64,000 nucleotides of DNA from Lachnospiraceae bacterium (GTDB lineage Bacteria > Bacillota > Clostridia > Lachnospirales > Lachnospiraceae), in assembly GCA_029338735.1 (NCBI GenBank), contig JAQYAY010000012.1, forward strand, positions 1-64,000. The letters are read 5' to 3'. Position numbers and translations under genes: made by a program. Below, piece by piece: positions 1 through 64,000 of the stretch; position 1 is the stretch's first letter; the number at the start of each line of letters is the position of its first letter. The notes beneath the pieces are model-generated. The model searched no databases. It was given only the letters and a program-made list of their open reading frames with translations, and had not been told where the DNA came from.

Positions 1-672
1 CTTGATCTGCTCTGCAATCTCTTCTCTTAAGCGCACTACCTTACCGGTCATCATATCGTTATGACCTGTGGCTGCCTTGTCCTCCTGCTTCTTCTCGATC
101 AGATAGTCGATACCGTAGAGAGCCACTCTTCTGTAGTCACCTACGATACGTCCTCTGCCGTATGTATCAGGAAGTCCTGTCACGATATGGCAGTGACGGG
201 CAATCTTCATCTCGTCTGTGTATGCGTCAAAAACTGCTTCGTTGTGTGTCTTGTGATACTTCGTGAAAATCTCATGAAGCTGTGGATTTGGTGTGTATCC
301 GTATGTAGTAAGAGCCTCCTCTGCCATTCTGATTCCGCCGTATGGCATGAATGCTCTCTTGAGAGGCTTGTCTGTCTGGATTCCGACTACCTGCTCGTCG
401 TCCTTCATTGAATCATCGAGATATGCAGGACCATAGGCATCGATATCGGAAACCACATCTGTCTCCATATCGAGCACTCCGCCCTTTGCTCTCTCTTCCT
501 TCTGAAGCTCCTGAAGCTTACCCCAGAGCTTGTTCGTACGCTCTGTCGGTCCTTCGAGGAAGCTCTCGTCTCCGTCATAAGGAGTGTAATTCTTCTGGAT
601 GAAGTCACGGACATTGATATCGTCGTTCCAGTGACCAGGCTTAAAGCCCTCCCATGCATCAAATGTTGTCAT
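1..672 (-). CDS. pflB: Formate acetyltransferase (pyruvate formate-lyase), N-terminal part, runs off the left edge
   Basis: Minus-strand frame open from ATG at 672 to base 1; reads MTTFDAWEGFKPGHWNDDINVRDFIQKNYTPYDGDESFLEGPTERT..., typical PflB N-terminus; RBS GGAGG upstream. Confidence 0.93.
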   Translation of the reverse strand, partial: MTTFDAWEGFKPGHWNDDINVRDFIQKNYTPYDGDESFLEGPTERTNKLWGKLQELQKEERAKGGVLDMETDVVSDIDAYGPAYLDDSMKDDEQVVGIQTDKPLKRAFMPYGGIRMAEEALTTYGYTPNPQLHEIFTKYHKTHNEAVFDAYTDEMKIARHCHIVTGLPDTYGRGRIVGDYRRVALYGIDYLIEKKQEDKAATGHNDMMTGKVVRLREEIAEQIK

Positions 673-691
673 TTAGACCTCCGTAGTCCTG

Positions 692-708
692 TTGGTGAGT
701 TGCACCAA
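692..708. promoter_or_regulatory. Inverted repeat TTGGTG-N5-CACCAA in the pflB 5' region
   Basis: Perfect 6-bp arms between the pflB start (672) and a plausible minus-strand promoter (TTGTAT-17-TACAAT). Confidence 0.35.
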
Positions 709-855
709 ATATTGTATAGCAATTGACGTGTAAATACAAGATTTTGTTGAAAAATTTTTGTTAGCTTCTCCTAATCCTGCACACAGTATATTAGACTATC
801 AGCGGTCTTCCGTCAATATGAAAATAAAGTGTTTCTTAAATTATGCAAAAATGTG

Positions 856-1689
856 TCATTCATCCTGTGTATATGTGATATTACTCCTGATCTCGCTGAA
901 ATCCACAGACACTTCTCCGCCTGAGATCCAGACAGGAACTTTGTCATCAAAAGTATACATATGCGTCGTATTTTCATCTCCGAATATACATACAAGTATT
1001 GTCTGTGCATCAGGATCTATCATCCAGTACTCTTTCACTCCAGCACGTGCGTACTTTCCAAGCTTTATCTGCAAATCCTTACGTCTCGTAGATGGTGACA
1101 TGACCTCTATGACAAGATCCGGAGCACCTACTATTCTCGGCTTCGTTATCTTCTTTGGGTCGCAAATGATAAGTATGTCAGGTTCTACCATGGTACGATT
1201 GTCACAGTCCAGCTGGACATCAAGAGGTGATACACATACACGGCATCCAGGATGGTATTTCTGCATGTTCCTGAAAAAAGTCACTAGCTCAACTATAATA
1301 GCCTGATGTACATATGAGGGTGCTGCCATGTCATACAATATTCCATCTATCAGCTCTGCTCTCTGGTCGTCCGGAAGATTCAGATAATCAAGAACCGTAT
1401 AATATCCCTGCCTCGGATACTTTGGATCACGTGCCCATTCCGGAACATATGGTGCATCTGATAAATCATTTCTGTAACTCACCTCTGCTACCATTCTGCC
1501 ATTTGTATAGTCCTGACTCCCCGTATAAAGAGCCTTCTCTATCGCAGCCACCGTGTCAACTCCTGGGGATTTCGTGATACCGGCAAGTACCTTCTGTACT
1601 GTGCTCTCGGGCACTCCGCTCATCCTGGCAATCTGCGCATATGTATATCCCAGCCTCTTCCTCTGTCTCTGCATCTCTTCTATAGTCAT
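856..1689 (-). CDS. HTH (XRE/Cro-like) N-terminus fused to Uma2/DUF820-family putative restriction-endonuclease-fold domain
   Basis: 277 aa; N-term IARMSGVPESTVQKVLAG reads as HTH; C-term ELIDGILYDMAAPSYVHQ...VEPDILIICD...APDLVIEVMSPSTRRKD..K...YARAGVKEYWMIDP is the Uma2 signature. Confidence 0.85.
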   Translation of the reverse strand: MTIEEMQRQRKRLGYTYAQIARMSGVPESTVQKVLAGITKSPGVDTVAAIEKALYTGSQDYTNGRMVAEVSYRNDLSDAPYVPEWARDPKYPRQGYYTVLDYLNLPDDQRAELIDGILYDMAAPSYVHQAIIVELVTFFRNMQKYHPGCRVCVSPLDVQLDCDNRTMVEPDILIICDPKKITKPRIVGAPDLVIEVMSPSTRRKDLQIKLGKYARAGVKEYWMIDPDAQTILVCIFGDENTTHMYTFDDKVPVWISGGEVSVDFSEIRSNITYTQDE

Positions 1690-1746
1690 GATTCTCTCCT
1701 TTCGAATGACTGTTCTTTTTTATTATACCAGCTCTAAAAGGTCGTG

Positions 1747-1782
1747 TCAATCATATATGGATTTTCTATAATATATGATTGA
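1747..1782. promoter_or_regulatory. 12-bp perfect inverted repeat TCAATCATATAT-N12-ATATATGATTGA upstream of the HTH-Uma2 gene
   Basis: Both arms read directly; 58 bp upstream of the ATG at 1689. Confidence 0.5.
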
Positions 1783-1885
1783 TATCCATCATTACTACAA
1801 GAAAACAGGCCAGCAGTAAATTTTATCATTATAAAAATAAGTGCAGTCGGAGTTGATTACTCTCCAACTACACTTTTATGGTACT

Positions 1886-1914
1886 AAAAAGAGCCCGGCC
1901 GCCTGACCGGACTC
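1886..1914 (-). terminator. Intrinsic terminator downstream of guaB
   Basis: Minus strand GAGTCCGG-TCAGGCGG-CCGGGCTC followed by TTTTT. Confidence 0.75.
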
Positions 1915-1934
1915 CTGAATGATTTTTAAAAATA

Positions 1935-3392
1935 TTACTCGTCAATTGAGTAGTTCGGAGCTTCCTTTGTGATATGGATATCATGCGGATGGCTCTCTTT
2001 GAGGGCTGCATTCGAGATCTTGATGAACTTGCCCTTTTCCTGAAGATCCTTGATCGTAGGAGCTCCATTGTAGCCCATACCACTTCTGATGCCGCCGACC
2101 ATCTGGAAGATGACATCCTCTACGCTGCCCTTGTATGCGACACGTCCTTCAACGCCTTCCGGAACGAGCTTTCTTGCACCTTCCTGGAAGTAACGGTCCT
2201 TGGAACCATTCTCCATTGCTGCGATAGAACCCATGCCTCTGTATACTTTGTACTTACGGCCCTGATAGAGCTCTGTAGCTCCCGGTGCTTCATCACATCC
2301 TGCGAAAAGAGAGCCCATCATGCAGACATTACCACCTGCTGCAAGAGCCTTGACCATATCTCCTGAGAACTGAATACCACCATCAGCAATAACAGGGATA
2401 TCATATTTCTTTGCGACATTATAGCAGTCCATGATAGCTGTGATCTGTGGAACACCGATACCAGCTACGACACGGGTCGTACAGATAGAACCAGGTCCGA
2501 TACCACACTTGACTGCATCAGCTCCGGCCTCGATAAGGTGCTTTGCGCCCTCGCCTGTTGCTATATTTCCGGCTATTACCTGAAGATCAGGCCATGCTGC
2601 CTTTATCTCTCTTACTGCATTAAGGATATTCTTTGAATCTCCGTGTGCTGAGTCTACTACTATACAGTCAACCTTTGCCTTGACAAGCGCCTCTGTACGC
2701 TCCATCATATTGGCGGTGATTCCGACTCCGGCTCCACAGACGAGACGTCCCTGTGAATCCTTTGCTGAATTAGGGTACTTGATCTGCTTCTCGATATCCT
2801 TTATAGTGATGAGTCCCTTGAGCCTGCCTTCCTTATCAACGATAGGGAGCTTCTCTTTACGGGCCTTGGCAAGGATCTTCTTTGCCTCCTCGAGTGTCAC
2901 GCCCTCAGGAGCTGTGATCAGATTCTCGGATGTCATGACTTCCTTTATAGGTCTGTCATAGTGCTCTTCAAACTTCAGATCACGGTTCGTGATGATACCT
3001 ACGAGCCTGCCATCCTTTTCTGTGATAGGGACACCTGAGATGCGGAACTTGTGCATCAGGTCCTCAGCATCCTGTAATGTATTGTCTGGTGAGAGGAAAA
3101 ATGGATCTGTGATGACGCCATTCTCTGATCTCTTGACCTTGTCAACCTCATCTGCCTGAGCCTCGATTGACATATTCTTGTGGATGATTCCGATTCCACC
3201 CTGTCTGGCCATTGCTATAGCCATGCGGTGCTCGGTTACTGTATCCATAGCTGCTGACATCAGCGGTACATTAAGAGTGATCGTATTCGTCAGCTTCGTA
3301 GTAAGGTCTATCATATTCGGAGTAACATCCGAATACTGAGGCACTAACAGCACATCATCAAATGTGATTCCTTCTCCAATTATTGAAGCCAT
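1935..3392 (-). CDS. guaB: IMP dehydrogenase (with CBS domains)
   Basis: 485 aa; [16 protein letters not shown], catalytic loop [31 protein letters not shown]. Confidence 0.97.
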
Positions 3393-3473
3393 TTTTTCCT
3401 CGCTTTCTTATCTATCAAATGGGTAATTTAATAAAGTCTAGCAAAAAGGAGGGGTGGTGTCAAGAGGAAAAAG

Positions 3474-3923
3474 TCATCTGAAAAGCCACATGAAAAATGA
3501 TGCATATACTGCTGCAAGCACTGCTCCTGCTGTCACATCCAGAGCCGAATGCACACCGCCCTTTACACGGATAATGCAGAGACATACAGCTATGATGAGC
3601 ATTACTACGCCTGAGAAATGAAGATAGAATACATACATCATGGCTATCATTGTGACAGAAAACGCGTGGCGGCTTGGAAAGCTGTGGCCCTTTGTCTTCT
3701 TCGGAATGATAGGAGGTATCCCTGTCTTCTCATATGGTCTCGGGAAGTTCAGCCGGTCACGGATTACAGTTTCTAATATAAAACCAGTAGCCGGAATCAG
3801 AAGAGCTCTCAGGATATCAGCTCCGAATCCGTACTTGGCAACGATGTATATAAGAAGTATAATATACGCTGCATATGTAATTGCAGTCAGTATCTTGTCA
3901 GAATAAATCAGGAATTTCTTCAT
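3474..3923 (-). CDS. PAP2-superfamily membrane phosphatase
   Basis: 149 aa; FPSRHAFS and later H...D motif (VKGGVHSALDVTAG), hydrophobic TM segments. Confidence 0.8.
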   Translation of the reverse strand: MKKFLIYSDKILTAITYAAYIILLIYIVAKYGFGADILRALLIPATGFILETVIRDRLNFPRPYEKTGIPPIIPKKTKGHSFPSRHAFSVTMIAMMYVFYLHFSGVVMLIIAVCLCIIRVKGGVHSALDVTAGAVLAAVYASFFMWLFR

Positions 3924-4019
3924 GAGAACAGTATATACTATTTGAGATCACAATCATAGATTTCACCATCTTTGCGGCGTCACTCCTGCAGAATACAGGA
4001 ACAGCAAGGGGCAGTTGAT

Positions 4020-4724
4020 CTAGGAAATGATATCAAGATTCCAGTCCTTATTGTCAAGTGCAGTCTTCACATCAGCCCTGAACTGCTTCCAGGCCTTCGG
4101 GTGCTCTACGAAGTACTTCGGACAGTTTTTTCCTGTCACGTCATAGTGGCGGATGATATCGTCCGAAGTGAGGCCGAATCTGTGGCAGAGATAGGCACAG
4201 AGCTTCACGAGAGACGAATATGTCTTCTCAGTAAACCTGCCATTTTCTGCATAATAACAGCACTCTATTGACAGGGTGTCGGAATTCCTGTCATTAGATG
4301 CATATGCCACTTCCTTTGTCGGTATGCACTGTATGATCTCACCATCCAGTCCGACAACAAAATGACTGCTTGCAAAAGTTTTGTGGCTGTCCTTTAGTCC
4401 CTCGAAGTAATTACGGTTTTCCATTGCTGTAGATCCAGGATTTGCGGTGTAGTGAACCACTATGCCCTTTACTTTTTCAAGCTTTATCTCAGGTCTTGAA
4501 TACTTATTTGGCGTCAGGAGCTCCACATCTATTGAATCAGATGCATCTGCACTGTCGTACTGTTCTTCTGCTGCCTTTGCTGCAGCCTCCTGTGCCTTTT
4601 TCTCCTGACATCCGTGCACCACGAGTGCCACTATTATTATCAGTACGATTACCGCTATTACAGCAATTATCCTTCTGTTATTTTTCTTTTTCTTCTTTTT
4701 TCTTCTGGAAACCAAACGACTCAT
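4020..4724 (-). CDS. N-acetylmuramoyl-L-alanine amidase (Amidase_2-like), membrane anchored
   Basis: 234 aa; poly-basic N-term plus TM helix, then KGIVVHYTANPGS...SSHFVVGLDGEIIQCIP...SIECCY...HYDVTGKNCP. Confidence 0.85.
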   Translation of the reverse strand: MSRLVSRRKKKKKKNNRRIIAVIAVIVLIIIVALVVHGCQEKKAQEAAAKAAEEQYDSADASDSIDVELLTPNKYSRPEIKLEKVKGIVVHYTANPGSTAMENRNYFEGLKDSHKTFASSHFVVGLDGEIIQCIPTKEVAYASNDRNSDTLSIECCYYAENGRFTEKTYSSLVKLCAYLCHRFGLTSDDIIRHYDVTGKNCPKYFVEHPKAWKQFRADVKTALDNKDWNLDIIS

Positions 4725-4830
4725 AGTCTGTATTTTATACTTTTGATCCGGTATTGTGAAGTGGCTTCAGGAAACTTTAATTATTTCTTAAATTTTTCTT
4801 AAATTTTTTCAAAAAAATCCTGAAAAAGCC

Positions 4831-4859
4831 TTGCATTTACGCGTTCCTTGTGTTATAGT
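4831..4859 (+). promoter_or_regulatory. Sigma-A-like promoter P1 of carD (TTGCAT-17-TATAGT)
   Basis: Direct reading of -35/-10 with 17-bp spacer. Confidence 0.55.
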
Positions 4860-4873
4860 ACCATATTTTGCCC

Positions 4874-4902
4874 TTACATTTTTCATAAAAACGTGTTATA
4901 AT
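4874..4902 (+). promoter_or_regulatory. Sigma-A-like promoter P2 of carD (TTACAT-17-TATAAT)
   Basis: Direct reading; 43 bp downstream of P1, just upstream of the carD RBS. Confidence 0.6.
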
Positions 4903-4934
4903 ATTATTTGTGAAAAAGAAGAACAGGAGGACAC

Positions 4935-5444
4935 ATGTACAAAGTAGGCGATTATCTGATGCACGAGACCTCAGGCGTATGCCAGGTCAAGGATATTTCT
5001 GAGAAGGCACTTCACGGCAAGGGTTCGGAGAAGATGTATTACAGTCTCGAGCCTATATTCGAAAAGGGCAAGGCTACAGTCATCACTCCGGTAGATTCGA
5101 ATTCAAGGATTCGTGATGTGAAGAGTTCAGACGAGTTTGAGGAACTTCTCGATGAGGTTTCAGGAATTGACGTGATCCACGAAGAAGGCAACAGAGCGCG
5201 TACCGAGAAGTTCAAAGAGAAGATGTCATTGTTCGATCCGAAGCCGCTCGCTTCAGTTGTGAAGAGTATCTATCTCCACCAGAAGCAGAGAATCGCAGCT
5301 GGCAAGAAGCCTATGAGCTCAGATGAGAGAGTTATGGAAGTCGCTGGTCAGCGTCTCTTCGAAGAGATGGCTTTCGCAATGAAGTCTGATATGGATACAG
5401 TGAAGAAGGCTTTCTTCGGGAAGCTCGACGGAGACAGGGAATGA
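4935..5444 (+). CDS. CarD/CdnL-family transcription regulator
   Basis: 169 aa; MYKVGDYLMHETSGVCQVKDI...YYSLEPIFEKGKATVITPVDS; RBS AGGAGG. Confidence 0.88.
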   Translation: MYKVGDYLMHETSGVCQVKDISEKALHGKGSEKMYYSLEPIFEKGKATVITPVDSNSRIRDVKSSDEFEELLDEVSGIDVIHEEGNRARTEKFKEKMSLFDPKPLASVVKSIYLHQKQRIAAGKKPMSSDERVMEVAGQRLFEEMAFAMKSDMDTVKKAFFGKLDGDRE

Positions 5445-5743
5445 TAGAGCTTCTCGCAGTTCAGAGTATTGATCACAAGCTGGACAAGCACATCTCCGTG
5501 ATCACCGGCAATTACGAATATTATTATGCCTGTGGTATCTTAGACCGCAGGCTTTCTTTAGGCCTGTCGAGCGATATGAAGCCGGCAGAGCTTTTCGATA
5601 AGGTACAGGAGGCTCTTCATGATAAGCCTCTTGACCCTGAGGGTGATTATCTGATATATCTGCTGAAGCGGTATGAACCTGAAGATAAGTATGATGAACA
5701 GATGGGGGAGTTGTTTGAGGCCGGGCTTAGTTGCGAGTTATAA
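5441..5743 (+). CDS. Hypothetical protein translationally coupled to CarD
   Basis: 100 aa ORF overlapping the carD stop by 4 bp (ATGA). Confidence 0.7.
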   Translation: MIELLAVQSIDHKLDKHISVITGNYEYYYACGILDRRLSLGLSSDMKPAELFDKVQEALHDKPLDPEGDYLIYLLKRYEPEDKYDEQMGELFEAGLSCEL

Positions 5744-5761
5744 GTTGTCAGTTTTAAGTTA

Positions 5762-5801
5762 CCCCTCTGGGAAGCCTTGTTTTTCAGGCAGCCCAGAGGG
5801 G
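5762..5801. terminator. Strong hairpin between convergent genes, embedded in a longer imperfect palindrome (about 5729-5848)
   Basis: CCCCTCTGGG ... CCCAGAGGGG stem; flanked by complementary AGTT/AACT-rich tracts. Confidence 0.65.
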
Positions 5802-5845
5802 TGCTTTTAACTTTGAACTTTAATCTTGAAACTCGAAACCTGAAA

Positions 5846-6526
5846 CTAGTCCTTCAGCGGCTCACTATCCCGCTTCTCCTTGTAATGATGCGCATCTTCG
5901 AGCATCATGTCCTTGACCTTCATCAGGCGGACCTGTGATGAACGCTCATTCTCATCGAGCTTCATAGTTATATACTTGATATTTTCCTGTGTCTGAGGGA
6001 TCAGCACATGCTCAAGTGCATTTACACGACGGCGGGTCTTCTCAATTTCTGCTGCCATGAGCTGGCAGGATTTCTCGCTCTCTGCGAGCTTCAATAGCTT
6101 TGGCAAAAGCTGTGACAGACGTCCTACTCCTTCATCGAGATCTGCCGATGTGAATGCGTATCCGTATGGATAGAAATCACCGTCGCTAGAGCCTCTGAAT
6201 GTTGGCTTGAATACTGGTATCTCTACACTCATGACATTCTTCGTGGACACATCGACTGACGCCTCCTGCTTTGGTGCCATGAATGCGACTGAGACTGCTT
6301 CCTGAGACATCTGAGATCCGGCCAGAACGAAGCTCTTATTGGCCTTCTTGATCTCCTCTTCCACTTCTTCACGAAGCTCCTTATCCTCACGGACGAGATC
6401 AAGGAAGCGACGCATCAGCTCATCTCTTTTATCTTTTAGAAGCTTATGCCCTTTAAGAGCCGTCTGGAGTTTTTTCTTCTGGCGGGTCAGTTCCATTCTG
6501 GTTGGGTTTACATGTGACGCAGCCAT
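5846..6526 (-). CDS. ntpD: V/A-type ATP synthase subunit D
   Basis: 226 aa; HVNPTRMELTRQKKKLQTALKGHKLLKDKRDELMR. Confidence 0.95.
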   Translation of the reverse strand: MAASHVNPTRMELTRQKKKLQTALKGHKLLKDKRDELMRRFLDLVREDKELREEVEEEIKKANKSFVLAGSQMSQEAVSVAFMAPKQEASVDVSTKNVMSVEIPVFKPTFRGSSDGDFYPYGYAFTSADLDEGVGRLSQLLPKLLKLAESEKSCQLMAAEIEKTRRRVNALEHVLIPQTQENIKYITMKLDENERSSQVRLMKVKDMMLEDAHHYKEKRDSEPLKD

Positions 6527-6556
6527 AATATACCTCCTGTTCCTAAATTTCGGTCA

Positions 6557-6682
6557 GATGCCACATGCAGTTGTTCGAGACGCGCTCTCGCTCAGTTCTC
6601 GACGTAGCGGACGCATAACGCAGCAAAAAACGCTGCGTAAGCGCCGACGTCTCGAAAGGTCTCTCACAACTCATGTGGCATC
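6557..6682. repeat. Large imperfect palindromic intergenic element (about 126 bp) between ntpB and ntpD
   Basis: Outer arms GATGCCACATGCAGTTGT / ACAACTCATGTGGCATC; inner TCGAGACG / CGTCTCGA; core hairpin ACGCAGC-AAAAAAC-GCTGCGT. Confidence 0.75.
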
Positions 6683-6709
6683 TTCCCTCTTATTTTCAAA
6701 AAAGTTATC

Positions 6710-8086
6710 TTATGACTTCTTCTCATAGTATTGGTCAAGGAACTCATCCTTGATTCGCTTGAGCTCGCTTCGAGGAAGGATTCGCAGAAGGTCCCAGCCG
6801 ATATCGAGTGTCTCCTCGATCGAGCGGTCTGAATTGTAGCCCTGATTTACGTACTTCTCTTCGAACTCATCAGCGAACTTCGCATAGAGTTTGTCGATAT
6901 CTGTAAGAGCTGCTTCACCAAGGATGATCATGAGTTCCTTCGCGTCCTTACCTCGGGCATAGGCTGCAAAGAGCTGGTTCATCGTATTCGCATGATCGGC
7001 ACGTGTCTTTCCTTCACCGATTCCCTTATCCTTGAGTCGCGAAAGAGATGGCAGCACGTCGATTGGCGGCTGGATGCCCTTCTGATAGAGTTCTCTGGAG
7101 AGGATGATCTGTCCCTCAGTGATGTATCCGGTCAGGTCGGGGATAGGATGAGTCTTGTCATCCTCAGGCATTGTAAGGATTGGAATCATCGTGATAGAAC
7201 CCTTCTTGCCCTTCTGACGTCCGGCTCTCTCATACAGAGATGCGAGATCTGTGTACATGTATCCAGGATATCCACGACGTCCCGGAACCTCTTTACGTGC
7301 TGCTGAAATCTCACGAAGTGCATCTGCGTAGTTCGTGATATCTGTCATTATTACAAGCACGTGCATATTTTTCTCGAATGCCAGATACTCGGCTGCTGTA
7401 AGAGCCATTCGCGGTGTTGCGATACGCTCTACTGCCGGGTCATTGGCCAGGTTTACGAACAAGACTGTCCTGTCGATAGCTCCTGACTCACGGAATGACT
7501 CCTGGAAGAAGTGGGCTTCCTCGAATGTGATTCCCATTGCTGCGAATACCACGGCGAATGATTCATCTGTTCCACGAACCTTTGCCTGACGCGCGATCTG
7601 CGCTGCAAGCTGTGAATGTGGTAGTCCTGATGCTGAGAAAATAGGGAGCTTCTGTCCACGGACCAGAGTATTGAGTCCGTCTATAGCTGAGATTCCTGTC
7701 TCGATGAACTCCTCAGGATAAGCTCTTGCAGCCGGATTCATCGGGAGACCGTTGATATCACGTCTCTCATCCGGAAGTATCTCAGGGCCTCCGTCTATAG
7801 GTCTGCCAAGTCCGTCGAATACACGGCCTAGCATATCCTCTGATACACCAAGCTCCATAGGACGGCCAAGGAATCTGACCTTTGAAGTATCAAGATTTAT
7901 TCCGGTTGATGGCTCAAACAGCTGAACCAGTGCATTGCCGCCATCAATCTCAAGAACCTTGCAACGACGCTTCTCGCCATTCTCCAGTTCGAGTTCTCCA
8001 AGCTCATCATATGTGACACCACTGACGCCACGCACGAGCATCAGAGGGCCGGAGACTTCCTGTATGGTTCTGTATTCTCTAGGCAT
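6710..8086 (-). CDS. ntpB: V/A-type ATP synthase subunit B
   Basis: 458 aa; [18 protein letters not shown]..., [21 protein letters not shown]. Confidence 0.97.
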
Positions 8087-9862
8087 TTAGAAGTCCTCCT
8101 TTTTTGCAGCTGCTTCACGGATTTCCTTGTCAAGCTCGTCAGATACTGAATCGAATTTTTCCTTCAGATCCTTCTCAGGCGTATACTTGAATCGTCCGAT
8201 CTCCTCACGAACCGGAAGAGATACCAGATTATTGAGTGTAGCGCCGGCATCAAGAGCTTCTATTGACTTGTCATAGTACGCGAGCACAAGCTCCATCATC
8301 ATATACTGCTTCTTTAAGGACGAGAATGTATCTACTTCGTGGAAGGCATCCTGATGCAGGAAGTCCTCACGGATACTTCTTGCAGCTTCCATCTTCAGAC
8401 GGTCAGGTGCTGAAAGAGCATCCATACCTACGAGCTGTACCATTTCATTGAGCTTGCTCTCGTCTGAGAGGATGCTCATCATGCGGCCGCGAAGCTTCAT
8501 CCAGTCCTCGTCTACATTTTCATCGAACCACTTACCCAGACTATCGAGATATAGTGAGTATGAAGTAAGCCAGTTGATTGCCGGGAAATGACGCTGGTAT
8601 GCGAGATCTGCATCGAGCGACCAGAATACCTTCACTATTCGAAGTGTAGCCTGTGTGACAGGCTCTGAAATATCACCACCTGCCGGGGATACGGCTCCGA
8701 TTACAGAAAGCGCGCCCTCACGGTCATCGCTTCCGAGACACTTCACGTGTCCAGCTCTCTCGTAGAACTGAGCCAGACGTGAACCGAGGTAAGCAGGATA
8801 TCCTTCCTCACCAGGCATCTCCTCGAGACGTCCTGACATCTCACGCAGAGCCTCGGCCCAACGGCTTGTAGAATCAGCCATCAGGGCTACCGAATATCCC
8901 ATATCGCGGAAATACTCAGCAATCGTGATTCCTGTATAGATAGACGCCTCACGGGCTGCAACAGGCATATCCGATGTATTCGCGATAAGAACCGTTCTCT
9001 CCATCAGGGAATGGCCTGTCTTCGGATCCTTCAGTGTCGGGAACTCGTTCAGAACGTCTGTCATCTCATTACCACGCTCACCGCATCCGATGTATACCAC
9101 GATATCTGCATCTGCCCATTTAGCAAGCTGATGCTGTACGACAGTTTTTCCTGAACCGAAAGGTCCCGGAACTGCTGCTACACCACCCTTTGCGATCGGG
9201 AACAGCGTATCGATTACTCGCTGTCCTGTGATAAGCGGTCTGTCCGGAGAGAGTTTCTGCTTGTAAGGTCTCTCCTTACGTACCGGCCATTTCTGAAGCA
9301 TTGATACTGTGTGGTCAGCACCCTTGTCATCTGTGATTGTTGCTATAGTATCTGTGACCTTGAAATCACCTTGGCCGATGGATTTTATTTTTCCAGAAAT
9401 CCCGTACGGTGCCATGATCTTCTGGGTCACTACATCGGTCTCCTTGACGGTACCGATGATATCTCCGGCAGTCACCTCGTCTCCCTCTGCTACAGTCGGG
9501 ACAAAATGCCATACCTTGTCTCTTGGAAGTGCCGGTACTTCAACTCCTCGCTGAAGATTATTGCTGCCGGTCACCTTCATGATTTCCTCGAGCGGTCGTT
9601 CGATTCCATCGTAAATATTTCCGATAAGTCCTGGTCCGAGCTCAACGCTCATCGGTTCACCAGTCGTCTCTACCGGCTCACCAGGGCCAAGTCCCGAGGT
9701 CTCCTCATATACCTGGATGGAAGCCTGATCTCCATGCATCTCGATGATTTCTCCAATGAGTCGCTGTTTCGACACACGGACCACATCGAACATGTTCGCT
9801 TCACGCATTCCCTCCGCTATGACAAGAGGCCCGGCTACTTTCTTTATCGTACCTAAACTCAT
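8087..9862 (-). CDS. ntpA: V/A-type ATP synthase catalytic subunit A
   Basis: 591 aa; Walker [36 protein letters not shown]. Confidence 0.97.
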
Positions 9863-9878
9863 GCTTGTCTCCTTTGTA

Positions 9879-9957
9879 AGGGGTTAGGGGTCAGGGGTCA
9901 GGGGTTAGGGACTATACCCTATACCCTATATCCTATATCCTATCCCCTATATCCTAA
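9879..9957. repeat. G-rich/C-rich intergenic element (GGGGTYAGGGG ... GGGAC ... CCCTATATCCTA), copy 1
   Basis: AGGGGTTAGGGGTCAGGGGTCAGGGGTTAGGGACTATACCCTATACCCTATATCCTATATCCTATCCCCTATATCCTA; supplies the ntpF stop codon. Same family as 16505-16584 in opposite orientation. Confidence 0.8.
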
Positions 9958-10274
9958 TTGTCGCCAAATATAATATCGCTTCCAACCGCCTGCTCTACAC
10001 TTCTCTTTACTGCGAGCATTCCCTCGCCTGTATTTCCGCTTGCGCCCGGGATAAGGATTATCGCAGGTAGCGGTTCAGATGCGTATGAGGCAATTGCCTT
10101 GTCGATCTGCTTTGCAAGAGCCTCCGTGATATATACCACTGCGGTCTGTTTCTCCGCAAGGTCACGAAGTTTCTTTTCTGCTTCTACCGGGTCTGTGACA
10201 GGAAAAGTCTCAAAGCCCAATGCCCCGAAACCATAGATCGAGTCCCAGTCGCCCATTACTGCGATTTTATACAT
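9954..10274 (-). CDS. V/A-type ATP synthase subunit F (NtpG/AtpF type)
   Basis: 106 aa; MYKIAVMGDWDSIYGFGALGFETFPV...AVVYITEALA..IILIPGASGN. Confidence 0.92.
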   Translation of the reverse strand: MYKIAVMGDWDSIYGFGALGFETFPVTDPVEAEKKLRDLAEKQTAVVYITEALAKQIDKAIASYASEPLPAIILIPGASGNTGEGMLAVKRSVEQAVGSDIIFGDN

Positions 10275-11244
10275 AGGTCTTACTAATCCTTTCCCTGATC
10301 ATACTCTCTGGCAGATCATTTTCCTTGCCCGTCAGAATGATGCGGACATTGCTGATCTCACTCTGTCTCGCGAGTATGTATGCAGCAAGCGGTCCTATCG
10401 TAAACGGATGAATGAGCTCCGGTCTGATAGAATCCATCAGAGCGTCATTGCACCATTTTTCAAATGCAAAAAATGATTTGCGCAGGGAATCCACGGCATC
10501 CTTGTAATCAGTATTCTCAAGATAGTCGTAGATGTCATCAGTTCCTAAAGCAGCTGCTTCTGAAAGCCTCTTCACATCAATTGTGTCGCACTCGGCAAGA
10601 GCCCTTGAATAAAAGGTCATGTCCTTGCCTGTCTTCGCACCACGGACTGCTGTCTTGATATCAGCAAGAGCCACCGTGAGTTCTCCGTATCTCTGAATCA
10701 GCGAATTCGGATTCTTCTTCGATGCCTGCTTTATAGCTGTAAGCGCTGCTTTATCGATTATGATATCGCATGCCTGTCCGTCTCTTGTATGAAGGAGCTC
10801 ATCGGTTGCTTCCTTGCCTGCTCTGGCCATTGTATCAGGAAGAGATGAGAAATCCTGCTCTTTTACGGCTTCTTCGATTTTCTCTGGTGTGATAGTACCA
10901 CCATCTACGAAGATGCCGCTGACCTGATTTGATGACACTGTCAGCTTCACCGCAGCCTTCAGATTATGGTAGTCTCTTTTTAAAAGAAAGACATCAAAGG
11001 CATGCGGGTCATCAACCATTGAAAGCACCGTATCAAAGGTCTTTTCTTCCTCATATGAAAGAATATCCTGAAGGCTCTGCTTACGTCCCTCATCGTGACC
11101 TTTCCAGCCCTTTTCTGACAGCAGTGCAAGAGCTTCATCTTCAGTTTTCGCACCGATCAGCTGCTCCATGAACGCATCATTCAGAAGGGCATTCTCTTTT
11201 GCTCTGATCCTGGCGACCGCATAAGTGTACTGCTTTTCTGACAT
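10267..11244 (-). CDS. ntpC: V/A-type ATP synthase subunit C
   Basis: 325 aa; YTYAVARIRAKENALL..., V-ATPase C/d fold; position in operon. Confidence 0.93.
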   Translation of the reverse strand: MSEKQYTYAVARIRAKENALLNDAFMEQLIGAKTEDEALALLSEKGWKGHDEGRKQSLQDILSYEEEKTFDTVLSMVDDPHAFDVFLLKRDYHNLKAAVKLTVSSNQVSGIFVDGGTITPEKIEEAVKEQDFSSLPDTMARAGKEATDELLHTRDGQACDIIIDKAALTAIKQASKKNPNSLIQRYGELTVALADIKTAVRGAKTGKDMTFYSRALAECDTIDVKRLSEAAALGTDDIYDYLENTDYKDAVDSLRKSFFAFEKWCNDALMDSIRPELIHPFTIGPLAAYILARQSEISNVRIILTGKENDLPESMIRERISKTYV

Positions 11245-11264
11245 AAAAAGCCTCCCTTCAGTCG

Positions 11265-11855
11265 TCAGTCAAATAATGTATCCTTTATGATATCTGTAAG
11301 CTCGTCTTTATTAGCTGCAAAAAGCTCATCTATAGAGACATTCTCTGCTGCCCCCTCATATGAAAGAATAAATCCATGAGCAAACGAAGCATTATTCATG
11401 CCTTCCACTATGGCTTTTCCTTCCGGAAGCTTTGCAGAAATCTGTGACACAAATCCCTTCGGGATTCTAGGCACATCTTCAGTCCCGAATGTGATCACTC
11501 CTCTTCCGTCATCAGCATTTTTGATAATAAGCTTCTCAAGAAAATCAGCATACTCGCTGTCAGACAGCTCGTAGAGCTTCTGCTTTGCAGCTTCAAGAGT
11601 CTCTGCGATGATCTCCTGCTTTGTTGAAAGGAGGCTGCGGCGCTTTATGATATCAGCCCCGTCACAAGCCTGCTTTACTATAGCAGCAGCACGGGCCTCG
11701 GCCTTCGCGGCAATTTCCTTTTCTTCGGCAGTGATCTCTTTTAAAGCCTCAGCAGCAATCTCGTCAGCCTTCTTTCTGGCTTGGCCCAGGATCGCACTGA
11801 CACCGTCTTTCGACTCCTGTTCGATCTCGCCTACAATCTTGTCTAAACCTGTCAA
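11265..11855 (-). CDS. ntpE: V/A-type ATP synthase subunit E
   Basis: Reads TGLDKIVGEIEQESKDGVSAILGQARKKADEI...; GGAGGTGAGAAG precedes a TTG start at 11855 (the track ORF extends to 11927). Confidence 0.88.
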   Translation of the reverse strand: MTGLDKIVGEIEQESKDGVSAILGQARKKADEIAAEALKEITAEEKEIAAKAEARAAAIVKQACDGADIIKRRSLLSTKQEIIAETLEAAKQKLYELSDSEYADFLEKLIIKNADDGRGVITFGTEDVPRIPKGFVSQISAKLPEGKAIVEGMNNASFAHGFILSYEGAAENVSIDELFAANKDELTDIIKDTLFD

Positions 11856-11927
11856 CTTCTCACCTCCATAACGCAACGTAAGACTTGTCTTCTTGTTGCG
11901 CTGTAAACTATCTGTGACGTGAACCAC

Positions 11928-12407
<480 letters not shown>

Positions 12408-14468
12408 TCAGATTTCCTCCTTAACTTTGAAATATTTTGTTTTTTCCTCAAACGGCTCGAACGGTCTACCGCCGCCGTTATAGAACTTGCCAAAGAACTC
12501 CACGTACTGGAGTCTGTTCGTATGCACATAAGCGCCAAGAGCGTTTATTGCAAGGTTTAATATGTGTCCGATCACAAAAATCACAGCATACAGTACCACT
12601 CCGATGACTACCGGCAGAGCACCGCCGACCATTCCTGCCATCGTATTGAATACCGAAGAGATAACCGATGTCGCAAGACCAAGTGCAAGAAGTCTCGAAT
12701 ACGAAAGCACATCTGATAAGTATGATGTAATTCCGTATGCACCGTACAGACCTTTTGCTAATCTCTTGCCCCAGTTCCTCGATTCTCTTCCTGAGAAAAG
12801 CACGACTCCGATAAATCCTATTATCGCAACCCAGATGGAAACGGTCTTTACCGTAGGTCCAAGGGTAAATGAGAGTCCGAGCATTCCTGTGATCATCGGG
12901 AGACACAGAAGAAGTACTACGCAGCCTCCGACAAACATATACCAGAATAGTCCGTCATAGATGGCATCAAGCACATGACCATTCTTAATGTCCTGATACA
13001 TCAGGATTCCAAGGCCTGTGAACAGATGCACGAGTCCGACTGCGAAGCAGAATGTAAGCATCCTGATAGGATCATCAAGAGGATTGAACCAGATCGGAGG
13101 CAACAGCTTGTCTGCTGTAGCTGCCGGCATATGGAAAAATGTCTGTGCCACTGAAGATACCACATCTCCAAAGAAGCTTCCAAAGATAAATCCCACGATT
13201 GTTGTGGCAATTCCGCAGTAGAAGAACATCTGAAAAGTCTTTTTCACAGCCTCTTCCATGTTCTTGAACTTTTTTAAGATAATGCCACAGGCAAGCGCTA
13301 TGATGATTCCATATGCTGCATCGGAAAGCATGAGGCCGAAGAAGAAATAGTAGAACACTGCTACCGCCATCGACGGATCTATCTCGCCCTTTCCTGGAAG
13401 AGAATAGCTGGCTATCACTCCTTCAACCGGTGCTGCAAATGCATTGTTGTGAAGCTTCACCGGTACATCTTCATCTTCCTCAGGATCTGAGAAATCACAT
13501 GCCAGATCAAATCTGTCATTGAGTGCACTTTCCAGCTTCCCAGCATCGACTGCCGGTACATATCCATGGATGATCACCACGTGGTCTGACTGATTCAGCT
13601 TTCCGATGACATCATACTTGTCTGATCTCATTTTGAAATAATCCATGATCAGACGGATATCTTCTTTTCTGTCAGCGTATCCTTTGATCTCTGAGATGAT
13701 CTGCTGTCTCTTTGCAGAAGCTCTCTGCTGCTGCGCATCAATCCTCTCGATTGCCTTTGCCGGCGTGAGCGGCTGGCCACCTTCCGATACACTTGCCTGC
13801 GATGGAGCCTTTGTGAAACTCATCCTGTGAAGTGCCTCATTCAGTACGCTCTCATTTTTCCGAAGAGTCGTAAACATCACTGCTGTACTCGTATCATTTG
13901 TAGTGATGATACGGACATCGACCTCGTCCGAACACTCACACAGCTCACCGAGCATTACGTAGATATCCTCAAGACTCAGCTGTCCGTTCAAGGTGCCGAT
14001 GAAGCTTATGGTCTTCTTCGTGCCCTGGAAATCAAGTGGCAGGTCGAACCCCCTCCACGGCGCAAGTGCCTCCTTGTCCATCTCTGCCTTTGGAACTGCT
14101 GCAAGTGATTCTGAGTATTCCCTGTATAGTGAATTGATCTGTGAAACTACTGAAAGAACTTCATCCCTCTTCTCAAGTGCATCCCTGAACTCATCGAGTG
14201 TCAGGGTCTTTCTTCCTGCAAAAGAAGATAAAAGCCCGCCTTTTTCCGGCTCGTACTTTCCTAATACTTCGAGTGCATCCTCCATTGAGCGGATATTTTT
14301 CTCGAAGATCTGCTTCTGTGCCGATACATCTATTTTCTTATACCGGCCGTCTTCCTGTGTATCTGTGTCTATTTCTGCTGTGCCCTGTCTCTGTAGAAAC
14401 TCAAGTAACTGTTTTCTGTCGCGGCGCATCGCAATGATGGTCATCCGCTTCATTGGCATCACAGCCAT
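12408..14468 (-). CDS. ntpI: V/A-type ATP synthase subunit I
   Basis: 686 aa; V_ATPase_I N-domain MKRMTIIAMRRDRKQLLEFLQ and C-terminal TM domain (FFFGLMLSDAAYGI, SYSRLLALGLATSVI). Confidence 0.95.
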   Translation of the reverse strand: MAVMPMKRMTIIAMRRDRKQLLEFLQRQGTAEIDTDTQEDGRYKKIDVSAQKQIFEKNIRSMEDALEVLGKYEPEKGGLLSSFAGRKTLTLDEFRDALEKRDEVLSVVSQINSLYREYSESLAAVPKAEMDKEALAPWRGFDLPLDFQGTKKTISFIGTLNGQLSLEDIYVMLGELCECSDEVDVRIITTNDTSTAVMFTTLRKNESVLNEALHRMSFTKAPSQASVSEGGQPLTPAKAIERIDAQQQRASAKRQQIISEIKGYADRKEDIRLIMDYFKMRSDKYDVIGKLNQSDHVVIIHGYVPAVDAGKLESALNDRFDLACDFSDPEEDEDVPVKLHNNAFAAPVEGVIASYSLPGKGEIDPSMAVAVFYYFFFGLMLSDAAYGIIIALACGIILKKFKNMEEAVKKTFQMFFYCGIATTIVGFIFGSFFGDVVSSVAQTFFHMPAATADKLLPPIWFNPLDDPIRMLTFCFAVGLVHLFTGLGILMYQDIKNGHVLDAIYDGLFWYMFVGGCVVLLLCLPMITGMLGLSFTLGPTVKTVSIWVAIIGFIGVVLFSGRESRNWGKRLAKGLYGAYGITSYLSDVLSYSRLLALGLATSVISSVFNTMAGMVGGALPVVIGVVLYAVIFVIGHILNLAINALGAYVHTNRLQYVEFFGKFYNGGGRPFEPFEEKTKYFKVKEEI

Positions 14469-14511
14469 ACAGACAGCACCCCCTTTCTATAGGTACGTTG
14501 ATTGGTGCTTA

Positions 14512-14820
14512 TCAGGCGAGCGCCGCTATTACCTTGTCCACTGCCTCGGACTCTTTTGCCTTCGCATTGTCCTTCAGCTGTCTGGTAAGAGATGCCCCAT
14601 CCTGTTTTGCCTTCTCAGTTATAGAAGATGCTTTTTTCTCTGCTTCTGCAACCGATTCCGCGGCCCTTTTCTTCGCGGCATCGAGTCTCTGCCTGCGCAG
14701 ATCCTTTGCATCATCAGTGGCCTTCTTCACGATACCCGCAGCATCTTCCTTTGCCCTTGCCTGCGCGGTATCCAGGTCGTCCTCGGCCTTTCTTATACGG
14801 TCGATCACATCCTTCGCCAA
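14512..14820 (-). CDS. V/A-type ATP synthase peripheral-stalk subunit H/G-like
   Basis: 102 aa charged coiled coil (DVIDRIRKAEDDLDTAQARAKEDAAGIVKKATDDAKDL) at operon start. Confidence 0.82.
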   Translation of the reverse strand: MAKDVIDRIRKAEDDLDTAQARAKEDAAGIVKKATDDAKDLRRQRLDAAKKRAAESVAEAEKKASSITEKAKQDGASLTRQLKDNAKAKESEAVDKVIAALA

Positions 14821-14930
14821 ATAACATCACCTGTCCTTTCCCTTTTTGTTAAGAAAAAATTAATACACTAGGAAAATTTTACTACTTATTCGGTTTCGTA
14901 GCAAGTATTTTTATGTAAATTGCACAAAAA

Positions 14931-15008
14931 AAGACAAGGGGACGGTTCTCCTGTCTTTTTAGCTAAATTTTTTTAGTTAAAAAGACAACAGAACCGTCCC
15001 CCTGTCTT
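14931..15008. repeat. Head-to-head pair of AAGACANGGGGACGGTTCTNNTGTCTT units, abutting the gltD stop; probable terminator
   Basis: Left AAGACAAGGGGACGGTTCTCCTGTCTTTTTAGCTAAA; reverse complement of right arm AAGACAGGGGGACGGTTCTGTTGTCTTTTTAACTAAA. Confidence 0.85.
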
Positions 15009-16491
15009 ACAGGTTGGAATAGCCCATCAGGTACTCGTCGACTTCGCGGGCGCATTTGCGGCCTTCGGCGATTGCCTTGACTACGAGTGACTGGCCGGTA
15101 TGCATATCGCCGGCTGTGAAGATCTTGTCAACTGAGGTTGCATGGCTTCCATTCTGGCCATCGACATTGGTGCGCTTGTCAAGTGCGACCTTGAAGGCAT
15201 CGGTTACATATTTTTCAGAACCGAGGAAGCCTGCTGCTATGAGGACCAGCTGGCAAGGCACCTCCTTTTCAGAGCCTTCGATCTGGACCATATTCAGACG
15301 GCCTGTCTTCTCGTCCTTCTTTGCTTCGAGAGAAACGAGAACGACTGACTTCAGGTTGCCCTTCTTGTCCTTCTTGTATTCCTTGACCGTAGTCTGATAG
15401 ATTCTCGGGTCATGACCAAATACTGCTATTGCCTCTTCCTGGCCGTAGTCAGTCTTTAAGACTCTCGGCCACTCAGGCCAGCTGTTCTGAGGAGTTCTCT
15501 CGACCGGCGGCTCCGGCATCATCTCAAGCTGAGTCACGGACTTTGCACCGTGTCTCATGCATGTGCCTACGCAGTCATTACCTGTATCTCCACCACCGAT
15601 CACGATGACATCTTTGCCTTTTGCAGAGATAAAATCACCCTGTGGTATTGCGTTATCATCAAGAGCCTTTGTAGTAGATGTAAGGAAATCTACTGCGAAA
15701 TAGATTCCGCTCGCCTCACGACCCGGTGCTGAAATATCACGAGGATGTGATGCACCGCAGCATAGAACTACAGCATCATAGTCTTTGATCAGATCAGCCG
15801 CCTTCACACCATTTCCTGCATCAGCATTCGTGACAAAAGTAATACCTTCATCTTCCATGACACCGACCTTGCGGTCGATCACCTTTTTCTCAAGCTTCAT
15901 ATTCGGAATGCCGTATCTTAAGAGGCCTCCGATCTTGTCATGACGCTCATATACAGTGACCAGGTGACCTCTCTGGTTCAGCTGATCTGCTACAGCAAGT
16001 CCTGAAGGCCCGCTTCCGATGACAGCTACTTTCTTCCCTGTACGCACCTTTGGCGGACGTGCCTTTGCAAGGCCGTGCTCATAGGCATACTCGATTATTG
16101 CATGCTCATTTTCCTTGGTTGACACTGGTTCTGAATGAAGTCCGTTCGTGCAGGCCTTCTCACAGAGTGCAGGACACACCCGGCTCGTAAACTCCGGAAA
16201 ATTGGAAGTCTTGTGAAGCCTGATATATGCCTGCTCGTAATTGCCATGATATACGAGATCATTCCACTCAGGCACCAGGTTATTCAGCGGGCATCCTGAA
16301 GTCATGCCGGCAATATTGCAGCCGTACTGACAGAACGGAACGCCGCAGTCCATACATCTGGCTCCCTGCAGAGACTGCTTCTCCTTGGAGAGATATGTAT
16401 GGAACTCATGAAAATCCTTTATCCTTTCCTTCGGAGAAAGGGCCTTTGATTCTTCTCTTTTATAATCTAAAAATCCTGTTGGCTTACCCAT
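15007..16491 (-). CDS. gltD: Glutamate synthase (NADPH) small subunit
   Basis: 494 aa; CMDCGVPFCQYGCNIAGMTSGCPLNNLVPEWNDLVY, GSGPSGLAVADQLNQRGH, GGGDTGNDCVGT. Confidence 0.97.
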   Translation of the reverse strand: MGKPTGFLDYKREESKALSPKERIKDFHEFHTYLSKEKQSLQGARCMDCGVPFCQYGCNIAGMTSGCPLNNLVPEWNDLVYHGNYEQAYIRLHKTSNFPEFTSRVCPALCEKACTNGLHSEPVSTKENEHAIIEYAYEHGLAKARPPKVRTGKKVAVIGSGPSGLAVADQLNQRGHLVTVYERHDKIGGLLRYGIPNMKLEKKVIDRKVGVMEDEGITFVTNADAGNGVKAADLIKDYDAVVLCCGASHPRDISAPGREASGIYFAVDFLTSTTKALDDNAIPQGDFISAKGKDVIVIGGGDTGNDCVGTCMRHGAKSVTQLEMMPEPPVERTPQNSWPEWPRVLKTDYGQEEAIAVFGHDPRIYQTTVKEYKKDKKGNLKSVVLVSLEAKKDEKTGRLNMVQIEGSEKEVPCQLVLIAAGFLGSEKYVTDAFKVALDKRTNVDGQNGSHATSVDKIFTAGDMHTGQSLVVKAIAEGRKCAREVDEYLMGYSNL

Positions 16492-16504
16492 TTTATTCCT
16501 TTCC

Positions 16505-16584
16505 TAGATAGGGGATAGGATATAGGGGATAGGGGATAGGGACTGCCTGGTCCCTAAATCCTGACCCCTAACCCCTGACCCCTA
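16505..16584. repeat. G-rich/C-rich intergenic element, copy 2 (inverted relative to 9879-9957)
   Basis: GATAGGGGATAGGATATAGGGGATAGGGGATAGGGACTGCCTGGTCCCTAAATCCTGACCCCTAACCCCTGACCCCTAT; supplies the last codons and stop of gltB. Confidence 0.8.
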
Positions 16585-19500
16585 TTTTAACATCGCTCTG
16601 ACCTGTAACAGCCCTGAAAGCCTCCATCTGGGCGGCCTCAGATGAGAGTCCCTTTTCTTCCATCCATGCGATGGACTGCTGCATCTTCTTGAAGTCATGC
16701 GGTACGACCTTCTTGAACTTCGGCAGATATTCTGCGAAATGATCGTAGATCTCTTTTCCTTTTTCAGAGCCGGTCACTGAAACATGCTCTGCAATAAGCT
16801 CTTTGAGCTCCTGTACATCGTACTTGTCCGTTACCTGCTCGAGGCTTACCATGCTCTGGTTCAGTCTCTTGTACAGGGTGGCATCCTCATCGAGTACGTA
16901 TGCAATTCCTCCGCTCATACCAGCTGCGAAGTTCTTGCCGGTACGTCCGAGAATGACTGCCGTACCTCCTGTCATGTACTCGCATCCGTGATCTCCGACT
17001 CCTTCTACAACTGCCGTCGCTCCAGAGTTTCTTACAAGGAATCTCTCGCCTGCGACACCGGAGATAAATGCCTTACCACTTGTGGCACCGTAGAGAGCTA
17101 CGTTTCCGATCACGATATTCTCATCGGCCGGAATCTTCGATCCCTTCGGCGGGTAGACGATCAGCTTACCACCTGACAGGCCCTTACCGAAGTAGTCATT
17201 CGAATCACCGACAAGCTCGAGGGTGAGCCCCTTCGGAATGAATGCTCCGAAGCTCTGTCCGCCTGCTCCCTTGCAGTGTACTGTATAGGTATCATCAGGC
17301 AGTGACTCCTTGAACTTTCTAGTGATCCTTGAACCGAAGAGGGTTCCGAATGCACGGTCGGTATTCTTTACATCTACATCTATTGACTTCTTCTCACCTG
17401 GCTCGATGTCGAGAGGCAGTTTCTTAAGAAGTACCTTTTCATCAAGAGTATCCTTCAGCTTGAAGTCGAATTCATTCTTCTTGTCATAATGAACAGGCTT
17501 CATATCTCTTACAAATGGATTGTCGAGGACATTTGAGAGATCTACCTTCGCATACTTCGGATGCTTTCCGTCTGTCACGTTCTCACGAACTGTGAGCAGG
17601 TCGCTTCTTCCTACAAGCTCATCTATAGTCCTTATTCCAAGCTTTGCCATGATCTCACGGAGATCCTCTGCGATGAACTTCATGAAGTTCACTACATATT
17701 CAGGCTTGCCCATAAATCTCTTACGAAGCTCCGGATTCTGCGTAGCTATACCCATCGGGCAGGTATCCTTGTTGCAGACACGCATCATGACACATCCGAG
17801 TGTCACAAGAGGTGCTGTAGCAAAACCATATTCCTCTGCTCCAAGCATTGCTGCGATTGCGACATCCCGGCCTGTCATCAGCTTGCCATCGGTCTCGATG
17901 ATCACTTTTTCACGGAGGCCGTTTCTGATAAGAGTCTGATGAGCCTCAGCTACACCAAGCTCCCACGGCATTCCTGCATTATGGATTGATGAAAGCGGTG
18001 CAGCACCTGTACCACCATCATGACCTGAGATAAGTATTACCTGTGCTCCTGCCTTTGCTACACCAGAGGCTACAGTTCCAACACCTGCTTCAGATACGAG
18101 CTTTACAGATATACGGGCGTTATCATTCGCATTCTTAAGGTCGTAGATCAGCTCTGCCAGGTCCTCAATCGAATAGATATCATGATGAGGTGGTGGCGAA
18201 ATAAGCGATACACCTGGTGTTGAAAGCCTTGTCTTTGCAATCCATGGATAAACCTTTTTGCCAGGTAGATGTCCGCCTTCACCAGGCTTGGCTCCCTGTG
18301 CCATCTTGATCTGAATCTCCTGTGCTGAATTCAGATATACAGATGTGACACCAAATCGTCCACTTGCTACCTGCTTTATTGCTGAGCAGCGGTTCAGTCC
18401 ATCAGCACCGACGCTCAGGCGGTCTTCTTCCTCACCACCTTCACCGGTGTTTGACTTGCCGTGGATCATGTTCATGGCGATAGCCAGTGTCTCATGAGCT
18501 TCACGGGAAATAGAGCCGTAGCTCATTGCACCTGTCTTGAACCTTCTCATGATAGAGCTTGCAGGCTCAACTTCTGAAAGAGGGATGCCTTTCTTTTGGA
18601 ACTTGAAATCAAGAAGTCCACGAAGATTCTTTACACAGTCTTCTCTCTCAACCTCATCCTCATACTGCTTGAACAGCTGATAATCGCCAGTCCAGGTTGA
18701 TTTCTGGAGAAGATGGATTGTATTCGGATTGTACAGATGCTCTTCCTTTCCTGAACGCATCTTGTGATAGCCGCTTGAATCAAGGGTAGTATCTTCTCTC
18801 AGTTCAAGTGGATCGAAAGCTTTGTCATGACGGTACTCTACATCCTTTGCGATATCAGAAAGAGTGATTCCGCCGATAGGTGAAGTCGTTCCTGTGAAAT
18901 ATCTGTCGATCACGGAACGATCGATTCCTACTGCCTCGAAGATCTTGGCACCCTGATATGACTGGATGGTTGAAATTCCCATCTTGGAAGCTATCTTTAC
19001 AATACCTGAAAGAATGGCATCATCATAAGCTTTGCAGGCTGCGTAGTAATCCTTCTTAAGGGTTCCTTCCTCGATCAGCTGATGGATGCTCTCATGTGCC
19101 AGATAAGGATTGATGGCAGAAGCACCAAAACCCAGGAGAGTTGCGAAATGATGTACATTTCTTGGCTCACCACTTTCGAGCACGAGTGAGAGACGTGTTC
19201 TCTTTTTCGTACGTACCAGATGCTGCTGAAGAGCCGATACTGCAAGGAGTGAAGGGATTGCCACATGGTTCTCATCGACACCTCTGTCAGAAAGAATCAG
19301 GATATTGGCACGGTCCCTGTATGCTCTGTCTGCCTCTACGAAAAGATGCTCGATTGCCTTTTCAAGAGACGTATTCTTGTAATATGTGATAGGTATTGTC
19401 TCTACCTTGAATCCCGGTCTGTCCATATACCTGATACGAAGAAGGTCTGTATCAGAAAGGATCGGATGATTTATTCGAAGAAGATTACAGTTCTTTGCAC

Positions 19501-21163
19501 TCTCCTTCAGGACATTACCTGCAGTTCCGAGGAAGATCGTTGTAGAGGTGACAATTTTTTCTCTTATAGAATCAATAGGCGGGTTCGTAACCTGAGCGAA
19601 AAGCTGCTTGAAATAGTCAAACAGCGGCCTGTGCTGATTTGAAAGAACTGCAAGCGGAGTATCGACTCCCATTGCTCCGATCGACTCGGTTCCATTTTCT
19701 GCCATCGGCATGATGCCTTCACGTACATCCTCATATGAATAGCCAAAGGCCTTCAGGAGCCTCTGTCTGTCAGACCTGGTATTCTCTGGTACTGGTCTGT
19801 TCGGAATTGGTACATCTGAGAGATTTACGAGATTCTGGTCGAGCCACTCACCGAATGGATGGCGGGAAGCGTACATATCCTTGACTTCCTTATCATCGAT
19901 GAGCCTCTTCTGCTTCGTATCCACGAGAAGCATTCTGCCCGGCATCAGACGGTCTTTCTTTACAATATGGCTCTCATCTACAGGAAGCACACCGACCTCT
20001 GATGACAGGATCAGGTAATCATCGTCTGTCACATAGTATCTCGATGGACGCAGGCCGTTACGGTCGAGGACTGCTCCCATGATATCACCATCTGAGAAAA
20101 TGATCGAAGCCGGGCCATCCCAAGGCTCCATCATCGTTGCATAATACTCGTAGAAATCTTTTCTCTTCTCGTCCATGGCACGGTTATTCGCCCATGGCTC
20201 AGGAATCGTGATCATGACTGCCAGTGGAAGAGGCATGCCGTTCATCATCAGGAACTCGAGTGTATTATCAAGCATTGCTGAGTCAGAACCATTCGCATTT
20301 ACGACTGGGATGATCTTCGACATATCCTGTTCAAGATACTCGGAGTACATTGTCTCCTCACGGGAGAGCATCTTGTCCGCATTTCCCTTGATAGTATTGA
20401 TCTCACCATTGTGAACCATGTATCTGTTCGGATGTGCGCGCTCCCAGGAAGGATTCGTATTCGTTGAGAAACGTGAATGTACGATGGCGATTGCTACCTC
20501 ATAATCAGGATCCGTAAGGTCTGAATAGAAGGTTCGGAGCTGATTAACGAGCATCATGCCCTTATAAACGATGGTTCTTGATGAAAGTGATGCTACGTAT
20601 GCGCTCTCTTCACAGGTCTGCTCGAATACACGGCGCACTACATAGAGCTTCCTGTCAAATGGAAGTCCCTTCTCGACTCCCTCAGGTCTTCCTACGAATG
20701 CCTGTGCCATGTATGGCATTGTGGACTTCGCGAGATCTCCGAGAATCTCTGTCTTTACCGGGACATCTCTCCATCCAAGGAATGGTACGCCTTCCTTCTC
20801 GGCGATGATCTCGAACATCTTCTGGACACGCTTACGCTGCAGCTCCTCTGTCGGCAGGAAGAACATTCCTACGCCATAGTCGCCTTCCCCCTTCAGTTCA
20901 ATACCGATCTCTGCTGCTGCCTTTTTGAAAAATTTATGCGAGATCTGAAGCAGGATTCCTACTCCGTCACCGGTAGTTCCTGATGCATCTTTTCCGGCTC
21001 TGTGCTCGAGGTTCTCAACAATCTTCAAAGCATCGGATACGGTCTTGTGAGTCCTGATTCCCTTGATGCTTACGACTGCTCCGATTCCGCAGCTGTCATG
21101 CTCGAACTGCGGATCATATAGGCCTTCCGGCTTTGCGAGCCTTTCTTCTCTTGGATTTGACAT
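16568..21163 (-). CDS. gltB: Glutamate synthase large subunit
   Basis: 1531 aa; HDSCGIGAVVSIKG, GEGGEEEDRLSVGADGLNRCSAIKQVASGRFGVT, CNKDTCPMGIATQ, C-terminal GXGXG domain. Confidence 0.97.
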   Translation of the reverse strand: MSNPREERLAKPEGLYDPQFEHDSCGIGAVVSIKGIRTHKTVSDALKIVENLEHRAGKDASGTTGDGVGILLQISHKFFKKAAAEIGIELKGEGDYGVGMFFLPTEELQRKRVQKMFEIIAEKEGVPFLGWRDVPVKTEILGDLAKSTMPYMAQAFVGRPEGVEKGLPFDRKLYVVRRVFEQTCEESAYVASLSSRTIVYKGMMLVNQLRTFYSDLTDPDYEVAIAIVHSRFSTNTNPSWERAHPNRYMVHNGEINTIKGNADKMLSREETMYSEYLEQDMSKIIPVVNANGSDSAMLDNTLEFLMMNGMPLPLAVMITIPEPWANNRAMDEKRKDFYEYYATMMEPWDGPASIIFSDGDIMGAVLDRNGLRPSRYYVTDDDYLILSSEVGVLPVDESHIVKKDRLMPGRMLLVDTKQKRLIDDKEVKDMYASRHPFGEWLDQNLVNLSDVPIPNRPVPENTRSDRQRLLKAFGYSYEDVREGIMPMAENGTESIGAMGVDTPLAVLSNQHRPLFDYFKQLFAQVTNPPIDSIREKIVTSTTIFLGTAGNVLKESAKNCNLLRINHPILSDTDLLRIRYMDRPGFKVETIPITYYKNTSLEKAIEHLFVEADRAYRDRANILILSDRGVDENHVAIPSLLAVSALQQHLVRTKKRTRLSLVLESGEPRNVHHFATLLGFGASAINPYLAHESIHQLIEEGTLKKDYYAACKAYDDAILSGIVKIASKMGISTIQSYQGAKIFEAVGIDRSVIDRYFTGTTSPIGGITLSDIAKDVEYRHDKAFDPLELREDTTLDSSGYHKMRSGKEEHLYNPNTIHLLQKSTWTGDYQLFKQYEDEVEREDCVKNLRGLLDFKFQKKGIPLSEVEPASSIMRRFKTGAMSYGSISREAHETLAIAMNMIHGKSNTGEGGEEEDRLSVGADGLNRCSAIKQVASGRFGVTSVYLNSAQEIQIKMAQGAKPGEGGHLPGKKVYPWIAKTRLSTPGVSLISPPPHHDIYSIEDLAELIYDLKNANDNARISVKLVSEAGVGTVASGVAKAGAQVILISGHDGGTGAAPLSSIHNAGMPWELGVAEAHQTLIRNGLREKVIIETDGKLMTGRDVAIAAMLGAEEYGFATAPLVTLGCVMMRVCNKDTCPMGIATQNPELRKRFMGKPEYVVNFMKFIAEDLREIMAKLGIRTIDELVGRSDLLTVRENVTDGKHPKYAKVDLSNVLDNPFVRDMKPVHYDKKNEFDFKLKDTLDEKVLLKKLPLDIEPGEKKSIDVDVKNTDRAFGTLFGSRITRKFKESLPDDTYTVHCKGAGGQSFGAFIPKGLTLELVGDSNDYFGKGLSGGKLIVYPPKGSKIPADENIVIGNVALYGATSGKAFISGVAGERFLVRNSGATAVVEGVGDHGCEYMTGGTAVILGRTGKNFAAGMSGGIAYVLDEDATLYKRLNQSMVSLEQVTDKYDVQELKELIAEHVSVTGSEKGKEIYDHFAEYLPKFKKVVPHDFKKMQQSIAWMEEKGLSSEAAQMEAFRAVTGQSDVKIGVRG

Positions 21164-21260
21164 AACTTTTCCTTTCCAGTGTGACAGCGAGGTCTTGGCT
21201 CAATGCCACATCTATTATTGTCAGACTATTCAAATTGTTTGACAATTAATTTTTAGCAAG

Positions 21261-21311
21261 AAAAAAGAGACCTCAAGCAAGGCACCCTATATAAAGTGTC
21301 GCTTTGAAGTC
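21261..21311 (-). terminator. Intrinsic terminator inside the gltB leader (possible attenuator)
   Basis: Minus strand GACTTCAAAGCGACACTTTATATAGGGTGCCTTGCTTGAGGTC then TCTTTTTT; competing upstream hairpin GAAAGTC-AATGGG-GACTTC. Confidence 0.65.
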
Positions 21312-21342
21312 CCCATTGACTTTCTACTGTTCAATTGTCCCT

Positions 21343-21371
21343 ATTCTAATCATAAAGCGGGGCCATGTCAA
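21343..21371 (-). promoter_or_regulatory. Sigma-A-like promoter upstream of the gltB leader
   Basis: Minus strand TTGACA-17-TAGAAT. Confidence 0.65.
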
Positions 21372-21477
21372 CTGTGTACACGAAAAAATGCATAGGTGAT
21401 TGTAATTGTCGCAGCCGGGAACGGCCTAACGCGTTTGCGAAGCGCGTCCACCAATACACGTCCGAATGCCAGCTGCT

Positions 21478-22062
21478 CTATTGTACAGATTTTGCAAGAT
21501 ATGACATGACGCCTGCCACCGTTTTTCCGTCCTGTATCTTACCTGCGTACATCTGCTCTTTGATCCAGTCGGGATCATACTCTTTTATTTCTATCGCCTC
21601 ATCCGGGTCAAGATGCTGGCCGGTTGTCTTCTCTACATCCTGTGCCAGATATACGTCTACGAATTCATTGCAGAATGCGACCGTGGTCTTAAGTGCCAGG
21701 AGCTTTGACCAGTTATCGGATGTATAGCCTGTCTCTTCTGAAAGTTCACGCTGGGCTGTCACAAGTGTGTCCTCGGTTAGTGAGTCACGCTTTCCGGCTG
21801 GCAGTTCAAGTGTATAACGATCCAGCGCCGGGCGATACTGGCGGACGAGAACTATCTTTCCTTCTTTTGTCACCGGTACCACGCAGGCTGCTCCCATCGG
21901 ATGTTCCACGAAGTCCCATTTCTCTACCCTGCCATCTGGCAGCTGTATATCATCCTGATATACATTTATCACAGCACCGGTATATACCTTGTGTCTGCCT
22001 ATTCTCTCTGGGTGTTCTGACATTTTCTTTTTTCCTTTCGTCATTTCGCGGTGCATTCGCAT
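21478..22062 (-). CDS. NUDIX hydrolase (ADP-ribose pyrophosphatase-like)
   Basis: 194 aa; Nudix box AGKRDSLTEDTLVTAQRELSEETG. Confidence 0.88.
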   Translation of the reverse strand: MRMHREMTKGKKKMSEHPERIGRHKVYTGAVINVYQDDIQLPDGRVEKWDFVEHPMGAACVVPVTKEGKIVLVRQYRPALDRYTLELPAGKRDSLTEDTLVTAQRELSEETGYTSDNWSKLLALKTTVAFCNEFVDVYLAQDVEKTTGQHLDPDEAIEIKEYDPDWIKEQMYAGKIQDGKTVAGVMSYLAKSVQ

Positions 22063-22063
22063 T

Positions 22064-22092
22064 AAAAAAAGAGAAGGACCTGCATCCTTCTC
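22064..22092 (-). terminator. Intrinsic terminator downstream of rpsU
   Basis: GAGAAGGA-CCTGCA-TCCTTCTC followed on the minus strand by TTTTTTT. Confidence 0.75.
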
Positions 22093-22137
22093 TGATTCTA
22101 TCCCTTAACTGATGTAGCTAAGAAACATTAGTCAGCC

Positions 22138-22314
22138 TTAGTTGTACTTACGCTTTCTGGCAGCCTCAGACTTCTTCTTACGTCTGACGCTTGGCTTCTC
22201 ATAGTGCTCTCTCTTGCGGATCTCCTGCTGGATACCTGCCTTAGCACAGTTACGCTTGAATCTGCGAAGTGCACTGTCTAATGATTCGTTCTCTTTAACG
22301 ATAACGCTTGCCAC
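22138..22314 (-). CDS. rpsU: 30S ribosomal protein S21 (not in ORF track, 58 aa, GTG start)
   Basis: Minus strand [68 protein letters not shown] upstream. Confidence 0.95.
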
Positions 22315-22444
22315 TCTTGCTCTACCTCCCTCCAGTGTTGGGATTGTGAAAACTCACGCAATTGATATTTTACCACTGTCAGCAGAGATGTCAAGCTTTT
22401 TCTGAGCAAAATAGATTCAAATCTTTGAATCAGGCAGTAAGTCA

Positions 22445-24544
22445 TCAGTGACTAAGGTATGCAACCTCATCGGTCAGCTCCTGAGGCACTTCTATACCGT
22501 CTTTTTCGAACCTCTTTATTGTCAGTGCTATGATCCTTCGATCCCTCGTCTCATGATTATTGAATCGCTCAATATATGGCTTGTACTGAGGATTCTCTGA
22601 AAGCAGTTCCTTTGACTTTCCTGAAAACGGACAGTACTTCGCGAGGATCTCACGTGCATTTTTTAACAGGCGCAGCGAACCATTGCTCTCATAACGGATA
22701 TAGTCTGTATAGTCTGCGACAAATACCGACTTGTAATTATTGTTGTGCTTCTTGAGCTCGGTCTTGATACGCTCTTTGATGTCCGCCGTGATCATCGAAT
22801 TCTTCCGGTAGAACTGCAGATAGTCTGTGTACTCGGCCGTAAGCGATGGATCCCTCATATCATTCCAGTGAATGCCCTGTTCTGTCTTGCACATCTCCCA
22901 GCGGAACTCGCCACACAGCTTCGTCATTGCTGTCGGGATATCGTCTGACATGATGATCGGCACCAGAACCCTGGCACTCGACTGTCTTTTCTTGCCTGCT
23001 ATCTCCTGCCACAGAGCGAATCTCTGGCCCATCACCGGCATCAGAATAAAGTCCGGACGGTATTCCCGATGTATAGGCAGCTGTGTGATATTCTGTTCAG
23101 GATTCGAGTATATATCTTCACGATAAAAAATGCTGAAATCCCGGTCAGTAATATCATTGAGTTCCTGATTCAGTCTGTCTGCATGCAGATAGCCTCTTTC
23201 CATCGAACCAATTACATTTACATCGTCAAAAACAGGCTCGAAGGCACTGATTCGCCCGAATGTCATTCTACTGCCCAGTTTGAACAGATTGGACATCTCA
23301 AAGTCCAGTCTGTGCTTCGGGCTTACCAGCAGCTTCTTCTCCTGCTCCTCAGTAATCTCGCCACTATTCTTCTGTTCGCGGAGATATGCCGGATAGTCGA
23401 GGTCAAATTCGTTTCTCGACGGCTCAGCTTCAAGAGAATATATCTTTGCAAGCCACTCATATGCACACATCACATGTGCGTCAGTATCAGGACGGTATGA
23501 TGATGCAAATCCGTACAGTGTCTGCAGCTCATCCTGTGTCACAAGCGTCTCATCGAGAAGTCCGAACATCAGGAACATTTTCACATAGACAGGTATATCC
23601 TTTTCCTTTATGGCACGCAGAAGCACTGCTTCATACAGTGGATAATAGGCATTGGACAGACGGCGCCTTATTTTTCTGATGTCATCGGAGATGCCATAGC
23701 GGTCCTTAATTGATCTGTATTCAGCCATCGACTCACGGATCTCTTTTGTATCTTCTGCCGACAGCTTCGAATACACGAGAATCCTGTCAAAAAGCCCTGT
23801 AAGAGCTGACAGATCATCACCACCACCGGATGCAAGAGCAGCCTTTTTGGCACTTAGCGCTGCAAAAACTATCAGGAAATCTGCAGATGCGTTCTTCAGT
23901 TCAGACCTGTATTTCTCAGTCTGAGCTATCTGAGTCCGCACATCTCTGATGAAATCAACGGCCATACCTGTGAAGCCTATAGAAAGGCCCGGCCTTCCGT
24001 TCAGCAGCTCATCTTTTTTGCTGTCAAGGGTAATAAGACTTTTTATGAAATTGACTCTCCACTCCTCTATTCCGGTATCTGTCTGTGGCTGCGGAAATAC
24101 AGAAAGTACGGTATAGTCCCTGATCTGATCACCCGTCATCCTGCAGATATCCGGGTACGCAGAAAGCCTGCTTATCACATTGCTGTACTGTGCCTCGGCA
24201 CTTTCACGCAGTTCGAGAAGAGCATTATAAACCTTATAGGCATTCTTCACCGCCTGCTGCGTCATCGTAGGTGCAAGCTTTGCATATTCTGTAAAAAGTG
24301 ATTCTATCCCTTCTTCATCTGAATATGGGCAGGCAAAAGTAGAGCAGTCTGACTGTGCCTTGTAATCACAGCCATACTGCTCACCTGGTCCAACTCCAAG
24401 TCCAAGGATACTGCCTGGCTGGAGAGTGATGGTGACATCGCTGATCACAATCTCTACCGATCCCTTGATCAGGATCAGCAGAGAATCAGCGGTATCATTT
24501 CCCTTTAAAATTGTGGACCCTGCAGTCCATTCTGAAAGCCCCAT
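22445..24544 (-). CDS. Uncharacterised 699-aa protein with N-terminal cyclic-nucleotide-binding-like beta-barrel
   Basis: N-term AGSTILKGNDTADSLLILIKGSVEIVISDVTITLQPGSILGLG resembles a cNMP-binding fold; remainder has no recognised motif; overlaps alaS stop. Confidence 0.6.
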   Translation of the reverse strand: MGLSEWTAGSTILKGNDTADSLLILIKGSVEIVISDVTITLQPGSILGLGVGPGEQYGCDYKAQSDCSTFACPYSDEEGIESLFTEYAKLAPTMTQQAVKNAYKVYNALLELRESAEAQYSNVISRLSAYPDICRMTGDQIRDYTVLSVFPQPQTDTGIEEWRVNFIKSLITLDSKKDELLNGRPGLSIGFTGMAVDFIRDVRTQIAQTEKYRSELKNASADFLIVFAALSAKKAALASGGGDDLSALTGLFDRILVYSKLSAEDTKEIRESMAEYRSIKDRYGISDDIRKIRRRLSNAYYPLYEAVLLRAIKEKDIPVYVKMFLMFGLLDETLVTQDELQTLYGFASSYRPDTDAHVMCAYEWLAKIYSLEAEPSRNEFDLDYPAYLREQKNSGEITEEQEKKLLVSPKHRLDFEMSNLFKLGSRMTFGRISAFEPVFDDVNVIGSMERGYLHADRLNQELNDITDRDFSIFYREDIYSNPEQNITQLPIHREYRPDFILMPVMGQRFALWQEIAGKKRQSSARVLVPIIMSDDIPTAMTKLCGEFRWEMCKTEQGIHWNDMRDPSLTAEYTDYLQFYRKNSMITADIKERIKTELKKHNNNYKSVFVADYTDYIRYESNGSLRLLKNAREILAKYCPFSGKSKELLSENPQYKPYIERFNNHETRDRRIIALTIKRFEKDGIEVPQELTDEVAYLSH

Positions 24545-27222
24545 TACTTTGATAACTGTTCTGTAAGTACTTCTTTTGCCTTTGCGATAGCATCAGGAAT
24601 CTTTGCAGCATCCTTGCCGCCAGCCTGTGCCATCTGTGGACGTCCGCCACCGCCGCCGCCAACGATCTGTGCGAGGGCCTTGATCAGATTGCCTGCGTGT
24701 GCTCCCTTCTTCACTGCTTCATCTGTAGCCATTGAAAGGAGAGCCACCTTGCCATCATTATCTGATGCAAGGAAAATGACTCCGTCACCGAGCTTGTCCT
24801 TGATCTGGTCACCGACCTTGCGAAGGTCGTTGCCGCCAACACCCTTGAGTGCCTTGGCATAGAACTTCACGCCGTCTACATCCTGTGTATCTGCATCTAT
24901 ATCTCCAAGAGCATCCTTTGCAGCATTGCTCTTCAGAGACTCATTCTCGCTCTTTAATGCCTTAATCTCATTCTGAAGCGACTCAACCTTTGCTACTGCA
25001 CCATTCAGAGGAGTCTTGAGTGCTGCGAGAACTTCATTTAATTTTTCTTCCATGTCCTTATAGTAGACGAGAATATTGTCTGAAGTCAGTGCAGTGATAC
25101 GTCTCACACCGCTAGATACACCAGTCTCTGAAAGGATCTTGATCGCTCCGATCTCAGCTGTATTCTTCACATGTGTACCACCACAGAGCTCTGTAGAATA
25201 GTCGCCCATCTTGACGACTCTGACCTTCTCACCGTACTTCTCACCAAAGAGAGCCATGGCTCCGGTCTTCTTGGCATCTTCAAGGCTCATGACCTGTGTC
25301 ACTACATCGACTCCGGCATGGATACGCTCATTGACGAGTCTCTCTACCTCTGACAGCTCATCAGGTGTGAGCGCTGAGAAATGTGTGAAGTCGAATCTTA
25401 GCTCCTTGTCATCCTGATATGAACCAGCCTGCTGCACGTGCTCACCAAGTACATCACGAAGTGCTCTCTGAAGCAGATGTGTAGCCGAATGGTTGCGGCA
25501 GATGAGTGCTCTCCTGTCGGCATCTACGGACATCTCTACAGGCTCTTCCTGTGAGATATATCCGTCTGAAACATATCCGACATGACCCACTCTTCCACCA
25601 AGGAGATGGATAGTATCTGTAACTGTAAATACACCATTGTCTGTGCGGATCTCACCAGTATCGCCGACCTGACCACCCATTGTGCCATAGAACGGTGTCA
25701 CATCTGTGATGATCGTTCCCTTGTCACCATTTGAAAGGGATGTCACGATCTCACCATACTTATCCTCTGCTGGGTTGACCTCTGTTGTCATGCAGGTGAT
25801 CTTTCCAGTCGTATGAAGTGTATCGTATCCTACGAACTCTGTTGTAAGGGTCTTGTCGATATCATCATAAACTGTAGCAGCCTTACCCATGTAGTTTGAT
25901 GTCTTACGGGCATCACGGGCCTTCTGCCTCTGCTCTTCCATGGCAGCCTTGAATCCGTCCATATCTACTGAGAATCCTTTTTCCTCAAGGATCTCATTTG
26001 TGAGATCTACAGGGAATCCGTATGTATCATAGAGTCTGAATGCATCCTTGCCTGCAAGAGTCTTCTCACCATTCTTCGCGAGATCATCCTCAAGATCTGA
26101 AAGGATTGCAAGTCCCTGATCGATAGTTGCATTGAACTTGCGCTCTTCCTCTGTCAGGACTCTCTTGATGAACTCCTGCTTCTCAAGAAGCTCAGGATAT
26201 CCATCATGGCTCTCTCTGATAACGACATCTGCGAGCTTGCCCATGAACTCGCCCTTGATGCCAAGCATACGTCCATGACGGGCAGCACGTCTGATCAGTC
26301 TTCTTAGAACGTAGCCTCTGCCTTCATTTGATGGAAGGATTCCGTCACTGATCATGAATGTTGTTGATCTGATATGGTCTGTGATGAGTCTGATAGACAC
26401 ATCATCCTTTTCATTCGTCTCGTATGTCTTTCCTGAAAGCGCACAAACAGCATCACGAATAGCCTTCATCGTATCGATATCGAATACTGAATCTACATCC
26501 TGCATGATGACTGCGAGTCTCTCGAGTCCCATACCGGTATCAATGTTCTTCTGCTTCAGCTCTGAATAGTTGCCATGACCGTCATTATAGAACTGTGTGA
26601 AAACATTGTTCCATACTTCCATGAAACGGTCGCCTTCGCCACCCATGACATCCTCTGGTCCATTACCATGCTGTGGTCCTCTGTCGTAGTAGATCTCAGA
26701 ACATGGTCCGCACGGTCCTGCCCCATGCTCCCAGAAATTGTCACACTCACCTGTCTTTGGGTCACGATAGAATCTGTAGATTTTCTCTGCAGGTACTCCG
26801 ATCTCCTTGTTCCAGATATCAAATGCCTCGTCATCTTCACCATAGATGGATGGATAGAGTCTCTCCGGATCCAGCTTCAGGACCTCTGTCAGAAATTCCC
26901 ATGACCAGTGAATGGCTTCTCTCTTGAAATAATCACCGAAGGAGAAATTGCCGAGCATCTCGAAGAATGTCAGATGTCTCGCTGTCTTTCCTACATTCTC
27001 TATATCTCCAGTACGTACACACTTCTGGCATGTAGTAACCCTTCTTCTCGGTGGTATCTCCTGACCAGTGAAGTATGGCTTCAGCGGTGCCATTCCTGCA
27101 TTTATCAGAAGCAGCGAATCATCGTTGTGTGGTACCAGCGAAAAGCTCTTCATTACGAGATGTCCCTTGCTCTCGAAGAAATTCAGATACATTCTTCTGA
27201 GCTCATTTACTCCGTATTTCAT
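24544..27222 (-). CDS. alaS: Alanyl-tRNA synthetase
   Basis: MKYGVNELRRMYLNFFESKGHLVMKSFSLVPHNDDSLLLINAGMAPLKPYFTG...; start refined to 27222 (RBS CTAAGGAG at 27233-27240). Confidence 0.97.
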   Translation of the reverse strand: MKYGVNELRRMYLNFFESKGHLVMKSFSLVPHNDDSLLLINAGMAPLKPYFTGQEIPPRRRVTTCQKCVRTGDIENVGKTARHLTFFEMLGNFSFGDYFKREAIHWSWEFLTEVLKLDPERLYPSIYGEDDEAFDIWNKEIGVPAEKIYRFYRDPKTGECDNFWEHGAGPCGPCSEIYYDRGPQHGNGPEDVMGGEGDRFMEVWNNVFTQFYNDGHGNYSELKQKNIDTGMGLERLAVIMQDVDSVFDIDTMKAIRDAVCALSGKTYETNEKDDVSIRLITDHIRSTTFMISDGILPSNEGRGYVLRRLIRRAARHGRMLGIKGEFMGKLADVVIRESHDGYPELLEKQEFIKRVLTEEERKFNATIDQGLAILSDLEDDLAKNGEKTLAGKDAFRLYDTYGFPVDLTNEILEEKGFSVDMDGFKAAMEEQRQKARDARKTSNYMGKAATVYDDIDKTLTTEFVGYDTLHTTGKITCMTTEVNPAEDKYGEIVTSLSNGDKGTIITDVTPFYGTMGGQVGDTGEIRTDNGVFTVTDTIHLLGGRVGHVGYVSDGYISQEEPVEMSVDADRRALICRNHSATHLLQRALRDVLGEHVQQAGSYQDDKELRFDFTHFSALTPDELSEVERLVNERIHAGVDVVTQVMSLEDAKKTGAMALFGEKYGEKVRVVKMGDYSTELCGGTHVKNTAEIGAIKILSETGVSSGVRRITALTSDNILVYYKDMEEKLNEVLAALKTPLNGAVAKVESLQNEIKALKSENESLKSNAAKDALGDIDADTQDVDGVKFYAKALKGVGGNDLRKVGDQIKDKLGDGVIFLASDNDGKVALLSMATDEAVKKGAHAGNLIKALAQIVGGGGGGRPQMAQAGGKDAAKIPDAIAKAKEVLTEQLSK

Positions 27223-27312
27223 GGTTGATTTACTCCTTAGTTGTTTAATTTCCAAAGAAATATTATACACTTGAAAGATTACATAGTCAAAGAATTATGT
27301 AAAATAAATGTG

Positions 27313-28092
27313 TCACACTTTAAAATATAGTATGACCGATGCTGCTATCACATCTGTCCATATAAATATTGCTTCGCAGATACACAGAAAATATCCGCTT
27401 GTATCTCCACTGATACCTCCCAGCTCTTTCTCACATATGGCCTTGGAAATAAATAGCCATACCACGCTCACAAGTGTTGCTATAATTGCTGTTGAATCAT
27501 GATTTAAAAACATGAGTACAAGAGCTATGAAAATATATACAAACATCCATACCAGCGTTGCCTGCCTGCTGCCCTTTGTCTCAAACCGGATTAGTGAAGT
27601 GTTATTATCCCGCCTCTTAAAAGTGCAGACTGCAATTCCCGACAATGATCTTGAGATCACGAACGCATATAATAGAGAATAGAACTGTCCTCTTCCAAGA
27701 GCTTCGTAGATTCCGGACACCGTAAATAGCATCAGCACCACCAGCTGGATGACTCCGAATGCACCAATATGCGGATCCTTCATGATACGGATTTTCTCAT
27801 CTCTCGACCTGTGAGAGCAGAGTGCATCCATCGTGTCCATATAACCATCAATATGGAATCCGCCTGTGTAGATTACAATGACTGCTGTGAGAATCATCCC
27901 AGCCACAGGACTGCTAAGTCCAATCCTACAATAAAGTCTATATATGAGAAAAAGCACTCCTGACAGTCCTGCTCCCACAAAAGGGAAGAATGAAAAAGAA
28001 TTCTGATAGCTCTTCTGATCCCACTGGAACTGCGGCATCGGTATTGCCGAATACATCGAAAAGGCTATCGCCATGCTCCTGAAGAAATCCAT
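27313..28092 (-). CDS. cobS: Adenosylcobinamide-GDP ribazoletransferase (cobalamin synthase)
   Basis: 259 aa; AFSMYSAIPMP..., GGFHIDGYMDTMDALCSHRSRDEKIRIMKDPHIGAFGV. Confidence 0.92.
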   Translation of the reverse strand: MDFFRSMAIAFSMYSAIPMPQFQWDQKSYQNSFSFFPFVGAGLSGVLFLIYRLYCRIGLSSPVAGMILTAVIVIYTGGFHIDGYMDTMDALCSHRSRDEKIRIMKDPHIGAFGVIQLVVLMLFTVSGIYEALGRGQFYSLLYAFVISRSLSGIAVCTFKRRDNNTSLIRFETKGSRQATLVWMFVYIFIALVLMFLNHDSTAIIATLVSVVWLFISKAICEKELGGISGDTSGYFLCICEAIFIWTDVIAASVILYFKV

Positions 28093-28095
28093 ACC

Positions 28096-29094
28096 TTACA
28101 CCAGCGAAAAAGTAACTTTCATCTTAGCATTCCTGTATGACAGGTGCATCATCGCACCATTTATCATTGTCATATGAGGAACAGTATGTCCGATATCCGC
28201 ACGATTTATAACAGGAATATCATGAAGTGCCATCCTCGTAGCATCCTCATATGTCATTCCTGTATCAGATGACTCAAAAAGAGTACGCCCCACAATGACA
28301 GCCTCTGTGCCTTCAAACCATCCTGCATATTTCATCTGAAGGAGCGTCCTGTAGAAAACCTCTGCACTCAGAGAGAAATTATCGAAGTACCAGATGAAAT
28401 GGTCATCCCGATATCTCTTTATAAAATCCTTTGTGCCATCATACGGAGTACCAATCAGATCTTTTAGCACATCAATGCACCCACCTATGCATCTGCCCTT
28501 TGCATCAAGCCAAGACACGGAGCATGTCATATCAGAATCCTTGTCATACTTTATATGGTCTGCCTGAAATGTCGGTACTGACATATACTTTGGGAAACTC
28601 GTCTCTGTAAACTTCTCACCCTTAATGATCTCTAAATTGTCCTCTGCATAGTCCGGCAGTGGAGACTCGCTGTAGCTTCCGGCATTTAGTCCGTATATTG
28701 TCGCTACATCATAATTAGTCGTATATGGATACAGAATCCCGGTCGGATCTGAAGCACCCATAATCCACTTCGGATTGATCTTCATCGCCTCGAAATCCAC
28801 ATACGGCAGGCACTCATCGAGAAAATCACCACCGGCTGCACACATCACGAAATCAGCCTTCAGGTCAGTAAAGAGTGATGTAAGTTCCCTGCCTCTTGTC
28901 ACAGCATCTGCGCTTCTTTCATCATTATTCCTGACTGACGGAGTCTCAGATATCTGAAAACCTTCTCTTTCGAGAACCCCGATACTTTTCTCCCAGTCAT
29001 CTATATCATCGCCGACACCGGCACTCGGTGCCGCAATACCAATCGTACTGCCATTCTGTAAAAATTCTGGATAAATCATAGACCCATTATACAC
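28096..29094 (-). CDS. Peptidase S66 / LD-carboxypeptidase (MccF-like)
   Basis: 332 aa; IGIAAPSAGVGDD..., IMGASDPTGILYPYTTNYDVATIYGLNAG. Confidence 0.85.
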   Translation of the reverse strand: MYNGSMIYPEFLQNGSTIGIAAPSAGVGDDIDDWEKSIGVLEREGFQISETPSVRNNDERSADAVTRGRELTSLFTDLKADFVMCAAGGDFLDECLPYVDFEAMKINPKWIMGASDPTGILYPYTTNYDVATIYGLNAGSYSESPLPDYAEDNLEIIKGEKFTETSFPKYMSVPTFQADHIKYDKDSDMTCSVSWLDAKGRCIGGCIDVLKDLIGTPYDGTKDFIKRYRDDHFIWYFDNFSLSAEVFYRTLLQMKYAGWFEGTEAVIVGRTLFESSDTGMTYEDATRMALHDIPVINRADIGHTVPHMTMINGAMMHLSYRNAKMKVTFSLV

Positions 29095-29148
29095 AAATAA
29101 TTCTTTGCTATCAAACCAAACTATAACTGTATTTTCTTCTCTCCATTA

Positions 29149-30849
29149 TCACTTTTTCAACCCTTCTTTCGTCAGCATTTCATATGTGACACCATACTTT
29201 TCAGCTATGTCCTTTGCGTATGACATTCCGGCCGGTGGAGCGACCTCTACCTTGTATGAACGGTTGCCGCCATCGGATTTTACAACAAGAGATGCTGCCT
29301 GATATTTTTTTGATTCCTGATTCATCTCATCTATATCCTCTGCCAGCTTGTGCATATGGGTATTGTAAATGACCCGGCATCCCTTAAGGAGCATTGCTCT
29401 TACTGCATCTCTTGCAATGTAATATCCTTCTTCGAATGATGTCGTAGAAAACGTCTCATTCAGAAGCAGCAGACTGTTTTTCGTAGAATCCTTGTAGATT
29501 TCACGGAATCTCTGACACTCTTCACCCAGTCTTCCAAGCTCCATGGTTTTGTCTTCATCGGCAGGGAAATGCGTGTATATTGCATCTACGGGAGTAAAAT
29601 AAAACTGGCTCGCAGGAACATAGATCCCACCTTCTGCCATAAAGAAAAGCTGTCCGACCGCCTGAGTGATCGTTGTCTTTCCACCACGGTTCGCACCTGT
29701 AAGGATGTAAATCCGATGCTCATCCGAGAAATCAATATCATTGGTTATGATATGGCCTGCATCATGATTTTCAAGAGCGGCCAGCTTGATATTATAGATC
29801 CCCTCGGCAGACATTGCCTCATTACTGCACTGAGGACGTGCAAATGAATATCCCTTCTGTGAGAGTTTTTCAATATATTCAGCCCACCTGATGTAGTAGA
29901 TAAACTCCGGCATCAGATCAGTAATATCCGTGATTGTCAGCATGCTGTATTTATTCAGCACATCCTTCAGATGCTTTATCGTGCGATGCAGCATGTGGTT
30001 TGTCACCTGATTCATATAGTTAGTTACCGACCGCGTGGAATTATCATTTTCAGGTACACAAGCCAGAGATGCATAGGCAAATGGATTCACCATTGCGGTA
30101 AGTGCTTTTGTCGTATTATCAGACAGGCCCTCCGGCTTTGCATCGAACTGCTCAAAGTGATATGAACCGTCCCAGTCAGTTCTATCGTGTATCTGATCCT
30201 TTGTGGACATCTTGTCTACCCAGTTCGAAATGATTCCTGACTTTGTAAAAGGCTTATTATTCAGGGAAATAACTCCTATACTCTGCGCCTCAAAAGCCTC
30301 ATTAAGATTGATTCCCACTGTAATACTCTTGAGATCAGATGTATCTGCTCTTAGTGCTGCCACATCCTTCTTCATCCCTTCGAAACCATTATCTTCGAAA
30401 AGATCTGTCACATATTTTTTCAGATCGAGAAGCCCCTTAGAATGAATGTCCGCATCAGTCAGACACTTATAGATAGCCTCTATGCTCTCGATATAGTCTC
30501 CGATCTCCTGCAGCCTGTGCAGCAGATCAAAAGCACCTGCGTCATGATCCCTGTCGTGGATATAGCTGCCATATTCCTTCAGGAAATTGATACGGCTCAT
30601 TATATCCACGATGTCATCTCTCATTTTTTTATTATGAAAAATATCATCGAATACATCACATCTGTACTGTACTATATCCGGATCTGCGGTCTCCAGCCTC
30701 ATCACATTGTAGATATAGACCTGCTCTGTCTTCTTGTCAGTAAGAGAATCTATTATCGAATCCATCCCCAGATCATGAACTGTGGTCTCACTCAGTCTCT
30801 TATATTTCTTATCATCCCTGTCCGGGAATAGCAGACTTAACTTTTTCAT
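29149..30849 (-). CDS. MutS-family ATPase (MutS domain V-type, lacking a recognisable mismatch-recognition domain)
   Basis: 566 aa; ILTGANRGGKTTITQAVGQLFFMAEGGIYVPAS, LLLLNETFSTTSFEEGYYIARDAV. Confidence 0.8.
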   Translation of the reverse strand: MKKLSLLFPDRDDKKYKRLSETTVHDLGMDSIIDSLTDKKTEQVYIYNVMRLETADPDIVQYRCDVFDDIFHNKKMRDDIVDIMSRINFLKEYGSYIHDRDHDAGAFDLLHRLQEIGDYIESIEAIYKCLTDADIHSKGLLDLKKYVTDLFEDNGFEGMKKDVAALRADTSDLKSITVGINLNEAFEAQSIGVISLNNKPFTKSGIISNWVDKMSTKDQIHDRTDWDGSYHFEQFDAKPEGLSDNTTKALTAMVNPFAYASLACVPENDNSTRSVTNYMNQVTNHMLHRTIKHLKDVLNKYSMLTITDITDLMPEFIYYIRWAEYIEKLSQKGYSFARPQCSNEAMSAEGIYNIKLAALENHDAGHIITNDIDFSDEHRIYILTGANRGGKTTITQAVGQLFFMAEGGIYVPASQFYFTPVDAIYTHFPADEDKTMELGRLGEECQRFREIYKDSTKNSLLLLNETFSTTSFEEGYYIARDAVRAMLLKGCRVIYNTHMHKLAEDIDEMNQESKKYQAASLVVKSDGGNRSYKVEVAPPAGMSYAKDIAEKYGVTYEMLTKEGLKK

Positions 30850-30941
30850 ATTTACATATCCTCGATTGTCTTATCAGCAAGCGTCCTTGCATTTCATAAA
30901 TTCTGAGAAAATTATAACATGCCACGCAGGAATATCAAATC

Positions 30942-30971
30942 AAAAAAACAGCCCGTCTCATAGACGGACTG
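30942..30971 (-). terminator. Intrinsic terminator of hcp
   Basis: Minus strand CAGTCCGTCT-ATG-AGACGGGCTG-TTTTTTT. Confidence 0.75.
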
Positions 30972-30993
30972 CCATTTTGAAAACAGGTTGTTT

Positions 30994-32634
30994 TTATTCA
31001 AAGAACAGCTTCATATCATCTTCCACTGTTCCGATTCCTGCGATGCCGAAGTTGTCGACAAGTACCTTTGCTACATTCGGGGAAAGGAATGCCGGAAGTG
31101 TCGGTCCAAGATGAATGTTCTTCACGCCCAGGTAAAGAAGTGCAAGAAGGACGATTACAGCCTTCTGCTCATACCAGGCGATATTGTAGACGATCGGCAG
31201 ATCGTTTACATCATCAAGTCCGAATATCTCTTTGAGCTTAAGAGCGATAAGTGCAAGTGAATATGAATCATTGCACTGTCCTGCATCGAGTACTCTTGGG
31301 ATTCCATTGATGTCACCGAGGTTCAGCTTGTTGTACTTATATTTCGCGCAGCCTGCAGTAAGGATCACTGCATCCTTTGGAAGAGCTTTAGCAAAATCAG
31401 TATAATAGTTTCTGGACTTAGCTCTGCCATCACAGCCTGCCATTACTACGAACTTCTTAATAGCTCCGCTCTTTACTGCATCAACGATCTGGTCTGCAAG
31501 TGCAAATACCTGCTCATGAGCAAATCCACCGACAATAGTTCCTGTCTCTATTTCTGTAGGAGCCTGACATTTCTTAGCCTGCTCGATGATCGGAGTGAAA
31601 TCCTTCGTCTCACCATAAGCAGCATCAATATGCCTGCATCCCGGATAACCTGCTGCACCTGTTGTCCAGAGTCTGTCCTTGTAGCTGTCCTTTGGAGGCA
31701 CGATGCAGTTGGTCGTCATAAGGATTGGTCCATTGAAGCTCTCGAACTCTTCCTTCTGCTTCCACCATGCATTTCCATAGTTCCCGGCAAAGTTATCATA
31801 CTTCTTGAAGAATGGATAGTAGTGAGCCGGAAGCATCTCAGAATGAGTATATACATCTACTCCTGTTCCCTTTGTCTGCTCGAGAAGCATCTCAAGGTCT
31901 TTTAAGTCATGACCTGAAATGAGGATTCCAGGATTTTTTCTTACACCTATATCTACCTTTGTGATCTCAGGATTGCCATAGGCAGTAGTATTTGCTGTAT
32001 CAAGATCTGCCATGCCCGCTACACCGTACTTACCTGTCTCAAGTGTAAGAGCTACGAGATCATCTACTGTAAGTGAATCATCAAGAGTCTTTGAAAGAGT
32101 TTCCTGAATGAATGCATCAACTTCTGGATCATCCTTAAGAAGCGCATTGGCATGCTTCGTATAAGCTGAGAGTCCCTTGAGTCCGTATGTGATCAGCTCT
32201 CTAAGAGATCTGATATCCTCATCCTTTGTAGAAAGAACCCCTTCCTTCCATGCCTTGGCGTCATATTCAGCTTCATTTCCGTTCCATCTGGCGGCTTCCG
32301 GAAGTGCATTCTTTTCAGCTTCTGAAAGCTCATTTAAAAGCTCTGCCTTCTCTGAAAGTGTCTCTGTAACCTTTGCCTTAATAGCATCAAGGTCGAAGTT
32401 CGCATTTGTGATAGTTGTGAACAGATTTACTGTAACAAGATGATTTATTTTTTCAGGAATCTCTTTTCCCTTTTTTCTTAATGCAGTAGTTACCGCACTG
32501 AGTCCCTTAGTCACATAAATGAGCAGATCCTGCATTCTTGCGACCTCTGGCTTCTTTCCGCACACACCTGATACTGTGCAGCCCTTGCAGCCTGCTGTCT
32601 CCTGGCACTGATAACAAAACATCTGATTTTCCAT
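30994..32634 (-). CDS. hcp: Hydroxylamine reductase / hybrid cluster protein
   Basis: [32 protein letters not shown]...; ATG at 32634 with GGAGGTTTT upstream (the track ORF extends 13 aa further). Confidence 0.96.
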
Positions 32635-32659
32635 GATAAAACCTCCAAAAATAATTTTC

Positions 32660-32709
32660 ATGTTTCTTTTCATCTGACATGAATAGTTTTATCAGAAAAT
32701 CAGAAACAT
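32660..32709. promoter_or_regulatory. Imperfect inverted repeat ATGTTTCTTTTCATCTGA-N14-TCAGAAAATCAGAAACAT upstream of hcp
   Basis: 14 of 18 positions symmetric; located 26-75 bp upstream of the hcp ATG. Confidence 0.45.
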
Positions 32710-32734
32710 CTCCGTTGTATTAACAACAAAAAGC

Positions 32735-32762
32735 AAGACATGGGGACGGTTCTCCTGTCTTA
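32735..32762. repeat. Solo copy of the AAGACANGGGGACGGTTCTCCTGTCTT palindromic unit
   Basis: AAGACATGGGGACGGTTCTCCTGTCTT; core GGGGACGGTTCTCCTGTCTT identical to 14938-14957. Confidence 0.85.
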
Positions 32763-32864
32763 TGTAAAATTTTCATTTTTCATATTAAAATTTTTAGCGA
32801 TTCAGAAATGCAAAGACTTTCCTCGAAAAAATCAGCTATAATCTGATTACTGGAGGTTTTTACT

Positions 32865-34568
32865 ATGAAAAAGAAACTAATAGGGTTGCTGCTTGCTGCC
32901 TCTATGATGGCTTTGATGCTTACCGGATGTGCCAGGGAAAATGGCTCTTCTTCTGCTAAAAAGGGCAGCTACATGGAGCGGGTCAACAGCACCTATGACG
33001 CCAATGTCGTGGATGACAAGTACCGGACGACGTATGAGATTTTTGTAGGATCATTCTATGATTCCGATGGAGACGGCACCGGCGACCTGAACGGTGTCAC
33101 TGAAAAAATAGGATATATCAGGGATATGGGATTCAACGAGATCTGGCTCATGCCGATCTGCCCTTCGCCTACCTATCACAAATATGATGTGACCGATTAT
33201 ACTGCTATTGATCCCGCATACGGCACGATGGATGATTTTGAAAAGCTGGTAAAGACCTGCCACGACAATGGCATCCGGCTGATCACTGATCTGGTACTGA
33301 ACCATACTTCTACCGCGCATCCGTGGTTCAAAGAGGCCGCTCAGTATCTGAACGGTCTGGGAAAAAATGACAAGCCTTCCGCAAAGGACTGCCCGTATGT
33401 GAATTACTATAATTTTTCCAGAGAAGCAAAAGAGGGCTACGCCCAGCTGGCCGGCAGTGACTGGTACTATGAAGCCAGGTTCTGGGAAGGCATGCCCGAT
33501 CTGAATCTGGATAATGAAGCCGTGAAAGATGAGATCAAAAAGATCACAGATTTCTGGCTCAACAAAGGTGTAGACGGATTCCGTCTCGATGCCGTAACGA
33601 GCTACTATACAGGCAATGATGACAAAAATATTGCATTCCTCAAGTGGCTGAATGATGAGGTCAAAACAAAGGATCCTGATGCATATATGGTCGGCGAATG
33701 CTGGACTGACTATACGACATATGCGAGATACTACAAGAGCGGTATTGACAGCTTCTTCGATTTCAGCTTCGCCAATGACAGCGGAGCCATTGCTTCTACA
33801 GTGCGTTCAGCCAGCGGCGCAAAAGGTTTCGGTGAAATGATGGTCACAGTGCAGGATGAGATCAGGGCTAATAATAAGGATGGCATAGAAGCCCCGTTCT
33901 ACACAAACCATGATATGGCACGTTCCGCTGGCTATTATCCTGGCGATGACGGTTCCAAAGTCAAGCTGGCGACAGGAATGAACCTGATGATGAGCGGAAA
34001 CGCTTTTGTCTACTATGGCGAAGAACTCGGCATGAAGGGAAGCGGCAAAGATGAAAATAAGCGGGCTCCGATGTACTGGTCGTCTGATTCTTCTGCAAAA
34101 GGCATGACCAGGGGCCCTGATGACATGGATTCATTCGAGATGAAATTCGACTCAGAGGACAAGCAGGCAAAGGATGACACATCAATACTTAACTATGTGA
34201 AGCAGGCTGTAAAACTCAGAAATACCTTCCCGGTAATAGCACGCGGAACTGTATCAGTAATCGACGGTGCTTCTGATGACAATGTTCTTGCCATAGAAAA
34301 GAAAATGGATGACAACAGTTATGATCCGGTAGTGATAGTCTACAATGTCACCGACAAGACACAGACCGTAAAACAGTCTGCACTTCCTGACGGATTCTCA
34401 AAGCTCGGTGGAGTGCTGATCTCAGGTGCTTCAGGAAATGCCAGGAAGGGTGGAAATGACGCCACATCATCTTCCTCAGAAACTTCTGAAAAAGAAGTCG
34501 AAGTCACAATAAAAGACGGCTCCATTACAATGCCAGCACAGAGCATTGCAATTTTTACAGACAAATAA
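32865..34568 (+). CDS. Alpha-amylase family (GH13) lipoprotein
   Basis: 567 aa; lipobox LTGC at N-term; YEIFVGSFYDSDGDGTGDLNG, LVLNHTS, GFRLDAVTSY, GECW, FYTNHD. Confidence 0.93.
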   Translation: MKKKLIGLLLAASMMALMLTGCARENGSSSAKKGSYMERVNSTYDANVVDDKYRTTYEIFVGSFYDSDGDGTGDLNGVTEKIGYIRDMGFNEIWLMPICPSPTYHKYDVTDYTAIDPAYGTMDDFEKLVKTCHDNGIRLITDLVLNHTSTAHPWFKEAAQYLNGLGKNDKPSAKDCPYVNYYNFSREAKEGYAQLAGSDWYYEARFWEGMPDLNLDNEAVKDEIKKITDFWLNKGVDGFRLDAVTSYYTGNDDKNIAFLKWLNDEVKTKDPDAYMVGECWTDYTTYARYYKSGIDSFFDFSFANDSGAIASTVRSASGAKGFGEMMVTVQDEIRANNKDGIEAPFYTNHDMARSAGYYPGDDGSKVKLATGMNLMMSGNAFVYYGEELGMKGSGKDENKRAPMYWSSDSSAKGMTRGPDDMDSFEMKFDSEDKQAKDDTSILNYVKQAVKLRNTFPVIARGTVSVIDGASDDNVLAIEKKMDDNSYDPVVIVYNVTDKTQTVKQSALPDGFSKLGGVLISGASGNARKGGNDATSSSSETSEKEVEVTIKDGSITMPAQSIAIFTDK

Positions 34569-34575
34569 AAATATC

Positions 34576-34601
34576 AGCTCTCATGGAAATCCATGGGAGC
34601 T
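34576..34601. terminator. Bidirectional terminator between convergent genes
   Basis: AGCTCTCATGGA-AA-TCCATGGGAGCT followed by GTTTTC. Confidence 0.75.
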
Positions 34602-34605
34602 GTTT

Positions 34606-35358
34606 TCAGTCTACATTGAATATGATATTGTCCCGGTCGATATCTACTATCTTGTCCCGGAAACGTGCCACCTGCGGGCGGCGTTTAAATTTTTCAATGA
34701 TGGAATAATCCTCCCAGCAGTGCATTGGGAATATCAGGTCGCAGTCTATACGCTGCACGAAATAGTCAAGTCCGACATATGCGCCTGCACCCATTCTCGG
34801 ATCAAGCACCACAAAACCTAAATCTATATGCTTGTTCTCGAGATGCCGCATCTGTTTCTTGTATCCGCCGCCATAGATGTCCGAATACAGCGGATTCCCG
34901 TCTTCATCGACATTCCATACCGACAGATCACCGGCATGATAGATGGTGAGCCCGTCAGTCTGCACCAGAAAAGCCACTCCCGCATCATTGCTCAGAAGTG
35001 TCTTTATCTTCATATCTGCAATCTCATAATCATTAAGCGGCTTTACAAACTTTATCAGATCGCGGATCTGTGGATCATAGCCATTCCTGATCAGATAATT
35101 CTTGCTGAGCCTTATATCTTTTGAAAAAATATAATGCACGTCCCGCTCTGCTGCCCATTTCAGGACATCAGGCGAAAAGTGGTCCTTATGTGAATGTGAT
35201 GCAAACACATAAACCGGCTTCTCTGCCGAGAAAACCGGTTCCTTGCCATGAAAAATCACATCATTGTATGTACAGGCTGGAAAATAATCAAATACCAGCT
35301 GCTTTGTATCTGTCTCCACCACAAAAGAACTGTGATGTATAAATGTTACGCGAAGCAT
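34606..35358 (-). CDS. Metallo-beta-lactamase fold hydrolase
   Basis: 250 aa; VTFIHHSSFVVETDTKQLVFDY, FASHSHKDHFSPD, IYHAGDLSVW, FPMHCWEDY. Confidence 0.85.
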   Translation of the reverse strand: MLRVTFIHHSSFVVETDTKQLVFDYFPACTYNDVIFHGKEPVFSAEKPVYVFASHSHKDHFSPDVLKWAAERDVHYIFSKDIRLSKNYLIRNGYDPQIRDLIKFVKPLNDYEIADMKIKTLLSNDAGVAFLVQTDGLTIYHAGDLSVWNVDEDGNPLYSDIYGGGYKKQMRHLENKHIDLGFVVLDPRMGAGAYVGLDYFVQRIDCDLIFPMHCWEDYSIIEKFKRRPQVARFRDKIVDIDRDNIIFNVD

Positions 35359-35861
35359 TAGTCCTCCTGACCATTAGCGCTTTCATACGTCCCGCCTGAC
35401 TGCTCTGTATATTCCTTGTATTTATCAGCATTCTCCCCGTTCTTATCACTCCATTCAGCCTGACACGAAATAGACTTGGAAGCAGGATCCTGCTCTACAT
35501 TCACTGTCCAGACAGCATCCTTCAGTGCCTTGGAGCTCCTTGTCGTATCGCCGATACTCTCCCTGACTTTTTCCTGTAGCGCATGGGGATCATCGCATTC
35601 AATTTTTCCTTTGCCATTGGTTGCAGTCCATACTACTGTCGCACCAGTTTCAGGAATGTCCTTATACACGGCCTCGTCCATAGCCGCCACACTTGTGGCT
35701 TCAAGAATTTCCGCCGCTGCGTGACAGTCGACAGCCACTCTCGACTTCTCGACATATCTCAGATACTGCGGCGCCAGAATCACTGCAAGCACTGCAATGA
35801 TCGCCATCACCACAATCAGTTCTACCAGAGTGAACCCACGGTTCCCGTTTTCCTTCCTCAT
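35358..35861 (-). CDS. Type IV pilin-like / pseudopilin with N-terminal methylation motif
   Basis: 167 aa; RGFTLVELIVVMAIIAVLAVILAPQYLRYVEKS. Confidence 0.88.
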   Translation of the reverse strand: MRKENGNRGFTLVELIVVMAIIAVLAVILAPQYLRYVEKSRVAVDCHAAAEILEATSVAAMDEAVYKDIPETGATVVWTATNGKGKIECDDPHALQEKVRESIGDTTRSSKALKDAVWTVNVEQDPASKSISCQAEWSDKNGENADKYKEYTEQSGGTYESANGQED

Positions 35862-35894
35862 ATGCAGCCTCTCTTTCGCAAGGAACTTATCAGA

Positions 35895-35923
35895 ATTATA
35901 CCATAGTGTGGGGAATGCAACAA
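35895..35923 (-). promoter_or_regulatory. Sigma-A-like promoter of the pseudopilin gene
   Basis: Minus strand TTGTTG-17-TATAAT. Confidence 0.55.
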
Positions 35924-36059
35924 TAATTAAATAATTCTTTACATATTCAGAATATCAGCGTATCTTCGAGATCATTTGTGACTTTTGTGCCATAATGCTC
36001 TATTGTGCTAGTGGTAATCTTTCATATGTATGTTTTCACTCTGCAAAAATTTCTACACT

Positions 36060-36353
36060 TCTGGCATCAATTTCATGTGGTAGCAATAAAGGATTTTCGC
36101 AGTTGAACGAATTTGAAATAAAACGCATCAGCACTAATTAAATTACTTGAACCTGTTTTGATGCGAGTTTGAAAAAATAAGGTATTATGTGAGAATGTTG
36201 TAATTCAAACGTTGCAATTTTGATGCTGTTCGCACCTAGCTTAATGTATTGCGAGAATATCAGAAGAGGCAGCATCAGATTTGATGCCGCCAGATGTATT
36301 ATTATTATATAGCGAGAATTACAAAGTCCAGCAAGGCTATATTGATGCTAATT
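36060..36353. repeat. Degenerate tandem array with 61-62 bp period
   Basis: TGATGC at 36159, 36221, 36282, 36343; GAGAAT at 36191, 36253, 36314; GCATCA at 36064, 36125. Minus-strand form ATTCTC(G/A)C-N24-GCATCAAA three times. Confidence 0.6.
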
Positions 36354-37634
36354 TTATATGGCAAAACGCCCCATAGCCAGTATCACGATCAGTGTCGTGA
36401 GTTCGGATGCTGCAAATGACAGGAACACACCTGAGAGGCCGAAGATACGGGACAGTACGAAGCCGTAGAGAGCTATCAGGATCATGCCACGAAGAAGTGA
36501 ACCTGTGACCACGATTCTCGCTCTGGCGGTTGCTGAATAGTAGGCAAGCAGGAAAATATTGATACCCGCAAATACAAATCCAAGGAAGTACTGACGCAGA
36601 CCACTGTGAGCTATTGCAAGAAGCTCAGCATTATGCTGGCTGTTGAAGATACCGATCATAGGATCTGTAGCCAGGAATCCTGCAGCAACGAACAGCGCTT
36701 CTGCAACCGCTGTAATGATGAGTCCTGAGCGAAGCACCATACTCACATCATCTTTTCTGCCCTTGCCATATGAATCACTGATCAGAGGCTGGAGTCCCTG
36801 CGATATTCCATTGAATATAGCAACCACGACAAGCGCTATATTTGCAATGACGCTGTATGCCGCCACAGCCACATTTCCTGCAATCCCGAGACAAAGATAA
36901 TTGAACACAAGAGAAGTAAATCCATTTGAAATCTCGCCTACGAATCCGCTCATACCTAGTGGCACCGCACTTTTGAGGTATGAAAATGACAGGCGGTGTC
37001 TACTGAAACCGACTGTATTCTTCTTTCCAAGGAAATGAATGAGACAGATCAGCATCGAAAGTCCCGGACAGCAGATTGTAGCCAGTGCTGCACCTGTGAA
37101 TCCCAGTCCACAGACAAACATGAAGACATAGTCAAAAACTATATTGAAAGCGCTGCCTGAGAGCTGTGCCGCCATGGCGATGCCAGGAGCCCTGTCATTG
37201 CGGCAAAAGGCTGTAAATGTGTAATTGCACATAAACGCCGGTGCAAACATCAGACATAGCCTTGCGTAGCCCTCTCCCATCTTCTGCAACGCCGCATCGG
37301 CTCCCATCAGGGCCAGCACCTGCTTAGGCACAAATATCCCAAGCAGTACGAACGGAATGCTTATAATAAGTGTCCAGCAGATAGACTGCATGAAGTACCA
37401 GCTCACGTCCTTACCGCTCGCTCTTCTGAGACTGTATATAACAGATGAGCCGATACCGATCATTGAACCAAGTGCGTACATGAGTCCGTACAGCGGCAGT
37501 GTCATATTGAGTACAGCCAGACCGTCTGCTCCGAATCCCCATGAAATAAAAAATGTGTCGGCAAGGATGTAGACCGAAAGGCCTACCATGCCGATCACAT
37601 TCAAGGACACGTACTTTGCAATTTTCTTTTTCAT
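36354..37634 (-). CDS. MATE family efflux transporter
   Basis: 426 aa, 12-TM MatE style: NVIGMVGLSVYILADTFFISWGFGADGLAVLNMTLPLY. Confidence 0.92.
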   Translation of the reverse strand: MKKKIAKYVSLNVIGMVGLSVYILADTFFISWGFGADGLAVLNMTLPLYGLMYALGSMIGIGSSVIYSLRRASGKDVSWYFMQSICWTLIISIPFVLLGIFVPKQVLALMGADAALQKMGEGYARLCLMFAPAFMCNYTFTAFCRNDRAPGIAMAAQLSGSAFNIVFDYVFMFVCGLGFTGAALATICCPGLSMLICLIHFLGKKNTVGFSRHRLSFSYLKSAVPLGMSGFVGEISNGFTSLVFNYLCLGIAGNVAVAAYSVIANIALVVVAIFNGISQGLQPLISDSYGKGRKDDVSMVLRSGLIITAVAEALFVAAGFLATDPMIGIFNSQHNAELLAIAHSGLRQYFLGFVFAGINIFLLAYYSATARARIVVTGSLLRGMILIALYGFVLSRIFGLSGVFLSFAASELTTLIVILAMGRFAI

Positions 37635-37728
37635 AGCGCTGCTTCCTTTCCTCCAAAAGACTGATGGTGCTGAACTTTTGTGACAGAGCCGGCGTCTCAG
37701 GAATGGGGCCCGGCAGCAGCGCTGCCAT

Positions 37729-37757
37729 CAAAAAAGTCACTCGATAAACGGGTGACT
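37729..37757 (-). terminator. Intrinsic terminator downstream of tRNA-Leu
   Basis: Minus strand AGTCACCCG-TTTAT-CGAGTGACT-TTTTTT. Confidence 0.75.
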
Positions 37758-37771
37758 CTTTAATAATGTAA

Positions 37772-37855
37772 TGCGGAAGATGGGACTTGAACCCACACAG
37801 TATTGCTACCACAAGATCCTTAGTCTTGCTCGTCTGCCAGTTCCGACACTTCCGC
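37772..37855 (-). tRNA. tRNA-Leu, anticodon AAG (no encoded CCA)
   Basis: GCGGAAG...CUUCCGC acceptor, anticodon stem CAAGA/UCUUG with loop CUAAGGA, long variable arm, T-arm UGGGUUCAAGUCCCA. Confidence 0.95.
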
Positions 37856-37893
37856 ATCTGTTAAGTTGTTGTTGCTCTCTCGCAACGATGTAT

Positions 37894-37922
37894 ATGATAC
37901 CAAAACAGCATGTGATTGTCAA
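37894..37922 (-). promoter_or_regulatory. Promoter of tRNA-Leu
   Basis: Minus strand TTGACA-17-TATCAT. Confidence 0.7.
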
Positions 37923-37938
37923 GCACTTTTTTCAACTT

Positions 37939-40497
37939 TTAAATATATTTTTTGTCGAAGTCTTCCTGACGCAGTGGTCTGTCGTACAGGAAGCCCTGGA
38001 TCATCGACACATTCATGTCTTCGAGCTTCTTCTTCTGTGGCTGACGTTCCACGCCCTCTACGACTACATTCATATTCACGGCATCAGCAAGCTGTGACAC
38101 AGAACGGATGAAAGCATCCGAGAAACTGTCCTTGTCAATATCATTGACGAAACAGCGGTCAATCTTAATCTCATCAAGAGGGAAATCCTTGATTCGTGAC
38201 AGAGACGAGTAACCTGTACCGAAATCATCAAGAGCCAGGCGCACACCCAGATCATGGATACGTGACAGGACATCCTTCATGCGGTCCATGTCATTTATTG
38301 CCATGCCCTCAGTCACTTCGAGCACTAGGTTGTCTGGATTGATACCGGTGATCCTTATCGCATTTGCGATCACGTCTACAATATCGTTCTGTAGCAGCTG
38401 TACGACTGACAGATTGACATTCACCCTGTACTCAGGATGACCATAGTCATTCCAGTAGCGGCAGTGGCGCGCGGCCTCAATGAGCACATGCTCGTCGATC
38501 GGGATAATGAGTCCCAGATACTCTGCTAAGGAAATAAACTTGTCCGGAGTCATGAAGCCGAGCTTCTTCGAATTCCATCTGACAAGTGCCTCAGCACCGC
38601 AGCATCGCGGCTCGACATTATTCCTGATATCAACAACCGGCTGATAATATACCTCAAACTCCCGGCAGTCATCAGCCACAGCCTCTCTCAATGCCTTCTC
38701 AATACCCATCCTGTCTGACGGCATCTTCGAAGAGACATCTGTAAAATACTCAGTCTTGTTCTTGCCTCTTGACTTCGCCTGATGAAGAGCATAGTCCACC
38801 CTCTGCAGCAGTATATCCTCATTATCACCGTCCTGTGGAAAATATACGATTCCCATGCAGGCAGTACAGTAATATTCATTATCATCGAGAGAAAACGGCT
38901 TTTCGAATCTGTTTTTTATATTCTCAGTAATCTGGCTGACATTTTCAAATCCGGAATATGGCACCAGAACTGCGAACTGGTCGCCGCCTATACGATAGCA
39001 CTGCGCATCCTTTTTCACAGCCTGCTGGACCGACCATGCAGCCTTTTTCAGGAATCTGTCGGCAAGCACATGACCTAGTCCGTCATTTAATGCGTTGAAA
39101 TCATCGAGATCGACGAAAATAAGAGTTCCCTGGCCTTTGCTTCTGACTGCATCATTGATGCACGTCTCGAAATCCAGGTGGAATCTGTGACGGTTGTAGA
39201 GTCCTGTCAGATCATCAAGATCAGCTGACTCCCTGATCTTCTTCTGATACTGCTTCTGCTTCGTGATATCAGTGATCGTGAATACGTCCACTTTAGAGCC
39301 ATCCCGCCACTGAGTCACATTTGTATAAACCAGGTATATGTCACCACTGCCGGCAGCCGAGAACTCCTTAGGTGCCTTCACAGCCTCTTCAGCAGAATCA
39401 CCTATCACAAATCTTCTTCTGAACAGCTCCTCATTCATAGGATCTGCAAAAATCTCATCAGCAGCTTTATTTCTGAATATCAGTTCATTCGTAGCGTCAT
39501 TGAAGATCACAACGGCAAACTGGGCCGAATCGTAAAATGCCCGCATGAAATCATCAGCACCGCGCAACAGGTCAGAATATTTCTGAGTATCCCTCTTGGC
39601 TCTGAGCAGATTCCCTGCCCTCTTCGCAAAGTCAATGTCATCACTATGCCATACATGGCCCTCGTCAAAGCTCAGAAGGCAGAGATAGCTCATTCTGCTG
39701 TCATTTTCAAGACATGTAAAAATTCCCGCTGTAATCCCATATTTCTGCATAAAATTCCTGAATCCATCAGAGATAAGTGAATCTGCAGATATGGTATATG
39801 TCTTGCCATCAAGAAATGGCAGATCATCCGGCTTTACATCGGCGAACACCTTTTTCACAGCACCGTCACTGCCTGAATATTCATTTACAGTCTCAACCTT
39901 ATTACCATCTGAAGTGATCAGCACTGCACTGTCAAAATCTATGCAGAGAGCCATCTTCTTCACAATGTCATCTGCCGCATCATGATAGCTGATATTGCCG
40001 TTCATATCATCTACCAGCATTGACAGATATCTGTAATACTTCTTCGTGCGTAAGAGCCTGTCAGCATCCTCTGCACCTTTCTGTCCCTGAGTATGGGCAT
40101 CCGATAGCTCCGACTCTGTATCACAGAACAGCCCCAGGAGGTCCTTGAAGACCTTTGTCAGAGCGTCTGCCCTCTTAGTATCATTTTTATCTACAAGAAA
40201 CAGGTACCCGCAGACCTTCCCGTCGCCACGTCTGATCGCAATTGTGCGCAGATGTATGTCATCAAAATCCCTGTCTATTACATCAGTGGCGTCATAATCA
40301 TAAAATGAACTCCTGATATCCCCTATTGTCTCCCTGTTCACCCTCTTAAAGAAAAGCTGCTCTGTATCAACATCCGTGAAATATGACAGCATCACCTTGC
40401 CATCGGTGTCTGCCATAAGCCCGGAAATTCCGGCATGCTCCAGAAGCTCCTTTATTACTTCGTTAAGTTTCTGTCTGTTTGTCTCAATTTCCGACAT
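37939..40497 (-). CDS. PAS-GGDEF-EAL protein (GGDEF site reads GGDQF)
   Basis: 852 aa; RIGGDQFAVLVPYSG; EAL domain CCGAEALVRWNSKKLGFMTPDKFISLAE, LEVTEG, LALDDFGTGYSS, IKIDRCFV. Confidence 0.92.
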   Translation of the reverse strand: MSEIETNRQKLNEVIKELLEHAGISGLMADTDGKVMLSYFTDVDTEQLFFKRVNRETIGDIRSSFYDYDATDVIDRDFDDIHLRTIAIRRGDGKVCGYLFLVDKNDTKRADALTKVFKDLLGLFCDTESELSDAHTQGQKGAEDADRLLRTKKYYRYLSMLVDDMNGNISYHDAADDIVKKMALCIDFDSAVLITSDGNKVETVNEYSGSDGAVKKVFADVKPDDLPFLDGKTYTISADSLISDGFRNFMQKYGITAGIFTCLENDSRMSYLCLLSFDEGHVWHSDDIDFAKRAGNLLRAKRDTQKYSDLLRGADDFMRAFYDSAQFAVVIFNDATNELIFRNKAADEIFADPMNEELFRRRFVIGDSAEEAVKAPKEFSAAGSGDIYLVYTNVTQWRDGSKVDVFTITDITKQKQYQKKIRESADLDDLTGLYNRHRFHLDFETCINDAVRSKGQGTLIFVDLDDFNALNDGLGHVLADRFLKKAAWSVQQAVKKDAQCYRIGGDQFAVLVPYSGFENVSQITENIKNRFEKPFSLDDNEYYCTACMGIVYFPQDGDNEDILLQRVDYALHQAKSRGKNKTEYFTDVSSKMPSDRMGIEKALREAVADDCREFEVYYQPVVDIRNNVEPRCCGAEALVRWNSKKLGFMTPDKFISLAEYLGLIIPIDEHVLIEAARHCRYWNDYGHPEYRVNVNLSVVQLLQNDIVDVIANAIRITGINPDNLVLEVTEGMAINDMDRMKDVLSRIHDLGVRLALDDFGTGYSSLSRIKDFPLDEIKIDRCFVNDIDKDSFSDAFIRSVSQLADAVNMNVVVEGVERQPQKKKLEDMNVSMIQGFLYDRPLRQEDFDKKYI

Positions 40498-40499
40498 TT

Positions 40500-42041
40500 T
40501 TATACCCGTTCTATTACATAAATACTTCTTTTATCATCAAATGGAATCTCCTCACAGAAGGAAAGTCCACCCGATTTTCTGATCATTGCCTTTATTTCAC
40601 TGCCCCCAGTAAGGTAAAAGGCATACCCGTGCGGCTTTAGCAATTTTACTGTCGCTTTTTCCGTTTTTTCAAAAAACTCCTTTCTATCTCCCTCATCCTT
40701 ATCATACATATCCGGGAGCTCTGAGATGATCTCATCAAAAGGCTCATCGCTCTCAAATGTAAAGGCACTCCTCCTGACAAAATATATATTTTTGTCCTTG
40801 CGCATCGCATCAGCCTTTCCGGCTCTGATTGCATCCGCACTGGTATCGATTGCAAACAATACATGTGTCTTCAGATACTCATCCCTCTCGAGAAGCAGCG
40901 TACCATTTCCTGAAAAAATATCCGCTACTCTCGCATCTTCCTTCAGAAATTTTCTGACCAGATACACCATTATAGCGGCCTTGACCGGCTGCATGGATGT
41001 AGAAAGACGGTCTGCGGCATAGGCAAATCTGTCATCTGCCATTCCAAGCGGCCTTATGAAAAGCGCATATCCACCTGACTTCTTCGGATAGAAATGAAGC
41101 TCCATATCGTATGGTGCTGAATTGACAAGTCTGTCTCTGAAAAGATATAAAAACTCCGCTGTAAAGCGTTTTGCTGCGTCTGTATGATGATCCTTCTTCT
41201 CATGAACCACTATTCTGACAGAGATCTTGTCATCTGGTCTCGTGGTCCTGCGAAGAAATCTGAGGAAATCACTCTTTGAAATCTCCTCACGCATGGTATC
41301 AGGTCTGGCTTTAAATGTCCCCTGAATCCGGTACATCAGGTGACTGTACAGCCTGATATCGAGCACTCTCGGAAGATCCTCGCTCTTTATGAGAGCTCCG
41401 ATTGCCGAAAAGCCTTTATCTATTCCACGGTGCTTAAGCTCTTCCTTCAGTGGCTCATAAAAGCCCCTGACAGGGACAAGCAGTGCCCCGAAAGAATCCG
41501 GTTTGATAAATACAGCAGCCTGATGGCTGTCACCAGCATCCAGAATCTCGACAAGCTGCTTTCTCTCAGCAAGGATATGCTTCATATCTGCTTCAGGGAA
41601 TGAAGTCGTATCTATCTCTTTAAGCCTCTTCTCAAGGTATGCGGCATCGCTGTCACTCAGTATGCCTTTTCCGCCTAGCCTGATTACTGACTTCAGATAG
41701 CTCTCTCTGACAAAAAGCCTATCCTCTCTCCTGTAGGCATCCATCAGTGCTTCAAGAAGCATCACTGAATCCTTGTCTCCCAGATCAAGCGGGAGCTCGC
41801 CAATAAGGAGTGCTGCGGATTTCCTGACCTTGGCATCATCACAGTCAAGACCTCTTACAAGAGCACGTGCGCTCTCGCTGTCATCAGCTATGCTTGGGCC
41901 TATTGCCTCATCCCCCTCCCTGATGGACTTTCTAATGTCCGACAGGGTAGTTCGCAGATCCTTATTTTCTTTCAGATTCGTGATAAGTACTTCCGAATTA
42001 ATCATACGATCAATTGTAAACCTTTTAGTAAAAAAAATCAC
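40500..42041 (-). CDS. HEAT-like N-terminus plus SAM-dependent methyltransferase-like C-terminus (THUMP/RlmL-Trm11 style)
   Basis: 513 aa; KVRKSAALLIGELPLDLGDKDS...; VADIFSGNGTLLLERDEYLKTHVLFAIDTSADAIRAGK. Confidence 0.65.
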   Translation of the reverse strand: MIFFTKRFTIDRMINSEVLITNLKENKDLRTTLSDIRKSIREGDEAIGPSIADDSESARALVRGLDCDDAKVRKSAALLIGELPLDLGDKDSVMLLEALMDAYRREDRLFVRESYLKSVIRLGGKGILSDSDAAYLEKRLKEIDTTSFPEADMKHILAERKQLVEILDAGDSHQAAVFIKPDSFGALLVPVRGFYEPLKEELKHRGIDKGFSAIGALIKSEDLPRVLDIRLYSHLMYRIQGTFKARPDTMREEISKSDFLRFLRRTTRPDDKISVRIVVHEKKDHHTDAAKRFTAEFLYLFRDRLVNSAPYDMELHFYPKKSGGYALFIRPLGMADDRFAYAADRLSTSMQPVKAAIMVYLVRKFLKEDARVADIFSGNGTLLLERDEYLKTHVLFAIDTSADAIRAGKADAMRKDKNIYFVRRSAFTFESDEPFDEIISELPDMYDKDEGDRKEFFEKTEKATVKLLKPHGYAFYLTGGSEIKAMIRKSGGLSFCEEIPFDDKRSIYVIERV

Positions 42042-42124
42042 CTATTTCATGTATCAGCACATATGTTTTGGTATAATTAGACAATTTTTTGCAATCATTT
42101 TTGTGAAAACTGTCGGTTTGACTA

Positions 42125-42153
42125 TTGCGAAATCGCAGAAATCGTATTATACT
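42125..42153 (+). promoter_or_regulatory. Putative promoter of a candidate sRNA
   Basis: TTGCGA-17-TATACT. Confidence 0.45.
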
Positions 42154-42159
42154 ATAAGA

Positions 42160-42266
42160 GACTTAAGGAATGAACCCCCTTTAGAATTCCTTAGATCATT
42201 TCCCCTTTTATATTTTTATAACCCCCCTTTTTGAAAGCATCCTTCCCCGGGATGCTTCCTTTTTTT
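42160..42266 (+). ncRNA. Candidate C-rich trans-acting sRNA ending in an intrinsic terminator
   Basis: Stem TAAGGAAT-GAACCCCCTTTAGA-ATTCCTTA, single-stranded TTTCCCCTTTTATATTTTTATAACCCCCCTTTTTG, then terminator AAGCATCC-TTCCCCG-GGATGCTT-CCTTTTTTT; no supported ORF. Confidence 0.5.
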
Positions 42267-42327
42267 GCCCGCATTGCAAGATCAATCATTATCGTCTATA
42301 ATAAACCAATACAAAGGAGGATACGAC

Positions 42328-42840
42328 ATGCACGCATTTCAGGAATTAGATATCAGCAACACAGAATTCAATCCATTCCAGCTCATAGGAAAGGACTGGG
42401 CTGCTCTTACTACAGAGGCCAACGGCAGGACAGACGCCATGACAGTCAGCTGGGGCGGAGTCGGTGTGCTCTGGGGCACGAATGTAGCCACTGTATACGT
42501 CCGTCAGAGCCGCTATACCAAAGAGCTCATAGATGCAGGTGATTATTTTTCACTATCATTCTTCAATCCAGAGGAGCCGAAATACAAGAATGTCCTCAAA
42601 TACCTCGGTGCTGTATCAGGTCACGATGAGGACAAGATCAAGACAGCCGGACTCACCATTGCCCACAAGGACAATATCCCTTACATTGATGACGCCAATA
42701 TGCTGATTCTCTGCAAGAAGATGGCATCAATAGAAATGCCCTCTGACAAGCTGCCAGAGGACATCAGGGAGAAGTGGTATGCCGATGGCAATGACCACAC
42801 TATTTACATAGGTGAGATAAAGGGACTGTATGCGAGATGA
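42328..42840 (+). CDS. Flavin reductase family protein
   Basis: 170 aa from ATG 42328 (AAAGGAGG upstream); NPFQLIGKDWAALTTEANGRTDAMTVSWGGVGVLWGTNVATVYVRQSRYTKELI. Confidence 0.85.
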   Translation: MHAFQELDISNTEFNPFQLIGKDWAALTTEANGRTDAMTVSWGGVGVLWGTNVATVYVRQSRYTKELIDAGDYFSLSFFNPEEPKYKNVLKYLGAVSGHDEDKIKTAGLTIAHKDNIPYIDDANMLILCKKMASIEMPSDKLPEDIREKWYADGNDHTIYIGEIKGLYAR

Positions 42841-43560
42841 TCACTCATCCCTGTCTTCAACGATCCCTGTCACATCTACAAATGAACCTACCAGACCTTC
42901 GACCTGGCCCTTCTTATCATAGAGAGGCGATTTGCTGGCAATGATGTCACGCTCGCGGCCCTGGATCAGGTTCTTCGTTTGTACCAGAGTGCTTTCCTCA
43001 CCGGAGAGCACTTTTTCTTCTTCATTTCTGAATTCATCAGGCTCAGGATGCCAGCCCATATCTTCATCAGTCTTGCCGATCACATCCTCTTCACTGTCAA
43101 AACCATATGCGTCAAGGAATGCCTGATTCACACCCACAAAACGACGGTCTTTATCTTTCCAGAATACACCGACCTTGATATTATCAAGGATCTTCTTATA
43201 ATAGCTGTCATCATACAGCCCGCCATTCATGTCAGCATATCTGTCAAGTCTGTCAAAAAGACCAGTCACATCTGCATATGTCACATATCTGAGAGTGCAG
43301 TGCTTTCTCTTCTGGCTGATCTCCCTGCCCATATAGACCTTCTTGTCGCCCTCTGGTGAAGAATATCTGATGATAGGCTTGTAACCGTTCACGAAGAATA
43401 TCTGGAGTTCCTGGAAGGTGATATTCATATCAGCAAGCATAGCATCACTTGCAAGCACCACCCTGTCCATGCCGTCTACGATCTGAAAGATCACCAGCAT
43501 TCCCGGGAACTCTCTTAAGAACTTTTTCTCCTGTTTATTGAAATGGAATTCGTTTTCCAT
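42841..43560 (-). CDS. PAS-domain protein
   Basis: 239 aa; YYKKILDNIKVGVFWKDKDRRFVGVNQAFLDAYGFDSEEDVIGKTDEDMGW. Confidence 0.8.
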   Translation of the reverse strand: MENEFHFNKQEKKFLREFPGMLVIFQIVDGMDRVVLASDAMLADMNITFQELQIFFVNGYKPIIRYSSPEGDKKVYMGREISQKRKHCTLRYVTYADVTGLFDRLDRYADMNGGLYDDSYYKKILDNIKVGVFWKDKDRRFVGVNQAFLDAYGFDSEEDVIGKTDEDMGWHPEPDEFRNEEEKVLSGEESTLVQTKNLIQGRERDIIASKSPLYDKKGQVEGLVGSFVDVTGIVEDRDE

Positions 43561-43581
43561 ATCCGTCTCCTATTCTTATTC

Positions 43582-45363
43582 TTATTCTGTAACGTCTGTC
43601 ACCTGGATGTGAAGCTCTTTGAGCTGTGCATCTGTTACCTTTCCTGGGGCGCCCATCATCAGATCGGCTGCATTCTTGTTCATAGGGAATGGAATGATCT
43701 CACGGATTGAATCCTCTCCTGCAAGAAGCATTACCATACGGTCGATTCCAGGAGCAATTCCTGCATGTGGGGGTGCTCCGTAACTGAATGCATTGTAGAG
43801 TGCAGGGAACTTCTGCTGAACATCTCTCTCTGTGAGTCTCACGAGCTCGAATGCCTTGACCATGATCTCAGGATCGTGGTTTCTGACAGCTCCTGATGAG
43901 AGCTCGACGCCATTTACGACAAGATCATACTGGTCTGCCATGATAGTCAGAGGATCGATCTCGCCTCTCTCTGCCTTCTCAAGCGTCTCAAGACCACCCT
44001 TCGGCATTGAGAACGGATTGTGACAGAACTCGAGCTCTCCTGATTCCTCACCTATCTCATACATCGGGAAGTCTACGATCCATAAGAACTGATACTGCTC
44101 TTTGTCCATATGTCCCGGAAGGCGGGCACCAAATGTCTTGATGACTGATCCGATTGTCTTCTGAGCCTGGCTCTTCTTGCCAGCTGAGAGAACTACGAGT
44201 GTATTCTCATGCAGATCAAGTGCTTCCTTTATCTTGTCAGCAGCCGGCTTTACGAACTTCGCGATGCCGCCGACGATCTCGCCGTTCTCGTCTATTCTGA
44301 ACCAGTATGGCTTGGCACCACTGATCACTTCTACATCATCACAGCCCTTGTCAATGAACTTCCTGCTCTCATGGAAATCTGTAATGACACAGGCCTTTAC
44401 TACTGCATCTTCTGCATCGAAAGGTCCGAATCCGAGTCCCTTCATCAGGTCAGTAGCATCTGTGGCTGTCAGATCTATACGCAGGTCAGGCTTGTCGGTT
44501 CCATACTTCTCAAGAGCTGTCAGATATGGGATCCTGACGAATGGAGCCTTTGTTGAACGGTCATATGTACCGAACTTCTCGAATACAGGCGGGAGCACAT
44601 CCTCCATTACATCGAAGACATCCTCCTGTGTGGCAAATGCCATCTCCATATCGAGCTGATAGAACTCACCTGGTGATCTGTCTCCTCTGGCATCCTCATC
44701 ACGGAAGCATGGTGCTATCTGGAAATATCTGTCGATTCCTGATACCATGAGCAGCTGCTTGAACTGCTGAGGAGCCTGCGGCAGAGCATAGAACTCACCC
44801 GGATGCTTACGAGCTGGAACGAGATAGTCCCTTGCTCCCTCAGGTGATGATGCTGTGAGGATAGGAGTTGTAATCTCCATGAATCCATGATCCTCCATGG
44901 ACTGACGGAGAGCCTTTATTACCTGACTCCTTAAGATTATATTTTTCTTAACCTCAGGATTTCTGAGATCAAGATATCTGTACTTGAGTCTGACACTCTC
45001 ATCGGCCTCACGGCTGTGATTGATCTCGAATGGAAGTGCCTCATGAGTACACTTTCCGAGTACTGTGACCTTTTCAGGTACTACTTCGATATCTCCGGTT
45101 GCAAGCTTCGGGTTCTTGGAGCTTCTCTCCCTTACCGTTCCCTCAACCTGAATAGTGGATTCCTTGTTGATTGCCTTGAAGGCATTTACCATTTCTTCTG
45201 TATCTGCCGTGATCTGTGTCGTACCATAGAAATCCCGCAGTACGATGAATGACAGATTGGATCCGACCTCACGGTCGTTCTCAAGCCATCCACACAGAGT
45301 GACTTTTTTTCCTGCATCTCCTATTCTTAGTTCGCCACAATTATTAGTCCGTGACTGTGTCAT
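43582..45363 (-). CDS. aspS: Aspartyl-tRNA synthetase
   Basis: 593 aa; bacterial AspRS with GAD insert; VTLCGWLENDREVGSNLSFIVLRDFYG, APHAGIAPGIDRMVMLL. Confidence 0.97.
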   Translation of the reverse strand: MTQSRTNNCGELRIGDAGKKVTLCGWLENDREVGSNLSFIVLRDFYGTTQITADTEEMVNAFKAINKESTIQVEGTVRERSSKNPKLATGDIEVVPEKVTVLGKCTHEALPFEINHSREADESVRLKYRYLDLRNPEVKKNIILRSQVIKALRQSMEDHGFMEITTPILTASSPEGARDYLVPARKHPGEFYALPQAPQQFKQLLMVSGIDRYFQIAPCFRDEDARGDRSPGEFYQLDMEMAFATQEDVFDVMEDVLPPVFEKFGTYDRSTKAPFVRIPYLTALEKYGTDKPDLRIDLTATDATDLMKGLGFGPFDAEDAVVKACVITDFHESRKFIDKGCDDVEVISGAKPYWFRIDENGEIVGGIAKFVKPAADKIKEALDLHENTLVVLSAGKKSQAQKTIGSVIKTFGARLPGHMDKEQYQFLWIVDFPMYEIGEESGELEFCHNPFSMPKGGLETLEKAERGEIDPLTIMADQYDLVVNGVELSSGAVRNHDPEIMVKAFELVRLTERDVQQKFPALYNAFSYGAPPHAGIAPGIDRMVMLLAGEDSIREIIPFPMNKNAADLMMGAPGKVTDAQLKELHIQVTDVTE

Positions 45364-46612
45364 TGTAAAACTCCTTTATCTCTGTATATCCTGAATCAGT
45401 TAAGCCCTGCTTCTGGAACTTTTTATTCTTCTTCATCTTCTCGATAAGTACCGTCTGGCCCTGACTTCTGAGCTCATTTGCCTGCTTTATGACTGATGAT
45501 AGCTTGTAGCCATCGAGCTTCTTGTCGATCAGGAAAGCGGTCTTAGGCTTCTGTGGTATCTGGAAATCATGCTCGAGAAGAAGCATGATGATACGCTCGA
45601 ATCCGATCGAGAATCCGCAAGCTGGTACATCATGTCCTGCAAAACGGCCAACCATGTGATCGTATCTGCCGCCGCCTCCGCAGCTGCCACCGAACTCAGG
45701 AATTGCTATCTCAAAGATCGTGCCTGTGTAGTATCCCATTCCACGAACAAGCGTAGGATCAAATACCAGCTCGAAGTCTGCAGTCTTGCACTCATTGACG
45801 CTTTCTGCAATCTCTTTCATCGAATCTGCGACTTCAGGATCGAGCTTGTCACCGATGATCGAAACAAGGGTATCAACGCCGTCCTTTACATCCTTCTTGT
45901 CTTTTAACTGGTTGAAAATATCGAGATATTTGTCTACTGCTGCAGCATCGAAGCCCTCATCGATGAGCTCTTCTTTTACTCCGTCAAGTCCGATCTTGTC
46001 CATCTTGTCGAGAGTGATAAAGAGGATATCGAATCTGTCCTCATCAAAGCCGCAGTACTCTGCCATGGCCTTCAGGATCCTTCTCTCATTGATCCTGATC
46101 TCGAAGCCATGGAATCCGATCCTGTCAAGGCAGGTGGTCGTAGCCAGGATCAGCTCTATCTCAGCGAGGTCTGATGGCTCACCTAATATATCGATATCAC
46201 ACTGGGTGAACTGTCTGTATCTGCCCCTCTGCGGTCTGTCTGCTCTCCATACATTTCCTATCTGAAGTGCCTTGAACGGAGATGGCAGGTCATTCTCATT
46301 ATTTGCATAGAATCTCGAAAGAGGAAGTGTAAGGTCATATCTGAGACCCATATCTGAAACATCGAGATCTGTCTTTGCATTCTCTAAATGGAGCTTCTCG
46401 CCTCTCTTCAGTACCTTGAAGATCAGCTTCTCATTCTCACCGCCCTGATTGCTCGTCAGATTCCTGATGTCTTCCATGCACGGTGTCTCTATCGGCGTAA
46501 ATCCGAAGCTCCTGTAAGTATCTTTGATGATGCCGGTCACATAATCCCTGATTTCCATCTCACGAGGGAGTATGTCCTTCATTCCGTTAACCGGCTTTTT
46601 CTTTAATGCCAT
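45344..46612 (-). CDS. hisS: Histidyl-tRNA synthetase
   Basis: 422 aa; VNGMKDILPREMEIRDYVTGIIKDTYRSFGFTPIETPCMED; GGGGRYDHMVGRF; CGFSIGFERI. Confidence 0.96.
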   Translation of the reverse strand: MALKKKPVNGMKDILPREMEIRDYVTGIIKDTYRSFGFTPIETPCMEDIRNLTSNQGGENEKLIFKVLKRGEKLHLENAKTDLDVSDMGLRYDLTLPLSRFYANNENDLPSPFKALQIGNVWRADRPQRGRYRQFTQCDIDILGEPSDLAEIELILATTTCLDRIGFHGFEIRINERRILKAMAEYCGFDEDRFDILFITLDKMDKIGLDGVKEELIDEGFDAAAVDKYLDIFNQLKDKKDVKDGVDTLVSIIGDKLDPEVADSMKEIAESVNECKTADFELVFDPTLVRGMGYYTGTIFEIAIPEFGGSCGGGGRYDHMVGRFAGHDVPACGFSIGFERIIMLLLEHDFQIPQKPKTAFLIDKKLDGYKLSSVIKQANELRSQGQTVLIEKMKKNKKFQKQGLTDSGYTEIKEFYNDTVTD

Positions 46613-46648
46613 TATCTTTCCTCCTGAACATTAATCCATACTATTCTA

Positions 46649-47419
46649 TTACATTTTGGGCAAAAAAGAAACATCTTTTTTCCTTATGGCATGAATGACC
46701 TCAAACGGCACATAGATCACAAGCATTACAAGAGCTGCCATTACCGCATACCCGAGCAGATATCCGGGATTTCCCATAAAAGAAAAAAGCCATGACAGCG
46801 GCGTTCCTTCCGGTGGCCAGTTCACAAACATATAGTTGCACCTGAAGCGCCTGTCAAATACATAGATTGGCGGAACTATCACGCCCAGGAATACAGCTTC
46901 ATACCAGATGTGATAAATACGAGGACTGACTCTGTGATCTATAAGTAGCAGGACTGAATAGAGCACCAGCAGTTCATGCCACAGATATCCATACATATTG
47001 AAAAAATTCCATACCGGATACAGAGTCCAGTCTGGCAAGAGCAGCGCAAATACAGAGCCTGGAGCCAGAAGAATCACGGCAATCTCTCCAAAAAAGCTCC
47101 TTGCCTTTTCAGACGGCAGGAATGATGCCAGCAGATAGTCATATACTGCCAGACCGCACAGATGCAGTGGCAGCATGCCGATATTTGCATGATGCAGTGA
47201 AAAAAGCACTATCCACTTTGAAGCCTCCATGCATAACAGAAAAACAGGTATAGCCAAAAGAATTCGGTCCCTGTTTTTTTCATCCTGCTTTACGAAAAAG
47301 AATCCGATCACGGCCATCAGCACCGCAACTGTCAGAAGACAGGCAAAATGCTTCGCAGAAAATATCTGATACCCGGCCCCGGCGGGTATATCATCTTCAT
47401 AAGTAAAGAACGGTATCAT
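46649..47419 (-). CDS. YwaF/TIGR02206-like integral membrane protein
   Basis: 256 aa, multiple TM; FSAKHFACLLTVAVLMA..., LPLHLCGLAVYDYLLA, WHELLVLYSVLLLIDHR. Confidence 0.7.
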   Translation of the reverse strand: MIPFFTYEDDIPAGAGYQIFSAKHFACLLTVAVLMAVIGFFFVKQDEKNRDRILLAIPVFLLCMEASKWIVLFSLHHANIGMLPLHLCGLAVYDYLLASFLPSEKARSFFGEIAVILLAPGSVFALLLPDWTLYPVWNFFNMYGYLWHELLVLYSVLLLIDHRVSPRIYHIWYEAVFLGVIVPPIYVFDRRFRCNYMFVNWPPEGTPLSWLFSFMGNPGYLLGYAVMAALVMLVIYVPFEVIHAIRKKDVSFLPKM

Positions 47420-47480
47420 CTTTCAATTCCTTTCGGATTTGATTATAATGTTTACTGATTTTATTATCAAGGAGAAAGAT

Positions 47481-48227
47481 ATGGCTTTATATGCTCTTGG
47501 CGATCTGCATCTGTCATTCAGCAATCCTGAGAAGTCTCAGGAACGCTTCGGAAAGATATGGCATGATCATGAATGGAAGGCAGAAAAGAATATTGAAAAG
47601 CTGGTAAAACCTGAGGATACGATAGTTCTGACAGGTGACCATTCCTGGGGTAACAATCTGGTCCAGTGCAAAAGAGACCTCGATTTCATTGAAGCTTTCC
47701 CCGGCAGGAAAATCCTGTTGCGTGGCAATCACGATCATTTCTGGGAAGCAAACAAGACCCAGAAGCTCAATGATATCTTCGATGGAAGACTATTTTTTCT
47801 GCAGAACAATTTCTATTCTTACAAGGATTATGCCCTCGTAGGAACCAAGGGATTCTGCTTCGAGGGGCCATTTTACGTAGACAGAAGAAACGGAATGATC
47901 ACCGGATACGACAAGGATGCCTATGAGCATTCACTTGTGCTTGTGGAGCGCGAAAAAAAGCGGCTCATGACAGGCATTGATGCCGCCAGAGCCGCCGGGT
48001 TCACGAAATTCATTATTTTCCTTCACTATCCTCCGACATCAGTCATCCAGACTGAATCGGTCTTCACTCAGATTGCAGAGGAAATCGGTGCAGAGCAGGT
48101 CATCTATTCACATAGCCATGGAAAAGAGAGGTTCCATGACAGCATTCAGGGCAGATACCATGGTGTGAAGTACTCACTGGTATCCGGAGACTATCTGAAT
48201 TTCAAACCCATCAGAGTCCTGAAATGA
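47481..48227 (+). CDS. Calcineurin-like metallophosphoesterase
   Basis: MALYALGDLHLSF..., TIVLTGDHSWG, LLRGNHDHFW, HYPPTS, YSHSHG; start at 47481 after AAGGAGAAAGAT. Confidence 0.88.
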   Translation: MALYALGDLHLSFSNPEKSQERFGKIWHDHEWKAEKNIEKLVKPEDTIVLTGDHSWGNNLVQCKRDLDFIEAFPGRKILLRGNHDHFWEANKTQKLNDIFDGRLFFLQNNFYSYKDYALVGTKGFCFEGPFYVDRRNGMITGYDKDAYEHSLVLVEREKKRLMTGIDAARAAGFTKFIIFLHYPPTSVIQTESVFTQIAEEIGAEQVIYSHSHGKERFHDSIQGRYHGVKYSLVSGDYLNFKPIRVLK

Positions 48228-48231
48228 CTGG

Positions 48232-49200
48232 TCAGTCCAGAAACTCAAATAGCCTTGTATAGAAATCTATTATCGTATCATACTTATCTGAGAAGATCTC
48301 ATGATGGGAATCCGGATAGCGTACGATCTGCACATTCTGTGCCTTCTTCGCAAATTCATCCTGCGCCTTCGGCTCCACTGCTTGGTCAGCACCGGCCTGA
48401 AACAGAAGAACCGGAGTTTTTATTTCAGATGCATGTTTCATGAGCTTTTTATCAGCTTTAAAGGAAGCGTCCATCCAGCCATATGTCGCGCAGAAAGTCT
48501 GGTAATGACTGTCTGATACATCATGCCTTCTCACATACCTGTATCTGCATTTCGACACGGCACGCTGTTCATTGAATTCATCATGACTGGCATCGAATCT
48601 GTGCTGACCAGGCCCCGGAGTCTTCATGAGGCGGCGTCTGTGTGCGTAGAACATGACACCATGCACCACTGCCCATGGAATCCCGCCTGTCTGGATCTGA
48701 AGCATAGGCGATGTCATGACTGCCTTCGCATATATATCAGGATATTTTTCCATGAGAAGTGCAGACACGGCTCCACCCATTGAAAAAGAAAACAGATACA
48801 GCGGCTTTCTGTAGAGCTTGTCACGGACTATCCTGTCATAAAACGCCTTTGCGTCATCTACATACTGGTCATAGCTGTCCACATAGACATAATCATTCTG
48901 ATCCACGAAACGCTGGGAATATCCATGCCCCCTCATTTCAAGGAAGAAAAATGCATACCCCTGTGAATAGAAATAACAGGCCATTTCATGATACTTCGGA
49001 AAGCCTTCGCAGAACCCATGAAGCATCTGTATATTGGCCTTGTGATTCTTCGGAATCGCATAAAAATAGCTGAGCTCTGTTCCGTCAAAGCTCTTAAAAG
49101 TGCCATGATGCACTGACTCTTTCAGCCACTTTGCAACTGTCGTATTCATGAATTCATCGTAGCTATCCTCATTTACGACGAGTTCCCTGATATCAGTCAT
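48232..49200 (-). CDS. Alpha/beta hydrolase (lysophospholipase-like)
   Basis: IQMLHGFCEGFPKYHEMACYFYSQGYAFFFLEMRGHGYS; nucleophile elbow FSFSMGGAVS; ATG 49200 with AAGGAG upstream. Confidence 0.88.
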   Translation of the reverse strand: MTDIRELVVNEDSYDEFMNTTVAKWLKESVHHGTFKSFDGTELSYFYAIPKNHKANIQMLHGFCEGFPKYHEMACYFYSQGYAFFFLEMRGHGYSQRFVDQNDYVYVDSYDQYVDDAKAFYDRIVRDKLYRKPLYLFSFSMGGAVSALLMEKYPDIYAKAVMTSPMLQIQTGGIPWAVVHGVMFYAHRRRLMKTPGPGQHRFDASHDEFNEQRAVSKCRYRYVRRHDVSDSHYQTFCATYGWMDASFKADKKLMKHASEIKTPVLLFQAGADQAVEPKAQDEFAKKAQNVQIVRYPDSHHEIFSDKYDTIIDFYTRLFEFLD

Positions 49201-49268
49201 ATGATTCTCCTTATCCAACAAGCCACTTGTGCTCTTTTACAGAATACAGGGGAAATCCGTAAAATAAA

Positions 49269-50483
49269 TTACAGTGTCCTGAATCTCTCAAGTGCTGCCT
49301 TGGTATTCTCGTGAGTACCAAAGGCTGTCAGGCGGAAGTATCCTTCTCCTGAAGGTCCGAATCCTGAACCCGGAGTTCCGACAACATTGGCCTTGTCGAG
49401 AAGATAATCGAAGAATTCCCAGCTAGTCATCTTGTCAGGAGTCTTCATCCAGATATACGGAGCATCCACGCCGCCGTAGCAGGTGAATCCTGCTGCTGTG
49501 AGTCCCTCACGGATCATGCGGGCATTCTCCATGTAGTAGCCTACCAGCTCATCGACTTCCTTCTGGCCTTCCTCTGTATAGATAGCCTCACCTGCACGCT
49601 GCACGATGTAAGGTGCGCCATTGAACTTCGTTCCGTGACGACGTGCCCACATATCATGAAGAGAAGCATCTCCGCTCTTAAGAGTCTTCGGAACCACTGT
49701 GAATCCAAGACGAAGTCCTGTGAATCCGGCTGTCTTCGAGAATGATCTGATCTCTATGCAGCAGTTTTTCGCACCGTCACACTCATAGATAGAATGTGGT
49801 ACATCCGGTGTTGAAATATAATGCTCATAGGCTGCATCAAAAATAATGATCGAGCCCTTTTTATTTGCATAGTCTACCCACTTCTGGAGCTCATCCTTCC
49901 TGAGGGTTGTTCCTGTCGGGTTGTTCGGCAGACACAGATAGATGATATCCGGTGTCTCCTTCGGAAGCTCAGGGACAAAACCGTTCTCTGCTGTTGATGG
50001 CATATAGATCACATTGTCCCACATCTCTGTATGAGGATCATAGTTGCCGCAACGGCCTGCCATGACATTTGAATCCACATATACCGGATATACCGGGTCT
50101 GTCACTGCAATTCTATTATCCTCTGAGAAGAGTTCCTGGATATTTCCTGAGTCACTCTTGGCGCCGTCTGATACAAAGATCTCATCTGGTGCTATATCAC
50201 AGCCTCTGTCCTGATAATCATGCTTTGCGATCGCATTGCGCAGGAAATCATATCCGAGATCCGGTGCATATCCACGGAAGGTGGCTGCATCTGCCTGCTC
50301 ATCTACTGCCTTGTGAAGTGCATCAATCACTACCTTCGGCAGCGGCTGCGTCACATCGCCGATTCCGAGACGGATGATCTCCTTGTCAGGATTGGCTTCC
50401 TGATATGCTGCTACCTTCTTCGCGATAGTGGAAAAAAGATAGCTGCCGGGTAACTTTAGATAATTGGTATTGACTTGGTACAT
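49269..50483 (-). CDS. dapL: LL-diaminopimelate aminotransferase
   Basis: 404 aa; NTNYLKLPGSYLFSTIAKKVAAYQEANPDKEIIRLGIGDVTQPLP; SFSKTAGFTGLRLGFTVVP. Confidence 0.95.
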   Translation of the reverse strand: MYQVNTNYLKLPGSYLFSTIAKKVAAYQEANPDKEIIRLGIGDVTQPLPKVVIDALHKAVDEQADAATFRGYAPDLGYDFLRNAIAKHDYQDRGCDIAPDEIFVSDGAKSDSGNIQELFSEDNRIAVTDPVYPVYVDSNVMAGRCGNYDPHTEMWDNVIYMPSTAENGFVPELPKETPDIIYLCLPNNPTGTTLRKDELQKWVDYANKKGSIIIFDAAYEHYISTPDVPHSIYECDGAKNCCIEIRSFSKTAGFTGLRLGFTVVPKTLKSGDASLHDMWARRHGTKFNGAPYIVQRAGEAIYTEEGQKEVDELVGYYMENARMIREGLTAAGFTCYGGVDAPYIWMKTPDKMTSWEFFDYLLDKANVVGTPGSGFGPSGEGYFRLTAFGTHENTKAALERFRTL

Positions 50484-50493
50484 GTAAAACTCC

Positions 50494-51387
50494 TTACTTT
50501 TTTGGTTCGTATATCTTCACATCATCCTTCTCGAATGATTCCGGTATATCAATATGTCCTGTATAGACTGTTGTTGCCGGGCCTTTGAGGAAGACGGTGT
50601 CCTTATCCCTGTCATAATGAACTACGAGGTCGCCGCCTAAGAGATGTATCGTGACCTCATCATCTGTATAGCCATTGATGACTGCTGCTACGGCTGTCGC
50701 GCAGGCGCCTGTACCGCAGGCCATTGTCTCTCCGCTGCCTCGCTCCCAGACTCTCATACGGATATTTTTACGATCAAGGATATTGGCGAATTCTGTATTG
50801 ATCCTCTGTGGGAAAGTCGGATGATTCTCGAACAGTGGCCCGATATGCGGCAGATCGAGTGTCCTTGTATCCTCATCTGTGAAGATGACACAATGTGGAT
50901 TGCCCATTGATACACAGGTCACACGAAAGATATTGCCATCGACCTCCATCGGCTCATTGACCATCTGCTCCTTTGGAAAAGTAACCGGTATCTTCGATGC
51001 CGTAAGAATCGGTGATCCCATATCCACAAGAACTGTATCTACCCTGTCATCCTTTATGGTGAGCTCAAGTGTCTTGATTCCTGCAAGCGTCTCTACCGTG
51101 ATCTCTGTCTTGTCTGTGAGACCATTGTCATAGACGTACTTTGCGACACATCTGATGCCGTTTCCGCACATCTCACCCTTGGAACCGTCGGCATTGTACA
51201 TATCCATCTGGAAGTCTGCTACCTTGCTCTTCTTGATGAGAATAAGTCCATCTGATCCGATCCCGAAATGCCTGTCACTTACGAATCTTGCAACCGCAGG
51301 TGCATCATCAATATCACGCTCAGTACAGTCTACATATACATAATCATTGCCTGTACCATGCATTTTTGTAAAATCAAACGAAGTCAT
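50494..51387 (-). CDS. dapF: Diaminopimelate epimerase
   Basis: FTKMHGTGNDYVYVDC, NADGSKGEMCGNGIRCVAKYVYDNG, GETMACGTGACATAVAA. Confidence 0.96.
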   Translation of the reverse strand: MTSFDFTKMHGTGNDYVYVDCTERDIDDAPAVARFVSDRHFGIGSDGLILIKKSKVADFQMDMYNADGSKGEMCGNGIRCVAKYVYDNGLTDKTEITVETLAGIKTLELTIKDDRVDTVLVDMGSPILTASKIPVTFPKEQMVNEPMEVDGNIFRVTCVSMGNPHCVIFTDEDTRTLDLPHIGPLFENHPTFPQRINTEFANILDRKNIRMRVWERGSGETMACGTGACATAVAAVINGYTDDEVTIHLLGGDLVVHYDRDKDTVFLKGPATTVYTGHIDIPESFEKDDVKIYEPKK

Positions 51388-51404
51388 AAAAATCACTCCT
51401 TAAT

Positions 51405-52184
51405 TCAGCCTTCTTCTATTATACTTAAAATCTTTGACAGTTCAAGCCTTCCTCCGAAAATATCAAGTGCACTTCCTATCGTCACATCTATACGTCCATC
51501 TGTCAGCTTCCTGATTTCTCGCAGATCATCGTAGCTTCCGACTCCTCCGGCGTAGGTGAGGGGCACACCATCATAGTCAGAAAGTATTGACAGCAGCTGT
51601 TCATCTGCTCCTGCCTTTTTCCCTTCTACATCTGCTGCATGGATCAGATATTCATCACTGTAATCATCGAGATATGACAACAGATCAGGAGACAGCTTCT
51701 GATCTGTGAACTTCTGCCATCTGTCAGTCACTACGTAATATTCGTTGTCTCTCTTACGGCATGACAGATCAAGCACTATATGCTCTCTCCCTGCCACACT
51801 CACAAGTCTCTTCAGACAGTCCATCTGTATCTGCCCATCTGAGAAAATAAAGCTTGTGAAAATACCATGTGATGCGCCTGCATCAAGGAACTCTGATACA
51901 TTCGTATCATCGAGTCCGCCGCCAGCCATCAGGCCGCTTGGATACGTCTGCAGCGCAAGAAGTGCCTGCTTCTTTGATGCCTCATACTCAGCCGTACCAC
52001 GGGCATTGAGCATGATGACATGCCCACCGGTGAGTCCCATCTGCTGATACATCAGAGCATAGTATGCGCTGTCCTTATCAGCCACGAAATTTTCAGTCGC
52101 AGAGTCCGTCTCATCCCGCAGACTCCCGCCAACAATCTGTTTCACTTTTCCATCATGGATGTCTATACAAGGTCTGAATTTCAT
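51405..52184 (-). CDS. hisA: Phosphoribosylformimino-5-aminoimidazole carboxamide ribotide isomerase, eukaryotic (HIS6)-type
   Basis: MKFRPCIDIHDGKVKQIVGGSLRDE...ENFVADKDSAYYALMYQQMGLTGGHVIMLN; start at 52184. Confidence 0.85.
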   Translation of the reverse strand: MKFRPCIDIHDGKVKQIVGGSLRDETDSATENFVADKDSAYYALMYQQMGLTGGHVIMLNARGTAEYEASKKQALLALQTYPSGLMAGGGLDDTNVSEFLDAGASHGIFTSFIFSDGQIQMDCLKRLVSVAGREHIVLDLSCRKRDNEYYVVTDRWQKFTDQKLSPDLLSYLDDYSDEYLIHAADVEGKKAGADEQLLSILSDYDGVPLTYAGGVGSYDDLREIRKLTDGRIDVTIGSALDIFGGRLELSKILSIIEEG

Positions 52185-52200
52185 AAATCTATTATAGCGA

Positions 52201-52229
52201 AAAAAAAGCGACGGGTCCATACCCGCCGC
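52201..52229 (-). terminator. Intrinsic terminator downstream of the coiled-coil gene
   Basis: Minus strand GCGGCGGGTATGGACCCGTCGC then TTTTTTT. Confidence 0.75.
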
Positions 52230-52240
52230 AAAAGTTATTA

Positions 52241-54679
52241 TCAGTCTTCATCATCCGACGAAATCGCATCAAATCTGTAAAGGAACTTGACAGCGCCGTT
52301 CTTGCCATCGGCAATACCAGTGAAACTCTGATAGCTCTCACCAGCATCTATTGCGGCACGAAGGTGATTAGCAAGAGGCTTGATGTCACCATTATAGGCA
52401 TTGATCAGCTTCTCGATGCCTTCCTTGTTGAACTTCACGACACCATCATAGAGCTCGTCTGCACCATCAGCAAGTGAGCCTGATCCATCATAGAGCTGGT
52501 CGATTCCAGAACCAAGCTTTGTAGAACCATTGTATAGCTTATTGACGCCAGTAGAGATCTGACCTGCACCAGATGCGAGCTGTGAAGCACCGCCTGTAAG
52601 CCTGTCATTATTGGCAACGAGCTTCTGGCTGCCTGAATAGAGTTTATCTACACCATCAAGGAGTGCATTGACCTGAGTTGAAAGGCCTGAAATATTGGAC
52701 AGATTAACTCCACTTATATCTGCTGAATTAACAGCAGAATTCAGAGTATCAATTCCGGCACCGAGCTGCTTCTGACCATCGGCAAGCTTCTTCACTCCGG
52801 CATTTGCCTGAGTCATTCCATCGCTTACACTCTTTGCACCATCAGCCAGCTTTGAAGAACCATCAGCCAGCTGCTTGCTGCCATCTGTCAGCTTCTTTAC
52901 CTGTCCCTGTACTGCCTCACTCTTCAATGTACTTTCGAGCTGCCTGCCTGCTGTATCAAGAGCTGTCTTTGCGGCCTGAACCTGATGCAGTCCGTCAAGA
53001 ACTGTGTAGTATGTAGCAGTAGCCTTCGTAGCATCTCCACCATTGGCCTGTGCAAGTGCTGTGATCATCTGTTGCTGTCCTGCAGTGAGCTTTGTCACAA
53101 CAGTATCTATATTGTCAAGAGTAATCTTCTCGTCAGCTCCGAGAATTCCGCTCTGACGGAGAAGTCCGAGAACCTGCTCGGTATTGAGCTTCTGATTGAT
53201 CTCATTTGTCAGCTGCCTATCTGACTGGGCTGTGAACAGTGTGCCTGCACCATTCAGTACTGATGAGATCTGTCCGATTCCCTTGTCAAGAGCAGACGCT
53301 CCACTTGATACCTGAGAAGCTGCATCTGATACCTGCTTTGATCCGGCAGTCAGCTTGTCCATGCTGCTGACAAGTCCTGGATTCTTGTCCGTGCCATCAC
53401 CATTGTATCCGGCAACGAGCTGATCAGAACCCTTCTTCAGTGCTGCAACACCTGTAGACAGCTGCTGTAACTGCTGTACGAGATTGCTGCCTGAGAGCTG
53501 CTTTGTAAGTACCGGGACCAGTGTCTTTACAGGAGCGAGACTGCTGCGAAGCTGTCCGATTCCTCCATTCAGTTGTGAAACCCCGTTTGTATATGTCTTG
53601 AGTCCCTTTGAAAGCGTTCCTGCGCCATTTGAGAAAGTTCCCATACTCTTCTGAAGAGTACCAAGTCCGTTCGTGATCTGGCTGTTGCCATCCTTCAGCT
53701 GACCAGCGCCATCCTGTAGCTTCGTAGCACCATTACTCAGCTGCTTGCTGCCATCCTCTAGCTGCTTCGTAGCATCTGTGAGCTTGTCCATATCAGAGCT
53801 CAGATCATCCGTGCTCTCAGAGTTCGAAGTCAGGAGATTGGATGCATCGACAAGAGCTGTCATCTGAGTCTCAAGATCGAAATCTTTCACATCAGCCTCG
53901 ACATCAAATGACTCAGGAAGTGACAGATCCTTGTCGAAAGAACCGCCAGCCTTTTCAAGAGAATCCCTGACTCCCGGAAGTGCATATCCGAGGACGATTG
54001 ACTTCGTACCATTCTGTACGATACGGCCGTTAGTCACTTTTACATTGGAAAAATCATCGTTTAAGATCATTCCTGTAATGGCTGCAAATGGAACAACAAC
54101 TGATACTTTCTCGCCGTTTACTTTTTCCTCGAAATTCGTATTGTTCGTATAGTCATAATGGATCTTCACATGACCGCTCTGACCAGCAAGCTCGTCAGGA
54201 GTCACTTCATTTCCATCAAGCGTATAGGTGACTTTTACAGAGACAGGAGCCTGCTTCGTTGTATGACCCTGATAGTAGATATCATTGCCATCAGCCTGCC
54301 AGGTGAGCTTGTCACCATCCTGAGTGAACTTCTCATTACCATTCGTATTCGTGATGTCTGTCAGATCCTCTGCTACATCATCAATTGTATCCTCGCCGTC
54401 CTTATTGATGAGGTGAGATGCAACGATTGTATCAGATACTGAGCCATCCGGCTTGGAGATCAGGTAGACTGTCTCATCCTTGTCGAGATCCTTGCTCTCC
54501 ACTTTTACATGATCACCGTTTATCAGGCTGTTTGTCGTCTGTTCAGTCGCAGAAGCCTTATCTGCCATAGCTGTGTACTGAACTGAGCCTGTTGCCACAA
54601 GTCCTACAACGAGGGCGCCGGCAACAACTCTGATGATATATTTTTTCTTAAAAATCTTTCTTAATTCAGGTAACTTCAT
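52241..54679 (-). CDS. Membrane-anchored extracytoplasmic coiled-coil protein with xQLxxGxxxLxxG repeats (YhgE/Pip-like)
   Basis: One N-terminal TM (YIIRVVAGALVVGLVATGSV), then many DGSKQLSNGATKLQDGAGQLKDG-type repeats; ATG 54679 with AAAGGAG. Confidence 0.75.
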   Translation of the reverse strand: MKLPELRKIFKKKYIIRVVAGALVVGLVATGSVQYTAMADKASATEQTTNSLINGDHVKVESKDLDKDETVYLISKPDGSVSDTIVASHLINKDGEDTIDDVAEDLTDITNTNGNEKFTQDGDKLTWQADGNDIYYQGHTTKQAPVSVKVTYTLDGNEVTPDELAGQSGHVKIHYDYTNNTNFEEKVNGEKVSVVVPFAAITGMILNDDFSNVKVTNGRIVQNGTKSIVLGYALPGVRDSLEKAGGSFDKDLSLPESFDVEADVKDFDLETQMTALVDASNLLTSNSESTDDLSSDMDKLTDATKQLEDGSKQLSNGATKLQDGAGQLKDGNSQITNGLGTLQKSMGTFSNGAGTLSKGLKTYTNGVSQLNGGIGQLRSSLAPVKTLVPVLTKQLSGSNLVQQLQQLSTGVAALKKGSDQLVAGYNGDGTDKNPGLVSSMDKLTAGSKQVSDAASQVSSGASALDKGIGQISSVLNGAGTLFTAQSDRQLTNEINQKLNTEQVLGLLRQSGILGADEKITLDNIDTVVTKLTAGQQQMITALAQANGGDATKATATYYTVLDGLHQVQAAKTALDTAGRQLESTLKSEAVQGQVKKLTDGSKQLADGSSKLADGAKSVSDGMTQANAGVKKLADGQKQLGAGIDTLNSAVNSADISGVNLSNISGLSTQVNALLDGVDKLYSGSQKLVANNDRLTGGASQLASGAGQISTGVNKLYNGSTKLGSGIDQLYDGSGSLADGADELYDGVVKFNKEGIEKLINAYNGDIKPLANHLRAAIDAGESYQSFTGIADGKNGAVKFLYRFDAISSDDED

Positions 54680-54699
54680 AATGTTTCTCCTTTCATCTA

Positions 54700-56781
54700 T
54701 CATCTATCAGCTTTCGGCCTGAAACCGGCACTTGTGTGAATTATTATCTTATCAAATATCATAAACATCGACGGCAGCATGAAGATTACAACCACCATAC
54801 TGATCAGTGCACCTCTTGCCATGAGCATGCAGAGGGATGAGATCATGTCGATGTCAGAGTAGATTGCAACTCCGAATGTAGCTCCGAAGAATGTAAGTGC
54901 TGATGCAACGATCGAGGTGATCGACCCGTGCAGTGCATCGGTGATGGCATCCTTCTTCTCCATTCCATTGTACCGGTTCGTCTTGTACCTGTTCGTCATA
55001 AGTATTGCGTAGTCTACGGTAGAACCCAGCTGGATAGTACCTATGACAATGCTTGCAATGAACGGCAGCGTCACATTCGTGTAATAAGGAATACCCATAT
55101 TGATGGCGATAGCAAACTCGATGACAGCCACCAGAATAACAGGTATCGAAATCGACCTGAACGAAATCAGGATGATAAAGAACACGATAATGATTGATAC
55201 CGCATTTACACGATTGAAGTCTGTATTCGTGACATCGACCAGGTCCCTCGTACAAGGAGCCTCACCTATGAGCATTGCTGACTTGTCATAGCTCTTGATG
55301 ATCTTCTCAATCTGATTACACTGCTTATTGACCGCTGATGTAGCTGTCGCGTAATCGGATGTGACGATCATCAGCTGCTTGTCTCCGTTATTGATCTCTT
55401 CCTTTATATTCTGAGGAATGATATCAGATGGAATCATAGGACCTGTCAGTGAATCAGCAGATACTGCCATCTTGACACCCGGAAGCTTCTGGATGTCATT
55501 GATCATCTTATCCGACTGTTCTGCCGGCAGATCTGCATCTGCAATGATGACAGAAGTTGCACCCATCTTGAAATCACTGTTCATCTTTTCATTGGCCTGC
55601 TTGCTCTTCATCGAATCAGGAAGTCTGCCTGCGAGGTCGTAGTACACCTTCGTGTGATTCTGTCCATAGAATGCAGGAACTATCAACAGAAGGAAGATCA
55701 CGAAAAATACATAGCAGTGCTTTACTACCCAGTTGGCGATTTTTCCGAGGTCCGGCATGATGACCTTGTGATTCGTCTTGCGGACGATCGGGTCGAATAC
55801 CAGGATCAGTGACGGCAGGATGGTCACGCAGGAAACGAGTCCGAACAGAACACCTTTGGCCATTACGATACCGAGGTCAAGACCGATTCTAAAGCTCATG
55901 AAGCACAGAGCTATGAAACCTGCGATCGTTGTCGTCGAAGAACCCGCTATTGAAAGGAAAGTCTTACTGATGGCATGTGCCATTGCAGTCTTATTATCCT
56001 CTTTGAATACGTCCTGCTGCTCTTCGTAGCTGTGCCACAGGAAAATCGAATAGTCCATCGTGACACCGAGCTGCAGGACAGCTGCCAGGGCCTGCGTCAC
56101 ATACGAGATCTCTCCCTGGATGAAGTTCGTACCGAGATTGTACAGAACCGCCATTCCTATTGATACCAGGAAAAGGAAAGGCACAAAGGCCGAATCCAGT
56201 GTGATCATCAGGACTATGAGACAGAGTACAACTGCGATGATGACGTATATAGGAACCTCTTTCTCTGAGAGGTTTGCCGTGTCATTTATGACTGAAGCCA
56301 TACCTGATACGAAGCACTGCTTACTTAGCTTTGCATTCATGGTATTCAGGGCCTTCATCGTACCATCAGCGGCCATACCCTGATCAAACAGAATGACCAT
56401 CAGATCCGAATTCTTGTCTGCATTGTGGATGAACTTGTATGCCTTCTCAGGAAGTGCTTCCTTCGGGATATTCATGTCCATCACTGATCCGTACCAGAGA
56501 ACTTTCTTGACATGAGGGATATCTGAAATAGTATCCGCTGTCTTCTTCAGGTCCTTGTTGTCCATACCTTCGACTACAACGAATGAGTAGGCACCTGTTC
56601 CGAAATCCTTCAGCAGGATGTCCTGTCCTTTCATTGTGTCGATGTTTTTTGGCAGATACGAAAGAATATCGTAATTGACTCTCGTGTTCGCGTAGCTGAT
56701 CAATGAAGGTATCAGCAACAGCACAGCAAGGATCAGAATTACGAATCTGCTCTTTACTACTGCCTTTCCAAATTTTAACAT
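54700..56781 (-). CDS. MMPL/RND-family transporter
   Basis: Two repeats of 6-TM RND units; GVTMDYSIFLWHSYEE, GSTVDYAILMTNRYK. Confidence 0.92.
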   Translation of the reverse strand: MLKFGKAVVKSRFVILILAVLLLIPSLISYANTRVNYDILSYLPKNIDTMKGQDILLKDFGTGAYSFVVVEGMDNKDLKKTADTISDIPHVKKVLWYGSVMDMNIPKEALPEKAYKFIHNADKNSDLMVILFDQGMAADGTMKALNTMNAKLSKQCFVSGMASVINDTANLSEKEVPIYVIIAVVLCLIVLMITLDSAFVPFLFLVSIGMAVLYNLGTNFIQGEISYVTQALAAVLQLGVTMDYSIFLWHSYEEQQDVFKEDNKTAMAHAISKTFLSIAGSSTTTIAGFIALCFMSFRIGLDLGIVMAKGVLFGLVSCVTILPSLILVFDPIVRKTNHKVIMPDLGKIANWVVKHCYVFFVIFLLLIVPAFYGQNHTKVYYDLAGRLPDSMKSKQANEKMNSDFKMGATSVIIADADLPAEQSDKMINDIQKLPGVKMAVSADSLTGPMIPSDIIPQNIKEEINNGDKQLMIVTSDYATATSAVNKQCNQIEKIIKSYDKSAMLIGEAPCTRDLVDVTNTDFNRVNAVSIIIVFFIILISFRSISIPVILVAVIEFAIAINMGIPYYTNVTLPFIASIVIGTIQLGSTVDYAILMTNRYKTNRYNGMEKKDAITDALHGSITSIVASALTFFGATFGVAIYSDIDMISSLCMLMARGALISMVVVIFMLPSMFMIFDKIIIHTSAGFRPKADR

Positions 56782-56833
56782 CTGAAACTTTTCACTCCGT
56801 TTCTTTAAACATAATCTTTTCACAAATTATTAT

Positions 56834-56873
56834 AAAAAAATAAGACCCGTAATTGAATATTCAATCGCGGGTC
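56834..56873 (-). terminator. Intrinsic terminator of the amino-acid ABC operon
   Basis: Minus strand GACCCGCGATTGAATATTCAATTACGGGTC-TTATTTTTTT, with TTGAATATTCAA palindrome inside. Confidence 0.75.
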
Positions 56874-56916
56874 GCATGTATTTTTTAAATATACATTTTG
56901 AGTTAATTGTAATTGT

Positions 56917-57666
56917 TCAGAATTTACCAAGGAACTGCCGGGTTCTCTCATTAGTGGAAGCAAAAACCTTCTCAGGCGTATCATTTTCTATGATGACACC
57001 CTTCTCCATGAAGATGATCCTGTCAGAAACCTCTCTTGCAAACTGCATCTCATGAGTGACAATGACCATCGTCATCTTCTCTGCTGCAAGCTGCTTGATG
57101 ACTCTCAGAATCTCCTGAGTCAGCTCAGGGTCAAGTGCCGATGTAGGTTCATCGAAATACAGGATGTCGGGCTTCATTGCAAGTGCCCTGGCAATTGCCA
57201 CTCTCTGCTTCTGTCCACCTGAGAGCTCACACGGATACGCATCTGCCTTATCAGACAGTCCAACTTTTTCAAGAAGTTCCCTGGCCTCTTTAAAAACCTC
57301 TGCCTTGTCTCTCTTCTGATTGTGGATAGGGGCATCGGTAATATTCCGAAGCACGTTAAAATGCGGAAACAGTTCGAAGTTCTGGAACACCAGTCCGAAA
57401 TATCCTTTGGCTTTTCTTATATGATCCTTTGACGCATAGACAGAATGGCCGTTCACACTCTTTACGACTTCATCGCCCATATACGCAAGGCTGCCGTCAT
57501 CCATTGTCTCAAGGAATGTCGCACAACGGAGAAGTGTAGATTTTCCTGAACCGGACGGACCTATGATGCTGACGACTTCGCCCTTGTCGACGAAGAGGCT
57601 GATGTCCTTTAATACCTCTGTATCGTCAAAGCTTTTCTTTATATGATTTATCTCAACAATATGCAT
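56917..57666 (-). CDS. Polar amino acid ABC transporter, ATP-binding protein
   Basis: [54 protein letters not shown]. Confidence 0.95.
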
Positions 57667-57674
57667 TCTTACAC

Positions 57675-58328
57675 CTAAATACTGTAATATGACATGCTCT
57701 TCTCAATGCGTGCCATGATCCATGCTACTACTGCATTGAAAATGAAGTAGAAGACGCCTGCTGCCATCAGAGGACCTACGTTATGGACTGCCGCTGAAAG
57801 AGCCTTCGCCTCTGTAAACATCTCCGCATAAGCGATTGAGAATGAAAGGGACGTGTCCTTTACCAGAGTGATGACCTCATTCGTGATCGATGGAAGTATC
57901 CTCTTCCAGACCTGTGGAAGAACTATGGCGAAAAATGTCCTGCTCTTCGAATATCCGAGCACCTCGGCTGCCTCATACTGTCCCTGAGGGATTGAGCCAA
58001 AGCCCGAGCGGTATATCTCTGCAAAATATGCTGCATAGTTGAGAGAAAAAGCGATGATTACCGCTATTCCTCTGTACGCCGGTGTTGTGGATACTCCGAA
58101 TATATAGTAGGGTCCGAAATAGATGACTATGAGCTGCAGCATCAGAGGCGTTCCACGCATGATGGCTATGTAGATCCTCATGATCCATGAAAGGACCGGA
58201 TTCTTCGATACTCTGCCGAAATATATCAGAAAGCCTAATGGCAGGGAAAAAACGAGTGTCAGAACGAAGATCTGTATCGTCGTGAGCATTCCCTGTCCGA
58301 GTTCAAGAAGTATAGTTGCTATATCCAT
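57675..58328 (-). CDS. Polar amino acid ABC transporter, permease
   Basis: HisM/GlnP family: [44 protein letters not shown]. Confidence 0.94.
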
Positions 58329-59182
58329 TATTTGCTCTCACCTAAAATGCTGACGTTCTCACCGAACCACTTCTTTGAGATCTTCTCAAAGGTTCCATCC
58401 TCATCCATCTCGTGAAGTGCCTTGTTCACCTGATCGCGAAGTGCGCCATTTCCCTTCTTGAAGCCTACTGCATACTGCTCTGAGCTGATCTCATCCGGCA
58501 GAATCGTAAACTCATCCTTCTTGTTCTTGATCTGGTCAAGTGCTACGAACTTGTCCATTGCGACTGCATCTACGGCTCCTGACTCGAGGTCCATCATGGC
58601 TGTATTGTAATCTGCTACTGAGATCATCTGTGCAAAGCTGTTCTTCAGATCCTTATTCTCATCACTATTAAGGGCTGACTCTGCTGATGAATCCTTCTGC
58701 ACATCTACTGTCTTGCCCTTGAGTCCGCTATTATCCTTGATGCCGCTATTGCTCTTGACCACGAATACCTGGGCATTGTCCATATAGCAGTCTGACCAGG
58801 TATATGCATCCTCACGGCCATTGATCGTGAATCCGTTCCAGATACAGTCGATCGTTCCACTTGAGAGCTCCATATCCTTGGCATCCCAGTCGATCGGCTG
58901 GAGTACTATTTCCTGTCCGAGCCTCTTCGCGGTCTCCTTCGCAAGGTCTATATCAAATCCTGTAAACTCTCCATCGTCACCTACATATCCGAACGGTGGG
59001 AAGTTCTGGTCGAAACCTACGATAAATACCTTGTCGGTATTCTTCACGGCCTTGGTCTTCTTATTAGAAACCTTTGTAGTGCTATCTCCTGATGAAGCCT
59101 TGCCGCTTCCGCCGCATGCCATAAGGGAGAATGCTGTTGCGCCTATGAGTGCTAAGGTGAGTAGTCTCTTGAATACTTTCAT
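58328..59182 (-). CDS. Polar amino acid ABC transporter, substrate-binding lipoprotein
   Basis: Lipobox SLMACGGSG; VGFDQNFPPFGYVGDDGEFTGFDIDLAKETAKRLG. Confidence 0.94.
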   Translation of the reverse strand: MKVFKRLLTLALIGATAFSLMACGGSGKASSGDSTTKVSNKKTKAVKNTDKVFIVGFDQNFPPFGYVGDDGEFTGFDIDLAKETAKRLGQEIVLQPIDWDAKDMELSSGTIDCIWNGFTINGREDAYTWSDCYMDNAQVFVVKSNSGIKDNSGLKGKTVDVQKDSSAESALNSDENKDLKNSFAQMISVADYNTAMMDLESGAVDAVAMDKFVALDQIKNKKDEFTILPDEISSEQYAVGFKKGNGALRDQVNKALHEMDEDGTFEKISKKWFGENVSILGESK

Positions 59183-59237
59183 TTTGTCCTCCAGAAATCA
59201 ATTTCCTAATTTACTACTTTAATGCACTAATAAGGTA

Positions 59238-60980
59238 TCACAATAACATCGTAAATTCAAGAGGTATATTACTGTCGCCCATGGACTTCCTAAAATCATA
59301 TGTTTTATCACAGTATTTCAAGATTCCCGGTCTGTGTGTTGTGACTACAGTCAGCCTGGACTCCTTGTCCCTCATTATATTTGCAATGACCTTTTCTTCT
59401 GTCGCAAGGTCCAGGGCTGAGGTTGCTTCATCAAGGACAAGGATTGGTGCCTTACGGAGAATGGCACGGGCGATTGCGATTCGCTGGATCTGACCTGATG
59501 AGAAGCCGTTCCCGCCTTCGAGGACTTCGGAGTCCAGTCCGCCTCTTTCTGATACGAAGTCCCAGGCACAGGCACATTTCAACGCTTCTATCATCTCTTC
59601 ATCAGAAGCCTGCGGATCTGCCGCCTGCAGATTCTCCCTGACACTGCCTGAGAACATCGTACTCTTCTGTGGCACTATCGAGAAAAATTTTCTGGTCGAT
59701 GCTGACAATGGCAGTTCCTTGCCATCACAGCTCACATATGCCTTTCCTTCTGAAAGTCTGACTAGTGATAAGAGACATCTTATAAATGTAGTCTTGCCTT
59801 CTCCCGATGGTCCGACACAGGCATAGGCTTTGCCTTTCTCCATTTCAAGAGAGACATCTTTAAATATGTAATCATCTGACCCCTCATAATGGAATGATGC
59901 ATTCTCAAAATGAACTGTGAAATCATCCTTTCTCATATCAGGCAGCATCTTCAGTGTCTTTGGATCATCTGAGAAGTCATCCTTATCCATATCAATGATT
60001 TCAAGAATTCGACGTGCTGATGTATCAAGAGAAATAGCCTGTGAAAATGATGAACCTAGCGAATTTACAGATCCTGTAAGTGTTCCTGACAGGCTTAAGA
60101 ACATGGTCATCGTACCATATGAGATAAAACCGGACCACACGCGGTAAATACCCCAGCCATAGGAAGAGTAACTGACAAGAAGACCGGCAAGACTTATGAT
60201 TATAGATGATGCAATAGTCATGTTATTGTAGTCTATCTTCATACGATTGAACTCCTGCAATGATTCTTTAAACCTTGCGGCATATAACCTGAGAAGATCG
60301 AATGCTTTAATAAAACCTATATTTGAAAATGTTTCCTGAGTAAATCCATATATATCGGAATTTTTCTTAGAACTGGCAAGGGAATTGTTCTGCATTTTCC
60401 TTGTCATCTTTCTGGATATCACTATTGAAAAAGGAATACCAAGGAGCGCAAATATCGCAAAAGTCCAGTCATACCACAAAACCATTCCCAAGGCTCCCAC
60501 AAACCTTACAATATTTGTAATAACCGCCGGTATAAAGCTCAACACACCAGATGAAATATTTTCCGTATCATTATTAAGTCGCGCTAAAATATCTCCCGAA
60601 TGATATTTCGAAAGTTTTTCCCATTTTGAATCTATCATTCGTCCAAATATTTCAGACTTAATCGACGTTGACACAGTCAGGCTTATCCTAAGTGAAAAAT
60701 AATTAGTCACCTGTGCTATCGCCATATTTACTAATGCAACAACAATAGTCAGAATAAAATATTTAAGCAGCTCCCCTTTTTCCTGACCAGTGATTATATC
60801 CACAAGATTTTTAGAAATTAATGAAGAAAGTAATCCTGTAAAAACACCTGTCAGACTCATTACTGTATAAAAAACAATGCTTCCAATATGCTGTCTGGTA
60901 AAATAATATACAAAAGAAATACTTTTTTTTAATGAGTCTGTATCCAGATTCATCAATCTTCCTATCAGGTTCTTCTTCAT
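59238..60980 (-). CDS. ABC transporter, fused permease/ATPase, no C39 peptidase domain
   Basis: 580 aa; VGPSGEGKTTFIRCLLSLV, GGNGFSSGQIQRIAIARAILRKAPILVLDEATSALD. Confidence 0.92.
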   Translation of the reverse strand: MKKNLIGRLMNLDTDSLKKSISFVYYFTRQHIGSIVFYTVMSLTGVFTGLLSSLISKNLVDIITGQEKGELLKYFILTIVVALVNMAIAQVTNYFSLRISLTVSTSIKSEIFGRMIDSKWEKLSKYHSGDILARLNNDTENISSGVLSFIPAVITNIVRFVGALGMVLWYDWTFAIFALLGIPFSIVISRKMTRKMQNNSLASSKKNSDIYGFTQETFSNIGFIKAFDLLRLYAARFKESLQEFNRMKIDYNNMTIASSIIISLAGLLVSYSSYGWGIYRVWSGFISYGTMTMFLSLSGTLTGSVNSLGSSFSQAISLDTSARRILEIIDMDKDDFSDDPKTLKMLPDMRKDDFTVHFENASFHYEGSDDYIFKDVSLEMEKGKAYACVGPSGEGKTTFIRCLLSLVRLSEGKAYVSCDGKELPLSASTRKFFSIVPQKSTMFSGSVRENLQAADPQASDEEMIEALKCACAWDFVSERGGLDSEVLEGGNGFSSGQIQRIAIARAILRKAPILVLDEATSALDLATEEKVIANIMRDKESRLTVVTTHRPGILKYCDKTYDFRKSMGDSNIPLEFTMLL

Positions 60981-60995
60981 TAATATTCCTTACAC

Positions 60996-61031
60996 AAAAA
61001 ACAGGGCTTATCATATTTTCGATAAGCCCTG
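60996..61031 (-). terminator. Intrinsic terminator between the 130-aa precursor-like gene and the ABC exporter
   Basis: Minus strand CAGGGCTTATC-N8-GATAAGCCCTG-TTTTTT. Confidence 0.8.
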
Positions 61032-61052
61032 ATAATAAATTACATAGATATA

Positions 61053-61445
61053 TCAGTCAGTAATAGAAACAGAGGTAACTGCAAGACCGTCATTAGAAGA
61101 AACAACAAGATCCCCTAAACCAATATTATCAGTTGGATTCTGATGATATGTATATGCTATTTCAAGCGTAGATGTACCATTACCTGAAACATACTGACCA
61201 CTGCTGCTGTTATATGTTACTGGTTGATTGAAAGATATATGCAACACCTGTGCGTCCCTTGTATGGTCAGCTTTGTGCACTCCATTAACCTGAATTCTGT
61301 AAACATCACTGCCAGGTTGTGGCTTTTGATGAATATACGCAGTAGCTGTGTAACATCCAGAATTATTTGTTGCAGTATCTCCACTCTTCAGATAAATACC
61401 TTCTGCAAAATCGTCTGTTGTAAAAAACATCGGTTTCTCGTACAT
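61053..61445 (-). CDS. 130-aa beta-rich protein with RiPP-precursor-like leader (candidate secreted substrate)
   Basis: MYEKPMFFTTDDFAEGIYLKSG | DTATNNSGCYTATAYIHQKPQPGSDVYRIQVNG...; ATG 61445 with AAAGGTGA; own promoter and terminator. Confidence 0.7.
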   Translation of the reverse strand: MYEKPMFFTTDDFAEGIYLKSGDTATNNSGCYTATAYIHQKPQPGSDVYRIQVNGVHKADHTRDAQVLHISFNQPVTYNSSSGQYVSGNGTSTLEIAYTYHQNPTDNIGLGDLVVSSNDGLAVTSVSITD

Positions 61446-61523
61446 AATTGTCACCTTTCTCTTTTCATCAAGGATTAACGGTTAAATAGTACCGGTAAAT
61501 CTTCAAAATCATATTTAATGATT

Positions 61524-61552
61524 ATTATATCATGCGTAACAGAATTTTACAA
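61524..61552 (-). promoter_or_regulatory. Strong extended -10 promoter of the precursor-like gene
   Basis: Minus strand TTGTAA-17-TATAAT with TGA immediately before the -10. Confidence 0.75.
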
Positions 61553-61592
61553 CTAAATTTGGAACATTTTGTGGACTTTTTGCGATACCGGT

Positions 61593-62261
61593 TTACCTAA
61601 GTATTCCAAAGAGTTCCCTGAGCATGTATCTGGACGCATTATGGAATGTCAGATAGCTCTTCCCGTATGCCCTGTCATGCATGACTACAGGCACTTCTGC
61701 CACCTTTGCGCCTGAACGGATCATCCATGCAATACCTGATGGTTCAGGGCCACATTCAGGATGACGAATCATGAATCTGAGTGCCTTCCTGTCATACAGA
61801 CGCATCCCGGATGTAGGATCTGTAATCGTCTGACCTGTGCGCAGTCTGATTGCACCTTTCAGCAGGGTGCTCCCTGTCTTTCTGGCAGTTCCCATATTCA
61901 GCTTTTTCTTTCCAATCAGCCTTGAACCAATGACGATATCATATCCTTCATCAGCCTTTGCTGCCATGGCGCCTATATAGGCCGGATCATGCTGCCCATC
62001 AGCATCAATCTGCACCGCATATTTATATCCTTTTTCAAGTGCATATCTCATCCCGATTCTCATGGTCTCAGTAATGCCACGATTTACAATGTTTCTCACA
62101 TGATGATACTCATGTTTTTCAATAATGGAAAGAGTGTGATCTGTAGAACCATCATCAATGACCAGATAGTCATACTGCGGATATTTCTCCACCTTATCCA
62201 TCAATGACACAATCGAATCTTCTTCATTGTACGCTGGTATTATCAGCAATACGTCGTTCAT
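61593..62261 (-). CDS. GT2 (DPM1-like) glycosyltransferase
   Basis: LLIIPAYNEEDSIVSLMDKVE, YLVIDDGSTDHT, YAVQIDADGQHDP, DPTSGMRLYDRKAL. Confidence 0.92.
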   Translation of the reverse strand: MNDVLLIIPAYNEEDSIVSLMDKVEKYPQYDYLVIDDGSTDHTLSIIEKHEYHHVRNIVNRGITETMRIGMRYALEKGYKYAVQIDADGQHDPAYIGAMAAKADEGYDIVIGSRLIGKKKLNMGTARKTGSTLLKGAIRLRTGQTITDPTSGMRLYDRKALRFMIRHPECGPEPSGIAWMIRSGAKVAEVPVVMHDRAYGKSYLTFHNASRYMLRELFGILR

Positions 62262-63387
62262 AAAATATTTTCCCTGCTTCCTTTTCTTTCCTGAAATAAT
62301 AGCGGTACAGCGGAATAGTCCGGAGTATCATTTCACCACTCATGAGCCTGGCATCAAGCATTCTCTCGTTCCATACCGGAGTGATGATCCTGTTCATGAA
62401 ATCCATGGAGTCGTGCCCTGCATCCAGCTTCTCAATTATATTATCGTCAGACTTCTTAATAAAAGTAACAGATGAAAGTGCATTTTTTAAAACCGTATAA
62501 ATACCCGAAGTCCCGCACCATGGAATTCCATAGATATATGCCTTTCCATTTTCTGTCCCGAGCAGTCCCAGATCACCATTGATCACAGTGATATCGGCAC
62601 TCTCCTTTATCAGTTCAGACAGTGTAGTCTTTCCTGCACCAGAATGTCCGCTTATAAGAAAAGCTCCATATTGGTCCAGACATGCACAGCAGTGAAGAGC
62701 TATCTTTCTGTCCTTAAGTGCAGCGAGTAAGAATACTGGTCTAAGTGCCAGATATATCTCATCTTTTACGGCTTCTGTCGGTTCAATATCATCAGATCCA
62801 AGGCAAAGTACCGCCTCTTTATAATCCTTACTTATTTTTATCCATCTGATCGTCTCCAGCTCACTGTAGCAGAGCACATAGTCATCATGATTCTCATACA
62901 GACAGGCTACATCGTTCATGTAGACCTGCTGATGATATTCCGTGAAGTCATCATCTTCCTGACCAGATGATACAAACAGATCACAGTCATCATCAGAAAA
63001 AGGATCACATTTAAAAGAAAGGATCTCATCCCGCAGATACTTCTCTCCTTCATTAAAAATGATTCTGATCCCTGCCATTTCCAGATAGACTGCATTGTCA
63101 GATGGCTCTGCATAGGAAAAATCATCTGACATCAGGCCGGTAGCTGCCAGCGACTGAGTAAAGCTTCGCACATCGTCTGCTATATCATCTGCCTTTTCAC
63201 CTGTGTGGACAGATGCCAGTTCTATCAGTGCTCTCTCTGTGATCTCACACTCCATCTGCTGTGCAAGGAAAGCACCGAATTCATTGAGACCCACTCCTCT
63301 CACATGATATGCCTGTGCTGATGAATATGGCACAATGAAATAGTCGTCACCAGCCTTTTTTACAGAAACATCATCCCTTAAACGCAT
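62224..63387 (-). CDS. PqqD-like (RRE) N-terminus fused to HPr-kinase-like P-loop domain
   Basis: 387 aa; N-term RLRDDVSVKKAGDDYFIVPYSSAQAYHVRGVGLNEFGAFLAQQM; C-term GAFLISGHSGAGKTTLSELIKESADITVINGDLGLL...YIYGIPWCGTSG. Confidence 0.8.
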   Translation of the reverse strand: MRLRDDVSVKKAGDDYFIVPYSSAQAYHVRGVGLNEFGAFLAQQMECEITERALIELASVHTGEKADDIADDVRSFTQSLAATGLMSDDFSYAEPSDNAVYLEMAGIRIIFNEGEKYLRDEILSFKCDPFSDDDCDLFVSSGQEDDDFTEYHQQVYMNDVACLYENHDDYVLCYSELETIRWIKISKDYKEAVLCLGSDDIEPTEAVKDEIYLALRPVFLLAALKDRKIALHCCACLDQYGAFLISGHSGAGKTTLSELIKESADITVINGDLGLLGTENGKAYIYGIPWCGTSGIYTVLKNALSSVTFIKKSDDNIIEKLDAGHDSMDFMNRIITPVWNERMLDARLMSGEMILRTIPLYRYYFRKEKEAGKIFYERRIADNTSVQ

Positions 63388-63964
63388 TTTTCACTCCTCT
63401 GTATGCCTTTCTCAATGGTCTTAAAGCAGCCCACAGCCTGCCTCTTAGGAAAGAAGCCTTTGTATACCTGCCATTATGATAGAACCCCTTGAGGATTCCC
63501 TGAATCATATCCATTGTAACAGGGCCTTCAAGTTCTGTCTGATTGTCACCTGCGATATAGTACCCGTCTGCACTCACCTTTATCACACGATGCAGCACAA
63601 GCATCCCATTGTCTCTACGATACAGCACTATATCGTACTTCTCTGGCGGTCTGCTGACCGGAGAAATACTGATTCTGTCTCCATCCTTTATGAATGGCCA
63701 CATGCTGTTGCCTGAAGCCATCGCTGTAAAGGTGTCATCATCACTGAATACTTTTAGATATCCTGCTTCCTTTCCGCGGTTTTTGGCATCTTTCAGGACA
63801 GACATTGTAGATACATGACGAATCTTCCTGTTATTCCTGATGAATCCAATACCAACCCTGATGCAGAGGAACGGCCTGATAACAGGCTTCTTCCATCCAT
63901 CCGGATACTGTCTCTTCACCTGAGTGATAAATGTCGCCCAGAGTGACTTCGATGGGACAGCCAT
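63371..63964 (-). CDS. S24/S26-family (signal-peptidase-like, Ser/His) peptidase; frame open beyond the annotated start to the window edge
   Basis: GNSMWPFIKDGDRISISPVSRPPEKYDIVLYRRDNGMLVLHRVIKV...YYIAGDNQ; upstream in-frame sequence EGGDFGHHGAEK has no stop. Confidence 0.8.
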   Translation of the reverse strand: MAVPSKSLWATFITQVKRQYPDGWKKPVIRPFLCIRVGIGFIRNNRKIRHVSTMSVLKDAKNRGKEAGYLKVFSDDDTFTAMASGNSMWPFIKDGDRISISPVSRPPEKYDIVLYRRDNGMLVLHRVIKVSADGYYIAGDNQTELEGPVTMDMIQGILKGFYHNGRYTKASFLRGRLWAALRPLRKAYRGVKNAFKG

Positions 63965-64000
63965 TTTCTCTGCTCCATGATGACCGAAGTCACCACCCTC

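Follow-up and report, generated by a model that had tools for sequence, protein, structure and literature searches.

Gene organization at the precursor locus

The analysed window, a stretch of 64,000 nucleotides from a Lachnospiraceae contig, carries on its minus strand an open reading frame for a protein of 130 aa (61056-61445), referred to here as the precursor, with an ATG at 61445, a stop codon at 61053-61055 and a ribosome site (AAAGGTG, 61452-61458) 6 nt 5' of the ATG. The plus-strand frame over this ORF is interrupted by stops. A first-pass annotation had placed the gene here and had described its N-terminal sequence, MYEKPMFFTTDDFAEGIYLKSG, and a single cysteine; all of this was borne out, the cysteine being C31. 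The precursor gene occurs as a single copy in its own genome. A scan of genome contigs with the whole protein recovered 26 relatives (38-71% identity), and a search with a profile of the N-terminal 22 residues gave matches reaching E ~1e-14 per genome, so that the ORF is not a chance one. Searches with Pfam and NCBIfam models returned no match to the protein, the family had no PDB match at the sequence level, and a Sec signal peptide is absent from the sequence.

A promoter-like site (TTGTAA-17-TATAAT with TG, 61524-61552, minus strand) was recognised as a consensus match only, at 10 of 12 positions. Directly 3' of the precursor gene, and ahead of the exporter gene, lies an intrinsic terminator (61002-61031, minus strand) with a 12-bp stem and a T-tail (MFE -18.7 kcal/mol, z -5.15); this strong terminator sets a monocistronic precursor gene apart from the exporter gene downstream.

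The neighbouring genes are likewise on the minus strand. An MsbA-like ABC exporter (59238-60980; PF00664 and PF00005) has no C39 peptidase domain. A family-2 glycosyltransferase (61593-62261; PF00535, E 2e-25) belongs to a gene type usually grouped with Pel-type genes in the neighbourhoods. The next gene (62224-63387) encodes, by profile matches and AlphaFold2 modelling, an RRE of the PqqD fold (about residues 1-95) fused to an HprK/PEPCK-like kinase. It is followed by a fusion of an NTP_transf_5 nucleotidyltransferase to an SpI-type S24/S26 peptidase (PF14907, E 4.6e-34; PF00717, E 1.8e-6), the C-terminal part of which lies in the window (63371-64000); this gene continues to about 64855 past the window end (L036:7371-8855), and its product has 494 aa. 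Elsewhere in the window, positions 52241-56823 encode an 820-aa repeat protein, long and of secreted type, beside a 707-aa transporter-like protein; these are unrelated to the leader system.

The RRE-kinase family profile matched the lasso RRE TbiB1 at E 3e-5 and the RREs of LppB (9x8z) and of the paeninodin type (9x90) at E 0.005, and also the PbaB1 and TfuB1 structures. LppB residues N33 and D70, which matter for binding Tyr-type leaders (PMC13381572), have equivalents here (N in 31/36, D in 34/36). The RRE-kinase was modelled with a pLDDT of 91, and its kinase fold matched PEPCK and HprK. Kinase residues H232, K253 (the P-loop Lys) and D272 are invariant (36/36), and the first Asp of the HprK-type DD pair is a Gly in the family (NGD), which makes kinase activity uncertain. 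In the fusion protein, the G-D-x-D motif of the nucleotidyltransferase is conserved, as are the peptidase Ser, His and Asp (34/34 in the family); besides PF00717, the peptidase matches archaeal signal peptidase models, and on reading its domain has no obvious membrane segment. Because the exporter lacks a peptidase domain and there is an SpI-type peptidase, a double-Gly/C39 route was rejected as the main mechanism of export.

A leader conserved apart from its C-terminal parts

The leader (residues 1-22, 61380-61445, minus strand) follows the pattern Yx[KR]P-x9-EG[VI][YF]xxSG. Among 66 leader ORFs remaining after deduplication, P5, E15, S21 and G22 are each present in 66/66, Y2 in 65/66, and position 18 is Tyr or Phe in every case, counts that rest on the 22-residue leader profile and could be biased by it. 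Position 21 is Ser in all 66 and never Thr. The 26 loci recovered with the full-length protein as query carry the same conserved residues, and Y2, P5, E15, S21 and G22 were the sole invariant positions when proteins with eight different cores were aligned.

The C-terminal parts of the 66 ORFs fall into 11 groups by BLAST. Profile comparison joined type D to type A (probability 95) and gave no match for the other core groups, most of which hold few sequences. Leader genes with unrelated C-terminal parts often sit side by side in twos or threes, and at several loci a second ORF with the same N-terminus and a different C-terminal part lies about 400 bp upstream. The N-terminus is thus conserved separately from the domain. 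The leader string, in several spellings, was found in no publication. At one locus (L010:9392-9568) no more than 16 residues come after the leader, and they look like the beginning of a type A domain, so that this is either a truncated gene or a short precursor.

The ABC exporter, RRE-kinase, SpI-type peptidase and NTP_transf_5 enzyme recur around leader genes, the exporter gene adjoining them in most loci; some leader genes are far from any cassette. The latter (L074, L077, L078, L088, L090, L092) may encode substrates processed in trans; two of them, L077 and L078, have a common core with a weak ubiquitin-like match. At one locus (L083, G363:C97) a single leader gene is flanked by two RRE-kinase genes. 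At three others (L117, L118, L122), RRE and kinase are separate ORFs beside an exporter and an SpI-type peptidase, the nucleotidyltransferase being present as well at L117 and L122; no matching leader was found at these loci, which are probably further LPP-like clusters among Lachnospiraceae. A different leader, YQKPMVMIEDFTVSEMIAAASG, stands on a short Cys-containing protein beside an HprK-like kinase (L121:9246-9584, G210:C77), with a radical-SAM-like ORF nearby (11285-12430), and this locus is possibly another kinase-linked RiPP type.

Predicted structure of the C-terminal domain

An AlphaFold2 model of the precursor, built with 39 family sequences (mean pLDDT 76.9, pTM 0.65), predicts the leader to be disordered, residues 7-29, which take in leader and linker, having a pLDDT below 50. 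The remainder of the protein (residues 23-130, 61056-61379, minus strand) consists of a variable linker and a predicted seven-strand beta-sandwich with a CBM2-like fold (residues 30-130, pLDDT about 80-92). The top Foldseek match was the cellulose-binding domain 6qfs (E 6.6e-4, TM 0.75 by target, 2.2 A), and the CBM2 structures 3ndy, 2cwr and 1exg were also among the best matches. On the strength of the model, the domain is predicted to resemble family-2 carbohydrate-binding modules most, and the payload is probably a folded, glycan-binding domain. While the predicted fold is shared with CBM2, the precursor domain is only about 10-16% identical to it and has no Pfam match; since most type A cores have no Trp, the Trp face of classical CBM2 glycan binding is missing, and any glycan binding would not be through it. 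Between genera, type A cores keep an identity of about 50% or higher.

The first-pass reading of a RiPP-like leader joined to a beta-rich remainder of 108 aa agrees with these results. The 22-residue leader precedes unrelated C-terminal parts and is encoded next to an RRE, an SpI-type peptidase and an exporter, and structure prediction returned a disordered leader and linker attached to a folded domain. The further remark that a leader on a folded domain would be unusual holds for the architecture, as modelled, and has to be qualified as to its rarity, protein-sized LPP precursors having been published in 2026 (PMC13381572).

Co-inheritance with the RRE-kinase and linkage to Pel genes

Among 397 genomes of the family, the leader profile matched 23 and a full-length RRE-kinase (E <= 1e-80) was found in 23, both occurring together in 22 (Fisher p 7e-34). 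The one genome with only the leader is 68% complete, and the one with only the kinase has a weak leader match beside the kinase and exporter. PelG was present in 70/397 genomes, including 23/23 leader genomes (p 1.5e-19); these p values overstate independence, because the genomes are related. By coordinates, PelG lies on the leader's contig, within about 4-28 kb, in 19 of the 23 leader genomes, which represent 20 genera. A further 47 PelG genomes have no leader. In the wider phylum the precursor's own genome was the sole match among 399 genomes (E 1e-4), and one leader-type relative was found outside the family, at an Olsenella locus (L004), so that this form of leader looks mainly confined to the family.

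Comparison of genomes thus shows, at the level of sequence, a leader conserved apart from its payload and co-inherited with an RRE-kinase, an SpI-type peptidase, a nucleotidyltransferase and an MsbA-like exporter at or near a Pel-type locus.

A proposed pathway and its alternatives

The reading that we consider fairly likely is that the gene encodes the precursor of a pathway resembling that of the linear polyphosphorylated peptides (LPPs), RiPPs of Bacilli (PMC13381572), and that a folded, probably glycan-binding domain is exported into a Pel-type matrix. The YxKP motif would dock on the RRE, and the fused kinase would phosphorylate the invariant Ser21 of the xxSG motif (codon 61383-61385, minus strand). 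This predicted phosphoacceptor is suggested by analogy with LppK, which adds phosphates (polyphosphorylation) to core Ser3 and not to Thr or Tyr, an S3T variant being unmodified (PMC13381572). The nucleotidyltransferase may then extend the Ser21 phosphate with a sugar or nucleotide; for pseudomycoidin, phosphorylation of a Ser by the kinase and a requirement for the nucleotidyltransferase gene in hexose addition have been reported (PMC9266682).

The LPP SpI-type peptidase cuts after FET, aided by the RRE, and the leader is still cut off when GFP is fused to the core (PMC13381572). As the leader end differs here from the LPP consensus HQxIxFETxxS, the cut site is placed by analogy: when the two leaders are aligned on Y and P, the position cut in LPPs comes to lie inside EG[VI]Y, and 3-4 residues further on is the one Ser that all cores here have in common, which is why Ser21 is the predicted modified residue. 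The peptidase would thus cut within EG[VI]Y|xxSG, directly ahead of KSG and not at the end of it, and Ser21 would then occupy about position +3 or +4, whereupon the exporter would release the CBM2-like domain to act in the Pel-type matrix. The mature protein is probably part of the biofilm matrix.

It is also conceivable, if unlikely, that the leader has the folded protein cleaved and exported with no other modification, the kinase-like and nucleotidyltransferase domains doing no more than gating or regulating its processing. Besides the leader, an RRE, a peptidase and an exporter would be enough for this, the kinase is without one Asp of the DD pair, LPP cleavage proceeds in vitro without the kinase given the RRE, and deletion of LppN changed nothing in the LPP test (PMC13381572); however, the invariance of the kinase P-loop, His and Asp, the conserved nucleotidyltransferase motif, and the absence of Thr at position 21 all speak against it. 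Diverse cores behind one leader, adjacent paralogues and a patchy distribution would also suit bacteriocin-like or contact-acting effectors that use the same export machinery and diversify in an arms race. We regard this as very improbable, because type A cores are strongly conserved across genera, have a carbohydrate-binding-like fold and track Pel genes, and because an unsystematic look recognised no immunity gene. Least probable is a cytosolic, unprocessed protein whose N-terminus does no more than let the kinase fusion bind, as the missing Sec signal and the peptidase without an obvious membrane segment might suggest, given the exporter gene beside most leader genes and the like cleavage of the LPP leader.

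Should the LPP-like pathway be right, common gut bacteria would use RiPP-type leader recognition for the processing and export of entire folded domains as well as of short peptides. The kinase and nucleotidyltransferase of LPP and paeninodin-type clusters, both little understood, would be tied to a definite function in a Pel-type matrix, which the LPP authors had raised as an idea and did not test. A bolder and rather doubtful extension is that, guided by the leader, the N-terminal Ser of exported folded domains receives a phosphate-linked sugar, which could even be the Pel-type polysaccharide; a RiPP-type pathway would then be decorating matrix polysaccharide with proteins.

Comparison with known systems

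Gram-positive Pel clusters share PelF, PelG and a DUF4832 protein with this locus, and in Roseburia the Pel genes are reported to lie within larger clusters (PMC7112168). The leader system is not described for them in that paper, the text of which does not mention PqqD.

Lasso peptides of the paeninodin/pseudomycoidin type are alike in having a PqqD-type RRE that reads a [Y/W]xxP leader, an HprK-like kinase, an NTP_transf_5 enzyme and an ABC exporter. They differ in that here there is no B2 peptidase (no PF13471 in the precursor's own genome), no cyclase beside the cassette (the only Asn_synthase match of this genome is on another contig), and a folded protein as payload. A lasso precursor was rejected for the lack of a B2 gene and of a nearby cyclase.

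The closest parallels are with LPPs, the precursors of which have 35-200 aa, a conserved leader and variable C-termini (PMC13381572). Both systems combine an SpI-type peptidase, an RRE, an HprK-like kinase, an NTP transferase and an MsbA-like exporter as five core functions, and both have a YxxP leader, variable C-termini and a conserved Ser just after the leader (within xxSG here), at polysaccharide loci and with no cyclase; supplementary data of the LPP study may already list some of the relatives. In contrast to the discrete RRE of LPP clusters, RRE and kinase here form one chain, and in the precursor's own genome the nucleotidyltransferase is fused to the peptidase. Of the LPP leader YxxPxVLxHQxIxFETxxS, YxxP is kept and HQxIxFET is replaced by EG[VI][YF]xxSG, while the His-Lys-Asp-Asp set of the LPP kinase is reduced to His, Lys and one Asp, the other being Gly. 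The folded CBM2-like payload and the tight linkage to Pel-type genes are further differences. Since a discrete RRE and the FET leader end are two published defining features of LPPs, we set the present system apart from LPP members, and consider it likely, by analogy, that it works as they do.
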